A stretch of 64,000 bases of DNA from Haematococcus lacustris (taxonomy: Eukaryota; Chlorophyta; Chlorophyceae; Chlamydomonadales; Haematococcaceae), in contig JASKMD010000030.1 of the NCBI GenBank assembly GCA_030144725.1, positions 6,062,502-6,126,501 on the forward strand. The letters run 5' to 3'. The notes under the pieces were generated by a model. It was not told the origin of the DNA. It did not search any database and was given only the letters and a program-made list of their open reading frames with translations. Numbering within the stretch: the stretch's first letter is position 1; each line of letters opens with the position of its first letter. This document shows positions 1 to 64,000 of the stretch, piece after piece. The position numbers and the translations under genes were made by a program.

Positions 1-3000
1 CAGCCTTACTCCTCTTCCTCACTCCCCTCATTGGCCCCAGCAGCTGGCAGATGTGGGTGCGCTTGCCAGGTCAGCCTCCCCCTTCACTATGCTTGTCCGT
101 CTGTAATGTGGTGACCAGCTGGAGCCCCTGGCAACGACAGCCATTCACACCTTGTCAATGATGTGCGTCACACTGCCGTTGGTGTCCAGGTTGGGCACCA
201 CCACATGCGCCACGCGGCCAATCATGTCCACCTGCATGAAGAGCAGCAAGCAGGCAGGGTAGCGACGGCAGGTCAGGCAACAGCGGTGCTGCAAGCATCA
301 CCTACCTGGTCATGGGTGGGCAGCAGGCAGGCAGGCAGGCAGGCAGGCAATCAGGCAGGTGGGTGGGTGGGTGGTCAGTTGGGTGGGCAGCAAGAAGGCC
401 AGCAATCAGGCAGGTGGGCAGTAGCCAGGTGTCGTTGTAATGCAGCTGAGGGGCACCCACCACGTAAGCGTCGTAGTCCTCCCTGCAGGCACGGAGGCAA
501 GCAAGCAGGCAGGCAGGCAAGAGCGACACATCAGCCTCGAGCTAGACAGCAAGGGAGGGTAACCCAGGTTGCACAAGGGAGGGCCGGAGGGGCCAGCTCC
601 TACCCTGCCTCCTGGGTGCCTACCACCCACTGTAGCAAAGAGACTCGACACCTGGGTGACCTCCTTGACTAGCTGCAGCCCCATGATGACGTCAAAAGAA
701 AGAAGGGGAAGAAAAGACTGCGCTTTTTGGGTGTGGGGTGCTAACTGGTATGTCCCTTTGCTGCCCCAGTGGTTGAATGGCGCTGCCACCAACCTCCTCT
801 CCCTCCTTTCCACCAGCTACCCAGGGTTCGGCTGGTGCTGCTCTGCAGGAGGCAGCACAGCCCGCTGACCTGTAGAACATCTTGTACTGCGTGGCGTTGC
901 CCACAACCACTGGGACGTAGGCTGGCAGGGCATAGATGGTGTACATGCCCTCCAGCGAGTGGTACTGCAGGTTTGACGCCAGGTCCACATCCAAGCCCAG
1001 CGTTGCCACCTCGGCAAAGGCCTGGGGCCAGGGACGCAACACACAGGGCGCACGTGAAGCAGCAGAGGGAGCCCGCCCAGCACCAGCTCCAGCACCAGCA
1101 CCAGCACCAGGATGGGAGCAGCACGCAGCACAGTAAGCGGACAGCAGCTGCTGGGCTGGGGCAGGGCAGCACACTGTCGCATCGGCTGGGACACTCCCGC
1201 CGCGCACCTCGTTTGTGGGGGCGAACAGGGTGTGGTCGGCGATAGCCGCAGCATCGCTGAACAGCTCCCACAGCTCCGTGTCGCGCAGCAGCTGGGCCAA
1301 ACTCGACAGCTGGTCGCCATGTTGCGGGCTGGTCATCAGCGCTGCGGGCGATGCAAAGCGCAGCATGTCCGGCACCAGGACCGAGAGGATGGTGTGGACC
1401 TTCGCGCCCGCGATGTTGCCCAGGATATTCGCGAAGGTGATGGGCGCGGTGTTGCCTGATAGGGAGCCTTGGCCCACCAGCCGGGTCTGCAGCCTGCAGA
1501 GGGGCGGCAGGGGCAGCCAGGCTGGGGGCCTGGACAAAGTGGGCCCAGCCCCGCCCAGAACAGAACCGGCAGCGGGGGCAGCGGAAAAGGAGGGTGTTGT
1601 GAGGCATGTAGGCCAGCGGGTAGGCAGGAAGGCAGAGGGTGCCAGTCAGGCTGGGTGGCGGAGGGCAGGCAGGCAGGTGCTGAGGCCACCCACCCTTCCT
1701 TGACAACCAGCAGAGAGGCTCCTGGGTGAAGCGTGGGCAGCACAGTGCCGTTCTCCCAGTCAGCGGTGAACATGCCGCCGGGCAGCGTGTGCGCGGCGAT
1801 GATGGAGTCCAGGCGCGGCTGGCGGCTATCGTCCTCCTGCAGCCAGCCTTGCTCTATGAAGTGGGCAAACACGTCGTCCCCTGGCACCAGCACCGTCACG
1901 TCCAGGGTGGGGTCCTCCAGCAGGGGTCGGAAGTTGCTGGCGCCCACTGTCTCCCGGAAGGTCTGGGTATAGGGGGCGTACATGGGCAGCTGGGCGGCAG
2001 CGCTAATGTTGGCAGGCACCAGGGGCAGCAGCACCTGCAGCGAGCCAGGCATGACCCAAGCACGAGTGGTCAGGCGGCTGAGGCATGTTCCGGCAGCAGC
2101 AGCCAGGCTGAGGCACTGTAACTGGCCTGGCCTGGCCTGACCTCACTGGCGGGCGTGCTGCTAGAGGCAGCACAGTGACAAGGGCGGCCCACCCCACCTT
2201 GTCAATGACATGGACGATGCTGCCGTTGGTGGGGATGTCTGCAGCGACAACGGTGGCCACCATCCCCAGATGGTCAGCGATGCGCACCGTGCCCTCGGCG
2301 TCCCTGCATCAGCAAGGGGGTGGAGCCCCAGGCACAGGGCATGGTGTGGCTGCTGCTGGTCTCGAGAAAGAGATGGATTACTGCTTAGGGGACCAGCAGC
2401 TGCAGGCCCCAGCCCGTCCTAAACAGGCACCCTGCCCTGATCTGAGTTAGTGGGGCACACATGGTAGGGGCAGGGCTGGTGAGGCAGGTGGCCCAGTGGT
2501 GTGTTGGCTGTGGGAGCACGCCTAGGCCTGACCCCCTTGCCTGGGTCCACTCACTTGGTGAAGATTTTGTAGTAAGTGCGGTTGCCAGCCACAACCTCCA
2601 CATCCACCGGCAGGTCAGCAGCAGTGTAAGTGTCAGGGAGGGAGTGGTACTCAATGGCAGCCAGCGGGTCCACCTCCAGCGTGAGGGCATCCAGCTCTTC
2701 AAAGGCCTGCACGCGGGCGAAGCAGGCGGTCAAGGGGGTTGCTGTTCAGAGCCAGGATCTTCGTGGTCAGAGCAGAGACTGCCACTAGGTAGCACGCGTA
2801 GGGTACAGGCACTAAGGGACTGGCTTCCAGGGACGGCCGCGCTCACCTGGTTAGTCGGTGCGAAGATGGTGTAGCCGTTGGCGGACTCGTTGGCGAAGAA
2901 GGGCTGCAGGCCGACGGAGTCGATGACGGCGGCCACGCGGCTCAGGTTGGCTTCGCTGGTGAGGAAGGCCCAGGGGGAGCTGTACCCCTGCGATGGTGGA

Positions 3001-3456
3001 GCAGTGTGGCGCAAACAACAGCACACGCAGCCACGCTTGCTTCCTCCCGACTAGCAGAGCAGCCGGGTGTAGATTGTAGCAGAAACGTATATGATGTATA
3101 GATACCACAGGGTAAAGATTGTAGCAGGAGGTTCATTGCAGCGAGCGTGGCTGTGTACGGCTGTACCAGGGATGTGCGGCGCCCGTTCACAAGTATGCGC
3201 TCACCGGGGGGGTGATGCTTGACGACGATTCCTCAAGCAGCTTGCGGGCGGCGACGGCATCGCTGCTGATGAGCTTGCGAGCATCCACACCTGCGAGATA
3301 AGGAATGGCGGGCCGGACGTTTTCTGCGTCGGTCGTTGTACGACTGCGTCAAGCACAGCTCAGCCTATGCATTGGATGGACCATTTGGCACCCACAGCTT
3401 AGTGCGCAGACCACGATGATGTATAGGTAGGCCGTCATCACAGGAAGTCGAGCCAT
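1..3456 (-). CDS. Secreted multi-domain fasciclin (FAS1) protein, 3' end off the left edge
   Basis: FAS1 domains are extracellular adhesion modules; in algae they occur in secreted or cell-wall/matrix proteins. Exons joined in phase from the sequence: 3456-3396, 3290-3205, 2987-2847, 2706-2555, 2303-2198, 2034-1694 and about 1495-1212, 1022-870, then shorter pieces near 700, 480 and 233-148. The start ATG at 3456 opens a hydrophobic stretch (MARLPVMTAYLYIIVVCAL), a probable signal peptide. FAS1 landmarks: FAPTNQ spliced to AFEEL in domain 1, which closes with IVHVIDK spliced to VLLP; domain 2 with TVLVPGDDVF; FAPTNE spliced to AFAEV in domain 3, closing with VTHIIDK. N-x-S/T sites (for example NGS, NRT, NAT) fit secretion. 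The stop codon is not in the window. Phases agree across the first seven exons, so the family call is secure; the last exons are less certain. Confidence 0.85.
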
Positions 3457-4900
3457 GGTGGAGAGCGACGAACTAGCTGTTCGTACTCTTGTACTCTTGC
3501 AGTCTTTCAGGATGCTGATCGACCTTGCTATTTGTGGTTGGCTGGAGTGTGAGACTCACTGGCCGCCAATCTGGCCAAATCTGTTGCCGGACGAGTACGG
3601 CCGGACGACAATTGCTGTGTCCGATGGCGTACCTTTTGTTTGGTTCTCGAAAGCCCTTGTTTACATGTACGGCTAACTGCTACATGTCAGCCCTCCTGCT
3701 CCTTCATAACCTAGCAAGAGGCATGATCCAACGCAGGCTAGCGTTGCCTGGTGCGCCCGCTCCATCTCTGGTTACTTGGAGCCTGTGTGCCTTGGAGCCT
3801 TGGAGCCTGTGTGCGCCTCAGTGACGGCACACCTTGTCACGCTCTGTTCCCGCCCGCCAGACCCGCGCTGACAACACCCCACCCTGCGCGCCGAGTTGCA
3901 CATGCTAGGCGTTCCCTGTATCCCTGCATCCCTGCTAAGGGGTTCCGCGTAGCTGACCTGCATGTGCAGAGCCTCCATTGCAGACACGATCCTCGGTCTG
4001 GCCAGCCTGTGTGTTGGGATCGTCCCATCTACGTAGATCTACGTAGATCTAACGTTAGATTAGATGGTTAGATTCAATCTAACAAGCCAATCTAACGTTA
4101 GAATCGTCTAATCTAGTCTAACGTTAGATGGGTGGTGTGGCATGGGTGGCTGGGTGGCTGTGGAATACATGAACGCATGGCAACACACGCCAGGTGTTTG
4201 CGGCATGTTCACATGCTGGGGGCCAGTATTGCCACCTCTCTCAGTGAGTCAGGTAGTCCATGGTGTGCATGTGCTTATCTTGTGTGAAATCCCACAGCCA
4301 TGCAGTCATTGTTGGCTAACTACCAGCAGCCTGGGATGGCCTGTCCTCTATGCATTATTGGAGCATAGCGGCTGTGCTGTACATGCTTTATCTATGATGC
4401 AGCCGTACCCATGATAGGGGCTATACATTTGGTGTTTGTGTGTATTTGCATTACAAAACCTGCCATAACCTTCCAGCAAAACAAATCAACGCAGAGGCAT
4501 GGCTGTCAGGGACGCGCATCATAGGAAGATGACTAGCACAGTAGCATCTGCCAGGTCCTTTATCAGCTGTGTCAGCCTGTGACAGCGCATGTTTGTCATG
4601 CCACTTAGCGGTGTAATCACCACTCATCAGCCCAGCAGGCAACAAGTACCAATGCAAAGGCATCATTAGGTCCCTCCACTGGTCTTGGTGGGTTGTGTGA
4701 GCTATGGCAGTTTGTGACAGTGCATGTTCGTCATGCCATGTCTAGGTGTAAGGCGCCTACACAGTATGCAACAGCTTCACCTCATCCATACCGACACACC
4801 CCTTTCTCAAGAGTAGGTCTTATGTACAGTTATCTTTCACCATCTGGCCATATTCAGCACTGATAACAAAGGTGCTGGCTACAAAAGCTGTTGACTTTGT
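3457..4900. other. Intergenic stretch without a supported gene
   Basis: This stretch holds the upstream region of the FAS1 gene and the palindromic block at 4023-4131. Short open frames exist on both strands but show no splice structure or protein-like composition I can defend. Confidence 0.5.
4023..4131. repeat. Palindrome-rich block with TCTAACGTTAGA units and inverted ends
   Basis: The block begins CCCATCTA and ends TAGATGGG, an exact inverted pair. Inside are three copies of the perfect palindrome TCTAACGTTAGA and a repeated CTACGTAGAT unit. It could fold into several hairpins. No target duplication is visible. It may be a very small inverted-repeat transposon or a foldback element. Confidence 0.6.
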
Positions 4901-4919
4901 TCAGCTGCTAGCCAGCCGC

Positions 4920-6620
4920 ACATCTGCTCCATGCAATGCGAGCAAGTGCTCCAGCAGCCTGGTCCAGCTGGGCGCTGCACTGCAGCAGCTGACTGTGTGT
5001 GGACTCTAGCCGGGCGCATGCTGCCTGGGCCCTGCGTGAGGCAGTCAGGCGCAGGTGCAGGGGGCACTGGCCCTCCATGATGCATGCCAGCTAGGTGCAC
5101 ATGATGTAGCCTAGACATGCACTGCGAAAGCAATGGGCTGCAAAACTCAGGGGCCTGAGGGGTTTCTGTCAGGGCCCACTCCACCAGAGCAGCTGTAGCA
5201 GGCGTTCCCCAGAAAAGTATGTTGTCAGTAATGCAGTAATGCAGTAATGCAGTAATGCACATGCTTGCATGCATGAACATCATGGATGGAGAAGTGGCGT
5301 GCCAGGTAAGCAGGCGGGTGGGTGGGCAGGTGGGTTTGGTGTACAGGCAGGAGTGTATGTGGATGGGTGCTTGGGTCCAGGCCCAGTTCCAAGGCAGCTC
5401 CCAGTACCAAGGCCAAGGTCAACACAGCAAGGAGAAGAAACCCACTCTGGCAACCCGGCGTGGTTGAAGGGAGGGGATGGCGCCTGGGGCCTTTGCGGTG
5501 TCAGGGGTAGCTGCTGTCAATGAGGAGGTGCTGGTCACGGCCACGGTCACGGTGTGTGAAGGGAGCAGGTTCCGCCTAGGGCCACCAGGGGCCCACTCGC
5601 ATCACACAGTAAGTGCAGCACTCACTCTGCTGCCAAGGCCTGCTCCAGCTGCTGTACAGTGGGCCCTGGCATCAGCCCCTCAGGCCCCTCAGCCGCCGCC
5701 TCACACGCTGCCTTGACCTGCACAGCACACCCTGATATCGTAAGCTGCTCCTCACGGGACTGCTGACCATTCACTGCTGAGCTGACCCGGCTGGTGCAGT
5801 ACTCACCCACTGGGTTAGGGTTATGGTCAGGTTCAGGGTCAGGGTCAGCAGGCACGGTCAGGTTCAGGTTAGGGTCACGGTCAGGGTCAGGGTCAGGGTC
5901 AGGGTCAGGGACCGGGGCCGGGGCCGGGGCCGGGGCCGGGGCCGGGGCCGGGGCCGGGGCCGGGGCCGGGGCCGGGGCAGGGTTAGCCCTAACCCTGAGC
6001 TGACCCGGCTGGTGCGGTGCTGACCCACTAGCACCACCCTGCCCCACTACTGGCCTGTGCCCCTGGGCCTGCACACCTCCTGGTCCCCCTGACCATCTGC
6101 CACCACCCCCGACACTGTGCTCCACCTCATCTCCGCCTCATTCTCCACTGCTGCAGTGCTGCGGCGGCCTGTGGTCCCAGCCCTACACTCTGGAGAGATG
6201 CGCACTGACAGTCATGCGATGGGTGCATGATGGGATGGAGAGCAAGCATGCAGCTTGCATAGAGTGTCCACACTTGCATGCAGGGCCAACCTTGGCATGA
6301 GGGCGGGTCACCAAGGTCAGGCGCACTGCACTGCCAACACCACACAAGAGCGATGCAGCTACGGGCTGTAGCCACTGGGTGTTGTGAACTGCAAGACGCG
6401 GAAGGAGGGCCCTGCGGGGGGGGGTGTAGATGTGACATAGCCCAGCTAACCCCCGGCTGCCCTGCCTCTGGCTGCTCTGCCCCAGTACTGCCAGCACCAC
6501 ACAAGCTGGATGCAGGTATGAGCTGTAGCCGCCCTGACACAGTGTACGGTGAGGCCACTGACAGGGCGCCCTGCGAGGGCTGCTGTAGCCGTGGCGCCGT
6601 GTAGCCATAGGGTGCCACAC
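4920..6620 (-). CDS. Possible small multi-exon hypothetical gene, helix-rich
   Basis: Not recognised. Candidate exons on the minus strand are about 6185-6075 (reads RRSTAAVENEAEMRWSTVSG), 5715-5625 (VQQLEQALAAE before a GTGAGT donor) and about 5078-4920 (ARLESTHSQLLQCSAQLDQ, ending at a stop codon). They are Ala/Gln/Leu-rich and heptad-like, suggesting a coiled coil. The unit sits between the FAS1 gene and the TRP channel stop codon, on the same strand as both. Phases were not verified across the introns and the start is unknown; the stretch also contains TCAGGG and GGGGCC microsatellite in the middle, so it could be chance. Confidence 0.25.
5876..5998. repeat. (TCAGGG)n then (GGGGCC)n microsatellite with telomere-like end
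   Basis: TCAGGG hexamers are followed by about 13 GGGGCC hexamers, then AGGGTTAGCCCTAACCCTG, which holds telomere-like repeats in both orientations. Confidence 0.9.
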
Positions 6621-6764
6621 CTCAGCCCTTCAGTGCTGATAGGGAGCCCCTACTCTATTATTGCTGCCCCCACTGGATGCCCTGCCCACCGGCTGCCCTG
6701 CACCCCCACTGCAAGCCGCTGACAGCGTGCCAATGGGCCACTGGGGTGGCTGGCCAATGGGAGA

Positions 6765-6876
6765 GGCCATTGGGAGATTGGGTAGGGGAGTGGGTATGGG
6801 GGTAGGGGTAGCGGGTAGGCCGGCCAATGGGAGATTGGGTAGGGGAGTGGGTATGGGGGTAGGGGTAGGGGGTAGG
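6765..6876. repeat. 56-bp tandem duplication
   Basis: Two near-identical copies begin at 6765 and 6821 with GGCCAWTGGGAGATTGGGTA and continue into GTGGGTATGGGGGTAGGGG. Confidence 0.85.
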
Positions 6877-6923
6877 GTAGCAGAACCCCTGCGGCTGCTC
6901 CTCCCCCCGGCCCCGTGGTGGTC

Positions 6924-9900
6924 CTAGGCGGTCACCTTGAGGAGGTGGATGAAGGGCGGGGACCAGGCTGGCCGGCGCAGGCAGCGGGGCAGTGTTGCCT
7001 CAAGCTCGTCTATGAGGGCCGCCCTGGACAACAAGAAGCGGTGCCCCTCCTCCTGCAACCCCACAACCCCCCCACCCCCCAGAACAGCAGCAGCAGGTAC
7101 ACAGTAAAGCAGATGATAAGAACAGGCCTAAATTGGCCGTTCTCCCAATCTCTCCCTTCAACACGCACGCTTCCGTTCATGCACGGTCGTTGGAGGTTGT
7201 GAGGATGGTGTGAGTCGGTTTGTATCGGATCAATGCGTTTGGCCGGCGGAAATATGGCTGCTGCCGGATACGCCCGCTTGAATCCTACCGGCTGTCAAGG
7301 TCTGCACTAGGCTGCACTAGCGCGACGAGTTATTGTGCGGGCGCAGCCCTTTCAGAAATCTTGGTGGGTACACGATGTAGCACAGTTAGTGCGCTTAGAT
7401 CAGCCTGGCATGGCCTAAACAAGATCTGCCTGGCATGGCCTAAACAAGATCAGCCTGGCATGGCCTAAACAAGATCAGCCTGGCATGGCCTAAACAAGAT
7501 CAGCCTGGCATGGCCTAGATAGTGCACAGCCCGACACTACACAGTGGCCAGCCCCCCAAAACAGCACATGACCCTTCGGACCTCGCAGCTCAGAACATTG
7601 GTAATGGCACACAGAGGAGGTGGGCATGGCCTGTCCCGTGCCAGGCAGCTCACCCGGGTGGCTTTGCTCAGCGATGACGTCATCACCGCAATCATGATGT
7701 TGAGCAGCATCACGTTCATCACGAACTGCAAGGGCAGGGGCAGCACACCCGCATGGAGATGCTCAGCGGCTTGACGGCTGAGCATGGCAGGTGCTCAGGG
7801 CAGTTTCAGCTCTACGTCTATGGCTGCTTATTCATTGCTGGAAATATACATGGTGGGGAGGAGGGGAGGAGGGGAGGAGGGGAGGAGGGGAGGAGGGGAG
7901 GAGGGGAGGAGGGGAGGAGGGGAGGAGGGGAGGAGGGGAGGAGGGGAGGAGGGGAGGAGGGGAGGAGGGGAGGAGGGGAGGAGGGGAGGAGGGGAGGAGG
8001 GGAGGAGGGGAGGAGGGGAGGAGGGGAGGAGGGGAGGAGGGGAGGAGGGGAGGAGGGGAGGAGGGGAGGAGGGGAGGAGGGGAGGAGGGGAGGAGGGGAG
8101 GAGGGGAGGAGGGGAGGAGGGGAGGAGGGGAGGAGGGGAGGAGGGGAGGAGGGGAGGAGGGGAGGAGGGGAGGAGGGGAGGAGGGGAGGAGGGGAGGCCC
8201 TGTCTTGTCTGCTGCCATGCCGCACCTCGAACACGATGAACAGCAGCATAGCAGACACAGGGTTCGTGGAGTTGTAGAAGATCTGCAGGTCAATGGGCAA
8301 CCTCGCTCGCTGGCTCTGCTGACTACTGGCTGCAGCACAGGACAGGACAGAAAGGTGCTGGTGCTGCTGCCTGTGCTGGTGCCTGTGCAGGTGTTAGTAC
8401 CGGTGCCGCTTCAGGGTGCTTGTGAGCTGTTGGTGGCACAGGCATCGCTGATGCTTGCAGTGCTGGTGCTGGTGCCGGTGCAGCTTCCAGGTGCGCGTGA
8501 GGTGGTGGTGGCATAGGATTTGCTGCTGCTGGCAGTGCTGGCAGCAGGTGTAGGTGCTTGATGCTGCTGGTGATGCAGTGTTGCAGGCGGGCGTGCGGTG
8601 TTACACACCCACGTTGTAGTCAAACATGGCCAGCAGGTACGACAGCATGGACACCACCGCATGCCAAAAGTTGGTGAAGTCCGAGTACTCTGTGTCACGG
8701 TCCTCCCTGAACAGACTGGAAACAGCCGGGTGCAAGATCAGGGTCAGGGTCAGGGTCAGGGTCAGGGTCAGGGTCAGGGTCAGGGTCAGGGTCAGGGTCA
8801 GGGTCAGGGTCAGGGTCAGGGTCAGGGTCAGGGTCAGGGTCAGGGTCAGGGTCAGGGTCAGGGTCAGGGTCAGGGTCAGGGTCAGGGTCAGGGTCAGGGT
8901 CAGGGTCAGGGTCAGGGTCAGGGTCAGGGTCAGGGTCAGGGTCAGGGTCAGGGTCAGGGTCAGGGTCAGGGTCAGGGTCAGGGTCAGGGTCAGGGTCAGG
9001 GTCAGGGTCAGGGTCAGGGTCAGGGTCAGGGTCAGGGTCAGGGTCAGGGTCAGGGTCAGGGTCAGGGTCAGGGTCAGGGTCAGGGTCAGGGTCAGGGTCA
9101 GGGTCAGGGTCAGGGTCAGGGTCAGGGTCAGGGTCAGGGTCAGGGTCAGGGTCAGGGTCAGGGTCAGGGTCAGGGTCAGGGTCAGGGTCAGGGTCAGGGT
9201 CAGGGTCAGGGTCAGGGTCAGGGTCAGGGTCAGGGTCAGGGTCAGGGTCAGGGTCAGGGTCAGGGTCAGGGTCAGGGTCAGGGTCAGGGTCAGGGTCAGG
9301 GTCAGGGTCAGGGTCAGGGTCAGGGTCAGGGTCAGGGTCAGGGTCAGGGTCAGGGTCAGGGTCAGGGTCAGGGTCAGGGTCAGGGTCAGGGTCAGGGTCA
9401 GGGTCAGGGTCAGGGTCAGGGTCAGGGTCAGGGTCAGGGTCAGGGTCAGGGTCAGGGTCAGGGTCAGGGTCAGGGTCAGGGTCAGGGTCAGGGTCAGGGT
9501 CAGGGTCAGGGTCAGGGTCAGGGTCAGGGTCAGGGTCAGGGTCAGGGTCAGGGTTCAGCTCAGCCTGCCCCTCCCCTAATAAGGCTGCTGGTGGCGGCCA
9601 CTGCACATTGCAGTGCATCAGAGCAGGAGCTGTCAGCAATAGGCTGACAGGCAGTGCCAGGCAGGAGCTTTTGACTGCCAAGGCAACCCCTTGTCCAGGG
9701 TTACCTTTCTAGCCCCAGAACTCACATCACTCCACATCACACCTGAACTTTGTACATCACACCTAGCATGTCAGGGCACTCCTCTGTCCAGGGTCACCTC
9801 CACATTCCCGCCACCAGGATCCATTCAACCAAACTCAACCAAACAACCTACATCCGGGAAAACATGTGTTTTATGTAATAGTTGGCGGTGGTTTACCTGA

Positions 9901-12900
9901 AGAAGGCAAAGGCAAAGCCCAGCATGGTGAGGCCCAGAAACACCTGGCAGGGGGCAGGGCAGGGGGGGCGGCAGCAGCAGCAGGCAAGGGTAGCAGCAGC
10001 AGTGGCAGCGGCAGGAGAGAGGCAGCAGCAGGGGGCAGTAGGCCGTCAGGGTGAGGGCAGGAGGCGCAGGGAAGGAGGAGGGTGGGAAGGGGGACAAACT
10101 AGGGGGGAACCAGAGGCTAGGGAGGAGGATCGGACAGCAAGCAGGAAGGGGGAGGGGGGGAGGAAGGCTCTCCACTTGTTGCCCCCCTTCCCCTCCCTTC
10201 CCCCTCCCTCACCCCGTCACTACTCCTCTGCCTCCCCGCTGCCCCTCTCCTCCCCTCCCCATCTACTCTGCTCTTCCTGCTAGTTTCTAAGTGCGCTGTC
10301 CGCCCCGCCTCATCCCTCTGTCTTACCAGGAAGAGCTTGAGGTCATCCAGCACAATGCGAATGGTGTCGACCAGCAAGTTCTTGGAGGGCGAGAAGACCC
10401 TGACACCATGCAAGCAATGCAAGCCACGCAAGCATGGTCAGCGGCCTCTTACTGCAACCTCCCAGGACTTTCTTGAGATGTTACAAGTGTGACTGGTGAA
10501 GGTGACTGTCATGCTGCTGATCACACTGTTGGTCACACTTATGTTCCCACCGCGCAAAGTAGTGCAGCTTGGTCCAAAGCAGGACGTGGTGTAAGCTGAG
10601 CAACACCACAAACCAGGGCCGGGACACGTAGCGGCGGTGCAGGTGCACTGAGCTGATGACGACCTGCAGGTGAGGGGGAGATGCAGGCCAGCAGGCAAGT
10701 CAGCTAACGAGGGGCGAGGGCGGGGGCACGGGCGAGGGCGAGGGCGAGGGCGAGGGCGAGGGCGAGGGCGAGGGCGAGGGCAGCCGTCTTGGCCTTGCCG
10801 CTGACCTGTAAGCCATAGCAGGCCAGATCCACCACGTTCCACAAGTTGACCCAGCCTCGCTGGTAAACCACCATGGTGCACACCTGCAGGGTGTCCAGGT
10901 CAGGGTTCAGGGTTCAGGGTTTAGGGGTAGGGAGGAACCCTAACCCTAAACCTAACCCTGCGGGGCAGATTGTGATCCCTCCTCTTCTTACCTCCGTGCC
11001 CTCCTACATCTGCTGCCCCCCTCCACCCCTTCTCCTCCCCTCCCACTCCTCCTCCCCTCCTCGTGCCCCTGCCACGCCTGCAGCTGCTGTGCCCCTGCCC
11101 CTCTCCTCTTCGACTTGCACTCCACAGCTGCCCACTGTTGGCCATGCCTCTCCCAGTACCACATGGGAAGGGAGAGGATAGGCCCCCCCCTCCCTGCTTC
11201 CCACCCCCTCCCTCACTTCCTGCTAGCCCCACCCCTCCTCTTACCTCCATGTACAAGAACGGCAGCATGGCCAGCAGGGCCACCAGGCTGCACATGAGGG
11301 TGCAGCGGCCGTGGTGCGAGTCCAGCAGCGCCTGCAGCGGCAGCTCCTCCTCCTCGCCCTCAAACAGCAGGGTGAAGGCCACGAAGGCAGCCAGCCAGGC
11401 CACGTACACCAGCATCTCACTCACCAGGGCCCTGGATCAGTGGGCAGGCAGGGGAGCAGGTGAGCAGGTGGGCAGGTGGGCAGGTGGGCAGGTGGGCAGG
11501 TGGGCAGGTGGGCAGGTGGGTAGGTGGGCAGGTGAGCAGGTGGGCAGGTGGGCGGACGGGCAGGTGGGCAGGTGGGCAGGTGGGTAGGTGGGCAGGTGAG
11601 CAGGTGGGCAGGTGGGCAGGTGGGCAGGTGGGCAGGTGGGCAGGTGGGCAGGTGGGCAGGTGGGCAGGTGAGCAGGTGGGCAGGTGGGTAGGTGGGCAGG
11701 TGGGCAGGTGAGCAGGTGGGCAGGTGGGCAGGTGGGCAGGTGGGCAGGTGGGCAGGTGGGCAGGTGAGCAGGTGGGTAGGTGGGCAGGTGGGCAGGTGGG
11801 CAGGTGGGCAGGTGGGCAGGTGGGCAGGTGGGTAGGTGGGCAGGTGGGCAGGTGGGCAGGTGGGCAGGTGGGCAGGTGGGCAGGTGGGTAGGTGAGCAGG
11901 TGGGCAGGTGGTCAGGTGGTCAGGTGGTCAGGTGGTCAGGTGGGCAGGTGGGCAGGTGGGCAGGTGGGTAGGTGGGCAGGTGGGCAGGTGGGCAGGTGAG
12001 CAGGTGGGCAGGTGGGCAGGTGGGCAGGTGGGCAGGTGGGCAGGTGGGCAGGTGGGCAGGTGGGCAGGTGGGTAGGTGGGGAGGTGGGCAGGTGGGCAGG
12101 TGAGCAGGTGGGCAGGTGGGCAGGTGGGCAGGTGGGCAGGTGGGCAGGTGGGCAGGTGGGCAGGTGGGCAGGTGGGTAGGTGGGCAGGTGGGCAGGTGGG
12201 CAGGTGAGCAGGTGGGCAGGTGGGCGGACGGGCAGGTGGGCAGGTGGGCAGCTGGGCATGCTTACCCTAGCCCTATACTCACACACTGAATGGCCTGCCG
12301 ACCCACCTGCCCGCCTGCTGCCCCGCCTGCCCACCCACCTGCCCGCCTGCTGCCCCACCTGCCGGCCTGGCTGCTGCCCCTGCTGCTGCCCCTACCTGTG
12401 TGCCCAGGTGTGCCACTTGAAGGAGATGACGGCGTGCACTGCTGGCAGGCCGAACACGTCCAGAGGGCAGCCGTGCGCCTGGTAGCGCTTCAGCAGCGGC
12501 TGCAGCAGGCCCCGGTACCCTGCGCACGGCAACACACACCCGCTTAGGCAGCTGGGGTGCACCACAGGCAGGCGGCAGGCGGCTGGCGGCAACAAGCCAG
12601 GCATGGGCAACCTCAATCCCCTCCCTAGTCCCCCCTGAGCCCCTGCTGCTGCTGCTGCTGCCCCTCCCCCCACCAACTGACCCTGCTGCCTGCAGACATG
12701 CTGCAGCCCCCCACCCCTCCCCCTTCTCCCTCAGCCTTCCTTTGCCGCCGGCCTGCTGCCAGCATCGCCCTCTTCCCCCCGGCCCCCCCCCCTGGCTCCC
12801 CCAGCCCCCCCTCCCACCCCCCTGGGGAGAGCCGGCACCTGGGGAGGCAGCGTCCCTGAGGCACACCGCATGCGCCTGCACCAGGCACCTCCCCCCTCCC

Positions 12901-13380
12901 GGCTGCCGGCTGGCCTGAGTGCGGCCACGATCCTCCAGCACCGCGCTCCTGCAGCACTGCAGCGCAGTGGCTCAACACTCGGCTTTGGGCCCAACCCCAC
13001 CAGCACAGCAAAGCTCTCAACCCCCCCCCCCCACACACACACACACACACGCACACACCTTCTTGCTACTTGTTCAAACCACCATCTCGTCAAAAGCCAA
13101 TTATTCGCTCCCCCTCCTCCCCCTCCCCCTCCCCCTCCCCCTCCCCCTCCCCCTTCCCCTCCCCCTCCCCTACTTGTACCCCTACCCCTCACCCACCTAC
13201 CCCTAACCCTGGGGTATCACTGACTCTGCTCCCACCCGCCCACAATCCCCTGACCCACCACATGCCGCGCCAGTCACAGCCCACATGCTCCGCGCCCACC
13301 ACCAGCAGGGGCTCAGGGCCAAAGGCAGCGGCCACAAGCTCTTCAGCCACCTCCATTTCCCCTGTTGCGCAACAACACAT
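6924..13380 (-). CDS. TRP-type (ion-transport domain) cation channel
   Basis: Transmembrane cation channel of the TRP class. Exons that join in phase: 10551-10663 (S4 region, LLWTKLHYFAR), 10327-10399 (S4-S5 linker, TIRIVLDDLKLFL), 9897-9943 (S5, VFLGLTMLGFAFAFF), 8613-8706 (pore helix, FWHAVVSMLSYLLAMFDYN), 8226-8282 (IFYNSTNP, start of S6), 7654-7725 (FVMNVMLLNIMIAVM, the conserved S6 end) and 6924-7052 (cytosolic tail ending HLLKVTA, stop 6926-6924). Upstream exons include 10806-10883 (WNVVDL, S3), 11245-11431 (two hydrophobic helices) and 12396-12519 (HAVISFKWHTW, typical of the end of an N-terminal ankyrin region). A candidate 5' exon lies at about 13371-13266; the true start is unresolved. 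Introns hold the window's largest satellites. Ciliary or mechanosensory roles are known for algal TRPs, but location here is inference. Confidence 0.8.
7395..7518. repeat. 25-bp tandem repeat, five copies
   Basis: Unit AAGATCAGCCTGGCATGGCC plus TAAAC is repeated about five times with one substitution (TGCC in the first unit). It lies in the last intron of the TRP channel gene. Confidence 0.95.
7854..8196. repeat. (GGGGAGGA)n minisatellite
   Basis: An 8-bp unit is repeated about 43 times with no visible variants. It lies between the two S6 exons of the TRP channel gene and produces spurious open frames in all readings. Confidence 0.97.
8738..9554. repeat. (TCAGGG)n array, about 136 copies
   Basis: An uninterrupted hexamer array of about 817 bp in the intron between the S5 and pore exons of the TRP channel. 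The unit is one base away from TTAGGG. It reads as DP, QG or RV dipeptide repeats, which are not proteins. Confidence 0.98.
10725..10785. repeat. (GGGCGA)n microsatellite
   Basis: About nine GGGCGA hexamers in the TRP channel intron between the S3 and S4 exons. Confidence 0.9.
10900..10966. repeat. Interstitial telomere-like repeats in inverted orientation
   Basis: GGGTTCAGGGTTTAGGGG is followed, after a few bases, by CCCTAACCCTAAACCTAACC. The two arms are complementary and could form a hairpin in the TRP channel intron. Confidence 0.75.
11456..12250. repeat. (GGGCAGGT)n minisatellite with variant units
   Basis: An 8-bp unit is repeated about 99 times. Variants GAGCAGGT, GGGTAGGT, GGTCAGGT and GGGCGGAC occur at scattered positions, so the array is older or less homogenised than the 7854-8196 array. 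It lies in a TRP channel intron. Confidence 0.97.
13020..13176. repeat. (CA)n and (CCCCCT)n microsatellites
   Basis: A run of C followed by about ten CA dinucleotides at 13020-13055, then CCCCCT/CCCCTC hexamers at 13108-13176. Confidence 0.9.
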
Positions 13381-14836
13381 GGGCTGGGCAGGTCATGGAG
13401 CACCACAAGCATGTAAACCCTGAACATAACCCTAGTCTGAACCATACTTGACTTGACTAGAAAGCAGTGCAGACTACCTCCATGCATGCATGGCGGGCAT
13501 GCAGCACTACTTGATTGGGGTCAAGAGGGGCTACGGTAGGGGGCGGTGGGGATGCCCTTGTGATGTTCCAGTCAGGGCGGCATGCCTGAATCGCGGTGGG
13601 GAGGGCGCAGCATTAAGGCCTGGGCACACCAACCACGAGGAGGAGGGGGGTGGGAAGAGGACAGTCTAGGGTGTTGAGTGAGCGAAGATATATAGGTGTG
13701 AGAGAAGGACCAACAGAGTGACAGAGTGGTCGCATGTGAGCAGGAAACCACCGGCAGGCGGTCCAAGCGGTAATCGCCAGATGGATCGAGCAGATGGGCA
13801 CAAGCGTATCGTATTGAGCGCCGGCCTTCTTGAACATACAATTGGCCGCGCAAACGACAAGCGCCAGCTGCTGCGCAGCGCATGCCACGACAGGTTGGCG
13901 AACACGCACCGGCGCGGCGCGATTTTTTTTCTGCCCCTCACGGGTACTGCCAGCTGCTGCCGACCGCAGCGGCTTCGGAGGCGGCCACATTCGCATCCCT
14001 GGCATCGCATCTCGCAGGTTAGCCGTATGCGGGCGAGGGCGAGTCGCGCTGTTTGGCGGCCGAGCACATGCACCCTCAGGCCAATACTGTGCATTGCGAA
14101 GCAGGACGCAGGGCACTCAGCCTAGACGCAGGACAGGTGGCGGCAGCGCGTATCCATCTGCAGCAGCCTAGTAGGTGTCAATTAATTAGTATCGTCATTA
14201 TATCTAAAACATTCTAATAAACTCCCAACACATTCCTGACGTTGTGACGTTGTGACTTTATGATCTGACATTTGTGCGCGTGAGAAATGTCCTGCTGTGC
14301 GTAATGTGCGGCTGCATGCGAGAGGCTGTGCCTTGCTGCCCCTTAGTGAGGCAGCAGCCGGCTTGTGAGGCAGCAGCCACATTCCCCGACACGAGGCGCT
14401 AAGCTGGTTAACAATTCACGGCAGGCTGGGTACAAGGGCTTCATGATCTGCCTGGAATAGAGCCACGGCGCTGGGTGCAAGGGTGCGGAGACCAGCAAGG
14501 GCAATGTGTCATGCACGACCATGGGCAGGCATGGGCAGGAGTAGAGTATGGGGCGGTGGGGGGCTGTACTGCCTGGTGAGGGGAGGTGCTTATACCAGTG
14601 TGGTTCAGAGTCACTAGTATCTGTCAGCACATTATTCCCCTACTATTATGGGCAGGGGCTGTGTAATATGTTATCCGGCACAAATACCTGATTCACTACC
14701 CCAACCCACTTGCTAGTATCTGTCAGCACACTGTTGGCTGGATCAACAGGGGGGAAGCAGATGAGCAGTCGGGACAGGCAGGGTAGGTAGGGCAGGTGAG
14801 GCAGGCGGGGGAGGTGAGATGTGTATTTCAAGTGCG
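13381..14836. other. No supported gene; possible 5' part of the TRP channel gene
   Basis: Open frames overlap on both strands between 13570 and 14170, but none has a clear splice context or recognisable motif. Upstream exons and the promoter of the minus-strand TRP channel gene may lie here. The 14200-14640 part may contain 3' sequence of the next minus-strand gene. Confidence 0.4.
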
Positions 14837-15808
14837 CTAATCGGGTGAGACAACTGAAGTCCGGATTTGTTGTCTGGTCCAATGTATGTAAGCAACAGCT
14901 TTAGGTGGGGTGGGCAGCAAGCAGGGAGGAGCAAGCCGCAGCACCAGCCGGCTAAGCTGATCAACGAGCCGCTCACCCAGCTGCACCACGCCCGAGTCGG
15001 CCAGGAAATGCAACACATCATCTGGTAGCTCCCGGATCAACTCCTTCCTGCACCAGGATTAGGGTTGAACTTTGGATCAGACAAACAAAACTCAATCAAC
15101 ATGGAACAACATGTTTGCCTGTGGGTGATCTCACTCAGCTACTCCACCCAAGTTGGAGCATCCACGGACTTTGGATCAGCATGAGGGCTGAATAACTCTG
15201 GATGAGGGAGGTGAAGGGTTGAAATTGGTGATGAACTAGGAAGGACTAGGGTGTGCCAAGGGTGTGACTAGTTGAACAGGGTGTGACCAGGGCGACTCGC
15301 TGGGGTTACTAGCTGCTTGCCCTATTCTTAAACAGCAGGCCTGCTGCCAGGTGGTGTGCAAGCACCTGCAGCTGGGCATAGACCCCTGCGAGAGTCTGTC
15401 AGCAAGCAGGGTGGCATTTGCAAGTAGAAAAGCGGTAAAGAGGATGGGAGAGGACCAGGGCCAGGCAGCACCACTAGCAGGCAGGCAGGCAGCAGCATTA
15501 GCAGTGGCTGGTAGTTCAGCCAGACGGACAAAGACGGACATCATTACATAGGGCAGCATAAGCATTACAGTTGTGGCCAGGCTGATATGCCTTCACTATA
15601 TGGTAACTCTGTTCATGTTGCATGCAAGCCTGTGTGCCAGGTGTGGGTTGGATGCGCTGCAACAGTCAAGCTACACTGCTCAAAATGTCAGCGTGCCTCA
15701 CATCCTGAAGAGGTCATCCTCCTCCTCATTGATATGTGCCACACCGTCGGGCTGTGCCGCAAGCAACGGCTCTTCCATGCTGCACATCCCGTCCGATGGG
15801 TCCAGCAT
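14837..15808 (-). CDS. Small two-helix membrane protein, unknown function
   Basis: Not recognised. Three exons join in phase: 15808-15702, starting with ATG and an acidic stretch (GVAHINEEEDDLFR); 15581-15366, with hydrophobic segments LATTVMLMLPYVMMSVFV and SPILFTAFLLANATLLA; and one starting at 15047 (KELIRELPDDVLHFLADSG). A GTGAGC donor occurs inside the third exon after VVQLG, so it may be spliced again; read through, it continues to about 14837. The layout (acidic cytosolic N-terminus, two helices, then a charged helical part) fits an integral membrane protein. The three-exon phase agreement supports a real gene. The C-terminus is uncertain. Confidence 0.5.
15085..15175 (+). repeat. Dispersed ~90-bp repeat, copy 1
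   Basis: Shares ACATGGAACAACATGTTTGC and the following CTGTGGGTRATCTCRCTCAG with 41478-41575, same orientation, with only scattered substitutions. It contains the palindrome AACATGTT. Confidence 0.85.
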
Positions 15809-16512
15809 GTTTGGCCTCCTGCTCGTAGCTTCCTAGGCCCCTAGGGCTCCGGGTGGTGGGGGAAGAGGTTATGCGAACAGACGACTTCTCACGACGTGTC
15901 AATTTTGGGCATAGCTGCGAAATTCGCGCTCTGTCTGGGGCGTCCGCAGCAATTCACGTGCATGCAATGTAATCCGATAGCACGGCATCAGCGATGCAAG
16001 GCAGCATGGGTGAATTGTGTGAATGTATGTCACCTCCAAAATGTCGGTCTCGCTACCATGAGCACCGTGTACACAGATGTTGCAGTCGCCTCAGTATTGA
16101 GCGGTTGGAGTGTTGTTGTAGTGACCCTGCCCGCGACAGAGACTCACCGGTCAAGTGGCGGCACCGGTCAAGTGGCGGCACAAGTAGCAAGTGGCAAGTG
16201 ACAAGTGACAAGTGACACGATAGCCAGCTACAGCAAGTCAAAACCATGATAAGATACTGAACTGCTCACAAAGGAAATGTGTGTGAGCATGAGGATAGGA
16301 GCCTGAGCTAGTGATGGGGGCACACACACCAGATGGGCGGAGCATCACCACTGTTGCTATGACTGGACATATTGATGTGATAAAATACAGTGCAATTGAT
16401 CCATGAACCTCAAAGCTGCCTGCCAAGCCGCTGTGAGGCACTGAGTCGATCGGCGTGCGAACCCAACACGGAGTTGAACGTAATGTGCGGGGCCAATGGT
16501 GGGGGTGACGGT
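15809..16512. other. Gene-free stretch upstream of the membrane protein gene
   Basis: Probable 5' region of the minus-strand membrane protein gene. A short tandem of AAGTGGC/AAGTGAC units (GGCACCGGTCAAGTGGC twice, then repeated AAGTGACAAGTGAC) lies at 16143-16215. No coding signal was recognised. Confidence 0.5.
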
Positions 16513-16519
16513 CACCGTG

Positions 16520-17723
16520 TCAGGCCGCCCCAACATGGGGTTGGTAATATGCATGCAAGTACTCTCTCAATACTGCACCGTTTTCGACACCGTTCATCAC
16601 ATTGGCAGCTGCTATTCAGTCCGCGTCATCTGACCTTCAGCGCAAGCCATTGGAGTCTTTGCTCGCGTACTGCCACATGTGCCCGCGAACAAATCACAGC
16701 GGCGAGAAGGGTCTCCTTGGCACGGTGAGCCGCATCCCTGTGACCCCATCTAACTAGCGTAGTGAGTTGGTTGTGCACAAATGGAATGTCCGGCAAACAC
16801 CCATCGCGATGCCTGCCGGGCGTGCAGTGCGCCTAGACGGGGTGAATGAAACATAATAGATGTGCTCACTTCCGCCGAATACACCATTTGGGTCGGCGCA
16901 AACTAAGGTATCACCGGGTTGGACACCCCCCCTCCTCCACTGTGTCCTCCACTGTGTTGCACCCGTTGCACCCACAGGAAAACGGCCACAAAATGTTTGT
17001 TCTTGACCCCTTGGCGCATTTATTAGAACTCACCGCACGTTAAACAGCCCAGGCCTCTATCAGTTTGACATCTTCAAAGTGACATCATGTTCTCCAAGCA
17101 GAATCAGGGCTACGGGGCTGTGGGGTGGCAGTTGAGCTATGAAACTTTGCACGCAGGTGGATGGCATGTAGGGGAGTGTAACTCTTAGAGGAGCCCAGTC
17201 CAAATGACGTCATGGTGTAGAGTTGTGTGACTGACTGCATGGCCCTGGTCCTGAGATCGGGGGTCACCGACCAAAGTGAGCTTTTGACATATCTGAGTAT
17301 GAGCGTTTGTAGCAATGTCTGAGAGGAGCTTAACCTAGTAAATAGCATGCTGTAAGGCCAAATGGTCGAGCTGTGGCATTGCCCTCTAGGTATGGGGGGG
17401 AGGTGGGCTCATTGTCACATCGCCGCAACCGCTTTCCGATCCGACTGCTGCTGCCGATGCGCATGCTCGTGTAGAGCAGCCTAAGCGACGCGGGCGGTCG
17501 CAGCGAGGACTGCATGCTCCGCTACGGCTCAAATTTGAATCACTAACTTTGATGCTTTGCTGTGCACGGCCTACTGAGTGGACAATTCTATAAAGTGGGT
17601 GAAAGGTAGCTGGCTGGGTTGCCTACATTGTAAATCATCTAGCATAGTATTTGGCGCAGGGAGTGCAGAGTTACAGCCGTCCTACTACCAGGGGTAGGTT
17701 TTCTGTTAGTTGGGGTCCCCCGA
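16520..17723 (+). mobile_element. Non-autonomous 1.2-kb DNA transposon with 7-bp target duplication
   Basis: Left end TCAGGCCGCCCCAAC, right end complement TCGGGGGACCCCAAC (11 of 15 match). It is flanked by the 7-bp direct repeat CACCGTG at 16513-16519 and 17724-17730. Left subterminal CAACATGGGGTTGGTAAT and right subterminal GGTTTTCTGTTAGTTGGGG are shared with the transposons at 55421-59592 and 55468-58359. No transposase reading frame is visible, so it would depend on an autonomous relative. Confidence 0.85.
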
Positions 17724-17730
17724 CACCGTG

Positions 17731-18071
17731 ACCTCCTGCTGCTCTTGCTTTCCCTGTGTTTCTTTCTGTGCCAGTCGGTGCCTAAGTATTCTGCCACACG
17801 GTGCTGACTTCCTACGAGCTAAATACAGTCTCGTAGTGAACTCAGACCTGTGGGTTCATTCATGTATGTAACTCCCCGCAACGAATCACAAACGCTATCG
17901 CCAGGTTATACAGCGACCTTATAGCAACGTAACTATCAACAACGACAGCGCGTTTGCTATCTGATTTCCTTGACGCGTGCGCCTGCCACCGCAGCAGTTT
18001 TCTTACGGCGTAGGTCCTCCCTGGGTGCAACACTGACAGCCAGGTAGCTCCCGCGCCCAGCCGCCGCCGCG
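17731..18071 (+). promoter_or_regulatory. Upstream region of CBF5
   Basis: The 340 bases before the CBF5 start codon probably hold its promoter and 5' UTR. No TATA box or other specific element could be assigned. The transposon at 16520-17723 ends only about 350 bases upstream of the start codon. Confidence 0.4.
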
Positions 18072-20059
18072 ATGGGCAAGGAGAAGGGCGAAAAATCTGC
18101 CAAGAAAGCTGCTAAGGAGCAGGCCAATGGAGGCGGGGAGCCCAGCGTGGGCGAGCTGCAGCAGAGCACAGACTTCTTGATTAAGCCGGAGAGCGTCACG
18201 CCCAAGCTCGATACCTCTAAGTGGCCACTGCTGCTGAAGAACTACGACAAGCTGAACGTGCGCACCGGACACTACACGCCCATCCCCGCCGGCTTCACGC
18301 CGCTGAAGCGGCCGTTGAAGGAGTACATTTCCTACGGCTGCATAAACCTGGACAAGCCAGCGAACCCCTCGTCGCACGAAGTGGTCGCATGGATCCGGCG
18401 CATGCTGCGAGTAGAGAAAACTGGGCACAGCGGGACCTTGGACCCTAAGGTCACAGGCAACCTCATCGTGTGCATTGAGCGTGCCACGCGGCTAGTGAAG
18501 GCACAGCAGAGCGCTGGCAAGGAGTATGTGGGCATCTGCAGGCTGCACTCCAAGGTCAGGGGCTGCAGGTGGCATGGGTGCTGACCTGGGCTCAGCGGGT
18601 GCAGAGCGGGGTAGGAGCAGGGGCAGGACTGAGAGCAGAGCGAGGCACTTTACAAAAGGTGCTCCCATAGCCATGCAAGCATGGAGTTAAAGTGGTGTGC
18701 AGGGTATGGGGAATTACACATTACATCCTCCAGCAGCAGCAGCAGCAGCAGCAACAGTGGCGCTAACAGCAGCAGTGGCAGAGGTAGCAGCAGTGGAGGC
18801 ATCAGCAGCAGCAGCAGTTTGCACTGGGCCAGCCATGTCAGCCACCCCTCCTCAGACACAGTGCCACCATCTCAAGCCGGCTGCCCTGCCAGCCATCGCT
18901 CAGCTCCTACCCTGCATGCAGCAGCTCTGATTAGCACAGGGAAGGGACCCCGCCTTGGGGTAGGCAGGTGACTGAGCTGCCCCTGACTGAGTACCCGCCT
19001 CCTGTGTAGTGCACAGCCTGCACCACCGCCTTCATGCCGGCTGCAGCTCTTGGCAGCTGGGCAGGCAAGCAGCAGGGAGGGCAGCAGGGCAGGCAGGCAG
19101 GTCATCACATGGAGCCTGACAGTACCAGGAGCAGGTTTACCACCAGGGGTGGCCAGCTGTCAGCCTTACTCTGCTCCCTCCCCCTTCCCCCTGCTGCCCT
19201 CCCTGCTCCCTCCCCCTTCTCCCTCCCGCCCTCTCTGCATCTTCCCCACCCACCCCGCCGCCCTCTCTGCTGCTGCCTTCCTAGCTCTTCCTAGCTGCTT
19301 CCTAGCGCTGGCTGCCCTCTCCCCAGCTGCCCCCCTGCAGCCGCCCTGCTGCTGCTGCCCCCCCAGGTGGAGGGAGGCAAGCCTCGCGTGGCCAAGGCAC
19401 TGGAGATGCTGACAGGGGCCCTGTTCCAGCGCCCGCCGCTCATCTCCGCTGTCAAACGCCAGCTGCGCGTGCGAACAATCTACCAAGCCAAGCTTGTGGA
19501 GTATGACGAGGACAGGTGGGGCAAGGTGCCTCATCAATGGTGGGGCAGGGCAGGGCAGGGCAGGGCAGGGCAGGGCAGGGCAGGGCAGGGCAGGGCAGGG
19601 CAGGGCAGGGCAGGGCAGGGCAGGGCAGGGCAGGGCAGGGCAGGGTTGGTGAGGGTGTGCGGGCCAGGGCGTTATCTAGAGTGATGCGGCCCTCCTGGCC
19701 ATCTGGCTGCTTGTCCCCTCCCTCCTGATCCTGCACCTGTGCTGCGCTGCCCGGCTGCCTGCAGGCACCTGGCCATCTTCTGGATCAGCTGCGAGGCAGG
19801 GACCTACGTGCGCACCCTGTGTGTTCACCTGGGCCTGCTGCTGGGTGTGGGGGGCCACATGCAGGTGGGGCTTCTGGGTCAGCAGACGAGGCCTGCGCCG
19901 TGTCCAGCCAGTCAGCTAGCCAGCCTGACCCTGACTGTGACTGCCACCCTGGCATGGAGCCCAATCCTAGCCTGGCAATAGCTATGGCTAGCAGTGCTCT
20001 GGAAGAAGGTTCTGGCCGGCTGTAGGCACTGCCCTGATCCTGACCCTGACCCTCCCTCT

Positions 20060-20104
<45 letters not shown>

Positions 20105-20447
20105 CCGCACCCGCACCCTCACCCTCACCCTGGTGGGTTGCAGGAGCTGCGGCGTGTGCGCTCAGGCGTCATGGCTGAGCCAGACAACATGGTGACCATG
20201 CATGACGTGTTGGACGCCATGTGGCTCTATGACAACTTTAAGGACGAGGCGTACCTGCGGAGAGTGATCATGCCCCTGGAGGTGTGACCTGACTTGCATG
20301 ACCGGGCACAGCAGTTCCAGCCCCATGGCACCTTCTGCTGTTGCAGGTCCTGTTGTTTCTAAATGGGCTCGCTATGCCTACCTCTCCTTTGATGACTGCT
20401 GCTCTCCCTGCACCAGCTCCTGTTGCACTTTCTGCTGCCGCTGCTGC

Positions 20448-20487
<40 letters not shown>

Positions 20488-22937
20488 GCTGCTGCTGCTG
20501 CTGCTGCCGCAACTGGCGGGGTAGCTGCCCTGACCTGAGCCTGCTGCTGCGGCGGCTGGGTGTGCAGCGGCTGCTGACCACCTTCAAGCGGGTGGTGGTG
20601 AAGGACAGCGCAGTCAACGCAATCTGCTACGGCGCCAAGCTGATGATCCCCGGCCTGCTGAGATACGACTCAGGCGTGGAGGTGGATGACGAGGTGAGGC
20701 CGGGGTAGGCAGGGTGGGGCCTTAGGGGCTTGGGGGGAGGGGTGGTCAGGGTGGGGCCTTAGGGGCTTGGGGGGAGGGGTGGGCAGGGTGTGGGAGGGAG
20801 GGGAGCATGGTTTCAAGGTGTTTCAAGGTGGTGTAAGGCGGTAGTGGCTCTGGTGCTTGGGAACTGGCTGAGGTGCCGTGGGTACAATCGCACAACTCTG
20901 ACGGCTGCTGCTGTGTACCGTGGCTGTGAGTACCGTGACTGTGAGGTTGGGCTGGGGTGCTGTAAGTGTTACACTGCGCTTGCAAAGCTCTGTTTGTTGT
21001 GGCTGTCTATTGAATGCGTTTGCATTTGCTGTGGCTAGTGGGTGGTCTGAGCTGCTTCCTCAACCCTAGTCTTGGCCTTGAGCTTGTGGTACTGGTGGTG
21101 CTGCAGGTGGTGCTGATGACCACCAAGGGGGAGGGCATTGCGGTGGGCATTGCCCAGATGACCACTGCGGTCATGGCCACAGTGGACCATGGCTGTGTTG
21201 CCAAGATCAAGAGGGTCATCATGGAGAGGGACACGTACCCCAGGTGAGGGGGTGAGGTAGTAAGGGAGAGGTGAGAAGGGTGAGAGCGAAGAGAGGAGAG
21301 GGGAGGGGGAAGAGGGGCAACGAGGAGGGGGAAGAAGGGGGGAGGGGGGTAAGGGGAGGGGTGCTGCTGTTGCTGGCAGTATGCTGAGCCAGTGTTCACC
21401 GTAGCCGTGATTGCTGCTGCCTGGTTGCCTGGTTAGGCGCTGGGGCCTGGGGCCTTATGCCAGCCTGAAGAAGAAGCTGATTGCTGAGAACAAGCTGGAC
21501 AAGCACGGGCGGCCTAATGAAAACACTCCAAAGGAGTACCTTCGCTCCCTGCCCGACCTCCTGGGCACTGCTGCCGCCACTGCAGCAGGAGCAGCAGCAG
21601 GAGCAGCAGCAGGCACAGCAGCTGGCACAGCAGCAGCAGCAGGGGGTACAGCTGGAGCAGAGGCAGTGACCCCTGTGGCTAAGAAGGCAAAGAAGGATAA
21701 GGGGAAAGGCGGCAAGGAGCCGGGGTCGGAGGAAGCCAAGCCAGAGACAGCAACCCCTGCCCCAGGCGGGGCAGCTGAGGCAGGGACCCCAGGCGGAGCA
21801 GAGTCAGAGTCAGGCACGCCGGCCACAACCACTGAAAAGAAAGCTAAGAAAGTGAGAAGAGGGTCTGATTGCCTTGCCCCCACTTCCTGTCACCACCTCT
21901 CGAAACCCCTTTTCCCCAACCTACCTTCCCTACCTTCTTGGTCCCTTGCCCACTCGAGCTTGTCAGCCCTGATGACTGCTCTGCCTGCCTGCTCGCCCAC
22001 ATCCCGCCCCCCTGCACTTATCCCCCATAAAAGCACCGCCTGCACAGTGTCCAGCCCATGTCAGGCGTTTCAGCTCTCAGTTTTCGACCTGCAGCGCCCA
22101 GCTCACTCAAGCCAAGCATCCCCTGAACCCCCCGCCATGCGCTGCCTGCTATGCTGCCCAGGAGAAGAAGGAAAAGAAGGAGAAGCGGCAGAGGTCGCCA
22201 GAGGCGGAGGCTGCCGCCCCTGCCGCATCTGCCGCCCCAGACACCCCCGCAGAGGCAGCTGACGAGCCCAAGACTGAAAAGGTGAGCCCTGGGGAATTGA
22301 ACCCACGCGCTCCTCTGGTTGTGCATCCAGCTTGGTGGTGCATGGCAGTCCAGCGTGGACAGTCCCAACCCAGGTGGTCGAGCAAGCTCGCAGTGCTCTC
22401 GGTTGCAGTGATGTTGAGGGAGGGGTTGCAGGCCGTGGGCTGCTGACCTGTCGGCGCTGAGCTGTTGGTGGCAGTTTGCACCTTTCATCACATTGTATCA
22501 CATCTTTTGTGGCCCTAGGCTGTATGGCGACCAGCACAGCCAAGCTGCACGCCTCCCGCTCAAGTATGCAAGCACACCACCCAAGTTACGTTTTTATTCA
22601 TACCGTATTATTATGTGTGTGTGTTAATGCCGTGAAATGAAGACTGTATGCCATGTGATGACGATGACGAGATTCAGGGCTATCGTGGAGTCCTAGTATG
22701 GTACAGCCATGTCCTGTTTACTTGACTGGGTAAACTTGTCAGGTCGTGTGTTTCAGCCATGCTGGCGGTGTTTGATCACATTGCTTATGCCGCAAGTTTC
22801 GTGTACTGGTGTCGGCGCTGACAGCCGTGTCTTGTGCATGAAGTCTGACTGCACCATGGCTGCACTGCTGGACGCAGAAGAAGAAGCAGAAGAAGGACAA
22901 GAAGGCAAAACAGGACGAGACTGTTGCAGATGCATGA
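18072..22937 (+). CDS. CBF5: H/ACA snoRNP pseudouridine synthase Cbf5/dyskerin
   Basis: Catalytic subunit of the H/ACA ribonucleoprotein, which converts uridine to pseudouridine in rRNA and snRNA in the nucleolus. Nine exons, all phases consistent: 18072-18554, 19367-19515, 19765-19864, 20144-20281, 20568-20693, 21107-21243, 21437-21851, 22162-22281, 22878-22937; about 575 aa, slightly longer than yeast or human proteins. The TruB motif [12 protein letters not shown] carries the catalytic Asp at about residue 124. [16 protein letters not shown] and ELRRVRSG follow, then the PUA domain with [20 protein letters not shown] and RWGLGP. The C-terminal tail is rich in Ala, then Lys/Glu, ending [15 protein letters not shown], as expected of nucleolar KKE/D tails. 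Introns hold GGGCA, CCCTCA and CTG repeats. Introns of such genes can host snoRNAs, but I could not identify one. Confidence 0.96.
19541..19645. repeat. (GGGCA)n microsatellite
   Basis: About twenty pentamers in CBF5 intron 2, starting about 25 bases after the donor site. Confidence 0.95.
20056..20131. repeat. (CCCTCA)n microsatellite
   Basis: About twelve hexamers, two of them CCCGCA, immediately before the exon 4 acceptor of CBF5. Confidence 0.93.
20436..20515. repeat. (CTG)n trinucleotide tract
   Basis: Interrupted CTG/CCG repeats in CBF5 intron 4, about 55 bases before exon 5. It reads as poly-Ala or poly-Gln but lies outside the conserved reading. Confidence 0.9.
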
Positions 22938-23567
22938 GGCTGGCTGGCGGGACCTAGCAGGCTGCTTGTCAAGGAAGGGGGGTGGGTGTAGTTGAGTGTA
23001 AATGGCAGCAGATGGAGAGGGAATTCCGCTCATCTAATGCTCGGGTAAGGCAGGAGAGGGCAGGGTGGGAAGGGCGATGATGCCACTGCACAAGAGGCGG
23101 CAGGGACGTTGATGGATTGGGTGACGGCTGGCTTACAGACGTAGTCGCGCGCTGGGGTCCCACTACGATTTGGATGTATGAAGTGTTGTTGGCATGTTGT
23201 GACCCGCGGCGCGACTCTGGCCGTGCACGAATGAGGTTTAGGCAATGTCAGTGTACACATTGTGTATCACGGTGGCGAGAGTCGCGCTCTCTGTTCACCT
23301 TCAGCTCCATCATCTCGTCACCGTATGAGCAGTGCGTCATCCTGGGAATTACATGTCAATTTAAATAGTTTGCTATACCATCAAAACCATAAGCCGTCAG
23401 GCTGCTTGGCCACATCTCATATGAACTTTGAAGGGCTCTTGATTATTGTCTGATCACACCTCATCACACCTCATCGCAGTTGCCGTGTGCCTTGTGCTGC
23501 TTGTTTTAAGGCTGCTTGTTTTCAGTTGATTTTCGATGGGATCTCCCGCTCTGGAGCCATGATCATC
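22938..23567. other. Intergenic region between convergent genes
   Basis: Contains the 3' flanks of CBF5 (plus) and of the long minus-strand gene that ends at 23568. No coding signal was recognised. Confidence 0.6.
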
Positions 23568-36080
<12,513 letters not shown>

Positions 36081-36797
36081 GCCAACTTCACAAAAGCATC
36101 CCGGTTTCGCGCAGGGTTGATGCTGCTTCTACACGACTGCTTTGCTTCTATGCAACGCCCTGAGGTTTGTGTGCTGAGAAGTCGACGCCTACATGAATTA
36201 CTTCACTCTTCACAAAGGGTCTGCGTGTCATTAAGAGCTGTAGAAGCTGGTAGTAGACACGGAGGTGAACACACTAGATAGGCGGGAGCTGGAGCGTACT
36301 AGGTAGTACTAGCAGCAGCCATTACAATGATGGACTGCTACCATGCACGGATACAAGATGAGGTGGAACACAGTGTCCGGGGGGCATGGCAGAGTTGTCC
36401 TTGATGCGCTATGGGCGACCCAAGCAGCTGGTGGTCTGTACACAGCCCCTTAACACCATCCTGAGTGGTCCGACTCAAATGGAGGCCCTGGTGAGGGACG
36501 AGGGGGGCTGCTACCATACTACCCCCATGCCGGGCCGGCTTGGGTAATGTGGGACTAAACTAAACTGATATCGGCGCATATGAGGCCGGGACGGCCGGGT
36601 AACCTGCACGGGCATACACTTGTGTCTAGTCAATCATGCAAGTGCATGCATGGCTCCCCTGTCCGACCCGACAGCCTTTGCTACGACGTCTGCACTTGGC
36701 AGTGATTGACGGAAGGAGATGGGACGACAACAAAACCGATAGGCTGTTCGCTTCCCCACCGTTGACCGCCATAGCACAGCCTCGTACACGCTGAGCA
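36081..36797. promoter_or_regulatory. Divergent intergenic region
   Basis: About 720 bases separate the divergent starts of the long minus-strand gene (36080) and the RING gene (36798 or 36821). It probably holds both promoters. No specific element was identified. Confidence 0.45.
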
Positions 36798-36820
36798 ATG
36801 GCGGGTTTGGACACGTGCAG

Positions 36821-39800
36821 ATGGCCATCGCGGTCACTGGGTAAGTATAGGCTGACTTGAACTCGCGCTTGACCTCGGGCGCTGTGCATCAGTCAGTGCA
36901 CCACACTGCAAGCCATGTTAACATCTTTGTGCGAAATGTAGAGGGGGAGGGCGACGATGTCCAGGGTGCGCACCCAGGCCGCCGACCCCGTGCTGATACC
37001 GTGACGCCCGCGACCAGCGCCAGGTGCGGGTGCCTCCAGGCCACTGCTTTGCAACACTGTGGCCGGGCCTCGCGTACTGTTGTGGTCTTGCCCGCGTTCT
37101 GCAGACCGAAGAAAAGAATCGACAGCTACGAGTGCCAGGACAAGGAGAACACTGCGCCTCTACAGGCCGGTGTATCCAATGTCAAGGCGACTGCAGCGAA
37201 GGTCACGCCGTCCCGGTGCGTCTGGGGCCGTGTTCCTTCACCAGGAGGGGTTGGGGGTCACCAGGAGGAGCAGGGGGTGGCTGACGAGTGGGTACTGCCC
37301 CCGCTGCTGCAGGCTTGACAGGATCAATGATCTCAAAGAAGAGCTGACATGCTCAATTTGCTTGGAACTATGCACTAGACCTTGCACGGTCCCATGTGGT
37401 GAGTCCGGTTGACCATGCCAGCTTCTTCACGGCAACGAACTATTCAACGTACAGCTTTTGTCACAGCCCATGACAGCCCTTCCTGCCAATACAGCGTCCA
37501 ATGTTGCAGCAGATGCAGTCACAATGCACATGCACAGCATATGCACAAGGTCATACCCTTGGCTGTTTCGCAACCAGATGAGAGGATATTGTGCATGGAT
37601 GCTGGCACAGCCCTCTGCAGCAACCACACCTCAGTCCACCCTTACCATGGCTCCCTGCAGGTCATTGCTTCTGTCGCAGCTGCCTCCGTAAGTGCCTGAA
37701 GCACAGTGCAAACTGCCCAAAGTGCCGTGACCCCCTGCCATCAGGTAAGCTCTGCAAGTTGCACCACCACACACAACGTTGCTTGCCTGAATAGGGTGAG
37801 TATGTTTACTGCCCACCAAGTGTGTTGGGTTTGCGTGTGCAGGCTTCCCGCTTAAGATCAACACTGCTCTCTGGAACACCATCCAGCTGCTGTTCCCCAG
37901 CACTGTGCAGAATGCATGCGCTAACCCTGCAACGCCCGAGGCAGTACTGCAAGCGGCGCTGGACCTCATGCCAGCGGCAATGCCAGCTGCTGCACTGCGA
38001 ACTCACCTTCCAGAAAGCCTCGCCAACCCCTTCCGCCAGCCTCGTGCTGCTGGGGTGGCATCTCAAGCCAGGCATGCCGTACCAGCCATGTCACACATGT
38101 GGCAGCCAGAGATGGCCCTTCAACCTCGTGGCGTCACCGGCAATGGCCTGGCCAGTGCGGCTGGTAGCGGTGCCTTTGTCGGGACAGGTGCTGGGGGTGC
38201 AGGGCTGACACAGGGTGCAGCAGCTAGAAACGGGAGTGTGGAGCAATACCCGCCCCCCTCTCGCTTGGAATCCCTGCTTCACACAGTACAATTTCCCACT
38301 GTGCGACAGACCCTCACCCAGCCTGCCACCCAGCGCCAACCCAGGCTGCTGCATCACCAGACCGACAGCAGTCAGCCTGCCAACATGAACAACCCCTTTG
38401 CACGGCAGGCCAGCATTGCCTCCCAGCGCCCTCTGATGCAGCCTGGTCCCAGCGCTGACACTCTTCAGCAGCTGCCGGGCCATAGGCTCGACGAGGACCT
38501 TCCAGCCACCCTCCGAATGCAGCCAGACCCTGAGGTGATCGAGCTGAGCAGTGATGCTGAGCAGGGCAGCGAAAGTGACAGTGAGCATGATGGTTACACA
38601 ACTGCCTCAGACAGTGGCTCAGAGGGCTCAGAAGCCCGCCCTGACGACGATGACCTCGGGCTGGGCAGGACCATTCGGCGGCTCACAGACATGTCCCTGC
38701 AAGTCACCCCAGCCCCAGGCAGCACCTTGAGGCAGACTTCAGCCAGGGCTATGGCAGGCCTGCTGCCGCAGTCCACCCCAGGCGTCCCAGTGACCCCCCT
38801 GGCCCTGCACACCCAGCTGGCCCATGTGGCTCATCAGCCCCAGGATGCCAGCCCGCAGTTCATGGTCCCCGCCACGTCTGGCAGCCACTTGCTGGGCTGG
38901 CAGCCAGGGGCTGACTCCGCCAGCTCTGATGAGGACATGGTGCCTGGCACCACCCAGGGCCTGGCAGAGGCTGCAGCCAGCATTGGCCGCCAGGCACGCT
39001 CCCCCTTCAGCCCTGTGCTGCAGCTGCTGGCCAGCACCATGGCCATGGGCAGCAACGCACGGCCCAGCACCAGCCACGTGTTAGCATCGCCACTGTGGCA
39101 GAACGCCCATGGCACAGCGGGAGCACCCCTGACCCTGGCCGCAGTGCCAGAGGTGTACCTGCAGCCTGAGCACCTGCCCGACACCAGCTCGGATCAGTCA
39201 TGCCACAGGGCACACCAGCCCCGCCAGGCCACAAGGACTCCCTCTGCCTCCACTCCCATGCACAGCAGCCGACGCACCTCCCGCAGTGGCACTCACTCGC
39301 CCCAGCTGCTGGCAGCTAACGACCTCCACCACCACCTGCGCGACCAGCATGACCCACCGTACCAAGCAGCCAGGGTGGCTGATGACCCACCTCCAGCTGA
39401 ACACCAGTTGCCTGCAAGCCCCCAGCCCGACCCACTATCTCCCACAGGCCTGGGTACACTTGCAGCCAGTGCATTCACCCCCATGGTTCAGAGTATGCAA
39501 GCAGCAGGCGAGGTAGCAGCTCAAGGCACCCCCTCCAGTGCCGCTGGCGCAGCCACTGCTCACCCAGCAGGTCAGGAGGTGGTGTCTGCTGCACCGGCAC
39601 TAAGCAGCAGCCAGGAGTGGGAAGGCGCTGGCCTGCCATGCAGATCTGCAGCTGGCTATGCCGCGTGGCGGTGCCAGAGTGCTGCCTCCGCACTGCCGTC
39701 CCAACTGGGTGACAGCGACAGCAGCGGCAGCTTAGAGATTGTTGAAGGTGACGAGGGCGGGGCAGGCAGGCAGTGGGCTGCACGAGCTCCGCAGTGGCTG

Positions 39801-40766
39801 CTCCGCCCCACCCACCTCCCTGCCAGCTCCTCCCTGGCTGCGAACAGGCGCCGCTCACGTGGCATGCCAACATGCCCCCCACCTCCCGTACCAGCTGCTG
39901 CTGCTGCCGAACCGTCCAAGTCAGTCTGTCATGGAGGGTGCCTGACTCAGGAGCTGGGCAGCTGGGGTGCGACAGCAGCAGCGCTTGTGGAGAGTTTGGA
40001 GCATGATGACATGATAGGCAGCATGGGCCAGTTGTCCATGTGCAGCGACCCCTCTCAACCCACACCTGCCGTGCAAGTCTTTGGTGACACCATCGCAGCT
40101 GCAGGCACAGGCCAACAGCGCCAGGCCCTGCTGCGTGCCGCTCGCGCCCGTACTGCAGCAGCAGGGGCAGAAGGAGGGTCAGCCGCAGGGGAACAGCCTA
40201 GGCTGGCTGCTGCAGCCAGCTTGCAAGGCATCAGGCCACCCAACCCACCCCTTGCCGAGCATCAACTCCATTCTGGTACCAGTGCTGTGCCGGCAAGTGC
40301 AGAGGGTGCACAGCAGCGGGGTCCACCTGCTCCCTCAGGGCTGACAGTGGCAGTGGCAGCAGCAGGTCCTGACCAAGAGGCTAGGCGCAGTCCTGAGGGC
40401 ACAGCGGCAGACATGATCACTCTGCTCTCCTCCTCCTCAGATGATTTGAGTGAGCAGCTGCCCACACGCAGCCGACGCAGCCAGCGAGGCAGCCAGGCAC
40501 GCAGGCAAGAGTTTCAACTCAGCACAGCTGCACAGCAGCAGGTGCCGCAGCAGCAGGCACAACAGCAGCAGGGGGTTCAACAAGAGCAAGCTGCAGGTCC
40601 TGGGGCAGCTCGCCAGGGCCGGGTCACACGCGCCTCCTTGCTCCAAGGCCCAGAGGGGACAGCAGCAGCAGCAGCGACCTCGTTGCCAGCTGCTGTGGCA
40701 GGTGGTGCCCGAGGAAGAGTGGTGCCTGGTCTGCGGCGACCCAGGCAGGTTCTGCATCGTGGGTGA
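36821..40766 (+). CDS. RING-finger (C3HC4) protein, probable E3 ubiquitin ligase
   Basis: The RING domain would recruit an E2 enzyme for ubiquitin transfer. Exons in consistent phase: 36821-36840, 36913-37023, 37105-37215, 37313-37398, 37661-37744, 37843-40766; about 1111 aa. The RING spans two introns: CSICLELCTRPCTVPC, then GHCFCRSCLRKCLKHSANCP and KCRDPL, giving all eight zinc ligands. A KEN motif (ECQDKENTAPLQ) precedes it, a possible APC/C degron. The remaining 900 residues are low-complexity Ser/Pro/Gln/Ala with acidic-serine patches (EVIELSSDAEQGSESDSEHD), resembling SUMO-interacting motifs. The start is uncertain: ATG 36798 with a different acceptor also stays in frame. The C-terminus may be longer by splicing, because an overlapping frame at about 40706-40797 reads EEEWCLVCGDPGRFC. 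Confidence 0.8.
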
Positions 40767-41477
40767 TGTTGCGTTGCAGTCGCTGACACTAACATGAGCA
40801 GGGGTAGGCGTTGTGGGGGAGGGTGACACTAGCCAGGGCTAACCTGGCTGGCTGGGAGGCGCACCTGTTTTGAGACTGAGCTGCAGTTCCATGGGGCTCT
40901 TGGACCTTTTTGGCTGGATGAACGCAGTCTCATTGCTCAATCGCGTGGTGCCCGGTCAAGATAATGCTGCTGATGATGATGATGATGACGACGATGCTCC
41001 TGCTGCAGCTGATGATGATGCTGGTGCTGATGCTGCTGATGGCTTACACCGCATGAGCCATGAGGGTTCTTGGTAGGCCTCGTTGACATGGAGTTCCTTG
41101 TTCTTGCTTTTTGGAGTGTGAGGTTTTGAACAGTGTGAAAGGAGTGCCCGGATTTACAGTGGGCAGCGCAACACTTGAAGCTGAACAGCGTGCAGAGGAG
41201 GGTGTTAGAGCGGACACTTGTGCCATGCGAGGTACACACCGCTGAGCCGCTATCCTGGTATTGCTGCTGGGCATGGAATTGGAAGTGTGCACCGTGGAAG
41301 TCTTGTAGCTACGGCTTGACGCACCAGGGCCCATCACCACCTGGCTGGCCAGCCTGTCATACCTGCCAGAGTGAGGGTTGGGAGCATGCAGGTCGAGGGT
41401 CTGGACAGTCACTAGGGATGCTGGCATGCAGTTTCAGCCTGGCGCCACCTCAGCTCCAACTCAGCAGCCCATAGCGC
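40767..41477. other. 3' flank of the RING gene with an acidic ORF
   Basis: An open frame at 40870-41076 (+) reads through a run of eight Asp codons and ends HRMSHEGSW before a stop. It could be a last exon of the RING gene or chance from a GAT/GAC repeat at 40970-41040. Nothing else was recognised. Confidence 0.35.
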
Positions 41478-41575
41478 CTGACAAACAAAACTCATCCCAC
41501 ATGGAACAACATGTTTGCCTGTGGGTAATCTCGCTCAGCTACTCCATTCAAGGTGAAGCATCCTCGGTCGTACCC
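41478..41575 (+). repeat. Dispersed ~90-bp repeat, copy 2
   Basis: Homologous to 15085-15175 in the same orientation; ends about 37 bases before the left terminal repeat of the 41612-43865 element. Confidence 0.85.
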
Positions 41576-41611
41576 TTGATGACTGCCAGCCTCACACCGA
41601 TGGCTCTTTAG

Positions 41612-43865
41612 CGTCGGACATTTTCCCCCGGGTCATCGAAACCTGTCGATTTTTGCAAAATCGATGGGGTCATCGAAAGGGGATCGATTGCGATCGAAGG
41701 CGGTCGAAGCTGATCGAAATATGTCGAGCGACCGATGGGTGGCCGCCAGAGACTCCCCCCGGGTCATCGAAACCCGCAAAATCGATGGGGTCATCGAAAT
41801 AGGGTCGATTGCGGTCGAAACTGGTTAAAAGCTGCCGACCGAAGGGCAGCGACGGGCGAAGGGCCGAAGGGCACCAGGCATCCCAACCATCATAACATCA
41901 TAACATCATATTGAGGCAACGTATTGAACACACTAGAGGTGGTGCAAACCCAGCAGGCCATCTATATAACACGGATTTATGTTCTTCAGGTTGCATGCAG
42001 GTTTCGCAATGGAAGCGAAGGAAGCGAAGGAATCGCGAAGGACAGCACACAGTAGCGTGGATGAGCTAGCAGCCAGGATGAGCTAGCAGCCAGGAGCAGC
42101 CAGCACGGCGGACCAAACACGCCACAGTGATAGAAGGCATGCGACCAGGTCGAGCGAAAGGAGCAAGAGGCAGCGAGGAGAAAGAATGGGAAGCCAGGGA
42201 AGCCAGGGAAAGGTGCGAGGTGGCGCTCATCGATTTTGTGCCTTGTAGGCGAAGAAGAATGGCCTTGGAGTGCCTTGTATGCGAAGAAGAAATGCAGTAG
42301 AAGAGAAGTAAGAAGATTTCTCCGGCAGAACGTCCGCCTGGAGCGCGGCCTGCTTCCACAACTTATGCCAAGTAGCACGGGGAAGGTGCGATGATCATCA
42401 AGAAATAGCAATTGGTAAAGAATGTGTGGCATGGGTTGCTTGCAGGTGAAGTGGATTGGAGAACTGGTGAACTGAAGGATCCTGGAGCGCAGGTGAACTG
42501 AAGGAGCCTGGAGCGCAGGACCAGTCGTAAGCTGGAAGGTATGAAGTGCAGCCAAGGGAAGCAGCTTGGCAGAGCAGCCAAGAGCAGCCAGAAGCGGTTA
42601 GCCTGGAGCGGGCAGCCTGGAGCCTACCCTATCCCCTTGGCCCCTTGGCCCCTTTACCCTAACCCCTTGGCCCCTTTACCCTAACCCTACCCTATCCCAT
42701 CACCAACACCTCCAAGTCTCCTACACCCCCACTTCCCCCCTCCCCCTCACTTTCCCCCGACATCGAAGTCCCTTCCCTACCCTACCCAGCAGCCAGGAGG
42801 AAGCCCCCTCTTGTCCCTCTTCTCCCCGCCCAATCTTATTCCTCTTCTCCCTCTCCTGCCTGCCCTCTCTTCCCCCCCTTCTCCCTCTTCTCCCTAACCC
42901 CTATAAGAAGTGGCTAACCACCTGCCGGTAAGTAGCTGACGCCCAGCCCAGCCCAGCCCAGCTGGCCTCCTGCCCCTTGGCCTCTTCCTCCGTCCCTCTC
43001 CTGTCCCACCACCACCACCTCCAAGTCCGCAACCCCGTCTCCCCCCACCCCAGCGGGCAGCCTGGAGCGGGCAGCCTACGCTAGCGCTAGTAGTAGCAGC
43101 CAACACAGCCCTCACTAGCCATGCCAAATCAGTCACCCCACCCGCCTCTCCCACTCACCCGCCTCCTCCATACTAGTAACATACACTACCCACCCAGGTC
43201 ACAGACGTACACTACAACATTGATTAGAAATTGTTGCAATACCATGGCTGTAGTGCTTTGCATGGGTGCAAGACATGCGGCATGGCTGACTGCATGGCAT
43301 GGCATGCTTGTTTCTTGCAGGTCACCTCCTTGTTCTTGTCTGGGTCCCAACCCACCCCTTCAGCATTGGCACAGATGAAGTCCAGCCAACAGCGGAACAT
43401 AGCTGAGCCCACAGGGCGCACCTGATAAGTACGAGGGCACTAGTGCCACTTTGCGTGGCATGCCTAGCAAACTTTGTGTCCTACCATGCACAGTGTCACG
43501 GCAGCAAGCCTAGTGTTCTGTATGCAGGCTTGGTGCTTTGGTGGTAGGCCTTGTACTTTGGCAGAGGGTCTTGTGCTCTGGCCGTGAGCCAATGTAACAT
43601 CGATGAGTTTCCTGCATCGATCCCCCATCGAATCGATGGATGGAACCGACTCGAAACATGCCTCGAACATGCCCCGAACATGCCTAGAATATGCCTCGAA
43701 TATGCATAAAACATGCCTCGAACATGCCTCGAAATCACAAAAATCGATACCCCCATCGAATCGACAGCTTACCCCATCGAAAGACTGGGCCGATATCAGT
43801 CGGCGTCGATCCCCCTATTCGGTCCGCAATCGAGGCGGGATCGATGGGGGGGAAAATGTCCGACG
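41612..43865. mobile_element. 2.25-kb inverted-repeat element with ATCGA-rich ends
   Basis: Perfect 18-bp terminal inverted repeats: CGTCGGACATTTTCCCCC at 41612-41629 and its complement at 43848-43865. Both subterminal zones (41630-41835 and 43595-43850) are packed with ATCGA/TCGAT motifs such as GTCATCGAAA and AATCGATGGGG. The right zone also has degenerate CGAACATGCCT repeats (43655-43735). No transposase was recognised, so the element is probably non-autonomous. A convincing target duplication is not visible; TA lies next to both ends, one base away at the left. Confidence 0.8.
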
Positions 43866-46796
43866 TACCCCTATACCAATAAAAGTTACAAAAAATAAGA
43901 GCAAAATGAAACAGTAACAGCTTAATGCTTTGTAAACTGTGTAAACTACTAGGGCCTATGCATTGTTGTGGGCCCGGCCATCAATGCCCCGCCGCTACTC
44001 TGCACCCCGGTTCAGCCTGCCCTTGGGCAGCCGGTCATTGACCCGCTTGTAGCCCTGCTAATACTCCGTGCCAATGGCAGGCAGAGCGTCCAAGCCCTCA
44101 TCGCTGCACAGTTCTATGGGGCGCTGCATGGTCTCCCCAATGCGCTGCAAGTTCAGGCATCCATTGGTGTCCCAGTCCAGCTACCTGCCCCATCGGGGGG
44201 CCTGGAGTGGTGGGACTGAGCCAGGTGGGGCCTGGGCAGAGGGCTGGTCCTGGGCTGGGGCAGGGGGAGGGGGGGCCTGGGCAGGGGGAGAGGGGGCCTG
44301 GGCAGGGGGAGGGGGGTCCTGGGCAGGGGGGGGGGTCCTGGGCAGGGGGGCTGGGGGGTTCTGGGGAGGGGGAGGGGGGTTAGGCGGCACCTCATGGCAC
44401 AGGATTGCTGCCAGGCAGCACTGCTTGCTGCCCATGGTCATGCGCTTGTTGATCTCCGCCACAACAGTGTCAACTTGAGCTGGGCTGAGATCAGATCCAC
44501 AAGGCCACGCAGGGGAGCCTTGATGACCTGGCGCCGCTGGGCAACTACCTCCTTGTCACCCTGCCCCTTCCCTTCACCATCTTGCTGCCTACTGCCACTG
44601 GCACCTAAAGACACGGGACGGCACAGCACAAGCGCAGCAACTTATCGCGTGGTGCACACTGCGTCGCGTCATCAGGGGGACCTAGCCTTCCACCAAGCGC
44701 TGTGGCTTACCGGCTGCACCTTGTTTGGGGGAGACGGGGCGCTTGTGTTTCCTTTTCGGGGACATTACAGGGACTAAGCAACATTATCAAAGCCGCGTGG
44801 CCGTGTTGGGGGGTGCATCAGGTCGCCATCCAACCGGAGTGCCGGCAACGGGAGTGGGGCGGTAGTGATGACTATCACAAAGGAGGTGGCATCGGATACA
44901 GAAACATCCACCTGCTGAGGGCGGATCAGCGTAGTCTCCTGTCCTAATTGCGCAGCTGTTGGCATACTTGAGGATAAGCATGAGTGAGAGCAGGAGGAGC
45001 AGCAGAAGGGGGAGTAGCAAGCGACAGCAGCAGGGGGGCTGGAGGCACGGGTGAGGGTGCAGGCGTGGATGCGAGTGCAGCCACCAGCCAGCATGCCACC
45101 CTCGCTCGGCTCACCTCTCTTACTACTGAGGTGTAGGCCATCATACCCATTGGCACCACAATATCAGTTCAGGTGCCCGGGATGCAGGCCATCATACTTT
45201 CGCCCATTGACACAGCAAAGACGCACACTGAGCCACGGCCGTCAAACGTTTGAATGCATTGCCAGCATCGCAGCAGAGACAGTGCATCTGTAAACATGGG
45301 GGAGCGTGCCGGCATTGGATGCATGGTACTTGGCGCAGTTTGTGTAGGGTTACAGCACTCCTAGTACCAATTGGAAATGCCTGACCCAAATGCTGTGAAA
45401 TTGTGCCCCCCCGCCATCACAAGCTCTACTTCCATCAATGTTCCATTATTGACCTGCACTATGTACATCGCATGCATTCGTGCTGCTTCAAATTTGAAGC
45501 ACTGCATGAAGTAACAAGAAAGAGCACAGCACCCATCCAGTCCCTTAAACGCCCAATCCAGCACCTCCTCCCTCACTAGGGACTGAAGCTGCGGTGGCAA
45601 TCCAACTTGTTGGTTGTCCTATTCCAACCCTGGTCAGGTTCAGCAACTCCACTAGTGCACAAGTACTACTACTCATCTCAACAGGTACAACTGCATTGCC
45701 CACTCATTCAATCGAGTGCCCTGCACTTCCATATGTGTAAGGACCACAGTGCTAATCTGCTGACTGCCTTGTAGCAATGCCATGTAACAAACACCGTGGA
45801 TGATGTCAATGTCAACCATGATGATAGAAGTTGTTGGCGCTTCAGGCACTGTTTGTATGACTGTTGACCACCAGTTCAGGCGTCACCCACTGAGAAGCAT
45901 GACTTATGATGTGTAATTGCATGGTGAAATCTGTGCTTAAGCTTTGAATGCTTTAATGCTCATGTGACGAAGCCACAGCTGCTGTTCCCTGTGATGCTGT
46001 TGCTGTGTTGTTCCGCCCATCACCCTATCCACTTTTCCCTATGGCTACTATGGCCATGCTTGCATGCGATGAACATGCAGGCTGCATGCCTCATAATGTG
46101 ATGTACCACACTGGCATGCATACATGCATCCCTACCTGCCTGCCATCATCGCTGTTGCTGTTGCTGCGGCTGCCTGGCATGAGTTTGGCGCGTGTCCAAG
46201 TCGATGCTTAGTAGCAGTGAGGGCATCAAAGAGCTGTATGATAGTGGCAGTGGGCACCAAGGGACTGGGCCAGAGACCGTGAGCTGCGCATCTAACCTGA
46301 ACTTGACCACAATCCCTTTCCACGTCACCAACACATGCACTTCAAGCCATCGGCACCTCTGTGCCACTGCAACCTAAGCCATCTGCCGCAGCCTTAAGGG
46401 ACAGCTTAGGGCAACTCTTGTGTGGGTCCATTCAGTGTTGGAGTGAGAGGCGGGCGAGGCAGGCAGGAGGCACAGGCGGCACGGGGAGACTGGTACTGCA
46501 CAACCCGGCCATTGAGGTCCGGTGTGGCTTTCCCTTGCTCTTCCCAGCCCCAGCCCCAGCCCCAGCCCCAGCCCCAGAGCCCCATGTGTCCTCCTTCCTC
46601 CTTCCTGCTTCCCTCCCTCCCTGCCTCCCTCCCTCACCCACCAGTCAGCTGTCTGACCCTTGGGCACCAGTGCCCACAAGGACCAGCACTGACGCATAGC
46701 ACTTCAGTCCACAGCCCTCGTGCAGTCAGGAGCGGTATGGAACCTGGCTGGCTCCTGACGCTGCAACCATAGTCGTTGGCAGCCATATACCGCCTC
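43866..46796. other. Region with scattered ORFs and one weak gene
   Basis: Apart from the weak gene at 44181-44765, only isolated open frames occur. One on the minus strand at 45600-45361 has protein-like composition (DWAFKGLDGCCALSCYFMQC) but no recognised family or splice context. A short (CAGCCC)n tract lies at 46543-46580. Confidence 0.35.
44181..44765 (-). pseudogene. Small basic-N-terminal ORF, apparently frameshifted
   Basis: Exon 44765-44711 starts with ATG and reads KRKHKRPVSPKQGAA, a nuclear-localisation-like cluster, before a GTAAGC donor. It joins in phase to 44604-44438 (KAPLRGLVDLISAQ, then a stop). In an overlapping frame the sequence continues as VDTVVAEINKRMTMGSKQCC followed by a long Pro/Gln tail that stops at 44181. 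The change of frame near 44475 suggests a one-base indel or an unrecognised intron. Not assigned to a family. Confidence 0.35.
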
Positions 46797-46799
46797 AGG

Positions 46800-46906
46800 C
46801 AGCCCCCTGGGCCCCACCAGCAGCTTCCTGCCTCTCATGCCCCTGGGCCCCACCAGCAGCTTCCTGCCTCTCATGCCCCTGGGCCCCGCCAGCAGCTGTC
46901 TACCTC
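46800..46906. repeat. 36-bp tandem repeat, three copies
   Basis: Unit starting CCCCTGGGCCCCACCAGCAG and continuing CTTCCTGCCTCTCATG; the third copy is diverged. Confidence 0.9.
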
Positions 46907-46959
46907 CCCCGCAACCTCCTGTCCCACAGCCCCAGCAGCCGCTGTCTGCTCAGCAATCT

Positions 46960-49900
46960 TCACCGCCCACCCCTTTTCCCGGGCCTCCCAGCCTGCCTGT
47001 GAGGGCGGGGCTGGTCGCAGGCCACTGCCCGCAGCAGCCTGCGCGCCCACGACGTCAGCCGGCTGCGCTTCACAGTCCCTTGTAGGCTAGGGCCAGCAGG
47101 GGGTGGGACCCCCCCACCCTGCTGGACGCTCCCTGCCTCCCCTCCCAGCGGGTCGCCCCCCACCCCCTGCCGCTGCCTGAGTACCAGCAAAGCTGCTCCG
47201 CTGCTTGGTGCACCCTCCGCTGCTGTGGCAAGGTGGCCTGTGGGAGGGGCAGCAGCCTGGGGCTCTGCAGTCAGCCGCACGCTGCTGTTGAGGCACCTGC
47301 TGCTGCTGCTGCTGCTGCTGCCTGGCAGCCCAGCAGCAGCACAGCCCTGAGCTGGCTCTGGGGTAAGACCGTGGGGGGTGACCCGGCAAGCTTGGCGGAG
47401 CAGCATGGAGCGCGTGGATTGTTGCATGTGCTGCAGCATGGGCGAGGGGTAAAGGGCAACAGGGCCCCCATGGGCAACCCCAGGGGGCCCTTGGCCAGGG
47501 CTGGTGGCAGGGCGGGCGGGCGTAGCAGTCACGGGGCAGAGGCCGGGGGCCGGCACATCTTGACTCAGCCCTTGGCACGCCCTGTCAGTCAAGCTGGGCC
47601 GGGCAGCAGCGGGGAATGCGTGGGAAGGGGAGGCGGGGAGGGGCATGGCCAGGCTCTTATGCCTGGGGCTGGCCTGCCTGGCTTGCCCTGGGACGCTCCC
47701 AGGCTGCGGGAGGCTGAGCGTGCTTGACTTCTCAGCCTCGCCAGCAGCTTGGTTAGTTGAGCCTAACCCGCTGCTGTTCTCGCTTGCACGCCGGGGGTGG
47801 CTCGGCGCTGACCTCATCACGGATGCAAGGCAGGGTGACGTGCGTAGCAGTAAAGTGCTATCTGTAGCGGAGCATGCGACCTCCGCGGCTGCTGCGATGT
47901 CCAAGGCGGATCCGGCATCCGCCTCGACCTCCGCGGTTGTGCTCGCGCTGTCGTCGTTGTCCGAGGCCGCGGGCATGTTTCCGAGGCCGCGGGCATGTGT
48001 GACCGCGGGGTGACGAGATAGCATGCCCGCCAGCGTCAGCTCGCTGTCGCCGTCGCTGCCATCCGCGCTGCCCACCGCGCTGCATGCCAGCGCCAAAGAG
48101 GGGTTGTTGTGCACGAGCCACACTTGAGCTGCTGACGTCAGCGATGTGGATGTAGACGTGGAAGTCAGCGTTGGAGCCGCAGCAGCGGCAGGACCTGAGG
48201 AGCCACTGGCGCTGGAGCGCTGCGGAAGGAGGGTGAGGAGCCCCGGGGAGCGGAGGTGGCCGCTACCGCCTAGACGCGCTCCCGGCGTCCTGGCCGCAGA
48301 GAATCCTGCCACCGACTCATCCTTAAGTATTTGGGTTCGAGTCAAAGAGGGTTTGGGTTGAGTTGACGCCTCGTCGACCGGCACACCCTTGCTCGGCGAC
48401 GGAAGCTGGCTGGCAGCTGGCACTGGTTGCGCTGCGACTGGCGCGACCGGACGGGACATGGCTGCGGCGGGCCAGGCCGACGGCGGCGTCGCCAGCGCCT
48501 GAGCAGGGTGATGCAAAGGCTTGCACTGGCGATGGGTGAGCTGCGAGGAAGCTGCAGGTGGGAGGTCAGCAGAGAAGGTGGCTGAGGCAATTTCAGCAGT
48601 GGGAGGAAGCGGCTTGCCCAGCAGTGTCCCAGCCTGCCGTCCAGCTGCTAAGGGAGGTACCCCTACCCCTACCCCTGACGTTTCCTGGCGGCCCCCTGCC
48701 TGGGCCTTTGAAGCAGAGCAGGGGGCCCCTCCCGCACCCTCTGGCCGCCCTGCTGCCTGGACCCCTGCGCCGTGCTGCGCCTTGGTCTGCTCCGTATAGG
48801 CCATGCAAACCATGGGCTGTGGCAAGGGTGGCAGGGAGGGGGAGGGGGAGGGGGAGGCGGAGGCAGAGGCGGAGGCGGAGGGGGAGGGGGAGGGTGCGGC
48901 GGAGGTGGAGGAGTGGGGGTTGGAAGTGAGGGTGGAGGGGGAGGGGGGCCTGGGGGTTGTGGCTCTTGGCTGAGGTGGCATGGAGTGTGGGGCAGTGGAC
49001 ATGGGTGTTCTGCGGGAGCGCCGCACCTCACAGACCTCAGCCTGCACCAGGCATAGCAGCAGGGACTGAGGCAGCGGCAGCAGCAGGGGGGGGGGTCAGG
49101 GTCAGGATCAGGGTCAGGGTCAGGGTCAGGGTCAGGGTCAGGGTCAGAAGGAGATGGTCGGGGTCAGGGCCCCTGCAAGGAGCCTGCCACCCCCCAGCAA
49201 CACCTTAGCACCGCCAGGGCCAGGGCCAGAGCCGGGGCAGGAGCCTCAAAAGCAGGAGTGGGGGCAATCAGAGATAGGGGCAGGGGTAGGGGCCTCAGTG
49301 GCAGGGGGAGAGGCCCCCCTCACCCTCTGCAGATGCCTATAACTCACTGCAGGCACACCCCATCCCCCTTCTGCCTACTCACCAACAGCACCTCCATCGC
49401 CCAAGCACAAGCCCTGTCCATCCTGCTGCTCAGCAGGCCCCTCGGGGCTGCGGCCAGCTGCAGCCTCTCCTGCTCCGACAGCACCAGCTGCAGCAGCGCC
49501 AGCAGGGAGGCTGCCAGGTCAGGGTGGCTGCGCTTCAGCATGCTCAGCAGCGCTTTGTCAACATCCTCCTCAGCATTGCTGCTGCTGCTGCCGCTGCTGC
49601 TGCCGATGCTGCCATAGCTGGTGATGCCCAGGTCGTCCGTCTGGCAGGCCTTGCTGTGCTGCACTACCAGCTTGATCAAACTGTGGACACCCCCTCCAGG
49701 AGCTGTCCTAGCCTTCTCCAGCCTGCCACTGCTGCTGCCGCTGCCACCGCTGCCACCGCTGCTGTTGCGGCTGTGGCCATTCCCATTGCCCAGCATATGG
49801 CCCGACCATGACCTGCCCGGCAGTTGACCGGCCTGCTTGCCCTCACCCACAATGGGTTGTGCCGGCTCTCCACACTCCCCTTCCCCTGCCACCCCTCCCT

Positions 49901-52900
49901 CCTCCCGCCTTCTAGTCTGTCCTGTCTTGGTCACTTCCACAGCGCTTCCCAAGTTTGGCAACAGCACACTGCTGGAAGCTGGGGTGCCTTCATCGATGCG
50001 AGGACAGGCCTGGCTGCTGCGTGCACCTGGCTGTCCTTCTCCATCAGGGCCCAAAAGAACACCAGAACCTGCTCCTGCCGGGGTTTGAACCCTGGTCTGG
50101 GGTCTCTGGGGAGGCCCTCGCTGCATGAGGGAGCTGGCGGAGCAGTGGGTGCGTGCGGGCGTGGGCATGGGCTGAGCCCCACCCAGGCCCCTGCCGCTGG
50201 TTGCGGCCTCTCCACCCCACCCAGCCCCAGGGTGTGCCCCTGCTCTGACTGCGACTTCCGCAGCGGCAGCAGCGACCGCTGAGCCGGCGGCAGCGATGAG
50301 GTGCAGAGGGGGTGGGGCGGGGGGCCGGGCGCCTGCGCTTACACTTCTCATGAGGAAGGGGCCGGGGTGGGTGGCGGTGGGGTGGGGTGAAGAGCTGGGT
50401 TGCCAGCGCTGCTGCACCAGGGCTGGGGCGGAGGAGTGTGGGAGGGGCAAGGAGGGGGCGGGGGCAAGTGGGGGACGGGTGGCAGTGGGGCAGGCAGGGC
50501 TGGCTGCCGGTGCTGTGTCTGGCTGGTTAGGGGCAGCAGGCAGGGGTGGAAGGGGGCAAGGCAGCAGGGGGCTGGCTGTACACCATCCCACTTCAGCTGC
50601 TGCTGCTGCTGCTGCAGGAGGTGGAGGAGGAGGGGTGGCAGGGCTCCCCAGCCGGCTCTGGTCCCAGGGCAGGCGTGGCAAGGCGGCGGACGTGTTGGCA
50701 GAGCCTGTGTCCAGGTCAAAGGAGCAGCGCTGCACCTGGATCAGTGCAGCGGGGGCAGGGCTGGAGGGGTGGTGAGGGTCAGAACCAGGGCTGGGGCCAG
50801 GGCTGCGGTTGGACATTGGCTGGCCTGCAGGCCTTGCACGGAGGGGGTCATCCACGGCTTGCTGGACCTCTGGTACAGAAATTGCTGGTGGCAGCCTCTC
50901 CTGCCGTGCTTGGGGCAGGGGTAGTGACAGCTGCTGCTGCTGCTGCTGCTGCTGTGTAGGGCTTATGCAGGTCAGGGGCACGGACAGCTGCTGGCAGGCC
51001 AGCAGCCAGTGGTGCCGCATGACGTGGCGGTACTGGGGCTGCGGCAGCAGCTGCATCACCGCCTGCTGCTCTGCCCAGCTCCGTACCCCATGCAGCAGCT
51101 GGCTGGTAAGGCTCTCTGTGGGTTGTCGGGTCTGGCGGCTGGGAGGAGGCTGAGGCGGGCGGGTGTGACCAGGGTGGCTGGTGTGACCTGGTCTTTGAGT
51201 GACCCCAGGAGGGGGAGTGTGACCCAGGCGACCCAGGCGGTGGGTGTGATCAGGTAGGCTGGGGCGGCTGTTAGTTGAGGGGGAGCCAGGGTTAAGGACA
51301 GGCCGGGAAGGGGAGGAGGAGGAGCAGGGGGAGGAGGGGAGGGAGGGGGAGGGGGTTGCAGAGGGACTGCAATGAGGAGCGTGGGCTCTGGTGGAGAAGG
51401 TCTGCTGGCGGCTGAGGGGGGGAGGCAGGGGTGCGAGGCCACGGTGCAGGGAGGGAGGTGGGACTGGGGTGGGGCTGGGGCTGAGGCTAGGGTCAGCGGC
51501 AGAGCTGGGTGACGAGGCGGAAAGGGGGCCAAGAGCAGGCACAGGTGCAGGGGCCCTGGCAGGGGGGTGGTGCGCGCTGTGGGTGTGTGGATGGTCCTTT
51601 GCCAGGGGTGAGTCCTGGGGGATTGCAGCTGGCCTGGGGCTGGGTGGGGCCCCTCCCTGGGTCTGTGGGGCAAGCCAGTGCTGGCAGCGCATGGCGGGTG
51701 GCAGCTCAAACTGCGCCATCAGGGCCTGGCCTTGGGGGTCTTGTGTAGGGGCAGGGCCTGGGCATGCACCTGCGCCTAGGGTGGTGCCGGCAGTAGGAGG
51801 GGACGGTGGGGTGGCCAGGCTCCTGAAAGGCCCCTGCTGCTGCTGTGTGAGGACAGCGGGTGCCCTGCCGGGGTCAGGGTCAGCTCGCTTTGGTGATCCC
51901 AGGCTGAGCCCCCTGGCCCCTGGCTGCGGGGTTGGGGTCCCCTGACCTGTGCTGCCTGCAGCGTCATGCACCGGGTCACCCCGCACCCCCTCAGCAGGCT
52001 GAGGCCCGGACCCACCCGCACTGCCCACAGCCTGGGCGGGGCCAGCGGCAGGCCCTGCCACCAGCCTCCTGGCCTGCCCCACACACTGCCCAGCCCTGGG
52101 CAGCAGCTGGGTGTCTGGGGGCAAGCTAGGGGGGCTGTGGACCGCCTTGCCGGCCGTGCCGGGCTGGGGACCTCCCCCCTCGGTGCCCCCTGCTGCCGCC
52201 GCTGCTGCTGCTGCTGCTGCTGCAGCAGGCCGCCTGTCTGGGTCGGGCTGGGAATCAGAGTCTGGTCTGCCTGGGCTGGGTGGGGTGAGGGCGGGTGTGC
52301 TGGGGTGTGGAGGGGGTGCTGAGCTGTCGGGCGTGGAGCAGGGGCGGGGTGCTGCAGCCCCCTGCGATCCAGAAGGGTGGCCAGGTGGGGTGGCCAGGAG
52401 GTTATGCTGGGCGGGGGAGAGGTGCAGGTTGGGGGTGGCCTGAGCTGCTTGCTCCCTTGTGTTGGGTGAAGCATGGGCGGCACTGAGACTGAGGGCTACG
52501 CTGCCACACTGCCCCTCCAGCTGCTCCAGCCTTGCCTCAGGGCCCTCCTGCCCCTGACCTACATGCAGCTGTCCCTCCTGCTCCTCCTGCGTCCCACTCT
52601 GAGCCTGTACCTGGCTTGGCTGCCTCTCACTCTTACTCTGCGCCTGTCTCTGGTCTAACTGTGTTCCTGCCTGCTGCAGTTGCAGCTCTAGCTTTGACGT
52701 TGAGGCGCTGCAGTCAGCGAGGGTCCAGCTGCTGGGCCGGCCCAGCTGCTGCACCTGACCAGCATGTCCGCTGACAGCCCCTCTGGGCAGCAAGCTGCTG
52801 AGCTGCCGGACACTGTCGAATCTGCTCCCTGCCTGGCCTGGCCTGCTGCCCGCCACTGAGCTGCTGCCAGCTGCCTGCGGCAGGCTGCCGGCTCCGCTGC

Positions 52901-53993
52901 CACTGACCCTGCTGGGTAGCGGAGGGCGGGGGGGAAGCAAGGAGGTGTACGGGGAAGGGGAGGCTGAAGCGCTGGGTCTTGCCCAGATGGGTGGGGTGGG
53001 GCAGGGAGGGCACTGGAGGTACGGGGGGGAGGAAGAGCCCGCAGCCCCCTGCACCTGGCCCCATCCCCCTTGGCCTCCAGCCACAGCAGCAGGAGCAGCA
53101 GCAGGAGCAGCAGCAGGAGCAGCAGGCCCCGCCTCACTCTTGCTGGTTGCGAACGACTCCTGGCAGCTGCCCCGCCCCTGCCGGCAGGAAGCAGCCAGCT
53201 GGGACTCAGTGCTGCCAACCCTCTCCCTTGGAGTACCTGGCGTTTGGATGCCGGGTGTGGAGGGTGGGCGCACGGGATGGGATGAGCTCAGAACTAGCCA
53301 GCTGGGAGCACTCGCAGTGCTGGGAGGCAGGTCAGGCGGGGCAGTGATGAGCTTGTCGGACACACCCGGTGCCGGCGCCGGATGCCGGGTGAGGACGCCG
53401 CTGCTGTTCCGCGACGTCGCGATAGGCGACGAGGTTGTCATAACGCCGGTCCCCCAGGAAGTGTGATCCGAAAGCAGAGGCACGGACAAGCCATCCGCAG
53501 GCCCGTCACTGCTGCTCACGGACTGCCGCAAGATAAGCGCAGCGTCATAGCCGCCCGCATCGGCCGGCAGCTCCGCGACGGCCTGCCGCTGCCGCTGCAG
53601 CATTTCGACCCGCGGCGAACCGTGCTGGCGCAGCAGCTGCGTGTAAATCTTGCGCGGTTGCCAGCCAGTCAGCTGCTCCATGCTCTGTTGATCTGGCGCG
53701 TTGTCCTTGTCACGCTCTCTAGCTTTGAAGAAAGGAAGGGAGCTGGCAGCAGGTTCCCCTCCCTCAGGTTGTGCATACAGCTGCGTCTGAGGGCCTGCGT
53801 TGTGGCGGTGTGCGGATGGCACGATAGGAGGGGTGAGGGCTGTGGGCCATTCGGCCATGTCCTCCTCACACGAGCTCTGGCGGCTGGGAGCTGGGCTGGA
53901 TGACTGGCAAGACATGGAGTGGCGCATGGTACGCTGCGAGCAGACAAGCAGCAATAGGTCAGGCAGGTAGGCTTGCATGAAAACAACGTGCAA
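46960..53993 (-). CDS. Giant proline/serine-rich disordered protein, unknown function
   Basis: Two long exons join in phase 0: 53993 (or downstream of an acceptor near 53934) to 49383, and 49041-46960, about 2230 aa. Composition is dominated by Pro, Ser, Ala, Gln and Gly with several poly-Ala and poly-Gln runs. Less biased parts are near the N-terminus (IYTQLLRQHGSPRVEMLQRQ), in the middle (WAEQQAVMQLLPQPQYRHVM) and before the intron (DVDKALLSMLKRSHPDLAAS, then a Leu-rich helix). The C-terminus is basic (RLTSWARRLLRAVACDQPRP). No catalytic domain was recognised. TTGCTCGCAG-like acceptor sequence just before CGTACCATG suggests that an upstream exon exists; a candidate ending in a GTAAGT donor lies near 54680. 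The length of the continuous open frames (1549 and 695 codons) argues strongly that they are coding. Confidence 0.7.
49091..49147. repeat. (TCAGGG)n microsatellite
   Basis: About nine hexamers inside the single recognised intron of the giant proline-rich gene; same unit as the large array at 8738-9554. Confidence 0.92.
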
Positions 53994-54019
53994 CCTCTCC
54001 GCCCACCTCTTGGTGCTGT

Positions 54020-54345
54020 TTGGGGTGGCTTACTGCTGAGTTACAACCCTTGAAGCCCCCACAGCCCCTACAAGGCTGGGCCCAGCACTCTGTCACCCGC
54101 CCAGCCAAGGCTGATCAGGCTGCCATGCCGACCCAGCCCACCAATGCCAAGCTTACTCCGTGGGCAGACCAAGAATACAATGCTGTGCTAAACATGCAGC
54201 TCATTTGAGAGGCCATGAAAGTTGTGTTGGTGGCCAGGGCTGCTGGCAAGGGGGCCAAGGCGCCAAGGCGCCAGCTCATCAGCGGCCAGGGCTTGATTGC
54301 CAGGGCATTGGTGGCCACAGCTTGGGAGGGCAGGGGGCTATAGGG
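54020..54345 (+). pseudogene. Open frame interrupted by one in-frame stop
   Basis: Reads ADQEYNAVLNMQLI, a TGA at about 54206, then in the same frame EAMKVVLVARAAGKGAKAPR and further protein-like sequence until a stop near 54343. This looks like a once-continuous coding segment of unknown family. Confidence 0.3.
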
Positions 54346-54659
54346 CTACAAGGCTGGTACCAGCACCTGTTTACCCTCTTCCACCCAAGGCCCTGTACCC
54401 TCCTCCACCCAAGGCTCAGCAGCAGCCTGTGGCACAGTAGTATGCCCTTGTTGAGCTGTTAGCAGCTCACATCAGCACATGTTTGCCATGACCATGCTAG
54501 GCTCTAGCCCCGGCACAGGGGTTGGGCGACAATGTGTGTGTGAATGCGTACTTGCAGTGTGTGGGCACTCCGCTAACACCCCGACACAACTCGAAGTGTG
54601 TGTGGACCCTACGAGGTTCCCTGTGCGCAGGCACATGCAGCCCTCAGGGGTGATGAGCA

Positions 54660-55051
54660 ACAGGCAAAGCAACTTACCATGATCACGGCTGAGACCATGC
54701 CGGGCAGGCTTGCGCTGTCTATTGAGGAGCGTGCTGCCTCTTGCAACAACTCGAGGGTGACTACAGTGGCAAGCTCTGGTTTCAGGTGGCTGGTCTGCAT
54801 GGCGGAGGCCCCAGCAGCTCCGCTCTTACACCATGTTCGCACCGCCGCATGTACAGACCACTTACATGTTGCGGCAGCTGGCTCAATATGAGGTGCTCCG
54901 TCGAGAGCTGTGGCACTACGAACGCCGCGCCAGTGTGAGCTTGCTCGAGCGACCATCCTTCCTCAGGCATCGGCAGCCCGGAAGTGCGCTGGAAGCTTAT
55001 GAAGCTACGATGACTTGGGCACCGGTGGGCGGCATTGTAGCATCTTGCTAG
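54660..55051. other. Coding-like segment, strand ambiguous
   Basis: On the minus strand, LATVVTLELLQEAARSSIDS ends at a strong GTAAGT donor near 54678 and could be an upstream exon of the giant proline-rich gene. On the plus strand, an ATG at 54833 opens 72 codons (TYMLRQLAQYEVLRRELWHY) to a stop at 55051. Only one can be right in the overlap; I cannot decide. Confidence 0.3.
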
Positions 55052-55413
55052 TGACGAGGTTCAAAGCAGTGACTAAGGAGCCCAGCTAGCTGTATAGGTG
55101 GTTACGTCTGCGAGGAAGGGCCGATGCTGGCGCCCGGGTGAGCGCTTGCTCTGCTTTGCTTTGCATTGCAGGCCGGTTGAATGTAGTAGAGGTGAAGCGT
55201 ACCAGATGTACCAGATACCATTGAGCAACATTGCAAGCCGAGAAATACTCTCATGATGAATACACTCCATGCAATTCAACACGAAGTTCCTGTTCCTCAG
55301 GTCGTCCTGTATCCCTATCCTCCTGTGGGGCCCCTACACTTCTCCACAGGAGTCAGAGAGCGGTGTGTGTCCCTAACCTAGGTCCCTAACCCTAGGAGTC
55401 GATAAAGCCCTAC
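55052..55413. other. Gene-free stretch before the nested transposons
   Basis: No coding signal recognised. Telomere-like CCCTAA/CCCTA units at 55370-55420 border the outer transposon. Confidence 0.5.
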
Positions 55414-55467
55414 CCTACCCTCAGGCGTTCCCAACTACCTGAAAACCACCCCCCTGTGATAGGAAGC

Positions 55468-58359
55468 TCAGGCGTCCCCAACATGGGGTTGGTAATCTTC
55501 ATGCAAGTACTCGCTACAAAGTGCACCGACTTCGGTAGCGTTTGTTGCATGGGCACCTGCGAATTACTCCGCATCTACTGGCAAGCGGCGCGTTAATCCT
55601 TGCATCAGAGTCCATGCCGGCGCAAGCGATCGCGAACACACCTCAGCTGCTCATTACCGATTGTTCTAGTGGTGAGTAGTGGCACCAATGAGGGAACTCC
55701 GCCTGGCATCCAGCCGGAAGTACAATCACATTTCACGCCCCGCGAGCCTCTTGTTGGTGCAGGCGGTGTTGGAGGGCTATCGCTGGGCATGTTATGTATC
55801 GACATTGCTGCAAACGCGGGAAATGTGCGTATCTCTCTCGCCAGTCACACAAGAAAAGGGACCCTCATCCACAAAACGGCATGTTGTGAGCTGACTATTG
55901 TGATTTTCCAGACTTTCGATACATAACTCTGTTCCTTACTCAACGTCACAACTGCTGGAGAAGAAAGCATGGCAATCAGTTGATCAGGCCTGCTTGAAAT
56001 GACATTGGCGTGACCCGACTTTGCCTTGCAGGAATGATTAGCCCATCCGACCCTGCCCACTGCGGCCCCCCCACCTCCCCAGCCCAGCATCGCCTTCCTA
56101 CCTCCGCTCACCCACTCCCAACCCCAGCCCGGCCCTCCAACCCCCCCTCCCACCCCCTCCCACCCCCTCCCAGCCCCCTCACTGCCCTCCCACCCTCGCC
56201 ACCCCCTCCCAACCTCAGCCCCGCACTCCACCCCCCCTCCCACCCCCTCCCAGCCCCCCCCTTGCCCTCCCACCCCCGCTACCCCCTCCCAACCCCAACC
56301 CCCACCTCCCACCCCCCTCCCACCCCCTCCCACCCCCCTCCCACCCCCTCCCAGCCCTCCCCCTGCCCTCCCACCCCTGCCAACCCCTTCCAATCCCAGC
56401 CCCCTCCTCCACCCACCTCCCCCTCCCTCCTTGTCCCGGCCCTAGCAAGCTATCTATAGGCTGGGCTGGGCTGGGCTGGGCTGGGCTGGGCTGGGCTGCA
56501 ATGTTGATCATGCTTTGTGCATGCAGATCAGCTACGACGAGCCGAAGGGATCCACGTGCAGTTTGATGGCTGCACATGCAAGAAGCATGGCAAGGTGCTC
56601 GTCATCAGAGTGACTGCTGCTGTGCCCAAGGGTGCAAGCCCCGTAACGGGTGCAGGTTCAGATTTGACAAGAGCAGCTGGCCAGCATCAGCGACTCACCG
56701 CCCAGATCACAGACGTGTTGGCCATCGTCCCCCTCCCTTGTGCCACAGCTGAGGCCCACGTCAAGGTCATCCTGCGCGAGCTTGAACGCAATGGTCTGCA
56801 GGGTGCCCGCATTGTTAGCATGACAGCGGACAGCGCATTTGTCAACATGGGGGGTCACAGCGGAGTGATCGCACAGCTCAATGATGTGCTCATGCCGTTG
56901 CAGAACACAGCCATCCGCGCACAGCCCTGCTACAGCCATGGCCTTCACAACACCCTCCTGGCAGGGTTGACAGCTCTAGGTGCCGGCATCAAGGCAGCAA
57001 TTGAGGACATAGCCAGCCTCTTGGCTCAGCATTGGGGTGAGCTAACCTTGGCTAGGTCAGGTGCCAAGCCTGAGACTCCTTGTGACACGCGGTGGGTTAG
57101 CTACACCACAGCTTCTGCATCGGTGCTCCGTGTATGGCGGCTTGCCGGGGAGGCTGTGGCACGTGTGGTGGAGGGCCAGAGGGAGCGGTCCCCACCCTGG
57201 GCGGTCACGCTCAGTGGCTACTTCAAGGACACTGACCTGCTGCTGAAGATTTGCGTGGTGGCGGTAGTGGGCATGTCTCTGCTTCAGCCGGAACTCCTGT
57301 GGGCAAGTCAGCATGATGGCTTGCATGCTTTCGAGCTGTACCGGCATACCCAAGATGTGCAGACCAGCTTATCACAGACGTGGACCAGCAGCTCGCAGCT
57401 CTTGTTAGACATGCGATGCCAGTTGCAGCACTTGGCGCCAGCTCAGCAGCGGCAGCAGCAGGAGCAACAACTGCTCGCCTACTTGCAGCTGCATTGCCAG
57501 GCCATGTCAAGCTACTACGAACAGCACGTCTTGAGGGATCATGAGGGCCAGCATAGACTTGCAGCAGCATATGCTCTGACCTATGATGGGCGCGATTACA
57601 GCCACACCACTGTCGAGGAGGCTAACAAGCTATCTGTCAGGGAGCTGCAAGCTTACCTTCGCTTCCACCAGCAGGAGGTCATGAAAGGGTGGTTGAAGCT
57701 CAAGCTGAAGGGTCTTGTCATGGCTCATGTTCGCAACACAGTAGCCGCCCTGCATGGGGATGAGCTGGGGGCAGCAGCAGGTGCTGGTGTGGGTGCCGCC
57801 CCTGACCCTCCCCCCCCTCCTGCTGCACCCCCCTGGCAGCAGCTGGCAGCAAGTGCTAGTGCAGCCCTAGGGTTGCTCACCCCTCCACTTGTTGCTGCAC
57901 CTGAGGAGCAGCAGGGGACAACAACGGAGATGAGCACGAGCTCGACACGCAAGCGCAAGGCGGGCATGAGGGATCGGACCCAACCTACCCAGCAAGGTAA
58001 CAAAGCAATGGCCTACACACCTTGTACTGCTCAGTTGCATCTGTTTGGCATGCCGTGATGACCGTTTTTTCTGCGGCGACTGTCCCTGACTGTTTGCAGG
58101 GGCTAATGGGCCACGTCGGTCGCGGCGGTCGATCGCGGCGAGGCCCGCATGAGCAATACACGCATGAATTTGAATGTTGATATTTGAGCCGCCAGTGCGC
58201 TCAACACAATGCACGGGAATTAGTTAAACACGCTTCACCCCGTAGCTGACAGAGTGCTCTATCCAGGGATGTGCGTAGCATAATTAGAGACCACGTGGCT
58301 GGGACGCGGCGTCGTTTTGATTACCAGGGGTTGGTTTTCTGTTAGTTGGGGACACCTGA
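55468..58359 (+). mobile_element. Inner, apparently complete DNA transposon (2.9 kb)
   Basis: Left end TCAGGCGTCCCCAAC and right end complement TCAGGTGTCCCCAAC differ at one of 15 positions. The 7-bp direct repeat AGGAAGC lies at 55461-55467 and 58360-58366. It sits inside the outer element close to that element's left end. It encodes a transposase in its own orientation (55615-58152), so it may be autonomous. Subterminal sequences are shared with the outer element and the 16520-17723 copy. Confidence 0.88.
55615..58152 (+). CDS. Transposase, RNase H-like/hAT-like fold suggested
   Basis: Would bind the element ends and catalyse excision and integration in the nucleus. Probable exons: 55615-55673 (MPAQAIANTPQLLITDCSS before GTGAGT), an intermediate exon within about 55680-55826, the main exon from the acceptor before 56523 to about 57993, and a last exon 58100-58152 (ANGPRRSRRSIAARPA, stop). 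Without the last splice the main frame stops at 58058. Motifs suggestive of hAT-type transposases: ARIVSMTADSAFVNMGG (possible catalytic Asp), QPCYSHGLHNTLLAGL and PCDTRWVSYTTASA. The C-terminal part (YLRFHQQEVMKGW, then STRKRKAG) is paralogous to the minus-strand remnant at 59183-58545. The 7-bp duplication is not the 8 bp typical of hAT, so the superfamily remains open. Confidence 0.75.
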
Positions 58360-58544
58360 AGGAAGCCCGTATCTCCGCAGCCACTCAGTGAAAATATATG
58401 TAAACAGTGCTTTAAACAGAGGAGACTCAAAGCTACGAGATGGCAGACGCAGCATAAACTGTCTCGCTCTCAGCGGTGCTCAGTGCCTGCCCAAAGATCG
58501 ACATTTGAATTCAAGCGATTTTGCCTCATGCGAGGCGCGCCACA

Positions 58545-59183
58545 CTAGCACGCTTCGCCACACCGTTGTTGCTGGCACCTGCAACGCAAAGCAGCAGTCG
58601 GAACATGATTTGCTTTTGGCATGTGGACGCGACGACGGCAGTCGTGACGACTGGATACCACTATCAGCTTTTGGAGCTGCTGCTGGCGCAAGTGCATTAC
58701 CGGCTGCTCTACTACGCTTAACAAGGTGCTAGGTGCAGTACGGTGTGGTGTCTCACCTTGCTTTGCTGCCCTCGACTTGTTAGCTGCAGGTGCCTCACGC
58801 TTACGTGACGTGCTTGCCGCTGCCAGCTGTTGCTGCTGCTGAGGGGGTGCACCAGCAGGCACAGCCAGCTCAGGGATGGTGCCTGCAGGTGTCAGCTGTT
58901 GCTGAGGGGGCGCAACTGCGGCGAGCTTCCCACGGATGTGGGTGCACACGTGGCTCTGTAGCTTGGGTACCCTCCAGCTCGTGTGTACCTCCTGCTTGTG
59001 AAACTGGAGGTAGGACTGAGGCTGCTTTTCTGTCAGCATGTGTACCTTGTAAGGGGTCAATCTTTTCACATACAAACCCAATGATTGAGTTTCATAGTAC
59101 CACGGACGCGTTAGTGAGTATGCTATAAAAAGTCTGTGTGAGGTCAGGCTGTTTGCAATGGTGCAAAACATAAAGCGGATCAT
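58545..59183 (-). pseudogene. C-terminal transposase remnant of the outer transposon
   Basis: Aligns with the end of the inner transposase: YLQFHKQEVHTSWRVPKLQ against YLRFHQQEVMKGWLKLKLK, and ASTSRKREAPAANKSRAAKQ against the Ser/Thr-Arg-Lys-rich tail. Both stop matching at the same Gln-Gly/Lys-Gln-Gly followed by a splice donor. The N-terminal two thirds and the presumed catalytic region are missing. The reading direction matches the minus orientation of the outer element. Confidence 0.7.
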
Positions 59184-59658
59184 AGCTGGAGGGGGTGACT
59201 AGTCCCTACTGTGCCGCCCACCATTACAGCGATACAGCGCTGCCACACACAGTTTCGAGTTTCTTCACATCCTCGCCAAGCGGCCTGCACCATCAGGAAG
59301 CTCGCGCAGCCATGTTTGCCGGACTTCAGTGGTGTGCGCCACCGACATGTCGTGCATCGCTAACGGATAGCCAAGGACGTAGCTTACCAGTGTAGCTAAC
59401 CACGGTCTGTAACTGGGACACATCCGGGGTCACATGTGGCTGCCCGCATCGAATGACTCCGATGGCAATTCCAGTCTTACACTAAACGCGCATTATCGCA
59501 TTGCAGCAGACGCAGCAAACGTTACATCAAATGATGGAGTCGATGGGCTGCACTTGCATGAAGATTACCAACCCCATGTTGGGAACGCCTGACCTACCCT
59601 ATGCATACTCTATCGCACACACATCTAAGGGGCAATCGCATTGTTTGTTTTATTTGGC

Positions 59659-60193
59659 TCATGGCATGATACACATGTCACTATCGTTGCCGCTGGTGCC
59701 GCCGCTGCCACTTCCGCAGCAGGCCTTTGCCGCGCATGAGCACCCACTCCTGGCCCACACCGCTTGGGTAGGCATGGCGGGGCGGCCCACCCAGCTGCTG
59801 AGCTCGTGAGGGTGGCCCGGCCCGGCCGCAATGCGGCGGATGTTTAGCGAGGCTGACACGTCCCGGTCGTAGAACCTGGGGCCTGTGCTTGTTGAGCACA
59901 TCAGGCACCGGATCCGGGATCGCGTCGCCATGCTGCGCACCGGACGTGCAAGGCGACATAGATCAATGCACATTTGTAAGATTGCCAAAGCAAGTGTTAC
60001 GCCAAGCCATGTTTAGTCTGAACCGGTGCTGCTTTGTGAGGTGCCATTCTACATCTATGTAATGACTCCACTCCTACAATGCACATGCACGTGGGGTCCC
60101 TCACCTGAAGAACTCTGCATGGCCTGCCACCACGTTGGTGCGGGCAGAGCTGACTTTGCTTGTGGTCACCCCAGCCATTGGCGGCACCCCTGA
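59659..60193 (-). pseudogene. Fanzor/TnpB-like C-terminal fragment
   Basis: Fanzors are eukaryotic relatives of TnpB, RuvC-type nucleases carried by transposons. Two exons join in phase: about 60192-60105 (GVPPMAGVTTSKVSSARTNV, then a GTGAGG donor) and 59951-59659. The second reads RIRCLMCSTSTGPRFYDRDV followed by SASLNIRRIAAGPG and a Gly/Ser-rich tail. C-x2-C followed by DRDV-x-A/S-x-x-NI is the pattern of the last zinc-ribbon cysteine pair and third RuvC acidic motif in TnpB/Fanzor proteins. The first cysteine pair and all upstream RuvC parts were not found, so this is probably a remnant. It lies 60 bases outside the outer transposon's target duplication. Confidence 0.5.
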
Positions 60194-60917
60194 TAACCTC
60201 TCACTAATCTTTAAGAGTTTTACCACGACTCTTGCGCAGGGCGGTGCAGCTCACCAGCGCGAGGCTAGCGGGCTGCTCGGGCTGGTGTGCGCCTGTGCCG
60301 GGCTCAGCGGCATGGACGAGCTGAATTCTTTGTATTTTTGGACCCCCCCCTGACATGTGATCTAGTGTGCTGATGACATGTTTGAGAGTGCGGATCGTGC
60401 TTGTGGCCTGTCCCCGCACAAGAACAGGGTGCAACTCGTGATACGTCACCCCATGCCAAATTTCCCTAAACATGGGACTTTTTGTCGTCCAATCAACTGT
60501 CACCTGGACGTCAGATAACGGACTTCCAACGTAGATTGTATAATGATAGTGTTTTCCCACCATGTCCCCTGATTAGAAACGCGATGCTCTCCATTGTGGG
60601 TGGTCTATGCTACTGTAAAGTTGACTATCATGCACCTTGCACCTTGTCACAGTTTTGGCCGCTAGTTCGCTGCCGATTAGTGTGGGCCGTTTTTGCTGCT
60701 TCTACTCTTGCTACACCCAGCCACAACAATTGTCCGCCTCATATTCAGCCTCCAGCTGCTCACTTTGCAACAACACCTGGTGGCTCCACCACACCTGGTG
60801 GCTCCACCACACCTCTGCCCCTCCCCTGAGACGACCAGCTGCGTAGGGGACCCATTGAGGCAGAGGCATGCGGCATGCGCTAAAGTACTCCGCTAGTGAT
60901 TCCCCCCATGCCCTCAC
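60194..60917. other. No supported gene
   Basis: A minus-strand frame at 60563-60204 has some protein-like composition but no motif. A 17-bp direct duplication (CACCTGGTGGCTCCACC) occurs at 60776-60809. Upstream parts of the Fanzor-like fragment might be here in degraded form. Confidence 0.4.
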
Positions 60918-60925
60918 GTTGCGTG

Positions 60926-61613
60926 TAGGGAGCGCAACTCGACTAGACGAGACGTCTCGACTCGAAATTTCGAGTCGAGTTCTGACTCGACTCGACTAGA
61001 CGGTCGAGATGGACTCGAGATGAGCCTTTTGAATAGCGCACCTGTTTAAGGCACCTGTGTGGACGTTGTGGCGCCGCTCAGCGAATGATATGCTGGCCTG
61101 GCTGGGTTGGCGGTTAAAGTTGGTTTGCATAGGCATGCCCAGCAGCGTCTGAAATGCAAAATGGAGCCCGAGGGCCCTCTCCCGCCTCAGCCCCCCGAAC
61201 TAACCGCGCGATACAACAAGAAAGTCCTGACGCTGTTTACGACGTCTTTTTTAGTTCTTTACGACTTCGTCACCATCTAAGTACACTGCATTACCACTAC
61301 GGGACTCCGAGACTGTCGATGAGTATGTAGACACTCGCTCTGGCAACAATAGCCGCACAACTCAACATGCTTGGCGGCACTTATGCCTCAGCCAAACATG
61401 CATTCTGACCTCACAAACACAACTGTGCATAGTGCCTTGCAGGCAGGCGGGCAGATAGATGCACCTAGCCTGCCTGCAGCTGGTTGAGTGGGCGGAGTCA
61501 TCCCATGGCCTAATTAAAAAAAACCCGTCTAGTCTAGTCAAATCGAGTCGAGATCTCGACTAGATTTGACTAGTCGAGATCTAGGCTAGATCTAGACTAG
61601 ATTGCGCTCCCTA
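60926..61613. mobile_element. Non-autonomous hAT element (MITE-like), 688 bp
   Basis: Perfect 12-bp terminal inverted repeats TAGGGAGCGCAA, flanked by the perfect 8-bp direct repeat GTTGCGTG at 60918-60925 and 61614-61621. An 8-bp duplication with TAGGG-type ends is the hAT superfamily hallmark. Both subterminal zones are dense in short palindromic motifs (CTCGAC, TCTAGACTAGA, GAGATCTCGA). There is no coding capacity. Confidence 0.92.
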
Positions 61614-61621
61614 GTTGCGTG

Positions 61622-62480
61622 CTGGCCTGAAAACTTGCAATGTCCAGTGAGGATGCGAATTTCACGTCGTGCTGGGTTCTGGCTGCCTTTAGGAGTCCCT
61701 AAGAGTGTCTGCGAGGCTCAAGAACACGTCGCAGGTTGGGGCCGGCCACCCGGCAAATCGTTTAGGCTGGCTGCACACTCGCCACGCCATCAGCAGCTCA
61801 TCGCACTAATCGGCGGCCTCATCCGTGCAGAAATGAGTTATCTCTTGAGCCATGGGGGTGCCGCCAATGGCGGGGGTGACCACCTGCAACCAACATCCGC
61901 CGACTCATCACACTTGGAGCCACCCAGACACCATCAGTCAATGTTGGTAGGGTTAGTGTTTGTTACAGTTCAACTTCAGACCTGGTATGCATGAGCTTTG
62001 AATGCGCTTGCAAGTCTTTTTAGCCTTGCATGCGTGAGATGTGACTTTCGGTTTACTTAAGCTGAGGCAAGGCATGATTCGGGAGGGATTGGATTGGACG
62101 GAGGATGGCCTTCACACAGACTACTCGGGATCTCTGATTGGAGAACTAAGAAGAATGTAGAGACATGTAAGGATGGATCTTGGCCACTCGATGTCTGAAG
62201 CGCGCTACTTCCAGAGTACGAAAGCATCAGCAACAGCCGCTAAGCAGCCACTACCACTGTCGGAATAGATTCTGGCCTCCGTCGCCAGCCATGTATACTG
62301 CTGCCCCGGCTATACTCTAACATTTGGTTTCCTCGCATCGATCATCAGCCTGTGCTCTTGCCTCACGCAACGCAGTAGTCGAGCTGTTGAGATATTTTGG
62401 GGCAGTACCTCCGGTGCAAGAACGCCGAAGGCTCAAGCTACCGCTGACCGTTCAGCACCATCGCAATGTAAGCTTGCCCA
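61622..62480. other. Repeat-derived stretch without a supported gene
   Basis: At about 61850-61880 (+) GGGGTGCCGCCAATGGC and GGGGTGACCAC recur from the Fanzor-like fragment (60160-60192, opposite strand), so part of this stretch probably derives from the same mobile family. No intact frame. Confidence 0.4.
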
Positions 62481-62484
62481 GACG

Positions 62485-62700
62485 CTCAACTCGCAGCGCT
62501 GACCTGCAGTGTTTGTACCTGCAGTGTTTCAGATGCCTACCCGCGAAAGCGGTGCCCACCTGCGAAAGCAGTGACTACCCGCGACAGCGGTGTTTACCTG
62601 CGCAAGCAGTGCTCTACCTGCTGCATGCAGTGCTACCTGCTCTTTGCAGTGAAATCTGGACTCCGTACCTCGCGGGACCTTAGTACCTCGCGGGACCCAC
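62485..62700. repeat. Degenerate tandem repeats of about 21 bp
   Basis: Variants of TACCTGCGAAAGCAGTG and TACCCGCGAAAGCGGTG follow each other about seven times, then AGTACCTCGCGGGACC occurs twice. Confidence 0.75.
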
Positions 62701-62799
62701 CCATTGCTTAGCTTCACTTCGCAGCCCAAGTTCGACACGCAGCCCAAGACAGGCGGGCTGGAAGCCTTCGTTTACTTGCAGCCCAGTTACAGTTTGCCA

Positions 62800-63250
62800 G
62801 CAGCCTGCGTGCACCTCCATCAATACCACCACCACCCTCACGATACGTTGACATTGTAAAGCCAGCCATGTTTAATTGGCTGTGTCTTAGCTTCTACCAG
62901 TCCATTAGGGCACACAGTCTGGCCGAAGCACCAACCACGGTACCATCATAGCCATCAGCACAGTATCAAACCATTTCTGGTCACTGGCTCAACAACCTGA
63001 GCACACCACCATCAGCCCCACCACCACCCTTTCTCCAGTTACGTTGACACTCGTTGTAAACACTACCAACGCCAGGCATACACGTCGACCTCTTGCTGAA
63101 TCATCATCATCAGACCAAAACACGAGCCTCAGACCACAGAACACACCACCAGCCATGTTACAAGGCTGTGTCTCCACCTTCCATTGTTACCTGGCACGCT
63201 GCCTTAACATCCACGGCCAGGTCAGGATCAAACCTCCTACCACAGAGTTG
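62800..63250. repeat. Diverged direct duplication
   Basis: CACCACCACCCT, ACGTTGACA, TTGTAAA and CCAGCCATGTT with GGCTGTGTCT occur in the same order at about 62825-62890 and 63015-63175. It suggests an old duplication of about 200 bp with insertions, possibly retroelement non-coding sequence. Confidence 0.5.
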
Positions 63251-63591
63251 TAAGGCACATTTACACACCACTGATCACAGTCCACTGGCTCAATCTACCA
63301 TCAGGCCAACCCATCAGGCCAACCCACAACCCAAGGCATCAACCATCACGGTTACAATCATCGAAGGCCACATCAACCTACACTATTGCAGAGCTCAGTC
63401 ATCAGCCACAGAGACGACACTCAGCATAGCTCTAGCTACAGCCTACACTCCTGCATTCCTTGCAGAGAACATCATACACAACATGGCAGCAGAGCTACAC
63501 AGCCCAGCAGCCTGCCCACACAAACAAGCCGCATAGCGTCACACAGCATGCGCACATCCTGGCAGCCTGAGGTAGCACACCTGAGGTAGCA

Positions 63592-63665
63592 CACAAACAC
63601 TCCGGGCATTCCATTGGCCCCAAACACTCCGGGCATTCCATTGGCCCCAAACACTCCAGGCATTC
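63592..63665. repeat. 27-bp tandem repeat, about 2.5 copies
   Basis: Unit AAACACTCCGGGCATTCCAT plus TGGCCCC, the last copy with CCAGGC in place of CCGGGC. Confidence 0.9.
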
Positions 63666-63699
63666 CGACTGCCACGGGAACGGAGTCGCTCTCCGCACC

Positions 63700-64000
63700 C
63701 CATCCTCAACTGCACATCGATGAGCAATCAGCGACTGCAGATCCACAGTACCAGCGCCTCCTAGCGGCTGCACTGGCTGGCAAAGCATGCCAGTTTTCAA
63801 ATCCAGGGAAACCTCATGTACCACATTGGACGGGGGACTCGCCGGCTTTACATCCCGGTGGGACCCATGCGCACCGCCCTACTCCGTGAAGCACATGACA
63901 TCCCCATCTCCGGACATCTCGGTAGGGACAAAACCTACGCACAACTATCACGCCATTTCTTTTGGCCCCGCATGGCAGCATCAGTTCACAACTTCGTCTT
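63700..64000 (+). pseudogene. Ty3/gypsy-type retrotransposon pol fragment (integrase zinc-binding region)
   Basis: From about 63785 to the window end the plus strand reads FQIQGNLMYHIGRGTRRLYI, then RTALLREAHDIPISGHLGRD and KTYAQLSRHFFWPRMAASV. The spacing H-x3-H within AHDIPISGH and the following WPRM match the N-terminal H2C2 integrase domain of Ty3/gypsy elements; the Cys pair would lie beyond the edge. Immediately upstream, DPQYQRLLAAALAGKA is in a different frame, so one indel separates the two parts and the copy may be dead. Reverse transcriptase and RNase H were not recognised upstream. Confidence 0.75.

Follow-up and report, generated by a model that had tools for sequence, protein, structure and literature searches.

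Hermes, a canonical hAT transposon, has the catalytic residues D180, D248, R318, W319 and E572, and hAT terminal inverted repeats (TIRs) follow the consensus [T/C]A[A/G]NG (PMC6027215). The target preference of Hermes is nTnnnnAn, and an N-terminal BED zinc finger is stated for all hAT transposases (PMC10368747). Published exceptions to the 8-bp target site duplication (TSD) of hAT elements are hAT5, hAT6 and hAT7. Among them, hAT7 of rust fungi moves by cut-and-paste, has a 7-bp TSD and was classed as hAT by its transposases, and twenty hAT7 families carry a TET/JBP gene (PMC12730594). The same source describes fungal Kyakuja elements with a 7-bp TSD, CA..TG termini and no TIRs, and both Kyakuja and Zisupton have been reported from Chlamydomonas relatives (PMC8226300).

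The window, by which we mean the whole stretch of 64,000 nucleotides analysed, contains two transposons of opposite orientation, one inside the other (Table 1). The outer element is 4172 bp long (1273 bp once the inner element and one TSD are taken out), and the inner element is 2892 bp long. An earlier note on this DNA had described the nesting and the element boundaries; both were borne out with coordinates exact to the base, and the same boundaries recur genome-wide. The ends are also as described there, perfect for the outer element, whose 15-bp ends TCAGGCGTTCCCAAC are the same on both sides, and near-perfect for the inner element (TCAGGCGTCCCCAAC and TCAGGTGTCCCCAAC, 1 mismatch between them). 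Exact matches to TCAGGYGTYCCCAAC in the window are only the four ends of these two elements. With up to 3 mismatches, there are 11 matches in the window against a mean of 8.4 in shuffles, so this number per se is not unusual. A 7/7 match between two flanks has a probability of ~8.7e-5 at the window composition. We note that the outer TSD sits within a local CCCTACCCTACCC repeat and is therefore, taken alone, weaker evidence than the inner TSD.

Table 1 Positions of the nested pair, its transposase remnants and a third element in the window.
Feature	Position	Strand	Remarks
Outer TSD, left copy	55414..55420	.	CCTACCC
Outer transposon, interrupted	55421..59592	-	B end TCAGGCGTTCCCAACTACCTG subfamily; strand is that of the transposase remnant
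Outer left TIR	55421..55435	+	B end
Inner TSD, left copy	55461..55467	.	AGGAAGC
Inner transposon	55468..58359	+	internally deleted, non-autonomous
Inner left TIR	55468..55482	+	A end, then ATGGGGTTGGTAATC
Inner transposase remnant, first block	56508..57536	+	main-exon codons 1-347: D1, D2, CxxH and RW motifs
Inner transposase remnant, second block	57537..58058	+	from ~codon 545
Inner right TIR	58345..58359	-	B end, TCAGGTGTCCCCAAC then TAACAGAAAACC
Inner TSD, right copy	58360..58366	.	AGGAAGC
Outer transposase remnant	58545..59183	-	ORF of 212 aa
Outer right TIR	59578..59592	-	A end
Outer TSD, right copy	59593..59599	.	CCTACCC
Third element of the same group	16520..17723	+	1204 bp, diverged ends
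Third element TSDs	16513-16519 and 17724-17730		CACCGTG

The A end, which is common to the inner and outer elements, has 3,629 occurrences with no more than 3 mismatches in 308 Mb of the genome, and the outer-type B end has 823 with no more than 1 mismatch; the control count was 0 in both searches. Many genomic copies of the same ends, which the earlier note had proposed to look for, are therefore present. The A ends of the two elements are identical at 40 of 41 bp, and the sequence inside the other end differs. Judged by their sequences, the inner and outer elements belong to two related subfamilies, with transposases ~54% identical and the A end in common, instead of the one family first supposed. 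A literature search with the end sequences and for Haematococcus transposons found no description of the group, nor is it described in the covered sections of the Haematococcus genome paper. This very abundant cut-and-paste transposon group, a large algal lineage, is apparently undescribed.

TSDs were read in two samples. The first, based mainly on similarity, covered 67 of 75 loci; L001-L008 were skipped, L001 being the window's own copy and the rest overlapping later loci. At 42 of the 67 loci, many of them short with a single end, there was no A-B pair. The other 25 loci (23 obtained by similarity to the nested pair and two, L066 and L069, from an end-pattern list) gave 28 pairs, reduced to 25 by dropping one mispaired row of L018 and two rows of L029, one mispaired across tandem copies and one a duplicate copy. 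A perfect 7-bp TSD was found in 18 of these 25 elements, no TSD in five and an 8-bp TSD in one. For the second, positional sample, 38 elements were paired by eye among the first 100 ends of each type (A and B), including one 7.8-kb pair (the flank of L097, without a partner, was unused), and 16 were read. Perfect 7-bp TSDs flank 12 of the 16, and four do not have a perfect 7 bp: C2:1464196 (5.6 kb) and C2:6241138 (7.8 kb) have no TSD, C2:3266914 has an 8-bp TSD with one mismatch, and C1:3927111 does not yield a perfect 7 bp when paired with the nearer A end. If the farther A end, that of L050, is taken instead, CCCCTAG flanks the latter on both sides; this re-pairing was made afterwards and is left out of the 12/16. 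Copies with other boundaries or without direct repeats would have spoken against the elements as first delimited; both samples showed the opposite, with 7-bp repeats in the majority. The proposed T...A terminal pair likewise holds, with the terminal T at 35 of 36 termini (18 elements). The 7-bp length does not by itself set the elements apart, as such TSDs are already known from hAT7 and Kyakuja (PMC12730594), 1360 (PMC3276498) and Dada (PMC3706591).

Target sites were compared across 33 TSDs, namely 18 from the first sample, 11 from the positional sample, the re-paired one and three from the window, with L069, common to both samples, counted once. All 33 differ from one another and tend to a palindromic C-T-N-N-N-A-G, with T at position 2 in 17 (p 3e-5) and A at position 6 in 19 (p 1.6e-6; both p values uncorrected). 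Both T2 and A6 are absent from all three TSDs of the window. Over 7 bp, nTnnnAn in the algal group would be the counterpart of the nTnnnnAn of Hermes, and 1360 of the P superfamily has the same pattern.

Related transposase frames are enclosed by elements that have these ends and also the 7-bp TSD. L034 (4,615 bp, TSD CTGTGGG) and L045 (4,775 bp, TSD CTCGAGG) contain open transposase exons of 754 and 885 codons, respectively, each with an upstream coiled-coil-like exon and putative GT..AG borders. An outer-type element at C22:619565-623563, whose A and B ends are exact and whose TSD is ATGTAAC, has a 984-codon open frame in which the inner-type transposase is matched at 54% identity. These long copies are putatively autonomous. 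The inner remnant in the window lacks codons ~348-544, including the predicted catalytic E, and the 58866-59171 part of the outer remnant shares 29% identity with the L045 main exon at residues 540-658 (E 7e-7). In L034 and L045, the motif order is D-D-CxxH-RW-E, assigned by eye and not by profile. The spacings are D1-D2 89-92, D2-C 33, D2-W 88 and D2-E 347-350, compared with D-D 68, D2-W 71 and D2-E 324 in Hermes. An AlphaFold prediction of the window's own fragment, made without an alignment, had a pLDDT of 39 and was not used.

Searches for known relatives of the transposase were made with the full exons and nine family pieces against Pfam (24,736 models), and no hAT or P-type model matched at E <=10. 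All matches of the main exons and family pieces were weak and to unrelated families, the best at 0.0083 (dynein coiled coil, one piece). The ORFs of the window gave no hAT model at E <=1, and two ORFs beside the outer element no Pfam family. In the exons scanned there was no KDZ and no TET/JBP match; we take the P-type and KDZ models to belong to the library searched. The first coding exon, which is coiled-coil-like, gave no BED finger match in Pfam, and a further upstream exon is possible. Two other matches in the first exon were set aside: Lamprin was above the cut-off where the frames read into a GLGWA repeat intron, and a CENP-F leucine zipper (1.7e-4, L034), below the cut-off, says coiled coil only. 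Sequence and profile searches of the PDB found no solved hAT or other transposase, and a PPR-DYW match (1.3e-5) was judged a repeat or composition effect. No Rfam family reached its gathering threshold anywhere in the window. On viral contigs, four stretches fit a pattern, none by tblastn, and no relative was confirmed there.

Canonical hAT dimerisation domains in the same genome score up to 57 bits. Among the 150 genome matches to PF05699 listed (of 673 candidates), none overlaps the listed transposase places, as compared by eye. L077, a canonical hAT fragment chosen for its closeness to an A-end element, has no detectable similarity to the transposase, and hhalign of two family profiles against one canonical hAT fragment gave a probability of 0.2. 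By eye, the SNAPVES stretch of the transposase resembles the conserved hAT dimerisation block.

We consider it likely that both members of the nested pair are non-autonomous DNA transposons of the cut-and-paste type and belong to one large hAT-like group in Haematococcus pluvialis, for which we propose the following mechanism. A transposase of ~1,000 aa, encoded by copies of 4 to 4.8 kb that are putatively autonomous, would bind to the A end, which is constant, and to the short repeat found at both termini. It would then excise the element and insert it with a 7-bp stagger into a palindromic target resembling C-T-N-N-N-A-G, and gap repair of the stagger would leave the 7-bp TSD. The transposase gene is probably spliced, and the chemistry may be hAT-like, with an RNase-H fold and a hairpin on the flank. 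Both defective copies would have been mobilised in trans, and the group may be, or may recently have been, active. The motif spacing suggests a transposase that works like hAT, yet the Pfam, PDB and BED finger searches do not recognise it as a hAT member. The algal ends also depart from the hAT TIR consensus. They start with TCAGG, and a reading that skips the first base, which gives CAGGC, CAGGT or CGGGG for the three elements of the window, does not fit it either.

The group may instead be a separate superfamily-level lineage of green-algal DDE transposons, although this is doubtful. The traits of such a lineage are the 7-bp TSD, the terminal T, a coiled-coil N-terminus in place of BED, and an A end that is highly constant across subfamilies with ~54% identical transposases, the other end being variable. 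In that case, the 7-bp stagger would have had an origin separate from that in fungal hAT7, and ends would have been kept or exchanged between subfamilies, which would allow one transposase to mobilise several. More broadly, we regard it as unlikely that the elements form their own superfamily or are relatives of KDZ or Dada, with a DDE transposase lineage lacking a curated model. The weak and unrelated Pfam matches (best 0.0083) would agree with this, and so would the 7-bp TSD of Kyakuja, a KDZ element (PMC12730594), and the 6-7 bp TSD of Dada, which also shares a C/DxxH motif after the second D (PMC3706591). However, Kyakuja termini are described as CA..TG without TIRs, whereas the algal elements have 15-bp TIRs, and Dada is described as inserting into snRNA or tRNA genes, whereas the 33 algal TSDs all differ and share no such target. 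The D-D-CxxH-RW-E order also argues against these readings, as it is the hAT set.

P, 1360 and Galileo, all of the P superfamily, duplicate 7 or 8 bp at palindromic targets, with 7-bp TSDs in Galileo; the P transposase has a leucine-zipper-like coiled coil near its N-terminus, and the P element has a D2 to E distance of ~230. The algal elements could be P-superfamily relatives, with a transposase grouped with P, 1360 and Galileo, but this is quite improbable. The coiled-coil-like first exon of the algal gene and the 7-bp TSD shared with 1360 and Galileo are consistent with it. 1360 also has a palindromic target, GTTNAAC (PMC3276498), and the CTNNNAG of the algal group follows the same pattern; the motif therefore does not separate hAT from P. 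Unlike 1360 and Galileo, the algal group has no P-type Pfam match at E <=10, and its RW dyad and D2-E distance of ~350 fit hAT, a catalytic spacing unlike that of P.

The younger inner element jumped into its older outer relative. L069, a paralogous relative of the outer element, has an unoccupied site with a single AGGAAGC, the arrangement that the earlier note obtained by removing the inner element and one TSD. Among the copies compared, the nearest to the inner element is 97.7% identical over 1,076 bp, with up to 99% over ~560 bp in the right part of the inner element, and the nearest to the outer interior is 96.1% identical over 568 bp, as would fit a younger inner element. That a rearrangement joined two elements, with short repeats by chance and no insertion within an insertion, is extremely improbable: although the outer TSD lies within a short local CCTACCC repeat, the TSDs of both elements have the length common across the genome, and L069 is continuous across the insertion point with one AGGAAGC.

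The host is a red-pigmented green alga grown for astaxanthin, and it carries this transposon group in great abundance. With long open transposase frames within intact-ended elements, the group is a candidate gene-tagging tool for the host alga. It also offers a further case in which to ask how the length of the target stagger is determined by hAT-like transposases.

Set side by side by description, hAT7 and the algal group both move by cut-and-paste with a 7-bp TSD. hAT7 clusters with Ac/Tam3 and is recognisable as hAT by sequence (PMC12730594), whereas the algal transposase is without a detectable hAT domain. From canonical hAT elements (Hermes, hobo, Ac), the algal group differs in its 7-bp instead of 8-bp TSD, in the extra terminal T before CAGG, and in that no BED finger or Pfam hAT match was found. 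It resembles them in its short TIRs with dissimilar subterminal regions, in the D-D-RW-E residues in similar spacing, and, with a pattern that 1360 has too, in its nTn..nAn palindromic target preference.

Two hAT-like transposons form a nested pair in the window, and perfect 7-bp direct repeats border both of them. The terminal 15 bp of the outer element, TCAGGCGTTCCCAAC, are the same at both ends, and those of the inner element differ between its two ends by a single base; the ends and 7-bp target site duplications (TSDs) claimed in the earlier note are both present. The inner element lies in the opposite orientation to the outer one. After the terminal 15 bp, ATGGGGTTGGTAATCTTCATGCAA follows both at the left end of the inner element and at the right end of the outer one; at this terminus (the A end) the two elements are identical at 40 of 41 bp. 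The opposite termini (B ends) are unlike, with TAACAGAAAACC in the inner element and TACCTGAAAACC in the outer one. The window also contains a third element of the group, which shows up to 91% identity to the compared copies over part of its length only. An open reading frame adjoins the outer element and has, by eye, what we take to be a likeness to the C-terminal end of Fanzor/TnpB proteins; a Pfam scan of this frame gave no match.

Features of the window and the long copies of the transposon group
Feature	Position	Strand	Length	TSD	Detail
Outer element	55421-59592			CCTACCC	
Inner element	55468-58359			AGGAAGC	
Outer transposase remnant	58545-59183	minus			C-terminal only; 29% identity, E 7e-7
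Third element	16513-17730 (including TSDs)		1204 bp	CACCGTG (both flanks)	A end 16520 (TCAGGCCGCCCCAACATGGGG), B end 17723
ORF adjoining outer element	59659-59988	minus			reads ..TGPRFYDRDVSASLNIRRIAAG..
L034 (long copy)			4.6 kb	CTGTGGG	
L045 (long copy)			4.8 kb	CTCGAGG	

The order of insertion is visible at another locus of the same genome, L069, where a related outer-type element (TSD ATACCAG) is uninterrupted across the inner insertion point and contains a single AGGAAGC. This arrangement is the expected state of the outer element before the inner insertion, and it bears out the proposal that the outer element rejoins when the inner one is removed. Among the copies compared, the closest to the inner element is 97.7% identical over 1,076 bp (as much as 99% across some 560 bp of its right part), and the closest to the outer interior is 96.1% identical over 568 bp. 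The higher identity is in keeping with the inner element being younger than the outer, and is not a dating.

When the host genome was searched with the element ends, as the earlier note had suggested, many copies were found. The 30-bp A end gave 1,766 + 1,863 matches at <=3 mismatches (reversed control, 0), and the outer-type B end gave 409 + 414 at <=1 mismatch (control, 0). Among 25 elements with both ends, mostly found through similarity to the window elements, 18 have a perfect 7-bp TSD, one a 7-bp TSD with one mismatch, one an 8-bp TSD and five none. A second sample of 16 elements, picked by the position of exact ends, contains 12 with a perfect 7-bp TSD, one with 8 bp and one mismatch, two with none, and one whose TSD is perfect once paired with a farther A end. 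The chance of a 7/7 flank match is about 8.7e-5. The terminal T...A pair also holds, with T as the terminal base at 35 of 36 termini (18 elements).

Two putatively autonomous long copies, L034 and L045, provide candidate transposases. In each, an upstream frame whose first residues are MGRSRR.. or MVHSRQ.. includes a coiled-coil-like segment, and the main exon has 754 or 885 codons. The two are separated by a stretch of GGCTG repeats with GT..AG as putative borders, and we infer from sequence that this stretch is spliced out. The putative intron, a tandem repeat of GGCTG type in these copies and in related loci, reads GLGWAGLGWA in frame. Lamprin matches on the long copies were rejected as false, since they were drawn by this reading. 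The main exon contains the motifs FDGCTC (D20), TADSASVN (D112), CYSH, CDTRW (R199 W200) and SNAPVES (E459), in L034 numbering; five essential residues, D-D-RW-E, are named for hAT transposases (PMC6027215). Outer-type copies repeat FDGCTC, TADSA and CDTRW within the extent of the fragments, and SNxxVES is also present in L064, a more distant copy. Both window copies are defective. Apart from the repeat stretch, nothing in the inner element matches the first-exon frame, and codons about 348-544, including the predicted catalytic E, are missing from it. Both window elements would need transposase supplied from elsewhere.

Stop-free open frames 53-55% identical to the L034 protein were found in the genome (63 of 22,753 candidates scored). 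One such match sits in a 984-codon frame inside an outer-type element on another contig (C22:619565-623563), which has exact A and B ends and the TSD ATGTAAC. This element indicates that the two subfamilies have related transposases and share the 7-bp TSD. The single family of the earlier note is better read as two related subfamilies, which share the A end and differ in their B ends. Their transposases are about 54% identical, yet in both window elements and most loci the A end hardly changes, in contrast to the variable B end; exchange of ends or cross-mobilisation might account for this. Elements of the group sometimes abut or nest: L050 has two A ends, L018:2942 back-to-back ends and L029 a tandem duplicate, and at C22:12167497-12167560 a B end lies 7 bp from an A end. 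Canonical hAT dimerisation domains are abundant in the same genome (150 of 673 candidates scored, all 150 above the Pfam cut-off). The genome paper on H. pluvialis SAG 192.80 (PMC10400597) assigns 50.8% of the genome to transposable elements; the parts of it consulted do not describe this group, and our searches of an open-access library listed no description of it.

The 33 TSDs have a palindromic target preference, nTnnnAn (C1 20, T2 17, A6 19, G7 21; p values 2e-4 to 1.6e-6, uncorrected, against window composition). T2 and A6 are both absent from 8 of the 33, and these 8 include all three window TSDs (CCTACCC, AGGAAGC and CACCGTG). Hermes prefers 8-bp nTnnnnAn (PMC10368747), and 1360, of the P superfamily, 7-bp GTTNAAC (PMC3276498). 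The target motif supports two-fold symmetric strand transfer but fits hAT and P alike.

Superfamily placement is the chief uncertainty. Judged from motif set, motif spacing and dissimilar ends with short TIRs, hAT is the best model of how the group may work. We refrain from placing it within hAT, because Pfam scans gave no match to hAT, P or KDZ models, solved transposases gave no match, a BED finger was not found, and the ends depart from the hAT TIR consensus as quoted in PMC6027215, as does the 7-bp TSD from canonical hAT. The earlier note was right that this length is unlike usual hAT elements, but it has precedents. Galileo is one of them. Others are hAT7 of rust fungi and Kyakuja, both with 7-bp TSDs (PMC12730594), Dada with 6-7 bp (PMC3706591), and 1360 with 7 bp (PMC3276498).
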